Shown one piece after another: positions 1-38,153 of a stretch of 38,153 nt of DNA; within the stretch, counting starts at the first letter, position 1; each line of letters starts with the position of its first letter. The translations under genes were made by a program, and so were the position numbers. Below the pieces are notes generated by a model. It was not told the origin of the DNA. It worked only from the letters and a program-made list of their open reading frames with translations, and made no database searches. Source of the DNA: Butyrivibrio sp. (GTDB lineage: Bacteria; Bacillota; Clostridia; Lachnospirales; Lachnospiraceae); assembly GCF_017940685.1 (NCBI RefSeq), contig NZ_JAGAYD010000142.1:1-38153 (forward strand), read 5' to 3'.

Positions 1-109
1 AGTGGAGGAAGTGAAGATATCCTCTGAATTAAAATCAAAACGCTGGAACACGGAAGTGACCGAAAGAGATCGCCTCTATCTCACTAAACTCGGCATGAAC
101 CCAGCATAA
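1..109 (+). CDS. C-terminal end of an unidentified protein (partial)
   Basis: An open frame enters from the left edge (codons in phase with position 2) and ends at TAA 107-109, giving about 35 residues that finish TKLGMNPA. It is charged and hydrophilic with no recognisable motif. The next gene is on the opposite strand and convergent. Only the tail is visible, so no function can be given; it may be a chance open frame, though its codon use looks like that of the real genes nearby. Confidence 0.4.
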   Translation, partial: VEEVKISSELKSKRWNTEVTERDRLYLTKLGMNPA

Positions 110-197
110 TTATTTTGAGTGTGTATTACACGACTTTTAGGTTGCTATTGTTTAGCACATTCATCGCCAGAAGCATATTGTTTCTCTCCTAGAACCA

Positions 198-1076
198 TTA
201 TAACACGTATTTCTGGATTTTATTCCATACATGTTTTTTGTTTGCGCTCCACATTGGGGCAAGCAGGATCTTCTTGTCTCCATCCCCAGTCAGTCTGTGG
301 ATTATTACGTTTTCAGGTATGATATCTACGCATTCCTTTAGTATTTCTATATATTCATCCTCGGAAAGGACCTCTATAAGGCCCTCCTGATACTCTTTTT
401 CAAGGTCGGTCCCCTTAAGTATGTGAAGCAGCTGAAGCTTAATGCCACTGGCCCCGGACCTGCACACGTAGCGAACAGATTCAAGGATATCCTGCCTTGT
501 TTCACCGGGAAGTCCGATTATCAGGTGGGTTATGACTTCTATCCCCCGCGCCCTGAGGTCTTTTACCGCCTTGTCATACACAGGCAGCTCATATCCTCTT
601 CTGATGTACCTTGCAGACTCTTCATGGATAGTCTGAAGCCCAAGTTCGACCCACACAGGCTTTTTCCTGTTTAGCTCTTCTAAAAGGTCAAGAACCTCCT
701 CCGGGAGACAGTCAGGTCTTGTTGCCACGGACAATACCACAATATCAGGGTGCTCTATTGCCTCTGTGAAAAGAGCTCTAAGCCTTTCCACCTTGTCGTA
801 GGTCCCTGTATAAGCCTGGAAATATGCAATATATTTGCCATCCTTTATCTTCCCTGCGACCTTCTCTTTTCCAAGCTCTATCTGCTTGGTGATGGAAAGC
901 CTTGCGCTCTCTGCAAATTCTCCGCTTCCGCCCTCAGAGCAAAAAATGCAGCCCCTTGTGCCCAGCTTTCCGTCCCTGTTTGGGCAGGTAAAGCCGCCAT
1001 TTAGAGCTATTTTGTAGACCTTGCAGCCAAATCTTTCCCGCAAATATTCGTTTAAGAGCATAGCTTTTCTGCTCAT
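198..1076 (-). CDS. Radical SAM protein, YhcC/YtqA (TIGR01212) family
   Basis: The protein is 292 aa when started at ATG 1076, which has GGAG nine bases upstream; a TTG 15 bases earlier would overlap that site. Near the N-terminus (about residues 31-46) is a Cys-x11-Cys-x2-Cys cluster in CPNRDGKLGTRGCIFC, the 4Fe-4S binding signature of this family rather than the commoner CxxxCxxC. The core continues with radical-SAM features such as VATRPDC and LGLQT. Family members named YtqA in Bacillus have been linked to tRNA wobble-uridine modification (MnmL, paired with methyltransferase YtqB/MnmM), while the role of E. coli YhcC is unclear. No YtqB-like gene is adjacent, so this role is inference. 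The gene is divergent from the HAD phosphatase, sharing about 90 bp. Confidence 0.88.
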   Translation of the reverse strand: MSRKAMLLNEYLRERFGCKVYKIALNGGFTCPNRDGKLGTRGCIFCSEGGSGEFAESARLSITKQIELGKEKVAGKIKDGKYIAYFQAYTGTYDKVERLRALFTEAIEHPDIVVLSVATRPDCLPEEVLDLLEELNRKKPVWVELGLQTIHEESARYIRRGYELPVYDKAVKDLRARGIEVITHLIIGLPGETRQDILESVRYVCRSGASGIKLQLLHILKGTDLEKEYQEGLIEVLSEDEYIEILKECVDIIPENVIIHRLTGDGDKKILLAPMWSANKKHVWNKIQKYVL

Positions 1077-1166
1077 GTGGTTGTGCTCCAAATTAAAAAT
1101 AACGATAAATCTTACAAATAATAAGTTATAATAATCATAGCATATGTTTTAACTGGAGATAGTTTT

Positions 1167-1943
1167 ATGATTTTGTTTTTCGATATTGACGGCACTTTGT
1201 GGGATTACAAGAACTACATCCCAGAAAGCACCAAGCTTGCGATCAAAAAGGCCCAGGAAAATGGCCACCACTGCTTTATAAATACCGGTCGTGCAAGGGC
1301 ATTTGTTCACGATAAAGATCTTCTTAGTATAGGTTTTGATGGAATAGTTTCATCCTGTGGATGCATGATCGAATATAAGGGAGAGACTCTTTTTAACAGA
1401 GTTATCCCAAAAGAAGACGCCATAAGAACCATAGAGGCAGTAAAAAGACACGGATTTAAGGCAATCCTTGAAGGTCCCAAGTACCTGTATATGGACAGAA
1501 GTGATTTTGAAGGGGACATGTATGGCGAAAAGGTCATGCGTGAAATGGGAGAAAATCTCCTTGGGATCACTGACAACTGGGGAAACTGGGAGATGAACAA
1601 GCTCTCCTGCGACTGCACAAGCCCAACAAGGGACCAGTGCTTTGAAGAAATTGGCGACCTGTACAACTATATCCTTCACACCGACACCATCGTAGAAATG
1701 GTGCCAAAGGGCTTCAGCAAAGGAACCGGTGTACTGGAAGTGTGCAAGCTATTGAATGAAGACCCCCGTAATACTATGGCTTTTGGAGACAGCATCAACG
1801 ACAAGGAGATGCTTGAAACTGCTGGCATTGCAGTTGCCATGGGAAGATCCTCAGACGAAACAAAAGCCCTGGCAGACTTCGTCACCTCCAATCTTGAAGA
1901 TGACGGAATCTGGAAGGCCATGAATAAATATCAATTGATATGA
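1167..1943 (+). CDS. Cof-type HAD-IIB hydrolase
   Basis: A 258-aa cytosolic phosphatase of the haloacid dehalogenase superfamily. Motif I is DIDGTLWDY near residue 6 (two catalytic Asp), motif II is the INTGR stretch near residue 38, and motif IV is FGDSINDKEML near residue 212, with the lysine of motif III probably in the preceding KGTG segment. The large insert between motifs II and III is the C2B cap typical of Cof/YidA-like sugar- or cofactor-phosphate phosphatases. Start ATG 1167 has GGAG about ten bases upstream. The substrate cannot be read from sequence. It appears monocistronic: a short reverse-strand ORF follows. Confidence 0.9.
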   Translation: MILFFDIDGTLWDYKNYIPESTKLAIKKAQENGHHCFINTGRARAFVHDKDLLSIGFDGIVSSCGCMIEYKGETLFNRVIPKEDAIRTIEAVKRHGFKAILEGPKYLYMDRSDFEGDMYGEKVMREMGENLLGITDNWGNWEMNKLSCDCTSPTRDQCFEEIGDLYNYILHTDTIVEMVPKGFSKGTGVLEVCKLLNEDPRNTMAFGDSINDKEMLETAGIAVAMGRSSDETKALADFVTSNLEDDGIWKAMNKYQLI

Positions 1944-1953
1944 TTGCGTTTTA

Positions 1954-2082
1954 TCAGAGCTGAAGGCAGAGCTTCTCGTTTTTCTTTTCTTCCTTCAGGT
2001 ACTTAGCCACATCTCTGGCCATTGTTACAGCAAATACTACATTGTTTCTGCAATCTGAAATACATTCTCTTATTTTTGACAT
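1954..2082 (-). CDS. Small hypothetical protein, 42 aa
   Basis: An open frame on the reverse strand begins with ATG at 2082-2080 and ends TGA at 1956-1954. A purine-rich AGAGGT lies about eight bases before the start. The product is a soluble, charged 42-residue peptide (MSKIRECISDC at the N-terminus, a Lys/Glu-rich stretch YLKEEKKNEK, then KLCLQL) with three Cys. The centre (NVVFAVTMARDVAKYL) could form an amphipathic helix. It fills the gap between the HAD gene and the GH5/glycosyltransferase gene and is too short for usual gene callers. No family is recognised; support rests on the ribosome site and protein-like composition. Confidence 0.45.
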   Translation of the reverse strand: MSKIRECISDCRNNVVFAVTMARDVAKYLKEEKKNEKLCLQL

Positions 2083-2155
2083 ATTTTTGTACCTCTTTTC
2101 TGTAGTAATAGGTATTACATGTATTTATACGAACTAACGAAGTGGATGGCAAAAA

Positions 2156-5100
2156 ATGAAAAAAATTTTTGGAGTAATTTCAATCATCGCAGCATTTTCA
2201 CTGATTCTGGGCATTTTATCTTCAGGGTTTACTTCCCATGCAGAAGATAGCTCTTTTATCCATGCAAGGCCCAGCGCCAATGGCCAGCTGTCTGTAAAGG
2301 GCACTCAGCTCGTAGATAAAAACGGCTCTCCCGTTATTCTTAAAGGCATAAGTCTTCACGGCCTCACCTGGTTCCCAGACTTTATATCTAACGACATATT
2401 TAAGCAGGTCTCCACCGAATGGGACTGTAACCTCATAAGACTTCCCATGTATTCTGAGCTTTACTGCAATGGAGAAAAAGATGAAAACGCAGCGCTTCTA
2501 AGACAAGGTGTTGACTATGCCATAAAAAACGATATGTACGTCATGGTTGACTGGCATATCCTTAACGACTATGACCCCAACATCAACATCGATGCGGCCA
2601 TGGACTTCTTTAGCCAGATTTCTTCCGAGTACGCCGGCGTTCCAAATATCATCTACGAGATATGTAATGAGCCCAATAAAGAGTGCTCCTGGAGCGACGT
2701 TTATGAGTATTCAAACAAGGTCATCCCTATTATCAGAGCAAACAGCCCGGATGCTATCATTTTGGTTGGTACCACCACCTATGACAGAGACCTTATCATA
2801 GCCTCCAGAAAACCCCTTGATTTCGACAATGTAATGTACGTTCTTCACTTCTACGCTGCCACTCACCAGGAAGATCTTCAGGGTGAGCTGCTTGAAGCCC
2901 TTGATAAGGGACTTCCTGTATTTATTTCTGAGTGCGGCATCTGTGAAGCCAGTGGAGACGGCGAAATAGACTTTGAGACTGCGGCTAAGTGGTTCGACAT
3001 CCTTCACGAGCATGGTACCAGCTACGCTATCTGGAGTTTGTCCAACAAGGACGAGTCCTCCGCCATGTTAAAGCCCCAATATGACCCTCACGAGCCTATG
3101 ACGGACGCAGATCTTACTCCAAGCGGAACCTGGGTCAAGGCTCTTATTAGTGGTCAGGAACCGGATTTAATCCCTATACCGGAAGCTGCGGCAAAGAAGG
3201 TCGTCCTTCCATCAGCTCTTTTGCAGTCTCTGACCCAGAGAGATGTGACAATAATCAACGCATGGCTAAAAATAGCGCTTGATATTCTAATTCTTGAGGC
3301 TGTAGCTGTGATTTTCGTAGTCACAGTAAGATCTATTTCCAGAAAAAAATACTTGACTTACGACAATCTTGATGCCACAAATCCTACAAGCAATCCGAAG
3401 ATAAAAGAGAAAATCTTCTCTGTATTAAAAAGAATCGTGCTCCTTCTTAGCATATTCTTTACGCTTATGTATCTGTTCTGGCGTATAGCCTACTCAGTCC
3501 CTGTGGAAATGGGACCTGTTGCTGTGGCCTCCAATATTATCCTGCTGGTTGTGGAGGTTTTTGGATTTATCGAGTCCATAATCCTTTATATGAACCTTTT
3601 GGCCTTAAAGGATCATCCTCTGCCAGCTATTTCAGATGATGAATTTCCTGAGGTTGACATCTTTATAGCCACCTATAATGAGCCCGCCGATCTCCTAAGA
3701 AAGACAATAAATGCATGCAACCACCTTAGATATCCTGACAAGTCCAAGGTGCATATATGGCTATGCGACGACAACAGAAGAAGTGAAATGCGCTCCCTTG
3801 CTGATTCCATGGGAATTGGTTATTTCGATCGCCCTGACAACAAAGGTGCCAAGGCAGGTAACCTAAACAATGCCCTCGGAAAGACCAGCTCTCCTTACGT
3901 AGTAACCTTGGACGCTGATATGCTGGTAAAGAGCGATTTCCTTCTTAAGACCATTCCTTACTTCATAGACGCAAAAAAGAAGAGCGAGAGCCTTCCTGCG
4001 GAAAAGAAGATACGTCTTGGACTGTTGCAGACTCCTCAGTGCTTCTATGAACCTGATATTTTCCAATATGCTCTTTATTCTGAAAAGAGCGCTCCAAATG
4101 AGCAGGATTTCTTTTACAGGACCATTGAAGTTGCAAAAACTTCCACAAACAGCGTAATTTATGGCGGTTCAAACACCGTCATTGCAAGAGAAGCACTTGA
4201 AGCAGTTGGGGGCTTCTATACAGAATCCATCACAGAAGATTTTGCCACTGGATTACTTATTGAGTCCCATGGCTTTGTCAGCCTTGCCCTTCCTGAGCCC
4301 CTGGCCAGCGGAAAAACCCCTGATACCTTCAAAGAGCATATCAAGCAGAGGATCCGCTGGGGCCGCGGCGTTATCAGCACAGCACGCCAGCTCCACCTGT
4401 TCAGACGAAAGGGACTTTCTCTTTCCCAGCGCCTTAGCTACTGGAGCTCCATGGTTTACTGGTATTCGCCTGTAAAGAACCTGATCTATATCATTTCGCC
4501 GCTGATCTTTGCTGTGTTTGCCATCCCTGTGTTCAAGTGCTCCTGGCTCGATCTTCTGATCTTCTGGGTTCCAATGTTTATCATGCAGGATCTGTGCCTG
4601 AGGGCCAACAGTGATAACGCCGTATCCCTTAAGTGGAGCGGAATCTACGAGACCAGTGTAATGCCGCACCTTCTTGTGCCCATAATCAAGGAGTTCTTTG
4701 GCATCACTACCAAGAAGTTTGCTGTTACTGATAAGTCTGCAAGAAAGGTAAAAAGAGGCTCAGATCTTAAGTCCATGATGCCATACCTTGTGCTTATCGC
4801 TCTTTCTATAGTCGGAATCATAAGGTGCATCGTCATTGCAAAGGGACTTCAGTCACTTTCACTTATCATCCTGATATTCTGGCTTATCAGAAACTCTTAC
4901 TACCTTGCCATGTCCATGTTCCTTGAGGATGGCAGGGACAGCGAGGCTGATATAGTCCACGTAATAGACGCTGAGCCTGTCCTTATGACCAAGAAATCCG
5001 ACGGCCAGAGGTTTGAAGGCATCACAACCTTCCTTACTGAGCACAGTCTTAAGATCTTCCTGGACGAAACAGGAGACCTGGTCATTGGCGACATGGTGGA

Positions 5101-5341
5101 TGTAGCAGTAGATGCCCTCACAGCATCAGCAGATCTTGGCTGCGTAGTTACTGGAATCACGCCTTCAAGGTCCGGCGTATCTGCAGTTTATTCACTTGAA
5201 ATACTGGATTTAAAAGGAACTGGCGATGAATATCAGCAGATATTATTTGACAGAGTGCCCACTCTCCCTCAGTCCCTGAACAGAGACTACGGTATAATCA
5301 CTCACCTTCTAAGAAATATTGCCCACCGCATACTGCGGTGA
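2156..5341 (+). CDS. GH5 cellulase fused to BcsA-like cellulose synthase (GT2)
   Basis: A 1061-aa fusion. Residues 1-29 are a signal peptide or anchor. Residues about 40-330 form a GH5 domain with the expected active-site set: R95, H134, N171-E172 (acid/base, in CNEP), H231/Y233, E259 (nucleophile, ISECG) and W293. Hydrophobic segments follow near 369-391, 425-446 and 456-480. A family 2 glycosyltransferase begins at VDIFIATYNEP (500) with D538-D539, DAD 586-588, TED 693-695 and QRIRW 731-735, the processive BcsA motif set. More membrane segments lie at about 774-815 and 873-920. The tail (about 940-1020) sits where BcsA has PilZ, but no RxxxR is visible, so c-di-GMP binding is doubtful. Likely role: membrane synthesis of a beta-1,4-glucan, with the GH5 part extracytoplasmic and trimming it. 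No BcsB-like gene is nearby. It could make another beta-glucan. Confidence 0.9.
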   Translation: MKKIFGVISIIAAFSLILGILSSGFTSHAEDSSFIHARPSANGQLSVKGTQLVDKNGSPVILKGISLHGLTWFPDFISNDIFKQVSTEWDCNLIRLPMYSELYCNGEKDENAALLRQGVDYAIKNDMYVMVDWHILNDYDPNINIDAAMDFFSQISSEYAGVPNIIYEICNEPNKECSWSDVYEYSNKVIPIIRANSPDAIILVGTTTYDRDLIIASRKPLDFDNVMYVLHFYAATHQEDLQGELLEALDKGLPVFISECGICEASGDGEIDFETAAKWFDILHEHGTSYAIWSLSNKDESSAMLKPQYDPHEPMTDADLTPSGTWVKALISGQEPDLIPIPEAAAKKVVLPSALLQSLTQRDVTIINAWLKIALDILILEAVAVIFVVTVRSISRKKYLTYDNLDATNPTSNPKIKEKIFSVLKRIVLLLSIFFTLMYLFWRIAYSVPVEMGPVAVASNIILLVVEVFGFIESIILYMNLLALKDHPLPAISDDEFPEVDIFIATYNEPADLLRKTINACNHLRYPDKSKVHIWLCDDNRRSEMRSLADSMGIGYFDRPDNKGAKAGNLNNALGKTSSPYVVTLDADMLVKSDFLLKTIPYFIDAKKKSESLPAEKKIRLGLLQTPQCFYEPDIFQYALYSEKSAPNEQDFFYRTIEVAKTSTNSVIYGGSNTVIAREALEAVGGFYTESITEDFATGLLIESHGFVSLALPEPLASGKTPDTFKEHIKQRIRWGRGVISTARQLHLFRRKGLSLSQRLSYWSSMVYWYSPVKNLIYIISPLIFAVFAIPVFKCSWLDLLIFWVPMFIMQDLCLRANSDNAVSLKWSGIYETSVMPHLLVPIIKEFFGITTKKFAVTDKSARKVKRGSDLKSMMPYLVLIALSIVGIIRCIVIAKGLQSLSLIILIFWLIRNSYYLAMSMFLEDGRDSEADIVHVIDAEPVLMTKKSDGQRFEGITTFLTEHSLKIFLDETGDLVIGDMVDVAVDALTASADLGCVVTGITPSRSGVSAVYSLEILDLKGTGDEYQQILFDRVPTLPQSLNRDYGIITHLLRNIAHRILR

Positions 5342-5342
5342 G
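5321..5342 (+). terminator. GC-rich inverted repeat over the GH5-GT2 stop codon
   Basis: CACCGCA (5324-5330) and TGCGGTG (5334-5340) form a 7-bp stem with a three-base loop, extended by imperfect flanks. It ends on the stop codon. There is no T-run, so it may be an RNA 3'-end stabiliser rather than an intrinsic terminator. Confidence 0.3.
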
Positions 5343-5367
5343 CAACACCTGTAGATCATATATTTAC

Positions 5368-7101
5368 TTATACTTTTCCAAGCTGCATCCGGTAATACTT
5401 CTCGTACAGACCGCCCTTTTGGATAAGTTCTTTGTGTTTACCACGTTCTTTTATACCGTCTTCATCAAGAACAATGATCTCATCTGCCCCAAGGATAGTT
5501 GAAAGCCTGTGGGCGATGGTGATCGTTGTTCTTCCTTTTGCCAGCTTATCAAGACTTTCCTGAATATATCTCTCACTCTCGTTATCAAGAGCACTTGTAG
5601 CCTCATCAAGGATCAGGATCGGAGGATTCTTAAGGAATACCCTTGCTATGGCAATTCGCTGTTTCTGGCCTCCAGAAAGCCTTGCTCCCCTCTCTCCTAC
5701 CTCTGTATCAAAACCATTTGGCAAAGTCTCAATAAAGCCTAAAAGATCGGCATTTTTGGCAGCCTCAACAATCTCTTCCATGGTGGCGTCAGGTTTACCG
5801 TAGGCGATATTCTCTTTTACCGTGCCATTAAACAGATATACGTCCTGCTGTACAATTCCAATAAAGGATCTAAGGGACTTCTGAGTCACATCCCTTATGT
5901 CAGTTCCGTCTATAAGGACCGCTCCGCCGCTAACATCGTAAAACCTTGGAAGGAGCGAGCAAAGGGTGGTCTTTCCGCCGCCAGAAGGCCCTACAATTGC
6001 TATTGCCTTGCCAGCCTCCACATGGAGGTTGATATCCTTAAGGACCGCTTCTTCGTCTCCATATGCGAAAGATACGTTCCTGTAGTCGATAACACCCTTT
6101 ACGTCTTTTAGCTCTTTTGCATCCGGTCTGTCCACTATCTCGGGCATTGTATCCATGACATCTGAAAATCTTTCAAAGCCCGCCATGCCCTTCTGCAGCT
6201 GCTCGGTGAACTCCACCAGCACGTTTACGGGGTTAATGAAAATATTGATGTAGAGGGCATAGATCGCGATATCTTCGCCGGTCAGCTGTCCCTGCGCGAT
6301 GAACACGCCGCCAGCTACCAGCACTGCCACAAACATAAGTCCCTCAAAGAGGTTATTTCCTGAATGGAAAAGAGCCATCTGCCTGTAATTGGCCTGTTTT
6401 GAATCAAGGAACGCAAGATTTGACTTATCAAACTTGCCCTGCTCGATGTCTTCGCCAGTAAAGGACTTTACAACCCTGATACCGCCAAGGGTATCCTGCA
6501 GTGATGAATTGATGCCTGCGATCTTTTTCCGGTTGTCAGAAAAGGTCCTTCTCATCTTCTTGTTCTGGCTGACAGAAAATGCAGCCATGCAGACAACAAC
6601 AGCAAGAAGGCACAAGGTCATGGGAACATTGATCCTCATAAGAAGGATGAAGGATCCGATGATCTTAACCACTGAGATAAAGATATTCTCAGGACCGTGG
6701 TGAGCCAGCTCTGATACGTCAAAAAGGTCTGAAACCAGCTTGGACATCATCTCTCCTGTGTTGTGTGTGTCATAGTAGGAGAAAGAAAAGGCCTCAAACC
6801 TGTCAAACAGCTCCCTTCTCATGGTGGATTCCATCCTGGCGCCCATCATGTGGCCCTGGTAAGTTACGTAATACTTACAAAGGCTTCTGACCGCATACAT
6901 CGCGATCAGAAGCACTGCAATAAGTCCTATTCTCTTTAAGATCACCTCTGGGGCCTCTAAATACAGCGTAGCCCGGAGGATCCTCATAAATTGTGGGAAT
7001 GCCAGATCGATTGCCGACATGATCGAAGCACATAAAAGATCCAGCAAAAAGATGCCTATATAAGGCTTATAGTAGGGTATAAATTTCTTGATAAGCTTCA
7101 T
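5368..7101 (-). CDS. ABC exporter, fused permease and ATPase
   Basis: A 577-aa half-transporter. Residues 1-300 hold about six membrane segments of a type-1 exporter; residues 335-577 are the nucleotide-binding domain, with Walker A GPSGGGKTT (371-379), signature LSGGQ (475-479), Walker B and D-loop LILDEATSALD (496-506), and switch His531. All catalytic elements are intact, so it should work as a homodimer or with a partner encoded elsewhere. No C39 peptidase domain is present, so it is not a processing bacteriocin exporter. Its ATG overlaps the stop of the upstream gene by four bases (ATGA), implying translational coupling. The substrate is unknown; MsbA/LmrA-like multidrug or lipid export are the usual options. 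Confidence 0.92.
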   Translation of the reverse strand: MKLIKKFIPYYKPYIGIFLLDLLCASIMSAIDLAFPQFMRILRATLYLEAPEVILKRIGLIAVLLIAMYAVRSLCKYYVTYQGHMMGARMESTMRRELFDRFEAFSFSYYDTHNTGEMMSKLVSDLFDVSELAHHGPENIFISVVKIIGSFILLMRINVPMTLCLLAVVVCMAAFSVSQNKKMRRTFSDNRKKIAGINSSLQDTLGGIRVVKSFTGEDIEQGKFDKSNLAFLDSKQANYRQMALFHSGNNLFEGLMFVAVLVAGGVFIAQGQLTGEDIAIYALYINIFINPVNVLVEFTEQLQKGMAGFERFSDVMDTMPEIVDRPDAKELKDVKGVIDYRNVSFAYGDEEAVLKDINLHVEAGKAIAIVGPSGGGKTTLCSLLPRFYDVSGGAVLIDGTDIRDVTQKSLRSFIGIVQQDVYLFNGTVKENIAYGKPDATMEEIVEAAKNADLLGFIETLPNGFDTEVGERGARLSGGQKQRIAIARVFLKNPPILILDEATSALDNESERYIQESLDKLAKGRTTITIAHRLSTILGADEIIVLDEDGIKERGKHKELIQKGGLYEKYYRMQLGKV

Positions 7102-7751
7102 TTAACCTTGTTTCCGCCCCATTCAACCACGGTAAAGCCGTTTCTTTCCGGGGTCTCAATAATCTGAGGACAAATCTTTACGTAAACATCTGAAGGATAC
7201 CAAGCCATGAACACTCTGATCAGGGTATCAGGCTCTGGTGTAACGGAAAGTTTCGCCCCATTACGATAAGTTCTATCCTGGAAGCTTATCATGTTATATG
7301 GGTTTCTTTCAAGGTCTGGAAGCCAAAACTTCAAAAATTCTTCCATCTCTGCATCGTTGAGACCAAGCTTTGGAAGCATATCTCTTAGGAAAGTCTCAGT
7401 TTCTGAGCCTTTTACACAGTATCCTGTGTAGAAATCATACTCAAAGTGAGGAACACCTTCCCAGAAGAGGTAGTCATACTGCTGTCCCTCAAAAGTAATG
7501 GTGCCATCCTTTGTTGCTGTCACATTCCAGGTGTTATCTGCATTAAATTCAGGGATCAGTTCTGTGATATCTCCATCATAATCGAGGCTGACCGAGATCT
7601 CCTGGCCATCCTCCTGTGGATATAAGTATATAACTGGCTTAAGGTCTTCATTTTCACTTAAAATGCACTTGTCAGCCGCGTATCCGCCCCATCCTGCTAT
7701 TAATAAAAGAGTAGTCGCTAAGATCATTCCAACAATACTATTTCTTTTCAT
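7098..7751 (-). CDS. Exported or membrane-anchored protein with KPVIYLYP motif
   Basis: A 217-aa protein started at ATG 7751, which has a strong AGGAGGT eight bases upstream; an ATG 33 bases earlier is not used by this site. Residues 4-26 are hydrophobic (SIVGMILATTLLLIAGWGGY), a signal peptide or single anchor. The mature part opens with KPVIYLYP and contains YDYLFWEG and a closing VEWGG, features I associate with an uncharacterised conserved Firmicutes family. Coupling to the ABC exporter through a four-base overlap suggests an extracytoplasmic accessory, but function is unknown. Confidence 0.75.
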   Translation of the reverse strand: MKRNSIVGMILATTLLLIAGWGGYAADKCILSENEDLKPVIYLYPQEDGQEISVSLDYDGDITELIPEFNADNTWNVTATKDGTITFEGQQYDYLFWEGVPHFEYDFYTGYCVKGSETETFLRDMLPKLGLNDAEMEEFLKFWLPDLERNPYNMISFQDRTYRNGAKLSVTPEPDTLIRVFMAWYPSDVYVKICPQIIETPERNGFTVVEWGGNKVK

Positions 7752-7913
7752 TAGCTCATACCTCCTTTGCTTATCTATACTCATTATAATTCATATTTCG
7801 GCTATTGTTCGAAATATTGTGAGAAAATTCCATAAATTTTTCGACATTTTTTAATCTTAATATTCTTTTTATAAATTCTTAAGGTGATGGTAAGTAAATC
7901 TACACATTTATAG

Positions 7914-7929
7914 TTTACTATTTAGTAAA
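7914..7929. promoter_or_regulatory. Inverted repeat TTTACT-N4-AGTAAA, possible operator
   Basis: TTTACT (7914-7919) and AGTAAA (7924-7929) flank ATTT in the gap before the 59-aa gene, about 50 bases upstream of its start. Placement suits an operator or part of a promoter; no regulator is identified. Confidence 0.3.
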
Positions 7930-7978
7930 GTGGTCAGATTGGATTTTTGGTTTTTTGTAACAGTTGGAGGACGAGCCT

Positions 7979-8158
7979 ATGGATATTAATACTTATAGCG
8001 GATACAACAAGGTATCAGAACCCAAAACAATAGATACAGTTAATCTTAACGGAAAATATGTCGATTCTAATGCCTTGAAGTCTAAAATTGTCACAATAGC
8101 AGCATCATCTGCTTTTCTGGCAGCTTTTGCTACTTTTGTTGCACTTTTATTGTTGTGA
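7979..8158 (+). CDS. Small tail-anchored membrane protein, 59 aa
   Basis: Start ATG 7979 follows TTGGAGGACGAGCCT, whose GGAGG fits the ribosome site, so the upstream TTG is rejected. The first 38 residues are hydrophilic and rich in Asn/Tyr/Ser; the last 20 (IVTIAASSAFLAAFATFVAL onward) form one hydrophobic helix ending at the C-terminus, consistent with tail anchoring. A strong terminator follows at 8181. No homologue is recognised. It is convergent with the double-glycine peptide gene. Confidence 0.6.
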   Translation: MDINTYSGYNKVSEPKTIDTVNLNGKYVDSNALKSKIVTIAASSAFLAAFATFVALLLL

Positions 8159-8180
8159 TTTTTTTGTATTAATTTACAAA

Positions 8181-8212
8181 GCAAGGAGACTTGTGGCCTC
8201 CTTGCCTTTTTT
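8181..8212. terminator. Intrinsic terminator between convergent small genes
   Basis: GCAAGGAG (8181-8188) pairs with CTCCTTGC (8198-8205), followed by CTTTTTT. It terminates the rightward 59-aa gene; the leftward peptide gene ends shortly before it and may use the same stem. Confidence 0.85.
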
Positions 8213-8229
8213 ATTGCCAATCAGGTTGT

Positions 8230-8469
8230 TCATGAAAGCATACCGCCAAGAAATGCCTCTGGGGTAGCAATAGTAGACTTCTTTTCCTGCCACTGATCAT
8301 ACAACTCAGCTCTCTGCATACCAGTATAGCCCTTTTTCTCCATATCAAGCTTATCCCAGGCGTCTTCGAATGCTTTTCTTTCTTTTTCAAGCTTGGGATC
8401 GATAGCTTTTCCAGCACCGCCAGAAATGCCCTTAAGTTCTTCATCTGTTAATTTCTCGTTGATTCCCAT
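8230..8469 (-). CDS. Peptide with a double-glycine leader, 79 aa
   Basis: Start ATG 8469 has GAGGAGG seven bases upstream. The N-terminus (MGINEKLTDEELKGISGG) fits the double-glycine leader pattern LSxxELxxIxGG almost exactly (L7, E11, L12, I15, G17-G18). Peptides with such leaders are normally cut after GG by C39-domain ABC transporters. The 61-residue remainder is unlike most bacteriocins: it is highly charged, lacks Cys, and ends AFLGGMLS. It could be a secreted signalling peptide, an atypical bacteriocin, or a scaffold retaining a leader-like start. No C39 transporter, immunity gene or modifying enzyme is adjacent; the nearest ABC exporter (5368-7101) lacks C39. Confidence 0.7.
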   Translation of the reverse strand: MGINEKLTDEELKGISGGAGKAIDPKLEKERKAFEDAWDKLDMEKKGYTGMQRAELYDQWQEKKSTIATPEAFLGGMLS

Positions 8470-8601
8470 TGTCAGTTCCTCCTCACATGAATATCTCTTG
8501 GATAAATAGCTCAGTCGCTTTATAATTATTTATACGAAACAAAAAAGCTAATGGCAAAATTATTATAACAAAAAACCATTACACAAAGGAAAGAGGTTTT
8601 T

Positions 8602-9219
8602 ATGAACACAAAAGTTCTTATTGAAGCAATCGGATATACAGGTTCAGCGCTGGTTTTAGTGTCTTTCCTCATGGTATCTGTAGTCAAACTGCGTGTGGTG
8701 AACACCATAGGAAGCGTTATTTTCACGATCTATGCCTTTATCATCCACTCCTATCCTACAGCCATCATGAACCTTTGCCTTGTGATGATCAATATCTACT
8801 ATCTGGTCAAGATGAGCAACACAAGTAAAAACGCCAGAGAATACGACCTTGTAAAAGTATCCCCTGACGACTCTATGCTTGGTTATTCAATTGACAGGCA
8901 GAAAGAAGATATCGAGAAATTCTTCCCTGGTACCACAAACAAGTTTAAAAACTCCAATTCCGCTTACATGGTTTGCTATAAAGGAGCTCCTGTAGGCATC
9001 TTTGTTGGTGATCAGGACGAAAAGGGCGATCTTAGCATCCTTATCGATTATTGTCTGCCTGAGTACAGAGATTTTTCAATTGGCAAATTCCTTTTTGCAA
9101 ATCTCGCTACAGTAGGCGTAAAATCAGTGACTTTCAATGGCCCTGATACCTATCACAAGGAGTACCTGGCCAAGAACGACTTCGCCAAGCAGGGCGACAA
9201 GTACGTGAAAGTACTCTGA
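8602..9219 (+). CDS. YgjV-like membrane protein with C-terminal GNAT-like domain
   Basis: A 205-aa protein; AGAGG lies upstream of ATG 8602. Residues about 8-72 form three hydrophobic helices resembling the bacterial YgjV family of small inner-membrane proteins. The cytosolic C-terminal half (about 85-205) has acetyltransferase-like fold hints: GAPVGIFVGD, ILIDYCLPEYRDFSIGKFLF and a closing YLAKNDFAKQGDKYVK like the last strands of GNAT proteins. The CoA loop is not classical, so activity is uncertain. It lies alone between opposing genes; function unknown. Confidence 0.65.
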   Translation: MNTKVLIEAIGYTGSALVLVSFLMVSVVKLRVVNTIGSVIFTIYAFIIHSYPTAIMNLCLVMINIYYLVKMSNTSKNAREYDLVKVSPDDSMLGYSIDRQKEDIEKFFPGTTNKFKNSNSAYMVCYKGAPVGIFVGDQDEKGDLSILIDYCLPEYRDFSIGKFLFANLATVGVKSVTFNGPDTYHKEYLAKNDFAKQGDKYVKVL

Positions 9220-9230
9220 TCATCTAATTA

Positions 9231-9470
9231 TCATTTCTGAAAGTTCGGATCCGACATCATCTTCATTGTCTCGATATCATTGGCAGTGAGCTTGATGTTG
9301 GATTCTAGTGTTTTTCCATCAGGAGTTGTAACCTTCATGGCAAGAACAGTTCCTTCTACCATTGCAGTATCTTTTACCGCCATGAAAAATGGCATTACCT
9401 TTGGATGATCCTGCTGAAAAGTCTGTAATCTCTGCTGCATTTGCATCAGCATCATAGGGTTCATATTCAT
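9231..9470 (-). CDS. Small Met/Gln-rich hypothetical protein, 79 aa
   Basis: ATG 9470 has GAGG eight bases upstream, so the long N-terminal extension starting at 9539 is rejected. The N-terminus is unusually Met/Gln-rich (MNMNPMMLMQMQQ). A compact domain then follows with VMPFFMAVKDTAMVEGTVLAM and TTPDGKTLESNIKL, and the end is acidic/Met-rich (IETMKMMSDP). No membrane segment or known motif is seen. It is divergent from pta. Confidence 0.6.
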   Translation of the reverse strand: MNMNPMMLMQMQQRLQTFQQDHPKVMPFFMAVKDTAMVEGTVLAMKVTTPDGKTLESNIKLTANDIETMKMMSDPNFQK

Positions 9471-9561
9471 GATATTTTCCTCACAATATAGTTTATTAAT
9501 TAACAAATAAATTTTAATGTAAAAGTTGAGTGAAATCAAACTTTTTTTGATATCATTGTCT

Positions 9562-9598
9562 TATAATACGCTTGCGCTTCGAAATGATAGCGCTTACA
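9562..9598 (+). promoter_or_regulatory. pta promoter -10 box and cre-like site
   Basis: TATAAT occurs at 9562-9567. TGATAGCGCTTACA at 9585-9598 matches the CcpA catabolite-response consensus TGWAANCGNTNWCA at all but one defined position. It lies just downstream of the -10 box and 42 bases before the pta start. No convincing -35 is visible. In bacilli CcpA activates pta from an upstream site; the downstream placement here would favour a roadblock or repression. Confidence 0.45.
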
Positions 9599-9639
9599 TA
9601 ACTGAAACTAGATTCGCATTTTTTAAGGAGGATAAGTAA

Positions 9640-10623
9640 ATGTACGGATTTGGAGATATGATACAGAAGCTCAAAAAAGACCCTAAGACAATCGTTTTCC
9701 CAGAGGGAAATGATCCAAGAATCTTAGAGGCAGCTTCACGACTTCTTGCAGGAAACTTCATCAAGCCTATTCTTTTAGGTAACGAGGAAGAGATCATCAA
9801 GGTTTCTGAGGATGCTGGTTACAACATCCGCGGAGCACAGATCATCGATCCTGAAAATTTCGATAGGTTTGATGAGATGGTTGACCTTTTCTGCGAGCTT
9901 AGAAAGAGCAAGGGAATGACACCTGATAAGGCTATCCCAATGCTCAAGCAGACTAACTACTTCGGAACAATGCTTGTAAAGATGGGTCTTGGCGACTGCC
10001 TCCTTGGCGGTGCTACATACTCAACAGCAGACACAGTTCGTCCTGCACTTCAGATCATCAAGACTAAACCTGAGAACACAATCGTTTCTTCCTGCTTCAT
10101 CCTTGTTCGCCCTTCAGCAACTGGTGACAACGAGGTTATCGCAATGGCTGACTGCGGAATCAACATCAACCCTAACGAGGATGAGCTTGTTGAGATCTGC
10201 GGCGAGACAGTAAACTGCGCTAAGAGATTCGGTGTAGAGCCTAAGGTTGCATTCCTTTCATTCTCAACAAAGGGATCAGCTAAGGACGATACAGTAACCA
10301 AGATGCAGAACGCTACTAAGAAGGCACAGGAGAGGTATCCTGAGATTCCTATCGATGGAGAGCTTCAGTTCGACGCTGCTGTTTCACCTCGTGTAGCTAA
10401 GCAGAAAGCTCCTGGTTCACCTGTAGCAGGTCACGCAAACACCTTCATCTTCCCAGACATCAACGCTGGTAACCTTGGTTATAAGATCGCTCAGAGAATG
10501 GGTAACTTCGAGGCTTATGGTCCTATCCTTCTTGGACTTAACGCTCCTATCAATGACCTTTCTCGTGGATGCAACGCTATCGAGGTTTACTCAATGGCTA
10601 TCATCACAGCATCTCTAGCTTGA
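9640..10623 (+). CDS. pta: Phosphate acetyltransferase
   Basis: A 327-aa enzyme of the short Pta class converting acetyl-CoA and phosphate to acetyl phosphate and CoA in acetate formation. It has the conserved C-terminal signatures FIFPDINAGNLGYKIAQR and GPILLGLNAPINDLSRGC, and the N-terminal FPEGNDPRILEAA. Length is standard and full. AAGGAGG sits eight bases before ATG 9640. Codon use is strongly biased (GCT, CTT, AAG, ATC), implying high expression. The usual partner, acetate kinase, is not adjacent: pta stands alone, ending at the terminator at 10670. A cre-like site lies upstream. Confidence 0.96.
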   Translation: MYGFGDMIQKLKKDPKTIVFPEGNDPRILEAASRLLAGNFIKPILLGNEEEIIKVSEDAGYNIRGAQIIDPENFDRFDEMVDLFCELRKSKGMTPDKAIPMLKQTNYFGTMLVKMGLGDCLLGGATYSTADTVRPALQIIKTKPENTIVSSCFILVRPSATGDNEVIAMADCGININPNEDELVEICGETVNCAKRFGVEPKVAFLSFSTKGSAKDDTVTKMQNATKKAQERYPEIPIDGELQFDAAVSPRVAKQKAPGSPVAGHANTFIFPDINAGNLGYKIAQRMGNFEAYGPILLGLNAPINDLSRGCNAIEVYSMAIITASLA

Positions 10624-10641
10624 TGATATACATGTGATATA

Positions 10642-10653
10642 TGTTATATAACT
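10642..10653. repeat. TGTTATATAACA-family palindrome copy (one mismatch)
   Basis: TGTTATATAACT lies between the pta stop and its terminator. It differs in one base from the exact copies at 15576, 20941 and 25653. Confidence 0.45.
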
Positions 10654-10669
10654 TTTCGGTTTAAAATAT

Positions 10670-10704
10670 GAGCCGTCTTCATGATGAAGACGGCTCAGTT
10701 TTAT
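10670..10704. terminator. Bidirectional intrinsic terminator, pta / GGDEF gene
   Basis: GAGCCGTCTTC (10670-10680) and GAAGACGGCTC (10686-10696) form a perfect 11-bp stem with loop ATGAT, followed by AGTTTTATT. It ends pta and may serve the convergent cyclase gene. Confidence 0.9.
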
Positions 10705-10714
10705 TGTCATATTA

Positions 10715-12118
10715 TCAGGTGTTGTTGGCGTGGCGCCTCTCGTGTCTTTTGTAATATCTGGCTTTGTCTTTATACATCTCCTCATCGGCATTTTTGATGG
10801 CCTTATTGATGTCTGCAGAGACCTCGATCCACTCCCATCCTACTGCAATAGCAACGCCCCTTGCTTTGAGCTTGAATTTCTCAACCATTTCCACAAACTT
10901 CTCTTGTGATACTTCCGGAACAAGAGCTATAAATTCATCGCCACCAAATCTGTAGCAGAATTTCTTTTTGAAGATGGAACCAAACAGATAAGCAGTATCT
11001 CTGATCATCTGGTCTCCTGCTTCATGGCCCTTTTCGTCATTTATGGCTTTAAGCCCATTTATATCTGTGTAGCACACTCCCACAGGTACTGACATCTCTT
11101 TGAGCAGCGCAAGTTCCTGGTTAAGGGCATATCTATTGCCAAGTCCTGTCAGGCCATCATGCCCTCCCATGAACATAAGCTCCTGAGTAAGCTCATGATT
11201 CTTGATCTGCGTCGAAAGAAAGATGCTTACTGTCTCCATAACCTCTGAGATGTTAAGCCTTAGCTCATTTGAGTAATTATCCGCAACAAGGAATCCTATC
11301 CTTTCATCCTTGTCTCTAAGAACAGATACAGCATATCTTGAGCATTTTCCGGCCAGATACTCATTGTACATCTCAGGCTGTACATCTGCGATCGTAGATG
11401 TATCGTTCATGGCAAAAAAGTTCTTTCCTCTCAGCTGCCTGTTCCAGCTGCTGATAATGTCGTATTTTTCGAATATTTTCTTAGGAGGAAGATCTGCAGA
11501 ACTACTCTTACTTATCCATTCATATCTGTCGATTAGCTTATTTCCATCATTTCTTACCACGTATACCCTGTCAGCCTCAAGAGTCTGACCGATCAGCCTA
11601 AGCACCCTTTTGATTCCCTTGGCAAAATCCGAGGTAGAACCAGCCTTAGCGCACTCAATAACCAGTTTATTGGTATTGGATTGCAGATCTCTGGTATCCT
11701 CATCTCTTTTTGCTGCTGTCACATCGTGGATGATATATGCGCAGAACCCCTTCTGAAACACAGGAACTGCCCAGAACTCCAGCCATAGATCGTGCTGAGA
11801 GTTATAAGACCTGTTTATGGAAGACTGTCTTAAGATTGCAGCCTGATAGCTGAATTTGATCCAGTCCTCATCCTGATTGTTAACTGTGGTATAAAAAGTA
11901 GAGCCGATCAGCTCAGCTGTAGAAAATCCCGTCAACTGCGCATACTTTTCATTAGCGAACAGGAAAAGCATGTCCTTTACAGTTCCAAAGGGATCAGTTA
12001 AAACCTTAAAAATGCAACATGCATCAGGAAGTTCTTTTAGCATTGATAAAATATCGCTGCTAGAAAGCTCTGTATCAAATGAATATCCTATCTTCCCTTC
12101 TGTTTCTTTATCAGGCAT
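10715..12118 (-). CDS. PAS-GAF-GGDEF diguanylate cyclase
   Basis: A 467-aa protein started at ATG 12118 with AAGGAG six bases upstream. Residues about 25-135 form a PAS domain (FANEKYAQLTGFSTAELIG), 150-305 are GAF-like, and 315-460 are GGDEF, opening HDGLTGLGNRYAL with an intact GGDEF motif at 392-396 and NADEEMYKDKARYY at the end. It should make c-di-GMP from two GTP. No RxxD inhibitory site is visible just before GGDEF, so product inhibition is unlikely at that site. No membrane segment is seen, so it is a cytosolic sensor. It is divergent from the solute-binding lipoprotein gene at 12266, sharing a 147-bp promoter region. Confidence 0.92.
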   Translation of the reverse strand: MPDKETEGKIGYSFDTELSSSDILSMLKELPDACCIFKVLTDPFGTVKDMLFLFANEKYAQLTGFSTAELIGSTFYTTVNNQDEDWIKFSYQAAILRQSSINRSYNSQHDLWLEFWAVPVFQKGFCAYIIHDVTAAKRDEDTRDLQSNTNKLVIECAKAGSTSDFAKGIKRVLRLIGQTLEADRVYVVRNDGNKLIDRYEWISKSSSADLPPKKIFEKYDIISSWNRQLRGKNFFAMNDTSTIADVQPEMYNEYLAGKCSRYAVSVLRDKDERIGFLVADNYSNELRLNISEVMETVSIFLSTQIKNHELTQELMFMGGHDGLTGLGNRYALNQELALLKEMSVPVGVCYTDINGLKAINDEKGHEAGDQMIRDTAYLFGSIFKKKFCYRFGGDEFIALVPEVSQEKFVEMVEKFKLKARGVAIAVGWEWIEVSADINKAIKNADEEMYKDKARYYKRHERRHANNT

Positions 12119-12265
12119 AGCAGTCTCCTTGACAAGCTGTTGGTGGTTACATATTTCCAAAATAATTATACAATACAACTCGCTTTATTTCACCATAATT
12201 TATTATTTTTTCATTTATTAACACTCGCAATATGATAAAATTATTTCATCTCGGAGGAAAACTTA

Positions 12266-13501
12266 ATGAGAGAAAAGCTTAGAAAATCAGTATCAGTCAT
12301 CTTATTGATAGCACTGATGGCCATTTGTTTTGGCTGCTCTTCCAAGCAAACAACATCGAACGGCCCTGTAACTACCATAACAATTGCAGCAAGGGACGGC
12401 TCTCACTGTGATGTCATAAATGCTGTTAAAGGTGACTTTGAAAAAGAAAATTTCTGTATGGTCAACGTAGTTCCGCTTAGCGCTGATGACATACATAAAA
12501 CAGCAATCGATGATTCTTCAAACGAAGTAGGAATGTACGATGTCATCATGATCGACGATCCTCTGATGCCTGAATATATTGAAAAGAAGATAATCCAGAA
12601 CCTTACACAGCTTGGCTATTTGGACGACGAAGATTTCGTAGAAAAATCAAAGCTTCTTGGAAAAGACCCATATCCTCTGGGCGCAACCTATGCTCTTCCA
12701 TTTTCTGGTAATGTTCAGCTCGTTTTCTACAACGAAGATTTAGTAGAAGACCCCAGTGTACTTAGTAACTGGAGCAGTATCTACAGTAAATGTCAGACAG
12801 TAAATCAGGCAGGCAAAAAAGGTTATGCAATCCGTGGACAGGCTGGAAATCCTATTGTTTCAGACTTTTTGCCCATATTGTGGGCCTTTGGCGGAGATCT
12901 GTTTGACGAAGATGGAAAAGTGATATTAAACTCCCATCAGAGCCGCGAAGCCTTGGAGTTTTATTGCAAGCTCTACCAGACAGGCGGCAATTACACAAAA
13001 GATGAGCTTGTAGATGTAATTAACTCAGGAGAAGCTGCTATCGCCCTTGGCTGGCCTTCCTGGTTCATTTCAGGAGAAGGATCCAGCGCCGCTATAGCTC
13101 AGATTCCAGGAAAAAAGACATCCTCCTCTGAAGTACTTGCTACAGGAGAGATCGGAAACTGGCTCCTTGGAGTCACAACCAATTCTGCAAAACCTGATCT
13201 TGCCCTTAAGTTTGCAACATATCTGACCAGCGAGGATGTTCAACGCAAAGCTCTTGAATACGGCGGCGTTCCCACAAGAAAGTCCATATTCAGAGATCCC
13301 GAGGTCTTAAAAGAGTATCCTTACTTTGAACAGCTCTACAGCGGAACCAACAACTCAAGAGTACGTCCCAGAACAACAAAATGGGCCCAAATTGAAGAAG
13401 TTTTTGGCCAGGAGCTGGTTAGATGCATTGACGGCGAAATAACCGTAGATGAAGCCATAAATAACTCTCAGGAGGCCATTGAAAAGCTATTCGAGAAGTG
13501 A
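12266..13501 (+). CDS. Extracellular solute-binding lipoprotein, family 1
   Basis: A 411-aa protein with a lipoprotein signal: charged start, hydrophobic run, then ICFGC with C24 as the likely acylated Cys. The mature part has the bacterial extracellular solute-binding family 1 layout, with DVIMIDDPLMPEYI, YALPFSGNVQLVFYNEDL, AFGGDLFDEDGKVILNS, an AIALGWPSW stretch and GGVPTRKS near the end. These normally deliver sugars or glycans to an ABC importer. TCGGAGG precedes ATG 12266. No permease or ATPase genes are adjacent, so it is an orphan binding protein; its divergent neighbour is a sensory diguanylate cyclase, which hints at signalling or a shared signal rather than only transport (inference). 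Confidence 0.9.
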   Translation: MREKLRKSVSVILLIALMAICFGCSSKQTTSNGPVTTITIAARDGSHCDVINAVKGDFEKENFCMVNVVPLSADDIHKTAIDDSSNEVGMYDVIMIDDPLMPEYIEKKIIQNLTQLGYLDDEDFVEKSKLLGKDPYPLGATYALPFSGNVQLVFYNEDLVEDPSVLSNWSSIYSKCQTVNQAGKKGYAIRGQAGNPIVSDFLPILWAFGGDLFDEDGKVILNSHQSREALEFYCKLYQTGGNYTKDELVDVINSGEAAIALGWPSWFISGEGSSAAIAQIPGKKTSSSEVLATGEIGNWLLGVTTNSAKPDLALKFATYLTSEDVQRKALEYGGVPTRKSIFRDPEVLKEYPYFEQLYSGTNNSRVRPRTTKWAQIEEVFGQELVRCIDGEITVDEAINNSQEAIEKLFEK

Positions 13502-13512
13502 TCATACAAAAT

Positions 13513-13545
13513 GAGCTGTGAAGCAATGCTTCACAGCTCTTATTT
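13513..13545. terminator. Intrinsic terminator, solute-binding protein / larC
   Basis: GAGCTGTGAAGCA (13513-13525) and TGCTTCACAGCTC (13527-13539) form a 13-bp stem with almost no loop, followed by TTATTTATT. It lies between convergent genes and slightly overlaps the larC stop. Confidence 0.85.
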
Positions 13546-14815
13546 ATTCTTCAGGTAAGAAATCTATCAGTTCTTTTTTAAGCTCTATAACAGACTTTCC
13601 TGTCCTTCTGGATATTCCTGCAAGATCGTCATACTCGAATTTCCTGCGCTGTACATCATATCCTGAGGAATTTTTGATCCTGACCTCTCCATAAGGAGTC
13701 TGAATCTTTTCTATCTGCCTTGTAAGCACGTATCTGTTGCTGACGTTCTCCCTTATGCCAATTGTAGTTGTGTGTTTGAAGATAGTTTTTACAACTGTCT
13801 CTTTTTTATCTTCCCTGCACATGCAGGTCAAAAGAAATCCCGGGCGATTCTTTTTCATAGCAATTGATATTGTATAAACCTCCAAGGCACCTGCCTCAAA
13901 GAGCATCTCTGTTGCAAAACCAATCTCTTCCGGAGTCATGTCGTCAACGTTGCAGGAAAGCTCTACGACCACATCGGCCTCATCATTTGCCTCTCCAACA
14001 ATGGCACGAACACAGTTTGCCTGAGGGAAATCTTTTTTGCCCATTCCATAGCCTATCCTGTCAACAGCCATTACAGGCTGAGCGCCAAAATCAAAAGCAA
14101 AATACTTAACAAGAGCTGCTCCAGTTGGCGTGCACAGCTCTCCGCTGATCCTGTCAGATGAATAGCTTGGTATACCGCGAAGGAGATTTGCTGTAGCAGG
14201 AGCTGGTACTGGAAGTATGCCGTGCGAAGTCCTTACCTGGCCATTTCCTACGTTAATAGGAGATACGATCACCTTATCAGGATCTATTTCGTGCATCATG
14301 TAGCAGACTGCTGCAATATCAGCTATTGCGTCAAGCTTGCCAACTTCATGGAAATGGATATCTGACACATTAACGCCGTGTACCTCACTTTCAGCCTCAG
14401 CAAGAAGCTGGTACACCTCTCTTATGTCGCTTCTGATCTCTTTTGGAATATTAAGACCTTCTATGATCTCTTCAATCTCATAGAGGGAGCTGTGTGAATG
14501 CTCATGATGGTCATGATCGTGGTGGTGGTCTTGATGATGCTCGTGCTCATGGTCGTGATTATGACTATGCTCATGGTCATGGTGATGATCTGAAACATCG
14601 GCGCTCTCTTCCTCTTCGCCATCAATAAGCACAGAAATATGCTCACCAACCACTGCACACTTTTCAGTTTTGGTGTTTTTATAAGCAACCTTGGGAATTC
14701 CCATGGAATTTAACTCCCCAATGATCTTTTCTTTGTCCTCAAAGGTACCAAGAAGCGCTGAAGCAAGCATATCTCCTGCTATACCCATTTTACATTCCAG
14801 ATAAAGAATCTTCAT
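13544..14815 (-). CDS. larC: LarC nickel insertase for the nickel-pincer cofactor
   Basis: A 423-aa LarC (TIGR00299). LarC inserts nickel into pyridinium-3,5-bisthiocarboxylate mononucleotide, giving the pincer cofactor of lactate racemase and related LarA enzymes. The N-terminus MKILYLECKMGIAGDMLASALLG, the FHEVGKLDAIADI block and the later ELSCNVDDMTPEEIGF block are family hallmarks. A very His/Asp-rich segment at about residues 77-108 probably stores or binds nickel. In several bacteria larC is split and joined by ribosomal frameshifting; here both halves lie in one frame. AGGTGG precedes ATG 14815. It lies 21 bases after hypA in the same direction. No larA, larB or larE is in the window. 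Confidence 0.93.
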   Translation of the reverse strand: MKILYLECKMGIAGDMLASALLGTFEDKEKIIGELNSMGIPKVAYKNTKTEKCAVVGEHISVLIDGEEEESADVSDHHHDHEHSHNHDHEHEHHQDHHHDHDHHEHSHSSLYEIEEIIEGLNIPKEIRSDIREVYQLLAEAESEVHGVNVSDIHFHEVGKLDAIADIAAVCYMMHEIDPDKVIVSPINVGNGQVRTSHGILPVPAPATANLLRGIPSYSSDRISGELCTPTGAALVKYFAFDFGAQPVMAVDRIGYGMGKKDFPQANCVRAIVGEANDEADVVVELSCNVDDMTPEEIGFATEMLFEAGALEVYTISIAMKKNRPGFLLTCMCREDKKETVVKTIFKHTTTIGIRENVSNRYVLTRQIEKIQTPYGEVRIKNSSGYDVQRRKFEYDDLAGISRRTGKSVIELKKELIDFLPEE

Positions 14816-14836
14816 AAATCCACCTGTAGTCTTTCT

Positions 14837-15184
14837 TTAATCTTCTATCACAACATTTGTTAAAACCACATCACGTCCAGCTATTATCCTGGCCTTTCTG
14901 CCGCCGCAATTTGGACAGAGATAATTGTGTTCTCTTACTGGTTCATATTCGCTGCCACATTCCTCACACAGAGCTGTGACTGGAACTTCTTTGCAGATAA
15001 GCTCCGCCCCCTCAAGAATTGTCCCCTTGGACGCATCTGGATAGTACTTGTGCATATAATATGGCATTACTCCGCTTGTCTTACCAATAGTGACTTCTAT
15101 ACTCTTTACAGCCTTGGCTTTATTTTCATTTGCCACTTCTATCGCAAGAGAAACCATCCTTGCGATATAGCTCATTTCATGCAT
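14837..15184 (-). CDS. hypA: HypA nickel metallochaperone
   Basis: A 115-aa protein. The start is placed at ATG 15184 so that the protein begins MHEMSY, because HypA needs the N-terminal Met-His-Glu for nickel binding; an ATG six codons upstream would bury it. The C-terminal half has a zinc site made of CEECGSEYEP and LCPNCGG (two CxxC pairs). HypA normally passes nickel to HypB and hydrogenase, or to urease. Neither hydrogenase nor hypB is nearby; it sits directly upstream of larC, 21 bases apart, so it may deliver nickel to LarC (inference). Confidence 0.92.
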   Translation of the reverse strand: MHEMSYIARMVSLAIEVANENKAKAVKSIEVTIGKTSGVMPYYMHKYYPDASKGTILEGAELICKEVPVTALCEECGSEYEPVREHNYLCPNCGGRKARIIAGRDVVLTNVVIED

Positions 15185-15290
15185 GTTTGTTACCTTAACC
15201 ACTTCTAAAACTTATTTTTTACGTTCATTTTACTACAATTTAATTGATTGTGACTGTTTTTCTTGCAATAATAGTATTAGGAGGTGGAGT

Positions 15291-15506
15291 ATGGCTCACA
15301 ACGTTGCAATTCAATGTGTAGGATGTGGTCGAACTTTTGTGGCTCGAAACAGCGCAAATCCTTTCTGCTGTAAGGCCTGCAAGATAAGATACTCATATCA
15401 TTATAATTTCAAATGCAGAGAATGCCGAAACGCGTCCTGTGAAGTCAGGAATAACGCATTACAGGGTTGTGCTGCGAATTGCCCTAATCTTAAATGGAAT
15501 CCTTGA
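15291..15506 (+). CDS. Small Cys-rich zinc-finger-like protein, 71 aa
   Basis: Start ATG 15291 has TAGGAGGTGGAG immediately upstream; the longer upstream frame is rejected. The 71 residues contain ten Cys: C9-x2-C12, C26/C27-x2-C30, C42-x2-C45, C50, C60 and C64. The first three pairs suggest one zinc ribbon or treble-clef site and the rest a second. It is basic in the middle (KIRYSYHYNFK), consistent with nucleic-acid binding. No family is recognised. It lies at the left border of the replication region, convergent with the AAA+ gene. Confidence 0.65.
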   Translation: MAHNVAIQCVGCGRTFVARNSANPFCCKACKIRYSYHYNFKCRECRNASCEVRNNALQGCAANCPNLKWNP

Positions 15507-15536
15507 TTTTTAGATGATATTTATTGTAGATTGTAA

Positions 15537-15587
15537 ATAAGGTATATAACCTATATGGGTTATATACCTTATATTTGTTATATAACA
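15537..15587. repeat. Inverted repeat plus exact TGTTATATAACA palindrome
   Basis: ATAAGGTATATAACC (15537-15551) and GGTTATATACCTTAT (15558-15572) form a perfect 15-bp inverted repeat; each arm resembles a half of the 12-bp palindrome. An exact TGTTATATAACA follows at 15576-15587 and contains the stop codon of the leftward AAA+ gene. No T-run follows on either strand, so a protein-binding role is at least as likely as termination. Confidence 0.6.
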
Positions 15588-16888
15588 TTCTTCCCCAACA
15601 GATGATCTACGAACTGCTGAGCAGTCCTTCCAGAGATGCCTCCATGGTTCATTTCCCACCTGTCAGCCTCAAGTTTTAGCTGATCAGGATCAATCTTAAG
15701 ACCATTTTTCTCAGAAAGAGCCACAACAATCTCATAGAATTCCTGTCTTGAAGGCTTGTAATAGCCAATTGTAACGCCGAATCTGTTAGCCAGCGAGAGC
15801 TTCTCCTCCATGGTATCAGATCTGTGGATATCACCGTCCTGCTCCACATCGGACCTGTCACGCCAGGTCTCCTTGATAAGATGCCTTCTGTTGGAAGTAG
15901 CATATATCAGGATATTATCCGGTCTTGTCTCTACTCCGCCCTCTATAAGAGCCTTTAGGAACTTGTAATCGGATTCATCCTCTTCAAACGACAGATCATC
16001 CATGTAGATGATGAACTTGTAATTTCTGTTCTTGATCTGGGCAATTACCTGGGAAAGGAACCTGAACTGATACTTGTATATCTCGATCATCCTAAGTCCC
16101 TCTGAGTAAAACTCGTTGACTATCGCCTTGATACTGGTAGACTTGCCAGTTCCGCTATCGCCAAACAAAAGGACATTATTAGCCCTTTGTCCCCTTACAA
16201 AGGCCTTGGTGTTAGCGATAAGCTTCTCTTTTTGCAGCTCGTATCCAACAAGATCATCAAGTACCACAGTGTCCATATTGTTGATGGGCATAAATTCCAC
16301 GTTCCCACCTGGAAGATCCCTGAACCTGAAGGCCTTGTTAAGACCAAAGGCGCCTACTCCAATATCCCTGTAAAAAGAGGTTACTACCTCGAAGAAATCC
16401 TCTACAGTCTCTGTCTTTTCGAGCTTTTCGCTAAGGCCCCTAACCTTTTCGCTTACGTTCTTATTGTACATAAGCTGTGGCTTTTCAATTGCTTTATAGT
16501 TTGTTATGCAGCTGAAGCAATCGATATCAAGGTCTTTCTCAAGTTCTGTAAAATCATAGTTAAAAAGCTCTTTAAAGGCCTTAAAATCGCTTTTAGCGAA
16601 GTGATTGACACTTCCATCCTTCCATCCGACTTTTTCGCAGGTTAAGGTAAAAGGATTCTCGCTCATGATAAGAATATAGGTCAGGTAATTGTGCCATAGA
16701 TTTTTATCAAAGGCACAAGCTGTCCCAAGCTCTAACAAACGCTTTATCTGCTTATAACATCTGCTAATAAGATCCTCTTTTGAATACTGGCCGCTGTGGT
16801 AATCACTATAGACTTTTGACAGCTGCATGAGAATAGAATCTTCCGGTAAATCCCCAAAAATCAGAAGTTTTGCTACGACTTTTTCCAT
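15578..16888 (-). CDS. AAA+ ATPase, DUF815 family, co-oriented with the Rep gene
   Basis: A 436-aa ATPase. Residues about 1-200 are helical; the AAA+ core has Walker A FGDSGTGKST (242-251), Walker B FIIYMDDLS (292-300) and a sensor-1-like YATSNRRHL (329-337). This matches DUF815-type proteins, whose role is not settled. The start ATG 16888 has AGGGAG about four bases upstream. It lies 39 bases downstream of rep and runs the same way, so the two are probably one transcript. A helper role at the origin, such as loading a helicase or remodelling Rep, is an inference from position. It could equally be a chromosomal-type DUF815 protein that happens to sit here. Confidence 0.85.
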   Translation of the reverse strand: MEKVVAKLLIFGDLPEDSILMQLSKVYSDYHSGQYSKEDLISRCYKQIKRLLELGTACAFDKNLWHNYLTYILIMSENPFTLTCEKVGWKDGSVNHFAKSDFKAFKELFNYDFTELEKDLDIDCFSCITNYKAIEKPQLMYNKNVSEKVRGLSEKLEKTETVEDFFEVVTSFYRDIGVGAFGLNKAFRFRDLPGGNVEFMPINNMDTVVLDDLVGYELQKEKLIANTKAFVRGQRANNVLLFGDSGTGKSTSIKAIVNEFYSEGLRMIEIYKYQFRFLSQVIAQIKNRNYKFIIYMDDLSFEEDESDYKFLKALIEGGVETRPDNILIYATSNRRHLIKETWRDRSDVEQDGDIHRSDTMEEKLSLANRFGVTIGYYKPSRQEFYEIVVALSEKNGLKIDPDQLKLEADRWEMNHGGISGRTAQQFVDHLLGKNVI

Positions 16889-16904
16889 ACATCTCCCTTA
16901 TATA

Positions 16905-16916
16905 TGTTATATATCA
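16905..16916. repeat. TGTTATATAACA-family copy between rep and the AAA+ gene
   Basis: TGTTATATATCA differs in one base from the exact palindrome. It occupies the 39-bp gap between the Rep stop and the AAA+ gene start, next to the latter's ribosome site, where a bound protein could affect its expression. Confidence 0.4.
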
Positions 16917-16927
16917 TATATGTGTTA

Positions 16928-18100
16928 TCAGTTATCTAGAAGTTGTTTCTCAAGTTCCTCGAAGTTATAGTCTCCGCGCTGCTCAAAGTCGTTAAAAGTA
17001 TTCTTTTTAGCCCTGAACTTGGTGGTCTTGTTGTTATAATATTCGTTCTTGATACAATCCTTCATGAAGGCAATTGGCACATCTATAGGCTTGGTGTAAC
17101 TGTTCATGTACTCATAAGACTTTTTGATCTTGTCAAAATCATATTCTGCAAGCTCTGCCAGCTCCCTGATCTCTCTTAACTTGAAATCATCGTGCATAAG
17201 ATCGATAAGATCGTCTAATATCTCATCCTTGTTAATTGGAGCCTCTGTACTTGCTTTTGCTACCTCTGCATCCTTCTTGGTAACAAAGAATCTGATACCC
17301 TCAGTTTTACGACCGTTTTTGATAGGTTCGTAGTCAACCTGGATGCTGGTCTTCTGATTCAGCTCCTCTTTTGCCTTGGAAAGTACGTTCCTGTTAAAGA
17401 TCTTGTACTCTTTATACTTGGTCTGGCCGGTCTTCTCAGCAAGTTCATCGATCCTGTCATAATCAGGATACTCTTTTTCAAGCTCAGCCTTGATCTCCTT
17501 GCTTCCTCCGGAATTGATAATGCCAAGCTCAAGCTTAAGTTCTGTAAGCTTGTATTCAAGCACCATCTCACCCTGCATCTTGCTAATGGCTCTCTGGTAG
17601 TCATAAGCAGACTTGAGCATCTCATATAATCTGAGGGAATATACACTCTTAAGGCTTAAGGTATCAGCAAGGCTCAGAACTGTGTAATCCTTCTGAAGAT
17701 TGACTATCTTATCAGTAAGAGAGTTATTATAACGAAGAGTCAGAGTACCATTTTTAAACGAGGCATCAGTAACCACCTGATGTGCCTCGATCTTACCATT
17801 TTCCTTGTCCTTCATAAGAAGGTTCCAGTCAAATATTGTTGATCCCTTGATCTGTCTGTCGCATAGCGCCTCAATATGCTCATAAAGAGATCCAGAACTC
17901 GATTTAAACATCTTACGAAGTTCTGTACCATATATAGTAGCAACTACGTTATTGGTCTCATCAACCTTAATATTCTGCATTCCAATGGCGAAAAGCTTCT
18001 GGCTAAGAGCTGTACCCTTTCCCATTGCATTGATAAGCTCATTGGATTTCTTGTAAGTCTTCTTACTTACAATAAGCTGGTCTCTCTTTTCGTTTTGCAT
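16928..18100 (-). CDS. repB: Plasmid-type replication initiator, Rep_3 family
   Basis: A 390-aa initiator with two winged-helix domains in Rep_3 style. The first runs to about residue 230, with LSLADTLSLKSVYSLRLYEML, the region typical of Rep_3 proteins around their first recognition module; the second follows, with FNRNVLSKAKEELNQKT and IQVDYEPIKNGRKTEGIRFFV. Such proteins bind iterons and start replication with host helicase. Start ATG 18100 is chosen because AAAAAAGGA precedes it. That ribosome site lies inside an iteron-like copy (18108-18126), so Rep probably represses its own expression. Iterons extend away upstream. The symbol follows usage for similar replicons; the exact Rep subgroup is not certain. 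Confidence 0.88.
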   Translation of the reverse strand: MQNEKRDQLIVSKKTYKKSNELINAMGKGTALSQKLFAIGMQNIKVDETNNVVATIYGTELRKMFKSSSGSLYEHIEALCDRQIKGSTIFDWNLLMKDKENGKIEAHQVVTDASFKNGTLTLRYNNSLTDKIVNLQKDYTVLSLADTLSLKSVYSLRLYEMLKSAYDYQRAISKMQGEMVLEYKLTELKLELGIINSGGSKEIKAELEKEYPDYDRIDELAEKTGQTKYKEYKIFNRNVLSKAKEELNQKTSIQVDYEPIKNGRKTEGIRFFVTKKDAEVAKASTEAPINKDEILDDLIDLMHDDFKLREIRELAELAEYDFDKIKKSYEYMNSYTKPIDVPIAFMKDCIKNEYYNNKTTKFRAKKNTFNDFEQRGDYNFEELEKQLLDN

Positions 18101-18107
18101 AGATAGG

Positions 18108-19075
18108 ATTCCTTTTTTGTACACCTATTGATATAATCAAGGTGTTCCTTTTTTATTCACCTTTAAAGTCTAAAGAATAAATAACATTCCCTTTTTATAA
18201 ACCTTAATTCTATTATATTCCCTTTTTTGTCACTTTCAAGCTGTTTTTTACAATATTTTGTGTGCAAATAGGCTTAAAACCACAATATTCTATTAACCCT
18301 TTTAGTCAATCTATTTTGTTCCCTTTTTATGCACCTTTGATAATATGTGCGCCCCTTATCGTCACTTTTGACCATTTTATATTAATCTAATCAGTCAAAT
18401 TTATTCCCTTTTAGGTCACCTTTACAGACTCACTTGCGCGCTTTTTGGTCCCCAAGACGAATAATTTGTATCTAAATCTTTATATTTACCTGATTTTAGA
18501 ACTTAAATTTTAGATCCAGACTATCTTTACCTTCTCAAAAATGGCTCTTTTAACGAAATATACCAGGAAATATATAGCATTCCCTTTTTAGTCACCTTTA
18601 ATTCCCTTTTAAGTACCCACAACTCTTCTTTTCTTGAAATATGCGGGTTTTGAAGGGCTTTAAGAATGAAATGAAATCCATGATCTTAACGCAGCATAGG
18701 CATTTATAGATATATTTATAGATATAGTTCTAAATATCCACTCAGAATTCATTACTGGCAAAACAATGGATTTATCGGAAAATCTTAATAAAATGGCATT
18801 CCCTTTTTGGTCACCTTAACATTCCTTTTTTGGTCACCTTTGCTCTTCTGTATGTTCTCAACCCCTGTATTTGTGCGGCTTTTAGACATATATGTCTTTT
18901 ATCGCCAGTTGTTCCCTTTTTGGTCACCTTTTAGTCCTTTTTAGGTAACTTATCATTCCATTAAGTATCACCTGTACACTACATCATCCATACCCTATTT
19001 GTTCACCTGAAAATCCCTATCATGTCACATTCTGTTCCCTTTAGCTTCACTATTCATCCCCTTTTTGTACACTTT
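18108..19075. repeat. Iteron array, likely replication origin (about 19 direct repeats)
   Basis: A degenerate direct repeat, consensus ATTCCCTTTTTGGTCACCTT, all in one orientation. Copies begin at about 18108, 18144, 18186, 18217, 18294, 18318, 18351, 18403, 18579, 18601, 18798, 18821, 18911, 18933, 18955, 18991, 19012, 19034 and 19056. The best copies are at 18579, 18798, 18821 and 18911. Many neighbours start 21-23 bases apart, two helical turns, above all from 18911 to 19056. The array adjoins the initiator gene and borders a long AT-rich stretch, the usual layout of an iteron origin. Variants such as TTATTCACC and TTATGCACC also come close to DnaA boxes, but no perfect box is seen. Confidence 0.9.
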
Positions 19076-19235
19076 AAAAAGCTAAACATCAGTATTCATC
19101 AGCATTCTTTGACATTTTAATTAATAAACAATTGTATGTTTTAAAAAAATAATAAAAAACAACTGATCCAGTTGCATAAATACTGCTTTTAAATCATATA
19201 TTGCAATCGAATAGATTTTTTCTTGCAACAAAAAA

Positions 19236-19261
19236 GAGACAAAATATACTAGTTTTGCCTC
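19236..19261 (-). terminator. Possible leftward intrinsic terminator in the AT-rich stretch
   Basis: GAGACAAAA (19236-19244) and TTTTGCCTC (19253-19261) form a stem with one mismatch; on the reverse strand it is followed by TTTTTTG. It would stop leftward transcription entering the iterons, protecting the origin or ending a short RNA that starts between here and parA. Confidence 0.4.
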
Positions 19262-20487
19262 TAAAAATAACATTTAAACTATATTATACAATAATAATTA
19301 TGAATTTAATTTCAACTGAAATTAGTTGAAACAGACTAATTAATTCTAATAATAATTATTTATATTTCAAACGAAATTTATCATTTAGATAACACATGTA
19401 ACTAAAATAAATTCTATAATTTATCTAGTTTCAATTATCAATTGAATTATCTCAGATAGTACATTGTAATTAACAAATCAACTGATAAGAAAAAATACCC
19501 TGAATTGCAATTGACTAATTAGGTAAATTAAATATTGATACAAATCAATATAATTATAAACAGGCTATAATAATTAATTCTAAATATAATAGAACTAAAA
19601 TAATTCGATAGATATAGATTAGGTAACAATTGATATTATATAGAAATACTAAATCTGTTTATAATTTGATGAATGTACACTTGCAATTGATGGATTACTA
19701 AAATTCACATTCTAAACAGCATCCTAAAACTGCCCTATTTATGCGACTTATGATATAATCCTGAAGATTTATACTCTTGCATCAATTTGTTACACGTAAT
19801 TTTGTTTATAAAGATTTTATAAAATTAGTTTTTTGAGTATTAAATGCCAGGGAAATACTTATTTATTACTCTTAAAATCTAATACAAAGAAAAATAATTA
19901 AAATCACTACAAACTTGATGGATATTAATGCTTTTTTCTATTTTCGGCCAAATCTGGGTCCGAGGCTCCTAACAAAAGAGATCCAAAACTAATTGATCCC
20001 CAAATAAGCAAACATAACACATCTAACATATATATGATACTACAAATACATAACAAATACAACATATTTAATATATATTATATATTCGAAATACATAATA
20101 TAATTAATACATTTAATATATAAATAAATAATAACATAATTAACAAATATAAGATAGATAAAATATAAAACAAATAGTAAACATATAACATATATATTAT
20201 AAATAATAACAATATCTAACATATACAATATATAACAAATATAAAATATAGAATAAATATAAAATTACAAATATATAATATATAACAAATATAATATATG
20301 TAATTTAAATGAAACATTTAATTTATTTAATATATGTGCTATAAATAATATATGCAATATATTTAATATATATTATTTACATACAATAACATATATCATA
20401 AATATAGAATATAGATGATATATAACGTATAGATAGAAAAAAGATATTTGAATATAATTGATATGATATATAACATATATAATATAA

Positions 20488-20637
20488 ATGGTTTATAAGT
20501 TGTTGATGATATATATTCTGGGCTTAATAAAAAAGAATGATGTAAGCGATGATATTTATCTGTCCAGTATATTGCTGATAAATAATAAATTAAGAAAACG
20601 CAGTAACCATGCGGGTTTAGCAAAAGAACAATTTTAG
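20488..20637 (+). pseudogene. Protein-like short ORF, 49 codons, possible gene remnant
   Basis: An open frame from ATG 20488 to TAG 20635-20637 in a less AT-rich island. The product has ordinary protein-like composition in its second half (KKNDVSDDIYLSSILLINN, then KLRKRSNHAGLAKEQF), unlike the surrounding low-complexity DNA. No ribosome site precedes it. It could be a fragment of a decayed gene or a small real gene; I do not recognise a family. Confidence 0.25.
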
Positions 20638-20670
20638 AAATGATATATAACATATATAGCATTTCTATGT

Positions 20671-20769
20671 ATGAAAAGCGTCAATGAATAGCAAGTTTTG
20701 ATAGACAGGATACGAGATCAGGTCCTGGAAGGGACAATATTCAGAATCAGCATGGACAAAACAGAATAA
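20671..20769 (+). pseudogene. Interrupted short ORF with an in-frame TAG
   Basis: ATG 20671 opens MKSVNE, then a TAG stop (20689-20691), then the same frame continues QVLIDRIRDQVLEGTIFRIS and four more codons to TAA 20767-20769. The segment looks like the first helices of a small helix-turn-helix protein; a DUF6088/AbiEi-type antitoxin start (DRIR...GTIF) is a guess from memory. Treated as a decayed remnant with the ORF before it. Confidence 0.25.
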
Positions 20770-20890
20770 AATCATATACCGAAACTTTGATTAGTTTAGA
20801 TTTAAATGATATATATGATATATAATAAATTAGAGTCGAATAGTACTAGAATAAAATCACTAGAAAACATAAAGATAAATATATAATATA

Positions 20891-21009
20891 AGTTATATAA
20901 CATATAAAAAACAATTATAGTAAGAATTTGAATACTGTAATGTTATATAACATAAATAAGCTATATGACAACAACAAAGTCTATTATTGGATCACGATGA
21001 TATATAACA
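20891..21009. repeat. Cluster of TGTTATATAACA palindromes upstream of parA
   Basis: Copies occur at 20891-20902 (AGTTATATAACA), 20941-20952 (exact TGTTATATAACA) and 20998-21009 (TGATATATAACA), spaced 50 and 57 bases. Further one-mismatch copies lie at 20464 and 20641. The cluster ends about 120 bases before the parA start, the classic place for a centromere bound by a ribbon-helix-helix partition protein, which would also regulate the operon. Confidence 0.55.
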
Positions 21010-21131
21010 TATATGATGTGTATAATTCATAGAAAATATATTTCTTATATTTTTCATATTATATATTGAAAATAAATATCCTGAGACTTATAATTATTTT
21101 TGGAGAAAATGAAATAGTAAGGGGAAGAAGT

Positions 21132-21959
21132 ATGCGTATTGTTGCTTTTAGTAATCAAAAAGGGGGAGTAGCTAAGACTACTTCAAGTTATGCTATGGCT
21201 GTTGGCCTTGCTAAGAGAGATTTTAAGGTCCTTGTGATCGATGCAGATCCACAGGAAAATCTCTCAATGACCGCTGGAATCGATTTAAATGAGATAGATC
21301 CTGATCCAGAGGATATTGAGAAGCTTACAGCTGAACAGCAGGAATATTTCTATAAAAATGTACCAGCCAAGCTTTTTGAGGTCATGAAGGGGGAAAAGGA
21401 CATAAATAAGGCCATAATTCCTATTGCAGAGAATTTAGACCTTATTGTAGGTGGAATTGATCTTGCATCCGCTGATATGACCTTTGGAGCTCTTGGAAGA
21501 GAGAGACTTATCAAGGAAGCCTTCAGTAAGCTCAAGAACAAGTACGATTTCTGCATATTTGACTGTAGCCCGGCTCTTGGCGTTGTTCTTATGAATATAC
21601 TTACAGTCGCTGATGAGGTGATTATTCCTCTTGAGCCTGGTGCATATTCTCTTCAGGGATTATCAAGACTGTATAAATTCATCGATCAAATCCATGATTT
21701 CACCAATGACAAGCTTAAAGTAGATGGAATCCTTGTAACTAAGGTCAGAAACACAGCAAATTCCAAGATTTGGATCAATGATATAGAGGAAAAAGCTGAG
21801 CTTTTAGGTACAAAGGTATTTAAGTCCAAGATCAGACTTAATGTATCAGTAGAAGAGGCTCAGACAATGAAGATGGATATTTTTGAGTATGCTGGGGGAT
21901 CAGCTGCTGCAAGAGATTATGATGACTTTATTGATGAATTTCTGGAGGAGGATGAGTGA
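21132..21959 (+). CDS. parA: ParA-type partition ATPase
   Basis: A 275-aa ParA/Soj-like ATPase. The start is ATG 21132, preceded by AAGGGGAAGAAG; the 22-codon upstream extension is AT-rich and rejected. The deviant Walker A is KGGVAKTT (10-17, signature Lys10), followed by DADPQENLS and FDCSPALGVV. There is no N-terminal helix-turn-helix domain, so it is a short ParA of the type Ib kind, in which the small partner, not ParA, represses the operon. It binds DNA non-specifically and moves replicons by ATP hydrolysis stimulated by its partner. The stop overlaps the partner's ATG (TGATG), giving coupling. Confidence 0.93.
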   Translation: MRIVAFSNQKGGVAKTTSSYAMAVGLAKRDFKVLVIDADPQENLSMTAGIDLNEIDPDPEDIEKLTAEQQEYFYKNVPAKLFEVMKGEKDINKAIIPIAENLDLIVGGIDLASADMTFGALGRERLIKEAFSKLKNKYDFCIFDCSPALGVVLMNILTVADEVIIPLEPGAYSLQGLSRLYKFIDQIHDFTNDKLKVDGILVTKVRNTANSKIWINDIEEKAELLGTKVFKSKIRLNVSVEEAQTMKMDIFEYAGGSAAARDYDDFIDEFLEEDE

Positions 21960-22507
21960 TGGCAAGCAAAGCAAGTATGTTGAAGCAGGGGGCAAATAAA
22001 ACTGGAAAAGGTTTATTTGCAGGAATGACCAAGCTGGAAGCCAGAGAGGAAGCACCTTTAAACGAAGTTGAAGTAACAAGCGATATTGATAAAGTGACCG
22101 AAGAAGTCAACGAACCAGAACCAGAAATTGTTAAGCCTGTAGAAGTAAAAGAGCCGGAAGCGGTTAAGACTGTAGAACCTGTTAAAGAAGCCCCTGTAGA
22201 AGCTGTAAAGGTCGTAAAAGAGGTTAAAAAGGAAGAAGAGGAAGAAATTAATACAAGTATTAATAAAGCTGTAGAAGAGCCTAAAACACAGAAAGAAAAG
22301 GCAAACAGCAGATACGAGAAAGAGAAATTCCTTCTTCTTGATGTAAGAGGATATAGAGACTACGTTGAACATATGGCTAAGGCTGCTAATATGTCTGCAA
22401 CTAAGTATATTAGAAATCTTATTCAGCTGGATATGGACAAGAATATGGATATCTATGAAGCTCACAAGGCCTTAGAAGAGAAGTTAAGAGGCAGAACAGG
22501 CAACTAA
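21959..22507 (+). CDS. ParA partner with C-terminal ribbon-helix-helix domain
   Basis: A 182-aa protein; GGAGG lies ten bases before ATG 21959, inside the end of parA. Residues 1-30 are basic with a KLEAREE segment that could stimulate ParA. A long Pro/Glu/Val/Lys-rich linker (about 35-115) with repeated PVE/PEAVK-like words follows. The C-terminal 55 residues read FLLLDVRGYRDYVEHMAKAA then NMSATKYIRNLIQLDMDKN, a beta strand and two helices as in Arc/MetJ-type DNA-binding proteins. It replaces the ParB usually seen with chromosomal ParA. Likely the centromere-binding protein and operon repressor; the palindromes upstream of parA are its natural candidate site (inference). Confidence 0.8.
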   Translation: MASKASMLKQGANKTGKGLFAGMTKLEAREEAPLNEVEVTSDIDKVTEEVNEPEPEIVKPVEVKEPEAVKTVEPVKEAPVEAVKVVKEVKKEEEEEINTSINKAVEEPKTQKEKANSRYEKEKFLLLDVRGYRDYVEHMAKAANMSATKYIRNLIQLDMDKNMDIYEAHKALEEKLRGRTGN

Positions 22508-22556
22508 ACCAGTTCTTTTATATGATAAGCAGATAAATCCAGAAAAAATGCCAATA

Positions 22557-22590
22557 AAAAACCCTTGGATCAAAGGATCCAAGGGTTTTA
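22557..22590. terminator. Bidirectional intrinsic terminator, par operon / HU
   Basis: AACCCTTGGATC (22560-22571) and GATCCAAGGGTT (22576-22587) form a perfect 12-bp stem with loop AAAG. It is flanked by an A-run on the left and a T-run on the right, so it ends both the rightward par operon and the leftward HU gene. Confidence 0.9.
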
Positions 22591-22601
22591 TTTGTCATAA
22601 A

Positions 22602-22886
22602 TTATTTCTTCTTGCCGTTAACAGCATCCTTGAGTGCCTTACCAGCTTTGAACTTAGGAACTGTAGCTGCAGGAATCTTGATAGCTGCGCCAGTCTGAGG
22701 ATTCTTACCAGTTCTAGCTGCTCTCTTAGCAGTCTCGAATGTACCGAAGCCTACAAGCTGAACTTTTCCCTTTTTCTTGAGCTCTTTTGAAACAGCATCT
22801 GTGAAAGCCTTAACAGCCTTCTCTGAATCTTTCTTTGAAAGACCAGTTTCCTTTGCGATAGCATCAACAAGTTCTGTCTTATTCAT
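22602..22886 (-). CDS. hup: HU-type nucleoid-associated protein
   Basis: A 94-aa DNA-bending HU protein. MNKTELVDAIAKETGLSKKD and the DNA-binding arm FETAKRAARTGKNPQTGAAI are characteristic, and the length is normal. GGGAGG lies upstream of ATG 22886. It is slightly Lys-rich at the C-terminus (VNGKKK). HU often assists origin opening, so its place beside the partition operon may be useful to the replicon; it is also a general chromosomal gene. A promoter with a palindromic spacer lies at 22932-22960. Confidence 0.96.
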   Translation of the reverse strand: MNKTELVDAIAKETGLSKKDSEKAVKAFTDAVSKELKKKGKVQLVGFGTFETAKRAARTGKNPQTGAAIKIPAATVPKFKAGKALKDAVNGKKK

Positions 22887-22931
22887 GGATTATACCTCCC
22901 TCAAATGTGAGTAATTTAACTACTAAACAAG

Positions 22932-22960
22932 ATTCTACGACATTAAAATGTCGATTACAA
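22932..22960 (-). promoter_or_regulatory. HU promoter with a 16-bp palindrome between the boxes
   Basis: On the reverse strand, -35 TTGTAA (22955-22960) and -10 TAGAAT (22932-22937) are separated by 17 bases. The spacer contains a perfect palindrome, CGACATTTTAATGTCG (22938-22953), so a protein bound here would block RNA polymerase. The HU start is about 45 bases downstream. Confidence 0.6.
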
Positions 22961-23062
22961 TAGTTTAAAGACGAAAAAATGCCAAAAATAAACATGTTTT
23001 TTAGTGCACAATTCTGAAAAAGCGCTACAGTATTGACTTTTTACAAAAAAGTGTTCTAAAAC

Positions 23063-24412
23063 TCACAGTGTTGCTACTTTTTCCTTATACAGCTTCCTAA
23101 AGAAGTAGGAGGATAGTACAAGTGACATAAGCTCAGCGAAAGGAAAAGCCCACCACACAAGATCGATGACTCCGGTCTTGGAAAAAAGCCATGCTACTGG
23201 GATAAGAACGACAAGCTGTCTTCCAACTGATACGATAAGTGAATAAAGGCTCTTTGAAAATGCCTGAAATATTGAACCCATTGCAATACATACACCTGCA
23301 AGAGGGAATGACAGGCAGATTGTCCTAAGGGCTGGCACTCCGATCGCAAGCATGTCTTCTGATGCTTTAAAGAAGGACAGGAGCGTTTCAGGGATTGCAA
23401 GGAATGTGATACAGCCAATGACCATGATGGAAACAGCCAGTATCAATGAGAACTGCAGAGCTTCCTTAATTCGGCCTTTTCTTCTTGCGCCATAATTATA
23501 TGCAAGAACTGGAATTAAACCGTTATTTAGGCCAAATACTGGCATAAAGAAGAAACTCTGAAGCTTGAAGTAAACTCCAAATACAGCAGTTGCAGTAGAA
23601 GAGAAACTTCCAAGTATCAGGTTCATAAGGTAAGTCATGGCAGAACCAATGGACATCATGAGCATTGAAGGAATGCCTACGTAGTAGATCTCAGAAATTG
23701 TATCCTTTTCGGGTTTTAATACCTTCTTAAGAGAAATATTTATTTCATTATTGAACTTAATATTGCAGTAAAGACCAATTGAAGCACCAATGAGCTGGCC
23801 TAAAACAGTAGCATAAGCGGCTCCGGCAACACCGAGCCTTGGGAATGGTCCGATACCAAAAATAAGCAGAGGATCAAATATAATATTGATGATTGCTCCA
23901 GTAGCCTGAGAGATCATGCTGTAAATAGTCTTACCAGTGGACTGAAGGAGCCTTTCGAAGGTCATCTGGAAAAAGATACCAAAGGAGAGGCAGGATACTA
24001 TCTGGAGGTAAGTTGCACCGTATTCAATGATCTGAGGATCTGTTATCTGGGTTTTGATAAAAGGCCTTGCAAAAAAGATTCCAATTAACAAAAAGATCAC
24101 AAAATTCATAAATGTGAGAAAAAGCCCGTTGTTTGCAGCGGAATCTGATTTGTCAAATTTCTTTTCACCAAGGGAGCGGGATAAAAGGGCATTAATACCA
24201 ACGCCTGTACCAGAACCAACTGCGATCATGAGATTCTGAAGTGGGAATGCAAGTGTTACAGCAGTAAGTGCTCCCTCACCAATTCTTGCGACAAATATAC
24301 TGTCTACAACGTTATATAATGCCTGTACAAGCATGGAGATCATCATTGGAAGTGACATGGATATAATCAGTTGTTTTACAGGCTGTGTGCCCATTCTGTT
24401 TTCTTTAGTCAT
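23063..24412 (-). CDS. MATE-family efflux protein
   Basis: A 449-aa membrane protein with about 12 hydrophobic segments in two six-helix bundles. The N-terminus runs GTQPVKQLIISMSLPMMISM, then LYNVVDSIFVARIGEGALTAV, a common MATE start, and the second half repeats the layout (KSLYSLIVSVGRQLVVLIPV). It should export drugs or cationic compounds using a Na+ or H+ gradient; the substrate is unknown. AAGGAAATACAT precedes ATG 24412. It is unrelated in context to the second MATE gene at 28930. It appears monocistronic. Confidence 0.93.
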   Translation of the reverse strand: MTKENRMGTQPVKQLIISMSLPMMISMLVQALYNVVDSIFVARIGEGALTAVTLAFPLQNLMIAVGSGTGVGINALLSRSLGEKKFDKSDSAANNGLFLTFMNFVIFLLIGIFFARPFIKTQITDPQIIEYGATYLQIVSCLSFGIFFQMTFERLLQSTGKTIYSMISQATGAIINIIFDPLLIFGIGPFPRLGVAGAAYATVLGQLIGASIGLYCNIKFNNEINISLKKVLKPEKDTISEIYYVGIPSMLMMSIGSAMTYLMNLILGSFSSTATAVFGVYFKLQSFFFMPVFGLNNGLIPVLAYNYGARRKGRIKEALQFSLILAVSIMVIGCITFLAIPETLLSFFKASEDMLAIGVPALRTICLSFPLAGVCIAMGSIFQAFSKSLYSLIVSVGRQLVVLIPVAWLFSKTGVIDLVWWAFPFAELMSLVLSSYFFRKLYKEKVATL

Positions 24413-24611
24413 ATGTATTTCCTTTATTCATTTCTTTGATTTACGGATAGCTAGTATATCAGAAAAAATGCCTTATATAAAGAATCATTTCAATAAATAA
24501 ATTTCATGATAGATATAGCTTTTTAAAAATCTATTGCAGAAAACACATAATGTTCACAATATTGAGCTTTATTTAATGGAGTGAAAAATAAAATTATGTT
24601 AAATTCTCTAT

Positions 24612-24747
24612 GCTCAATTGATCTGAGCTATTCTTTCTTCTTTTTAATTCTCTTAATGCAAACTCGTTCTGAGAGCATTATAGGTTCATCCTGCAGCGCA
24701 TTGTCATTATGAAATGTTTCAGAAAGCAGTGCGTTGCGTCTTTTTTT
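24612..24747 (+). ncRNA. Possible leader RNA or small RNA with terminator-like hairpin
   Basis: GCAGCGCATTG (24693-24703) pairs with CAGTGCGTTGC (24727-24737) using two G-U pairs, around a smaller CATTATGAAATG fold, and is followed by GTCTTTTTTT. This is a good intrinsic terminator with no ORF before it. A short hairpin GCTCA-N7-TGAGC lies at 24612-24628. The leader precedes the CheY-like gene by about 70 bases, so it could attenuate that operon or be an independent small RNA. No known riboswitch consensus was matched. Confidence 0.4.
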
Positions 24748-24814
24748 CTCAAATTATAAATGTTAATATAAATTATAAGGACTTTTTGACGGGCGTTTCC
24801 GAGAAGGAGGCTAA

Positions 24815-25180
24815 ATGAAAAAGAAAGTGCTAATCGCTGATGATACTGCATTGATGAGAGAGCTCATAAGGGGAGCTTTACCTGCAGAAGAGTATCAGAT
24901 TGTAGGTGAAGCAACTTCTGGCGACCAGGCTATAGAGAAATACAAGGAAACTAAGCCTGATGTCATGCTCCTTGATATCAATATGCCCAAGATGAATGGA
25001 ATTGACGCACTTGGTGAGATCATTAAGATCGATCCTGATGCTAAGATCATTATGTGCTCTGATCAGAAATATGAATCCATGATCATGATGGCACTTAAAA
25101 AAGGTGCAAAGGACTTTGTCATTAAGCCATTTACTTCATATGACATTCTCCTTGCAGTAAAAAAGCTATTTGGAGAATAA
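24815..25180 (+). CDS. CheY-like single-domain response regulator
   Basis: A 121-aa receiver domain with no output domain. Acidic pocket D9-D10 (IADD), phosphoacceptor D54 (LLDINMP), switch S82 (MCSDQ) and K104 (VIKPF) are all present, so it should be phosphorylated. AGAAGGAGG lies six bases before ATG 24815. It is followed after 19 bases by a tandem-ACT gene, presumably one transcript. No histidine kinase or flagellar motor gene is nearby, so input and target are unknown. This close pairing with an ACT protein is unusual. Confidence 0.93.
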   Translation: MKKKVLIADDTALMRELIRGALPAEEYQIVGEATSGDQAIEKYKETKPDVMLLDINMPKMNGIDALGEIIKIDPDAKIIMCSDQKYESMIMMALKKGAKDFVIKPFTSYDILLAVKKLFGE

Positions 25181-25199
25181 AGGACAAAAGGGGAGAGAG

Positions 25200-25604
25200 A
25201 TGTTAAAACAGGTATCGATTTACGCAGAGAATAAGAAGGGGTGTTTTCAGAATATCACTGGTCTTTTGAACGACAACAGTATCAATATCCTGGGATCAGT
25301 AACCAATGACTCTGCAGAGTATGGAATCATCAGGATGGTCGTTTCAGATCCTGAAAAATGTGTAGAGGTTCTCAAGAACAACGGTTATATCTGCAAGACC
25401 ACAACAGTACTTGCGGTTGAGTGTCCAGATGAGGTTGGTGCACTTGATAAGATCCTAAAGACACTGTATTCAAGCAATATCAATGTGAATTATATATACC
25501 TTTCATTCAACAGAGATTCAGGTCTCCCTATCATGGTAATGCATACAGAGGATGTAGCCCAGGTGGAGAATATCCTGATAAACAAAGGTTATAACTGCAT
25601 TTGA
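25200..25604 (+). CDS. Tandem ACT-domain protein
   Basis: A 134-aa protein started at ATG 25200 after GGGGAGAGAG; upstream codons overlapping the CheY gene are rejected. Residues about 3-65 and 70-134 each form an ACT domain: KQVSIYAENKKGCFQNITGL and, in the second, VECPDEVGALDKILKTLYSS with the acid-Gly turn that binds amino acids. ACT domains bind small ligands and form dimers; this stand-alone two-domain form is found as an allosteric sensor. The ligand is unknown. A terminator follows at 25611. Confidence 0.88.
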   Translation: MLKQVSIYAENKKGCFQNITGLLNDNSINILGSVTNDSAEYGIIRMVVSDPEKCVEVLKNNGYICKTTTVLAVECPDEVGALDKILKTLYSSNINVNYIYLSFNRDSGLPIMVMHTEDVAQVENILINKGYNCI

Positions 25605-25610
25605 CATCAA

Positions 25611-25638
25611 AAAAGAGTCCCGTAAAAGGACTCTTTTT
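25611..25638. terminator. Intrinsic terminator after the CheY-ACT operon
   Basis: AAAAGAGTCC (25611-25620) and GGACTCTTTT (25628-25637), loop of seven bases, followed by T-rich DNA. An A-run precedes, so it can also serve the convergent sortase gene. Confidence 0.88.
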
Positions 25639-25652
25639 ATTTATTATATAAA

Positions 25653-25664
25653 TGTTATATAACA
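25653..25664. repeat. Exact TGTTATATAACA palindrome
   Basis: An exact copy, ATGTTATATAACAT with its flanks, lies between the CheY-ACT terminator and the end of the sortase gene, in a gap between convergent genes. Confidence 0.55.
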
Positions 25665-25680
25665 TATCTAATACATATAA

Positions 25681-26463
25681 TCAGTTCTGAGCCCAGGCAT
25701 TTACTTTAGCTGCGTGGATCACGAATCTGCGTCCGCTTCCAGATCTTCCACTACAGGTGGAAAGAGTGAGAAGACAAGGATGATTGCTAAGATCTAAGGA
25801 TTCAGGCTTCTTAAATGCAGTATGACTGTAGATATATTTAAGGAAATCCTCGTATTCCTCATCGTTAGTAACAACCTTGTAGGCGTCGCTTCCAACGTTG
25901 GTTACATAGAAAGCGAATATCTGGTACTGATAAATAGCTTTTTCTGTATATACATAGATATAAGGGTTCTGCTTGATGTTTTCCTGATCTTCAGTCTGAT
26001 TGAGCTTTTTGAGCTTACCAAACATGGATCCGTTTCTCATGTTGTGACCAAAAACGATATCGTGATATCCGGTGAAATCTTCAGTACTGAGAACGTCTGT
26101 GAAAAGACACCCTGCCTTATTTGGGGTTCCATCAAAGGTTGTGCGCAGATACTGGTCGATCTCATTTTCGTGAACAACAGGATAACTGATGTCAAAATAA
26201 GGGAAATAGAGCCAGGCCACAAAGTCAGGATTGATGGACTCAAGCTCGCTATATCTTATCTGCATAGGTGGATAGTTGGCACCTTCTGGAAGCTCGCTGG
26301 GTGAAGTCTCTGAAACTACATCATCAATGAGCTCTTCATACTCGGTGTCAGCCACATCGTATTCCTTGTTATCATTATATAAACCGATACTTTCGTAAAC
26401 GATTACCCCAATACATATCAAAAAAACGATTATTCGAAAAACTTTACTTCTAAGAATTTTCAT
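25681..26463 (-). CDS. srtB: Class B sortase
   Basis: A 260-aa extracellular transpeptidase anchored by an N-terminal helix (residues about 9-26). The catalytic triad is visible: H140 in VFGHNM, C237 in TLSTCSGR, and R245/R246 in RRFVIHAAK. The length, the TLSTC motif and the segment between His and Cys resemble SrtB enzymes, which attach proteins to peptidoglycan. AGAGGG lies ten bases before ATG 26463; the longer frame is rejected. No gene with an obvious sorting signal is in the window, so its substrate lies elsewhere. Confidence 0.93.
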   Translation of the reverse strand: MKILRSKVFRIIVFLICIGVIVYESIGLYNDNKEYDVADTEYEELIDDVVSETSPSELPEGANYPPMQIRYSELESINPDFVAWLYFPYFDISYPVVHENEIDQYLRTTFDGTPNKAGCLFTDVLSTEDFTGYHDIVFGHNMRNGSMFGKLKKLNQTEDQENIKQNPYIYVYTEKAIYQYQIFAFYVTNVGSDAYKVVTNDEEYEDFLKYIYSHTAFKKPESLDLSNHPCLLTLSTCSGRSGSGRRFVIHAAKVNAWAQN

Positions 26464-26589
26464 AGTTGGAAACCCTCTCAACACAGTAGTTTCTATATAA
26501 TTCTATATCTCAAAATAATGTAAATCAAGAAAACCTTAAGATATTAGAAAAAATTTAGTTTTTATAGTGATAAAAAAGTATATAATTAA

Positions 26590-26618
26590 TTTATGGTTTA
26601 CCATTAATGCACTATAAT
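26590..26618 (+). promoter_or_regulatory. Candidate promoter of the STAS gene
   Basis: TTTATG (26590-26595) and TATAAT (26613-26618) are 17 bases apart, ending 42 bases before ATG 26661. The spacer holds a short palindrome, TGGTTTACCA. The -10 is perfect and the -35 is weak. Confidence 0.45.
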
Positions 26619-26660
26619 AATATTTGTAATTGTGATAATTCGACTATGGAGGAGAAATTC

Positions 26661-26957
26661 ATGACTATTAACAAAACACTAAACGGAAGCGAGCTTACAA
26701 TATCCCTTACAGGAAGGCTTGACACAACAACTGCTCCACAGCTGGATGATGAGCTCAAGACATCGCTTGAAGGTGTAGAAAAGCTGAGCTTTGATTTCTC
26801 AGGGCTTGAGTATATTTCTTCAGCAGGACTCAGAGTTCTTTTGTCTGCTCAGAAGGTTATGAATAAGCAGGGCAGCATGATCGTTAAGAACGTAAGTGAA
26901 GAGATCAGTGAAATATTTGAAGTTACAGGATTTGTAGATATCCTTACAATCGAGTGA
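26661..26957 (+). CDS. STAS-domain anti-sigma factor antagonist
   Basis: A 98-aa SpoIIAA/RsbV-like protein started at ATG 26661 after GGAGGAG. The core LTISLTGRLDTTTAPQL and the phosphorylation loop LEYISSAGLRVLL (S53/S54 near residue 54) are typical. In partner switching, the unphosphorylated form releases a sigma factor or other target from its kinase. The next gene but one short gap encodes a GHKL ATPase of RsbW type. A terminator (26965-26998) lies between them, so STAS may be made in excess, as expected for an antagonist. Confidence 0.93.
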   Translation: MTINKTLNGSELTISLTGRLDTTTAPQLDDELKTSLEGVEKLSFDFSGLEYISSAGLRVLLSAQKVMNKQGSMIVKNVSEEISEIFEVTGFVDILTIE

Positions 26958-26964
26958 TGATGAT

Positions 26965-26998
26965 AAAGCCTTTCTTCATCAAAGAGAAAGGCTTTTTT
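26965..26998 (+). terminator. Intrinsic terminator between STAS and HATPase genes
   Basis: AAGCCTTTCTT (26966-26976) and AGAGAAAGGCTT (26983-26994), imperfect 10-bp stem, followed by TTTT. It separates genes expected to act together and probably allows partial readthrough. Confidence 0.8.
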
Positions 26999-27023
26999 GT
27001 AGCAGCCTAAAAAGGACATGAAT

Positions 27024-27431
27024 ATGAAAGAACTAAAGATCGACGCTACAATTCAAAACCTGGATGAAGTGCTGGCTTTTCTCGATGGTGAGCTTGAAGC
27101 TATGGAATGCGGAATGAAGGAGCAGATCCAGCTTGATGTAGCTGTTGAGGAGATATTTGTCAATATAGCAAGCTACGCCTATACACCAAATACAGGCTAT
27201 GCACTGATACAGATCAATGAACTGGGCGACCCTAAGAGGGTACAGATCACTTTCGTTGACGAAGGTGTTCCATATGATCCCCTTGCCAAGGAGGACCCAG
27301 ATGTTACTTTGTCCGCAGAAGAGAGACAGATCGGCGGGCTTGGTATTTATATGGTCAAAAAGAGCATGGACAACATGACCTATGATTATAAGGATAATAA
27401 GAATATCCTGACTATTGAAAAGAATATCTGA
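27024..27431 (+). CDS. GHKL ATPase, RsbW-like anti-sigma kinase
   Basis: A 135-aa serine-kinase-type HATPase. Start ATG 27024 has AAAGGA seven bases upstream; the ATG at 27018 lies too close to that site. The N-box is VEEIFVNIASYAY (41-53, E43 and N47), followed by FVDEGVPYDP (G1-like) and GGLGIYMVKKSMD (G2 lid, 104 onwards). It would bind and phosphorylate the STAS protein at 26661 and bind a target such as a sigma factor. No sigma factor gene is in the window. Confidence 0.9.
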   Translation: MKELKIDATIQNLDEVLAFLDGELEAMECGMKEQIQLDVAVEEIFVNIASYAYTPNTGYALIQINELGDPKRVQITFVDEGVPYDPLAKEDPDVTLSAEERQIGGLGIYMVKKSMDNMTYDYKDNKNILTIEKNI

Positions 27432-27452
27432 TAACACGCTGGGGGCGTTATC

Positions 27453-28439
27453 ATGCCAAAGGGAAGCAATCAAAAGCTTAAACTCTATTACTTATACAAA
27501 ATACTTCACGACAAGACAGACGATAACCATAAGCTTACGATGCCTGAGATCCAGGAGCATCTGGAGGCAGTAGACGTCACAGCAGACAGAAAGAGTCTTT
27601 ACGATGATCTAAATGCCCTTAGAGAGCTTGGATTTGATGTCATCGGTGAAAAAGATGGCAGAAACTTCTACTATCACATGGGTAGCAAAGAGCTCGAAAT
27701 AGCCGAGCTCAAACTTCTTGTGGACGCGATTCAGTCGTCCAAATTCATTACGGAAAAGAAATCGAGTGAACTTATCAAGAAGCTTACAGGTTTTGTAAGT
27801 GATTTTGAGGCGTCCGGACTTAAGCGACAGGTTGTGGTCCAGGGACGTATCAAAACCATGAATGAAAGCATCTACTATACCGTAGATGAGCTTCATAGCG
27901 CCATCAGCTACAACAAGATGATCAAATTCGATTATCTTAAGTGGAACCTCAAAAAAGAGATGGTGAAAAGAAAAGATGAGAAGTACGAGGTAAGTCCCTG
28001 GGCCCTTAGCTGGGACGACGAAAACTATTACCTCATCGCATATGATGCAGAAGCAGACAAGATCAAGCATTACAGGGTCGACAAGATCCGAAATGTGGAG
28101 ATTTTGGAGTCTAAGCGTCAGGGAAAAGAGCATTTCCAGAATTTTGATATGGCAGCCTACGCCAGGATGAATTTTGGTATGTTTGGCGGAAAAGAAGTAA
28201 AGGTAAAGCTTAGATTTTCCAATGACATTGTTGGCGTTCTTTTAGACAGGTTTGGAAAAGACATTACCATAAGGCCTACTAATGAAGAGGACTGGTCAGA
28301 AGCCAACGTTGATGTGGCTCTGTCAGATCAGTTCCTGGGATGGGTCTTTTCCCTTGGGACCAATATCAAGATTGTTGGACCAGAGGAAGTGGTACAGAGA
28401 TTTACAAGTGATATTAACGCGATTAAAGGCATGTATTAG
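27453..28439 (+). CDS. WYL-domain transcriptional regulator
   Basis: A 328-aa protein. Residues 1-80 contain a winged helix (TMPEIQEHLE, VTADRKSLYDDLNALRELGFDV), residues about 140-225 a WYL domain with VSPWALSWDDENYYLIAYD and HYRVDKIRNV, and the end is a WCX-like dimer domain (about 255-328). The usual Trp of the WYL core is Tyr here (YYL). Such regulators sense nucleic acids or nucleotide ligands and repress genes nearby. The start, ATG 27453, follows GCTGGGGGCG. It is 21 bases after the HATPase gene, so probably in the same transcript. Confidence 0.88.
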   Translation: MPKGSNQKLKLYYLYKILHDKTDDNHKLTMPEIQEHLEAVDVTADRKSLYDDLNALRELGFDVIGEKDGRNFYYHMGSKELEIAELKLLVDAIQSSKFITEKKSSELIKKLTGFVSDFEASGLKRQVVVQGRIKTMNESIYYTVDELHSAISYNKMIKFDYLKWNLKKEMVKRKDEKYEVSPWALSWDDENYYLIAYDAEADKIKHYRVDKIRNVEILESKRQGKEHFQNFDMAAYARMNFGMFGGKEVKVKLRFSNDIVGVLLDRFGKDITIRPTNEEDWSEANVDVALSDQFLGWVFSLGTNIKIVGPEEVVQRFTSDINAIKGMY

Positions 28440-28470
28440 CTTCTAAAATTAAATTGTTGGGGAAATTATA

Positions 28471-28938
28471 GTGGAAATAAGAAGAGCTCAAAAAAAGGAC
28501 GTAGAAGGCATTTTAAAGCTGCTTGTGCAGGTGAACATGGTCCATCATGTTGGAAGACCTGATCTTTTTAAGGGACCAACTACTAAATATTCCAAGGAGG
28601 AGCTTAATGAGCTGATCCTTCAGGATGATAAGCCAATATTTGTGTGTGTCCAGGACGAAGAAGTTCTTGGGCACGCTTTTTGCGTTTTTCAGGAACACAA
28701 AGGCGAAAGGCTTTTGGAAGACTGCAAGACTCTTTATATCGACGATATCTGTGTTGATGAAAACAGAAGAGGAGAGAGCGTTGGAAAAAAGCTCTACAGC
28801 TATGTTGAAGAGTTTGCGAAAAAAGAAGGCTGTCACAATATAACCTTAAATGTCTGGGAGTGTAATCCCGGTGCCAGAGCGTTTTACGAGAAAATGGGCA
28901 TGGGAGTACAAAAAACAGGCATGGAAAAGCTACTGTAA
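28471..28938 (+). CDS. GNAT-family N-acetyltransferase
   Basis: A 155-aa acetyltransferase with GTG start at 28471 and TTGGGGA about nine bases upstream. The acetyl-CoA site is IDDICVDENRRGESVGKKLY with the R/Q-x-x-G-x-G/A style loop. The closing NVWECNPGARAFYEKMGM is the standard last motif. The substrate is unknown. Its final nine bases overlap the end of the convergent MATE gene. It lies 31 bases after the WYL gene, so it may belong to the same operon. Confidence 0.9.
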   Translation: MEIRRAQKKDVEGILKLLVQVNMVHHVGRPDLFKGPTTKYSKEELNELILQDDKPIFVCVQDEEVLGHAFCVFQEHKGERLLEDCKTLYIDDICVDENRRGESVGKKLYSYVEEFAKKEGCHNITLNVWECNPGARAFYEKMGMGVQKTGMEKLL

Positions 28939-30351
28939 CTGGACCTTCACAATTCTTGACCTGCTTACAGGCTTGAAATACAGACGAAGAAGAAACAGAG
29001 CGCCCCTTACTGTGATATCGATGCACATTGCGGTCCAAACGCCAGGAAGGCCAATTCTTGGAGCCAGGATCGATGCAAGGGTAAGGCGGACAGCCCACAT
29101 ACTGATGAAATTGATGACTGATGGGCCTAGAGTGTCGCCAGCTCCCCTAAATACACCAGTTCCTACGATTGATGCAGCAAACATAGGCTCTGCGAAGGCT
29201 TCGATGCGAAGAACCTTGACGCCCAGGGCCTGGATCTCAGGATCCTTGGTCATAAGTCCAAGAAGCTGCGGTGCAAATACATACATCAGGATTCCTGTTC
29301 CTGTCATAACAAGCATTCCAAGAGCTGTTGCAAGCCACCCAAGGCGGTTTGCAAGCTTTTTTCTTCCTGCGCCAAGTGTCTGGCCAATGATGGCTGTTGC
29401 GGCGCTGGCTATGCCATATCCAGGCATATAGCAAAGTCCCTCTGCTGTAATTGAAAAAGAGTTGGCTGCAAGAGCTATGTTACCAAGTGGTGATACGATC
29501 TTTGTTACCATTACGTAGCCTATGCCCATGATCCCCTGCTCGATACCGACAGGAATTGCAATCTTAACAGCTGTCTGAAGCTCGGACAGAGTAAATGGTA
29601 CCTTGGCTTCTTTTCTAAGGTGCAGGAGAGGCGAGCGGACAAGCAGAAAATATAGCATAACAACCGCTATGAATCCCTCAGACATGGCTGTACCAAGGGC
29701 TGCTCCGGCTATTCCAAGGCCTGCGCCTGGTATCACGAGTTTTTTTCCAAAAATGATTGCTGGTCTTGTGGGGAAGATCAAGATAAAGTTGAAAAATACG
29801 TTAAGAAAGCATCCTATAACGTTGAGGATGCTGGGAGTCCTGATATTACCGCTGCACTGGAGCATTCCTGAAGATACGCCGCACAGGTGTATGAGTGGAA
29901 GAGCAGCGCCAAAAATGCGGAAATATGTGGTGGAACCTTTAGCTATAGTCTCATTTCCTCCAAGCCAGAAGGGGAGGCTCTTACTGATAGCAAGGCAGAT
30001 AAGGGCGATAGTAAGGCTAAAACACAAAACTGCAATAAGGCCGTGCTTTGCAATTCCTCTTGCCTTGGCATCGTTCTTGGCACCGATAGAGTGGGCTACC
30101 TGAACGGTAAAACCGGTGCTTACAGCGTTGCAGATACCGCCAATAAGCCAGGTGGTAGAAGAAACAAGGCCTATTGCAGCTGAAGGGTCTGCCCCAAGCC
30201 TTCCTACCATTGACTGGTCAACATATTCCATTATCACTGTGGAAATTTGTGAAAAGATAGCGGGAATACTGAGCATGGTTATCATGATCACCTGCTCAGC
30301 AAAAGTCATTTCCTCGCCATTTCTGATCTTCTCAAAATAATCAACTTTCAT
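28930..30351 (-). CDS. MATE-family efflux protein, second gene of the feoAB operon
   Basis: A 473-aa membrane protein with about 12 helices. MATE features: YVDQSMVGRLGADPSAAIGL near residue 44, and QGIMGIGYVMVTKIVSPLGN in the second half. Its ATG 30351 overlaps the feoAB stop by one base (TAATG), so it is translationally coupled with an iron(II) importer and lies under the same leader. Metal, siderophore or stress efflux is conceivable, but the substrate is unknown. Confidence 0.92.
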   Translation of the reverse strand: MKVDYFEKIRNGEEMTFAEQVIMITMLSIPAIFSQISTVIMEYVDQSMVGRLGADPSAAIGLVSSTTWLIGGICNAVSTGFTVQVAHSIGAKNDAKARGIAKHGLIAVLCFSLTIALICLAISKSLPFWLGGNETIAKGSTTYFRIFGAALPLIHLCGVSSGMLQCSGNIRTPSILNVIGCFLNVFFNFILIFPTRPAIIFGKKLVIPGAGLGIAGAALGTAMSEGFIAVVMLYFLLVRSPLLHLRKEAKVPFTLSELQTAVKIAIPVGIEQGIMGIGYVMVTKIVSPLGNIALAANSFSITAEGLCYMPGYGIASAATAIIGQTLGAGRKKLANRLGWLATALGMLVMTGTGILMYVFAPQLLGLMTKDPEIQALGVKVLRIEAFAEPMFAASIVGTGVFRGAGDTLGPSVINFISMWAVRLTLASILAPRIGLPGVWTAMCIDITVRGALFLLRLYFKPVSRSRIVKVQLQ

Positions 30352-32693
30352 TACTGCATTCCTAAAGCCATTCCAATTAGTCTAACAATAAGGGCTGCCA
30401 GCCATGCGACACTGCACTGCCACAAAACTACGCAAAGAGCCCATTTTTTTCCAAGTTCTCTTGATATTGCAGCTACTGCAGCAACACAAGGAGTATAAAG
30501 GAGACTGAATGTTAGCATTGATGCGGCTGACAGAGCTCCAAGGGATGCAAGGCCGTCGCTAAAGAGGGTTTCCATAACGGAAACGACACTTTCCTTTGCC
30601 ATGAATCCACTGACAAGGGAGGTTACGATCCTCCAGTCTCCAAGGCCGATTGGCCTCATAACTGGCACAAGTATGCCAGAAATTGCAGCAAGGATGCTGC
30701 TGTGTGAATCTGCCACCAGGTTAAGGCCAAAGTCAAAGCTCTTAAGGAACCATACAACAATGGTTGCAACCAGGATTATAGAAAAGGCACGGCTTAAGAA
30801 GTCCTTGGCCTTCTCCCACAGAAGAAGTATCACGCTTTTGGGGGTGGGGATACGGTAATTTGGAAGCTCCATAACAAATGGAACTGCCTCGCCCTTAAAC
30901 AGTGTGTTCTTTAAAAGGTAAGCCATGATGATGGCTGTAATTATGCCAAGAAGGTACAGTCCTGTGATGATGATCCAGCTCTGCCTTGGGAAAAAGGCTG
31001 CTACGAAAAATCCGTAGATAGGGAGCTTGGCGGTACAGGACATAAATGGCGTCAAAAGTATGGTCATCTTGCGGTCTCGCTCACTTGGAAGGGTTCTTGT
31101 GGACATAACTGCAGGAACTGTGCAGCCAAATCCAAGGAGCATAGGCACAATGCTGCGGCCTGAAAGACCCATGTGCCTAAGGAGCTTATCCATTACAAAG
31201 GCGACTCTTGCGATGTATCCGCTGTCTTCTAACATGGACAGGAAGAAGAACAGGATGACGATGATAGGAAGGAAGCTGACAACAGTGCCCACACCTTCAA
31301 ATATTCCATCAAGTATAAGGCTCTGGATAGTGGCATTTACTCCTGTCATCACCATGGTGGAGTGGATAAGTTCTTTAAGTGAATCTATGGCAACCTCCAA
31401 CAGGCCTTGGAAAAATGGACCTATCAGGAAAAATGTCAGGTAAAAGACAAGTGCCATTATGTCAATAAACATCGGTATTGCAGTATATCTGCCAGTGAGG
31501 ACTTTGTCAATCTTCTGACTTCGAATATGTTCTTTGCTTACGTGGGGCTTGATGACACAGTTGTCACACACTCTTTTTATGTAGTCAAAACGCATGTTGG
31601 CTATAGCTGCACTGTGGTCAAGTCCGCACTCTTTTTCCATCTGAAGTATAATGTGCTCAAGAAGCTCTTTTTCATTGGTATCAAGGCCCAGCTTGTCAGC
31701 CATTTCCTCTTCGCCTTCAAGGAGCTTGCTTGCAGCAAAACTGACAGGTATATCAGCAGCCTTGGCGTGGTCCTCTATAAGGTGGCTCACAGCGTGGAAA
31801 GCCCTGTGAACGGCGCCGCCTCTGTCGTCAGGGCTACAGAAATCCTGTGGGATAGGGCGCTCTTGGTTTCTGGCAACGTGAATCGCGTGGCGCACAAGCT
31901 CGTCAACGCCTTCATTCTTGGCAGCTGAAATTGGAACTACAGGAACACCAAGCATTGCCTCCATGGTGTTAACGTCAACAGTTCCACCATTTCCCCGCAT
32001 TTCATCCATCATGTTAAGGGCAACTACCATGGGAATGTTCATCCTAAGAAGCTGCATTGTCAGATAGAGGTTACGTTCTATGTTGGTGGCATCAACGATA
32101 TTTATGATGCCCTTTGGTTTTTCTTCAAGAACAAAATTCCTGGAAACCTGCTCCTCGCTTGAATATGGAGACATTGAGTAGATTCCTGGAAGGTCAGTTA
32201 TAAGGGTATCCTCGTGGCCCCTGATCACACCGTCTTTCCTGTCCACAGTAACTCCAGGGAAGTTACCTACGTGTTGGTTAGATCCTGTGAGCTGGTTGAA
32301 AAGAGAAGTCTTGCCGCTATTCTGGTTACCAACAAGGGCAAAAGTAAGCGTTGTTCCAGCAGGAAGTGGATCTCCGCTTCCCTTTGGGTGGAATCTTCCT
32401 TCTTCACCAAGTCCCGGGTGCTCAGTTTTCTTTAAGGTCTTTGGGGCATCGTCTTCCAAAGCGCCTTTTTCTATAGACTCTATTTCTATTTGCTGTGCGT
32501 CAGCAAGGCGCAGAGTGAGCTCATACCCATGGATCCGAAGCTCCATTGGGTCTCCCATAGGTGCAAATTTAATTGTAGTTACCTCTGCTCCTGGGATAAC
32601 ACCCATGTCAAGAAAGTGTTGACGGAGGGCACCCTGGCCCCCTACAGTAAGAATCCGGGCTGACTGACCCGGCTTTAAAGCGTTTAAGTTCAT
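30351..32693 (-). CDS. feoB: FeoA-FeoB fusion, ferrous iron transporter
   Basis: A 780-aa protein started at ATG 32693 (GAGG upstream); the longer frame runs through a terminator and is rejected. Residues 1-73 are a FeoA SH3-like domain (MNLNALKPGQSARILTVGGQ), then a Lys/Pro linker, then the GTPase domain with G1 GNQNSGKTS (122-130), switch GNFPGVTVD (143-151), G3 DLPG (167-170) and G4 NMMD. The membrane part follows, with gate Cys in GFGCTVPAV. FeoB imports Fe2+. A separate FeoA is usual; fusion to FeoB is common in some anaerobes. It is co-transcribed with the MATE gene behind the leader at 32741-32876. Confidence 0.95.
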   Translation of the reverse strand: MNLNALKPGQSARILTVGGQGALRQHFLDMGVIPGAEVTTIKFAPMGDPMELRIHGYELTLRLADAQQIEIESIEKGALEDDAPKTLKKTEHPGLGEEGRFHPKGSGDPLPAGTTLTFALVGNQNSGKTSLFNQLTGSNQHVGNFPGVTVDRKDGVIRGHEDTLITDLPGIYSMSPYSSEEQVSRNFVLEEKPKGIINIVDATNIERNLYLTMQLLRMNIPMVVALNMMDEMRGNGGTVDVNTMEAMLGVPVVPISAAKNEGVDELVRHAIHVARNQERPIPQDFCSPDDRGGAVHRAFHAVSHLIEDHAKAADIPVSFAASKLLEGEEEMADKLGLDTNEKELLEHIILQMEKECGLDHSAAIANMRFDYIKRVCDNCVIKPHVSKEHIRSQKIDKVLTGRYTAIPMFIDIMALVFYLTFFLIGPFFQGLLEVAIDSLKELIHSTMVMTGVNATIQSLILDGIFEGVGTVVSFLPIIVILFFFLSMLEDSGYIARVAFVMDKLLRHMGLSGRSIVPMLLGFGCTVPAVMSTRTLPSERDRKMTILLTPFMSCTAKLPIYGFFVAAFFPRQSWIIITGLYLLGIITAIIMAYLLKNTLFKGEAVPFVMELPNYRIPTPKSVILLLWEKAKDFLSRAFSIILVATIVVWFLKSFDFGLNLVADSHSSILAAISGILVPVMRPIGLGDWRIVTSLVSGFMAKESVVSVMETLFSDGLASLGALSAASMLTFSLLYTPCVAAVAAISRELGKKWALCVVLWQCSVAWLAALIVRLIGMALGMQ

Positions 32694-32740
32694 ATTGATT
32701 TTCCTCTTACCAAAGAAAATACCACATTTTAAGACACAAT

Positions 32741-32770
32741 AAAAGAGCTGGTATAGTAGCCAGCTCTTTT
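32741..32770 (-). terminator. Attenuator hairpin upstream of feoAB
   Basis: AAAAGAGCTGG and CCAGCTCTTTT form a perfect 11-bp stem around an eight-base loop (AAAAGAGCTG at 32741, CAGCTCTTTT to 32770). On the reverse strand it ends with TTTTATTG. It lies 47 bases before the feoAB start and has no gene before it, so it is a premature terminator in the leader. Confidence 0.85.
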
Positions 32771-32876
32771 CATGCCCGTTAAGGGCGTCCATCCGGTAGA
32801 AAAAGTTCTACGCTTTGGAAGTCAGCTGCAGTGACGCAGGTTAACTCCCTTCATGGATATTATTTCTAATTCCATA
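32771..32876 (-). ncRNA. Structured leader RNA of feoAB, possible metal riboswitch
   Basis: Reading leftward, the leader has four hairpins: ATGGA/TCCAT (32853-32875), CTGC/GCAG (32826-32839), GTAG/CTAC (32796-32811) and GCCC/GGGC (32774-32786), directly before the attenuator. Conserved-looking single strands are GAAGGGAGTTAACC and TACCGGATGGAC. The GGGAGT and ACCGG..GAC words resemble the Mn2+-sensing yybP-ykoY class, but I cannot match the full consensus. Another metal-sensing class, such as NiCo/iron(II), is not excluded. Position suggests iron-dependent control of feoAB-MATE. Confidence 0.55.
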
Positions 32877-33093
32877 CACCCCTCCTGATCCACAAAATAC
32901 AACATCTTGTATTCTATACTGGAATTATATACTACATGTTCAAAAAATAGTATTAAAATAATATAAAATTTTATAAAAGATTAAGGTTTCTTTTATCATA
33001 AATAACGCATGCTATATATCATGACGTGATATTATAGTATGTATGAAATTATCGTTATTATGATATTTCAAAAAACACTTTAAGGAGATTGAC

Positions 33094-33399
33094 ATGGCGG
33101 GAAGAGAAGAACTTATCAATCAGCTTGCAGCCAAGATGGGCGCTGGAGATTTTGCACAGACAAAATACACTGAGTCAAGGTATGATGCTCAGACAGGAAC
33201 TCTTTATTGTGACGGTATCATGATCACTAAGCCAGTCATTGAGAAGGCGGAGCAGTATTTTAAGAATTTGAAATCGAAATGCAGCTATACAGACCCTGCT
33301 TCCAGAGAAATGGCAATGATATATCAGGTTGCCATAGAAGGTATAAAGGTCATCCGTGCTAGCGGACAAGAAACAATGAAGGAAGACAGGAGCAATTAA
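33094..33399 (+). CDS. Hypothetical protein coupled to an EAL phosphodiesterase
   Basis: A 101-aa soluble protein; AAGGAG lies seven bases before ATG 33094. It opens MAGREELINQLAAKMGAGDF and ends with basic ETMKEDRSN. It has no membrane segment and no known motif, and looks mainly helical with a Tyr/Cys-containing middle (KNLKSKCSYTDPASREMA). It stops one base before the phosphodiesterase start, so the two are translated together and it may be a partner or regulator of that enzyme. Confidence 0.65.
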   Translation: MAGREELINQLAAKMGAGDFAQTKYTESRYDAQTGTLYCDGIMITKPVIEKAEQYFKNLKSKCSYTDPASREMAMIYQVAIEGIKVIRASGQETMKEDRSN

Positions 33400-33400
33400 T

Positions 33401-35104
33401 ATGGCATTTAGTCAGCGGCTTATTGAGAACATTAAGACTCTTTTGCATTCAGCTGCAATGGAGAATCTGAATCACGATCTGTATAGAGCGATCTGTGAGG
33501 AGCTTCACGTTGTAAAAATGTATTACGAGATGGACCTGGGTGACGAAGACAGATATCGTAACCACAGGACTGGTGAGCTTGTGATCGCTGCAAAAGAGGT
33601 AGATAAGCAGCTTGTTTTATTTGATTCTGGAAAAAAGAGTGGATTTTCCAGGCAATACAGGTATTATTACGAAGGCTACGAGTATGTTCACGCTTATATA
33701 GAGTTCGAAGAGGGAGTCAAAGAGGAAGAACTTGATGATTCTGTCTACGATCTTTGTGCTGACCTGGTCTACATTCTTGCAAGCAGAGAGAATCTGCGAA
33801 GGATGCTGGACTTTGCAGAAACGTCTGACGTTCTTACAGGTATTCCAAACCTTGCATACTGCCAAAAAAAATATGACAAGATGCTTCAAAATGCTGATCC
33901 CCATGATTTTCTGCTTCTTAGGATAAATCTGCGCAATTTTAAATATATAAATGAGGTTGCAGGAGCTGGAGCCGGGGACGAGGCCATTATCCAGTATTCA
34001 CGCAAGCTCTTCAGGACTATTGAGGACGATGAGGGATTGTGCCGTCTTGGCGGAGACAATTTCGTTGCATTTATCCATAAGGAAAACTCAAAAAAATTCC
34101 TTAAAAAAGTGTCTTCTATCACGATCAACAAGTTAAAGGCTGCTCCAAACAACCAGTTTGAGATAGGTGCCTGGGTTGGAATTTCAAGCCTTGCTGACGA
34201 TGAGGAGAAGAACTTCTTAGAAAGGCTTAACGATGCCAATGTTGCCTGCGGAATAGGTAAGAGCAGGCTTAAGCAGGATGTTGTTTTTTACGGTGATAAC
34301 TTAAAAGAGATGGTCATGCAGGGAAGGGATATCATTGCAGCCTTTCCAGCTGCAGTTAAAGGCCATGAATTCAAGCCATTTTTCCAGCCAAAGGTTGATA
34401 TGAGAACTGGTGAGCTTGTAGGATTTGAGGCGCTGTGCCGATGGCTTCACGATGGTCATTTTATCCTTCCGGATCAGTTTGTGCCTATTCTGGACAGGGA
34501 AGGACTTATCCCGGATCTTGATCTTACGATCTTTAACGAGACCTGTAGGGCCATAAGAAGTTGGAAGGATATGGGACTTAATCCCCCAAGGATATCCAGT
34601 AACTTCTCAAGGAAAAATCTCTTTGTTCCAAGGTTTGAAAACAAGATCTTAAGGGTCCTTGAAGATAATGGCCTTGAAGCAGAAGATGTTGAAATTGAGA
34701 TAACAGAGAGTACCAAGGATATTGAGTATGACAGGCTTATTGATTTTGTAAAGAATCTCAAGGAAAAGGGACTGTTCATCTCCATCGACGATTTTGGAAC
34801 TGGTTATTCTTCACTGTCTCTTTTGCATAATATCGAGGCTGATATTATCAAGATCGACAAGTCCTTTACGGACATGGTCACAGAAGACAGAAAGTCTGCA
34901 GTCCTCATTGAAAGCGTAATAACTATCGCCAGGAAATTGGACATGCAGACTATAGCTGAAGGTGTTGAAACTAAAGAACAGGGCAAAATGCTCATGGAAA
35001 TGGGCTGCAATTTTGCCCAGGGCTTTTATTACTCAAAGCCTGTAGACTATCAGGATGCTACAGAGCTTATCAAAAAGAATCCGTTTAAACCAATTACTGA
35101 TTGA
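33401..35104 (+). CDS. c-di-GMP phosphodiesterase, degenerate GGDEF plus EAL
   Basis: A 567-aa protein. Residues 1-135 are an unrecognised, mostly helical sensory region; 140-300 hold a GGDEF domain whose motif reads GGDNF (217-221), so cyclase activity is unlikely although GTP binding is possible; 320-560 hold an EAL domain with full catalytic set: E343 in FEALCRW, N401, E433/E436 in EITES, D463-D464 (IDDFGTG), K484, E520/E523 (AEGVET) and Q540. It should hydrolyse c-di-GMP. AGGAG precedes ATG 33401. No membrane segment is seen. It may oppose the cyclase at 10715 and influence the cellulose synthase at 2156. Confidence 0.92.
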   Translation: MAFSQRLIENIKTLLHSAAMENLNHDLYRAICEELHVVKMYYEMDLGDEDRYRNHRTGELVIAAKEVDKQLVLFDSGKKSGFSRQYRYYYEGYEYVHAYIEFEEGVKEEELDDSVYDLCADLVYILASRENLRRMLDFAETSDVLTGIPNLAYCQKKYDKMLQNADPHDFLLLRINLRNFKYINEVAGAGAGDEAIIQYSRKLFRTIEDDEGLCRLGGDNFVAFIHKENSKKFLKKVSSITINKLKAAPNNQFEIGAWVGISSLADDEEKNFLERLNDANVACGIGKSRLKQDVVFYGDNLKEMVMQGRDIIAAFPAAVKGHEFKPFFQPKVDMRTGELVGFEALCRWLHDGHFILPDQFVPILDREGLIPDLDLTIFNETCRAIRSWKDMGLNPPRISSNFSRKNLFVPRFENKILRVLEDNGLEAEDVEIEITESTKDIEYDRLIDFVKNLKEKGLFISIDDFGTGYSSLSLLHNIEADIIKIDKSFTDMVTEDRKSAVLIESVITIARKLDMQTIAEGVETKEQGKMLMEMGCNFAQGFYYSKPVDYQDATELIKKNPFKPITD

Positions 35105-35135
35105 TAAAATATACATTCATACCAAGCTGAACTGA

Positions 35136-35172
35136 CTCGTAGGCGGTGTCGTACACCTCCTGCGAGTTTTCT
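35136..35172 (+). terminator. Intrinsic terminator after the phosphodiesterase gene
   Basis: CTCGTAGGCGGTGT (35136-35149) and ACACCTCCTGCGAG (35153-35166) form a long stem with one mismatch and one G-U pair, followed by TTTTCTTTT. Confidence 0.8.
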
Positions 35173-35323
35173 TTTCTCCGGTTGAAAGATCTATGCAAAA
35201 TTATAAGAGGGGAAGGGGATTTTTCAAACCAGGGATGCTATAATGCTAAAGGTTAATTTTTTGCAACATTTTGGTACGCCCAGTTGTATTAAAGTTAGAA
35301 CATTAAAGAAACGGGGGAGAACT

Positions 35324-35995
35324 ATGAGCGTACATGATTATTCTGAAGGTGGAATTCCAAAGACCATAGAGGAGCTTAAGGATTACTGCGACAGAAATGG
35401 CTTTACATCAAGTAAGACCAGGTTTTTTGTGGGATTTAACTATCAGGGGCCCAAGGCATTTGGAATTTATAAGGATGAAGCTACGGGAGAGTTCGTAGTT
35501 TACAAGAACAAGGCAGATGGCACAAGAGCCGTCCGCTACCGCGGAAATGACGAAGAGTTTGCGGTAGTCGAACTCTATGACCGCCTGCAGTCTGAGATTG
35601 CCAACCAGAAGCTCAACTATGCAGCTGACATGGCTGCCAGAGAAAGAAACAAATACGAAGAAGCAGATGCCTACAGCAGCATCAAGAACTTCAACATCAA
35701 TGATTATCCGCTTAAGTCAGACTACAGCAGCATGCCTGAAGGATCAAGCTACTTGGGAGGCTACGGAAATGAAGGCGGATCTGGTGGAAAGAATCCACTG
35801 GGCCTTGTAATTGGCTTTATAGCCATGATCCTGTCCCTTTTGTTTGGCCTTGCAGGAGTGGGAGGCGGCGGAGGCGGTGGATACCGCAGCGGCTACAATT
35901 CAGGCTACAGCAGTAGCTACGACTATGATTACGACTCCGGATGGAGTTCAGACAGCTGGGATTCCGGCTATACAGACTGGGATTCAGACTGGTAA
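35324..35995 (+). CDS. Membrane protein with a Gly/Tyr/Asp/Trp-rich tail
   Basis: A 223-aa protein started at ATG 35324 after GGGGGAGAA; the upstream extension is rejected. Residues 1-130 are soluble and charged (IPKTIEELKDYCDRNGFTSS; RFFVGFNYQGPKAFGIYKD; AVVELYDRLQSEIANQKL), then one hydrophobic helix at about 158-176 (LGLVIGFIAMILSLLFGLAG), a Gly-rich run, and a low-complexity tail of about 40 residues of Tyr, Ser, Asp, Gly and Trp ending DWDSDW. Such tails can drive phase separation or binding. No family is recognised. The topology puts the tail opposite the soluble part. Confidence 0.65.
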   Translation: MSVHDYSEGGIPKTIEELKDYCDRNGFTSSKTRFFVGFNYQGPKAFGIYKDEATGEFVVYKNKADGTRAVRYRGNDEEFAVVELYDRLQSEIANQKLNYAADMAARERNKYEEADAYSSIKNFNINDYPLKSDYSSMPEGSSYLGGYGNEGGSGGKNPLGLVIGFIAMILSLLFGLAGVGGGGGGGYRSGYNSGYSSSYDYDYDSGWSSDSWDSGYTDWDSDW

Positions 35996-36002
35996 AAAAT
36001 TA

Positions 36003-36032
36003 AAGCGCCTCGCGAAGCGAGGCGCTTATTTT
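36003..36032. terminator. Bidirectional intrinsic terminator
   Basis: AAGCGCCTCGC (36003-36013) and GCGAGGCGCTT (36017-36027) form a perfect 11-bp stem with loop GAA, flanked by A-run and T-rich DNA. It sits between convergent genes. Confidence 0.9.
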
Positions 36033-37515
36033 ATGCAGAATACTTATTCTTGAAATACTTTATAAGTGGCTCAGCTGTCAGCTCTTTTCCGCAGACAGTC
36101 TTAAGAACTTCACTGGAGATCCTTGTGGATCCGTACTGGTGGATGTTTTCCTTAAGCCATGCAGTGATCTTTTTGATATCCCCTGCTGCAAGGATGTCAT
36201 CAATACTGCCAAGGTCTTTTTCAATGGCCTCAAGGAACATTCCATCGTAGATGCTTCCAAGAAGGTATGAAGGGAAGTAGCCAAAGCTTCCGTCAGACCA
36301 GTGCATGTCCTGAAGGACGCCTTCAGCGTCATTTTTTGGAGTTATGGATAAAAGCTCTTCCATTTTCCTGTTCCAGAGTGCAGGAAGGTCCTTTACTTCT
36401 ACATTTCCATTAAAGATCTCACGCTCGATCTCATATCTTAAAATGACGTGGAGACAGTAGGTAAGTTCGTCTGCTTCGGTTCTGATAAAGCTCTTTTCTA
36501 CTGAATTGATCTCCTGATAAAACTCCTCTAAAGTAACGTCTTTGAGCTCTGGGATCATCTCAGTCATCTGTGGCCAGATTGGCTTCCAGAAGTTGATGTT
36601 GCGGCCAAGGATGTTCTCATAGAACCTTGATTGGCTCTCATGGAGGCCCATGTAAGGAATGGCGCTGCCTTCTGTACCTTCATACTTGTGATCGATATTC
36701 TGCTCAAAGATAGCATGGCCACCCTCGTGGATAGCTGAGAAAAGTGGCTCAATGAAGTTATCTTCCTTGAAGTGGTTGGTGATCCTCACATCATCAAGGT
36801 TCATGTTGGTTGTGAAGGGATGCTCAGTCTCGCCAAAGGCGATCCTTGTCATGTCCATTCCCATATATTCAACGAGGAATCTGCAGACCTTGTCCTGTAC
36901 GTGGGCAGGAACCTTAAAGCGGAACTTGCTGTGGTCAGGAGCTTTGCGGCTTGTTACCTCCTCAACCAGAGGAACCAGCTCTTTTCTAAGATCCCCAAAT
37001 ACGCGGTCGATGGTCTCCTGAGTCATTCCCTCTTCGAACTGGTCAATAAGTGCGTTGTAGACCTGTTTGTCGGGATTTACGTAGCTGTGGTACTTTTTAA
37101 CTGCCTCGATCACGGCTTCAAGCTCTTTTTCAAACTTGGAGAAGTCGCTTGCTCTTTTGGCGGAGGGCCAAACGATGCTGGCTTTTGTTGTGGCCTTTAC
37201 ATACTCTTCAAAGACCTCCTGAGGGAGCTTTCTCATCTTTTCAAGGTCTCTTTTGTTTCGCTTTATGTCAAACTGCATAACGTCATCGAGCTTGTTAAAC
37301 TCCGCTGGCTCTGCGAGTTTGCAGACAAGATCGAAGGTCTCGTCGCTGGTTGAGAGCTTAAAAATCTCAGTTTGGAAATAGTTTATGGCCTCAGCAAGCT
37401 TTTCCATACCGCCTTCCGGGGTTGTGGTCTCCTTGTCCCAGTTCATAAGTGAAGCTGCGTGGCCAAGGTAGCTTATTTTCTTTTGTTTTTCTTTGTACTG
37501 TTCTAGTAATGTCAT
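36031..37515 (-). CDS. M32-family carboxypeptidase (Taq type)
   Basis: A 494-aa zinc carboxypeptidase of family M32. The zinc site is HEGGH (263-267, catalytic E264), with the third ligand in HESQSRFYEN (about 292-301). It has full length for the family and no signal peptide, so it acts in the cytosol, trimming peptides from the C-terminus. AGGAGAGACCAC lies upstream of ATG 37515. It is monocistronic in the view available. Confidence 0.95.
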   Translation of the reverse strand: MTLLEQYKEKQKKISYLGHAASLMNWDKETTTPEGGMEKLAEAINYFQTEIFKLSTSDETFDLVCKLAEPAEFNKLDDVMQFDIKRNKRDLEKMRKLPQEVFEEYVKATTKASIVWPSAKRASDFSKFEKELEAVIEAVKKYHSYVNPDKQVYNALIDQFEEGMTQETIDRVFGDLRKELVPLVEEVTSRKAPDHSKFRFKVPAHVQDKVCRFLVEYMGMDMTRIAFGETEHPFTTNMNLDDVRITNHFKEDNFIEPLFSAIHEGGHAIFEQNIDHKYEGTEGSAIPYMGLHESQSRFYENILGRNINFWKPIWPQMTEMIPELKDVTLEEFYQEINSVEKSFIRTEADELTYCLHVILRYEIEREIFNGNVEVKDLPALWNRKMEELLSITPKNDAEGVLQDMHWSDGSFGYFPSYLLGSIYDGMFLEAIEKDLGSIDDILAAGDIKKITAWLKENIHQYGSTRISSEVLKTVCGKELTAEPLIKYFKNKYSA

Positions 37516-37644
37516 GTGGTCTCTCCTATAGTTATAAATCTTGGATTAGTATAGCATAGGAGTCCCTTTAATTGGCTTTTTCTTTTTGGCTGTTATAATA
37601 GAAAAAGAGTTTTTTATCATTTTTTAGAAGACCGAGGAAAAGAA

Positions 37645-38153
37645 ATGGTAATCGCACAGTATTTTGTTGAATTCATGTTTTATAGCTTTTTAGGCTGGGT
37701 ATGGGAGTCCATTTACTGCACGGCCAAGGAAAAGAAGTGGGCGGACAGAGGATTTCTTTTTGGCCCAATATGCCCAATTTACGGTTCATGCGTTGTAGTG
37801 GCATCTGCAGTATTTAGCTCAATAGACGTGCTAAGATCGCCGGATTTCCCTATCTGGGGAATATTTATACTATGCTACATAGGAAGTGCAGTAGCGGAAT
37901 TTGCCACATCCTGGGTGCTGGAAAAGCGCTTTAACGCCAGATGGTGGGATTACAGCGAGCTGCCATTTAATATCCAGGGAAGGATCTGTGTTCCAGTAAG
38001 CATTGCATTTGGTCTTGCTGGTGTAGCTGTAGTTAAGTTCCTTATCCCTGCTATTGAGGGAGTTCATGAGGTAGTAAGCCCTGTTGTCTACGAAGTTTTG
38101 GCAATTATCCTTGCTGCCATATTTGGTGCGGATTTTGCCCTTACTGAGGCCAG
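37645..38153 (+). CDS. CmpB-type putative ABC permease membrane protein (partial)
   Basis: A frame from ATG 37645, with GAGG nine bases upstream, stays open to the window edge for 169 codons. It starts MVIAQYFVEFMFYSFLGWVW and contains RGFLFGPICPIYGSC, then several hydrophobic segments and WWDYSELPFNIQGRICV. These are features of the uncharacterised PF06541 family of multi-pass membrane proteins, annotated as putative ABC transporter type IV permeases. The end is cut off by the window. Confidence 0.88.
   Translation, partial: MVIAQYFVEFMFYSFLGWVWESIYCTAKEKKWADRGFLFGPICPIYGSCVVVASAVFSSIDVLRSPDFPIWGIFILCYIGSAVAEFATSWVLEKRFNARWWDYSELPFNIQGRICVPVSIAFGLAGVAVVKFLIPAIEGVHEVVSPVVYEVLAIILAAIFGADFALTEA

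Follow-up and report, generated by a model that had tools for sequence, protein, structure and literature searches.

The joining of a glucan synthase to a glucan-cutting domain in one polypeptide is, by analogy, not wholly new: the GH17-GT2 proteins of pseudomonads and the CesA-GH6 protein of tunicates precede the protein described here. By the account in PMC10237404, the pseudomonad Orphan and NdvB proteins combine a signal peptide, an exported TIM-barrel hydrolase, a membrane region and a BcsA-like cytoplasmic GT2 domain; RxxxR and DxSxxG are reported as not present, and in the working model the exported GH17 domain cuts a nascent glucan, for which a beta-1,3-linkage and cyclisation are proposed. 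In the tunicate protein, the synthase carries a C-terminal, cellulase-like GH6 domain from which the probable catalytic aspartate is absent (PMC7464555). The clostridial CcsZABHI system, as outlined in PMC7710045, consists of a CcsA-type GT2 synthase and its cognate hydrolase, a GH5 beta-1,4-glucanase that is given as GH5_25 for CcsZ of C. difficile. BcsA, a synthase with its own channel and a PilZ fold, works with a separate GH8 enzyme, BcsZ; an extracytoplasmic cellulase is described as needed for secretion, and in E. coli other cellulases replace BcsZ (PMC11379886). In the bcs locus of Acidisarcina, a GH5_1 gene is described as displacing the GH8 bcsZ (PMC9693552). Lastly, RiGT2 (Cgs) of Romboutsia is presented in PMC10374906 as a BcsA-like, Gram-positive enzyme of 637 aa with neither a BcsB partner nor a hydrolase, which makes mixed-linkage glucan, has the motif QRDRW and keeps RxxxR and NxSxxG; its PilZ domain is needed, though binding of c-di-GMP was not detected.

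We analysed a window of 38,153 nucleotides, the whole stretch of Butyrivibrio sp. DNA considered here. Sequence analysis of one open reading frame (2156..5341, 1061 aa plus stop; forward strand, as for all features below) revealed a cellulase and a cellulose-synthase-like enzyme in a single polypeptide, both catalytic sets being intact. The layout is that of the pseudomonad proteins, a likeness by description only; however, the hydrolase is GH5 by Pfam, a GH17 domain is absent, and the GH17-GT2 proteins are those of pseudomonads and other genera. Unlike the tunicate protein, this one has its hydrolase at the N-terminus with the checked residues kept, and unlike BcsZ, the cellulase is part of the same chain. 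A search of the full-text literature, with CAZy and subscription journals outside its scope, yielded no description of a bacterial GH5-GT2 fusion, and database entries for such proteins may well exist. A preliminary description of this DNA had stated that clostridia use separate CcsA and CcsZ, which the account in PMC7710045 bears out, and had suggested looking for other GH5-GT2 fusions. These were found: the best 80 of 363 confirmed relatives include 75 with GH5_2 in frame, a count that is not a prevalence because it is drawn from this top set. The genome of the window is in 281 contigs, which would suit an assembly or annotation artefact; the shared frame in 75 of those 80 loci, including eleven strain records, refutes this explanation, and a chance joining or a chimera was likewise rejected.

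The N-terminus (residues 1-29, 2156..2242) is a putative signal sequence or transmembrane helix, with an MKK tip, a hydrophobic core (segment 1-28) and SHA ahead of E30; pLDDT is low at residues 23-31. The cellulase domain follows (residues 37-335, 2264..3160), scoring 186 bits against PF00150 (gathering threshold 23.5). It is closest to GH5_2 enzymes in both sequence and fold, its best solved matches being Cel5-type enzymes. Two matched entries are titled 'family GH 5-2 enzyme', and the remaining Cel5-type matches are presumably of the same subfamily. E172 of the NEP motif (2669..2671) and E259 (2930..2932), which we take to be the acid/base and the nucleophile, are invariant in all 76 complete sequences, that is, the window copy and 75 complete frames from the 80 loci; four frames that end at contig edges (L033, L102, L087 and L100) and the interrupted L079 were left out of this alignment. 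The active-site set named in the preliminary description was indeed intact, and R95, H134, N171, E172, H231, Y233, E259 and W293 are kept in 74/74 complete GH5_2 fusions aligned. Among 11 further rows (L107 and ten of the Fibrobacter phylum, which include the gene of L101 a second time), ten keep all eight, and the eleventh ends at a contig edge before six of them. The dN/dS of this half (0.14 against L025, 0.07 against L023) indicates that, as judged from sequence, it is under purifying selection.

A linker (residues 336-360, 3161..3235; pLDDT below 50 at 346-348) leads to a membrane helix predicted to run from outside to inside (residues 361-398, 3236..3349; hydrophobic at 364-396, then positive charges), two more membrane helices (416-482, 3401..3601) and the GT2 catalytic domain (498-738, 3647..4369) with DD, DAD, TED and QRIRW. 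The claim of an intact processive GT2 set likewise held: the checked letters of D, DxD, TED and QxxRW are kept in 76/76 sequences, as is the gating loop motif FxVTxK, here FAVTDK, within the region of C-terminal membrane helices (756-924, 4421..4927). The GT half gave dN/dS of 0.035 against L025 and 0.034 against L023, and the transmembrane stretch 361-490 gave 0.76 against L025, a value based on just 2 synonymous and 5 other changes. All these values are rough, because dS against L025 varies along the gene and dS against L023 exceeds 1; several values against L024 were saturated. The cut-offs of TIGR03030 and NF008558 were not reached (344.5 versus 699.1 and 281.2 versus 992 bits), and with a TIGR03030 score of about half the cut-off, which counts against the reading favoured below, we do not assign the fusion to these UDP-forming models.

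The GH5 domain is predicted to lie outside and the GT2 domain in the cytoplasm. The structural alignment with BcsA covers residues 364 onward, starting inside the membrane part of BcsA; a hydrophobic segment occurs within the first 40 aa in 71/76 sequences, and the fraction of K and R is greater after helix 361-398 than before it in 71 of the 76. An outward GH5 had been supposed from the start, and together the BcsA alignment, the signal-like N-terminus and the charge bias speak, at the level of prediction, against a cytoplasmic GH5, the topology that by the preliminary description would have refuted it. The full-length predicted structure has a pTM of 0.67, and at this value the model leaves the placement of the GH5 domain over the channel unfixed.

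With moderate confidence, we favour the reading that the protein is a stand-alone synthase of beta-1,4-glucan, cellulose-like, and that its tethered cellulase cuts the chain on the outer side of the membrane while it is being made, control by c-di-GMP being probably absent. The C-terminal two thirds would polymerise UDP-glucose in the cytoplasm and thread the chain through the synthase's own membrane channel, as in BcsA and CcsA, while the N-terminal GH5_2 domain, exported but still attached close to the outer opening of its own molecule, would act as the fused counterpart of CcsZ or BcsZ. Its cutting of the nascent chain could set chain length and release or un-jam the synthase. We infer the UDP-glucose donor, the cellulose product, the cutting of the nascent chain, the anti-stalling role and the independence from c-di-GMP.

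The product is the first point at which other readings enter; these overlap, and our confidences in them do not sum to one. The synthase might make a beta-glucan other than cellulose, (1,3;1,4)-beta-glucan for example, which the GH5 domain might then edit. RiGT2, with its BcsA-like layout, makes mixed-linkage glucan by the account in PMC10374906, which weighs against a cellulose synthase here, and BcsA-like GT2 domains are described as not separable by product for the proteins of PMC10237404. However, in our synthase tree the fusions group with unfused synthases having QRIRW or QRNRW and lie far from L119 and L120, the rows with the QRDRW of RiGT2. This is a weak argument, since these two rows are the outgroup and no motif is known to decide glucan linkage; the tree is without RiGT2 itself. 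Overall we hold a different beta-glucan to be unlikely.

The cutter may also do something other than hydrolyse. GH5 enzymes are retaining, and the domain might pass the severed chain on to an acceptor, or close it into a ring. No acceptor is known, sequence cannot separate this from plain hydrolysis, and beta-1,4-glucan chains are stiffer than beta-1,3 chains and less apt to cyclise. On the other side, the layout is that of the GH17-GT2 proteins proposed to cleave and cyclise a nascent glucan (PMC10237404, in outline), and PMC3526467 reports transglycosylation by one GH5_2 member. We regard such a role as quite improbable.

The C-terminal region (residues 925-1061, 4928..5338) comprises a PilZ-fold domain and a tail. 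The fold was recovered, but the ligand motifs are absent: RxxxR with [D/N]xSxxG was present in 0/89 fusion rows, against 14/18 unfused rows, the other four being L142, L143, L111 and L154. The 89 rows stand for 84 distinct genes, with five repeats confirmed by sequence (L104=L023, L105=L040, L106=L032, L150=L064 and L157=L101); L165, and for its length L160, are outside this count. Instead, the fusions bear GRD...G[I/V]TTxLTEH...LD. Pfam PilZ did not match the window copy, and matched 3/12 members at E up to 0.1. Nevertheless, the domain has a dN/dS of about 0.1, a PilZ fold without ligand motifs yet under selection. Judging from these letters, gating by c-di-GMP has probably been lost, and the fold may be a structural or differently controlled module. 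Such a loss is not special to GH5-GT2 fusions, since the pseudomonad Orphans are also described without the motifs (PMC10237404) and RiGT2 has both and yet is reported to have bound no c-di-GMP (PMC10374906). It does, together with the subfamily of the hydrolase (GH5_2 rather than GH5_25), set the fusion apart from CcsZABHI as outlined in PMC7710045.

Neighbours scanned in the window include, among others, MnmL, a HAD phosphatase and an ABC transporter; among them were no BcsB, BcsC, matrix-assembly or acetylation genes, and no CcsB, MBOAT, DHHW, CotH, DUF4956 or VTC genes beside the fusion. No neighbour family was common to more than 18/80 loci. We infer from these neighbourhoods that the fusion synthase may act stand-alone. 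Bearing on the same point, the CotH-type protein of the ccs-like locus in the same genus was found at full length in 5/5 genomes with unfused synthases and in 0/10 fusion genomes, six of which hold partial, weaker CotH-like matches (at best 34% over 125-455, in G022). The locus of the nearest unfused kin holds MBOAT, DHHW, CotH, DUF4956 and VTC genes. In line with the favoured reading, several unfused synthases adjoin a separate cellulase gene: directly after the synthase in L147 (GH5_4-type) and in L145 (similar to that of L147 through L083), after it in L144 (GH5_2) and immediately ahead of it in L142 and L143 (GH5_2).

Fusion hosts, as recorded, are Bacillota, Actinomycetota and Fibrobacter, many of them rumen or gut bacteria. 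In even draws, a full-length fusion was present in 5/392 genomes of the order and in 1/398 of the phylum, the latter being the window's own; in the orders of the genomes G815 and G817 the counts were 2/295 and 1/197, respectively, the fused centre included. In the Fibrobacter phylum, named here after the record title of L101, 21/150 genomes match, and GH5_2 is in frame at 9/10 loci, including the gene of L101 recovered as L157; the tenth ends at a contig edge, and the other 11 matches are known by frame lengths alone. With these counts, contamination was rejected as the source of the Fibrobacter match L101. Among plasmids, 519 records of the collection matched, and none had a single region spanning 80% of the query.

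In the synthase tree and in the GH5 tree alike, a single branch separates the fused rows from the rest. Both were quick searches under one substitution model, the former rooted on L119 and L120 and the latter at its midpoint; the synthase tree carries a long-branch warning, including for L101 against the unfused rows, and a single clade depends on its root and on the rows sampled. The nearest unfused synthase, of a ccs-like locus, is also from Butyrivibrio and retains the PilZ motifs; the tree is without a named CcsA sequence. On this topology, the fusion likely arose once from a ccsA-like synthase. Nested within the fusion clade, in L083 and L089, a GH5_4-type cellulase replaces GH5_2 while the synthase half is kept; therefore selection seems to favour having a functional beta-glucanase and not one given type. 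Among solved structures, the two closest to the swapped-in enzyme are each a beta-1,3-1,4-glucanase by name, and another relative is a xyloglucanase, which lends something to the reading of another beta-glucan as product. In L079 an in-frame stop separates the halves, so the tether may be dispensable in some members.

These observations bear on two further readings. The cellulase could be a surface-anchored plant-fibre enzyme that merely shares a membrane anchor with the synthase, as the many rumen or gut hosts and the GH5-only matches common in the same order would allow; however, the separate cellulase genes beside unfused synthases and the swap that keeps the arrangement argue against it, as does a domain-model scan in which no binding module or dockerin matched within the 1061 aa, and we find it very improbable. 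Alternatively, the tethered cellulase might cut nearly every chain, short cellodextrins being exported as a reserve, a signal or shared food. A cutter joined 1:1 to the maker in each complete copy, window neighbours free of accessory matrix genes and fusion genomes free of full-length CotH-type proteins are consistent with this, and so is the presence of the fusion in the Fibrobacter phylum, as Fibrobacter is described as making and losing cellodextrins (PMC4432691, citing Wells 1995, Matulova 2001 and Nouaille 2005). But the synthesis reported there is intracellular, with efflux, and in strains that need not carry this gene, and GH5_2 enzymes serve plain degradation as well; we consider an oligosaccharide maker rather unlikely. 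A broader and still more doubtful proposal is that these are c-di-GMP-free, single-gene exporters of short beta-1,4-glucan pieces, gated by another signal (at some fusion loci, a gene for a class III nucleotide cyclase, a cNMP-binding protein or a STAS-kinase lies nearby), with synthesis and cutting at 1:1, which passed by horizontal transfer among the rumen and gut bacteria of three phyla, the cellulose-degrading Fibrobacter among them. If so, cellodextrins released by rumen fibre degraders would be partly a dedicated product.

Returning to the favoured reading of a synthase that trims its own beta-1,4-glucan, the fusion could help show why cellulose makers so often carry a cutter. Numerous bacteria of the rumen and gut have it, at fixed stoichiometry, with both sites kept in every aligned complete copy and the cellulase type changed once. 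Most hosts belong, we assume, to monoderm groups, in which the cutter would not serve to clear a periplasm or to bring the chain across an outer membrane. With the halves tied 1:1, the sites kept, the cellulase changed once and the hosts mostly monoderm, the maker-cutter question becomes testable on one protein. Next to the GH17-GT2 proteins, the fusion would stand as a compact glucan exporter encoded by a single gene, and in major rumen bacteria it may be a source of exported beta-glucan.

The promoter and terminator scan performed no better than shuffles, and a PHROGs search returned two matches, the function of both unassigned. Homology of the C-terminal domain of neighbouring class III cyclases with the PilZ-like region was considered and rejected (hhalign probability 1.9).

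The preliminary description of the fusion gene (2156..5341, forward strand, 1061 aa) as an intact GH5 set ahead of an intact GT2 set holds well beyond this one protein. The eight GH5 positions (R95, H134, N171, E172, H231, Y233, E259 and W293) were kept in all 74 complete GH5_2 fusions, and the GT2 and gating-loop letters that we checked were kept in 76 of 76 sequences. Among 11 further rows the eight positions were kept in ten, the eleventh being cut by its contig. Compared with the relatives at loci L025 and L023, dN/dS was 0.14 and 0.07 for the GH5 part, 0.035 and 0.034 for the glycosyltransferase part, and 0.086 and 0.12 for the PilZ-like part. Because the active-site letters are kept and dN/dS is low, both halves of the protein appear to be functional.

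Hydrophobic stretches were found at residues 1-28, 364-396, 419-446, 447-484, 772-810 and 871-912. The alignment with BcsA begins at residue 364, past the signal-like segment and the GH5 domain, and around the helix at 361-398 the mean K+R fraction was 0.14 before and 0.26 after (76 sequences), the higher value following the helix in 71 of the 76. Both features lead to a predicted topology with GT2 inside and GH5 outside the cell, where the hydrolase had originally been proposed to act. The synthase half would polymerise glucan and thread it through the membrane, and the tethered cellulase would cut the exported glucan outside; this cut may serve trimming, release, oligosaccharide production or transglycosylation.

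A search of genomes for further GH5-GT2 fusions, suggested at the outset, was productive. Among 61 relatives, a full-length fusion was present in six genomes including that of the window, the other five proteins being 95, 70, 68, 57 and 57% identical to it; in a seventh genome (G029) the fusion is split between two contigs. When named genomes were scanned with the synthase half as query, 363 relatives were obtained, and in 75 of the best 80, which were examined, GH5_2 lies in the same ORF as the synthase. In the same 80, loci L083 and L089 have a different GH5 in place of GH5_2, L033 and L102 are cut by a contig start, and in L079:359-3541 the cellulase and synthase parts share a frame but are separated by one stop codon, which may mean either two proteins or a MAG error. 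By record title, the hosts include Lachnospiraceae (Butyrivibrio, Pseudobutyrivibrio, Oribacterium and others), Oscillospiraceae/Ruminococcaceae, Erysipelotrichaceae, two Actinomycetota MAGs (L049 and L085) and a Fibrobacter MAG (L101). The GC content of the ORF and its flanks was 65.2 versus 64.6% in L049 and 55.2 versus 55.3% in L085. In the phylum of L101, 21 of 150 genomes gave matches: GH5_2 was in frame in nine of ten inspected loci, the tenth is truncated by a contig end and starts within the gene, and the remaining 11 genomes are known from frame lengths alone (926 to 1127 aa).

We next consider the origin of the fusion. In a synthase tree of 94 rows (74 GH5_2 fusions including that of the window, two cellulase swaps, one split gene and 17 unfused synthases) rooted on L119 and L120, the fusions, swaps and split row all group in a single clade (support 100). 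Its sister group consists of unfused synthases from other Butyrivibrio genomes (L010, L012, L013 and L110; support 96 for the join), and the unfused L145 and L147 are next out. In the cellulase tree, one branch with support of 99.9 separates 75 fused or split GH5_2 rows from 13 free ones. Since the fused rows hold together in both trees, the simplest reading of the sequences is that the fusion arose once. The unfused loci L145, L146 and L147 contain VTC, DUF4956, CotH or similar, MBOAT and DHHW genes (called by Pfam for L146, by eye for the other two). In L145 and L147 the synthase is followed by a GH5 gene, of GH5_4 type in L147, and in L144 a GH5_2 gene follows an unfused synthase; no GH5 gene was seen in the 18 kb inspected at the same-genus locus L146. 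At L142:4437-7021 and L143:3353-5943, a GH5_2 gene ends where a GT2 synthase gene begins. In the synthase tree the encoded synthases, which lack the PilZ motif, form a separate long branch. Given these adjoining genes and the tree positions, we infer that the fusion probably arose among synthases having separate cellulase genes.

The cellulase half also seems to have been exchanged in one lineage. L083:8852-12100 and, by similarity to it, the ORF L089:2435-5824 keep the synthase and carry a GH5_4-type cellulase. The L083 hydrolase shares 37% identity with that of L147 and 35% with that of L145; among its solved relatives are 6xsu ('GH5-4') together with 2jep/2jeq and 1edg, which are given as GH5_4 (PMC3526467, PMC7710045). 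Because the swaps are nested inside the fusion clade, the replacement would have run from GH5_2 to GH5_4.

Several parts of this arrangement are already known. Separate cellulases accompany synthases in E. coli, where secretion needs the hydrolytic activity and not BcsZ itself, other cellulases substituting (PMC11379886); in Rhizobium, where CelC2 reportedly modulates fibril length (PMC3520766); in Acidisarcina, where a GH5_1 gene has displaced the GH8 bcsZ (PMC9693552); and in the C. difficile ccs locus, where CcsZ is a GH5 endo-beta-1,4-glucanase (PMC7710045). The precedent closest in layout is the pseudomonad GH17-GT2 protein Orphan/NdvB, a proposed maker-plus-cutter that would synthesise beta-1,3-glucan and use a tethered periplasmic GH17 to cleave and cyclise the product (PMC10237404); the fusion has a cellulase in the place of GH17. 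Synthase and hydrolase are also fused in tunicate CesA-GH6, but that protein lacks the probable catalytic aspartate (PMC7464555), whereas the fusion keeps the GH5 positions checked. Fibrobacter reportedly produces cellodextrins and loses them (PMC4432691); the available text of the S85 genome paper (PMC3079729) gave no match for the terms tried, nor did that of the S85 envelope proteome paper (PMC6851124) for GT2 or 'cellulose synth'. In the full-text literature searched, we found no description of a GH5-GT2 fusion in which both sites are intact, of its three-phylum spread or cellulase swap, or of its descent beside a PilZ-bearing synthase.

The fusion reads as a stand-alone gene. No neighbour family is common to more than 18 of the 80 loci (ABC ATPases are the most frequent), and a full-length copy of the CotH-type protein from the ccs-like locus occurs in five of five unfused and none of ten fusion genomes, six of the latter having weaker partial matches. 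Some signalling genes do lie nearby, in counts that are minima because many loci have short flanks (families assigned by Pfam on one representative each). A PAS plus class III nucleotide cyclase occurs in seven of 80 loci, with a short remnant in L056, and a cNMP-binding protein in six (L032:14040-15446 and L032:12283-13242; also L028, L030, L050, L076, L094, L102 and L037); these are a possible replacement for c-di-GMP control. A full-length STAS domain joined to an APH-type kinase occurs in six of 80 (L060:12141-13361; also L053, L061, L062, L064 and L080), directly 3' of the fusion gene at four of these loci.

Some further observations concern individual loci. Between the window ORF and L025, dS varies strongly along the gene, from 0.02 at residues 361-490 to 0.63 for the PilZ-like part; this may reflect recombination between close relatives. 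L019 / L148:10201-10662 (genome G004) holds a short decayed GH5_2-domain fragment resembling that of the fusion. Upstream of the fusion in L026 lies a transposase-like gene (by eye), and farther out the coding sequence for the N-terminal part of the fusion is present a second time, which hints at an insertion. The window encodes GGDEF and GGDEF-EAL proteins (10715-12178, reverse; 33401-35104, forward) as well as this synthase without c-di-GMP motifs. Its 228-aa ORF at 7098-7784 (reverse), adjoining an MsbA-like ABC transporter, matched nothing in Pfam or NCBIfam at E 0.001. Finally, the window's contig appears to belong to a plasmid or chromid, since it holds Rep3-type initiator and ParA-like genes (16928-18124, reverse; 21066-21959, forward). 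In genomes G000, G022, G360 and G002 the fusion and a Rep3 gene share a contig and are about 12 kb apart. In G020 and G005 the Rep3 gene and the fusion are on different contigs, and in G009, G378, G222 and G415 no Rep3 gene was found.
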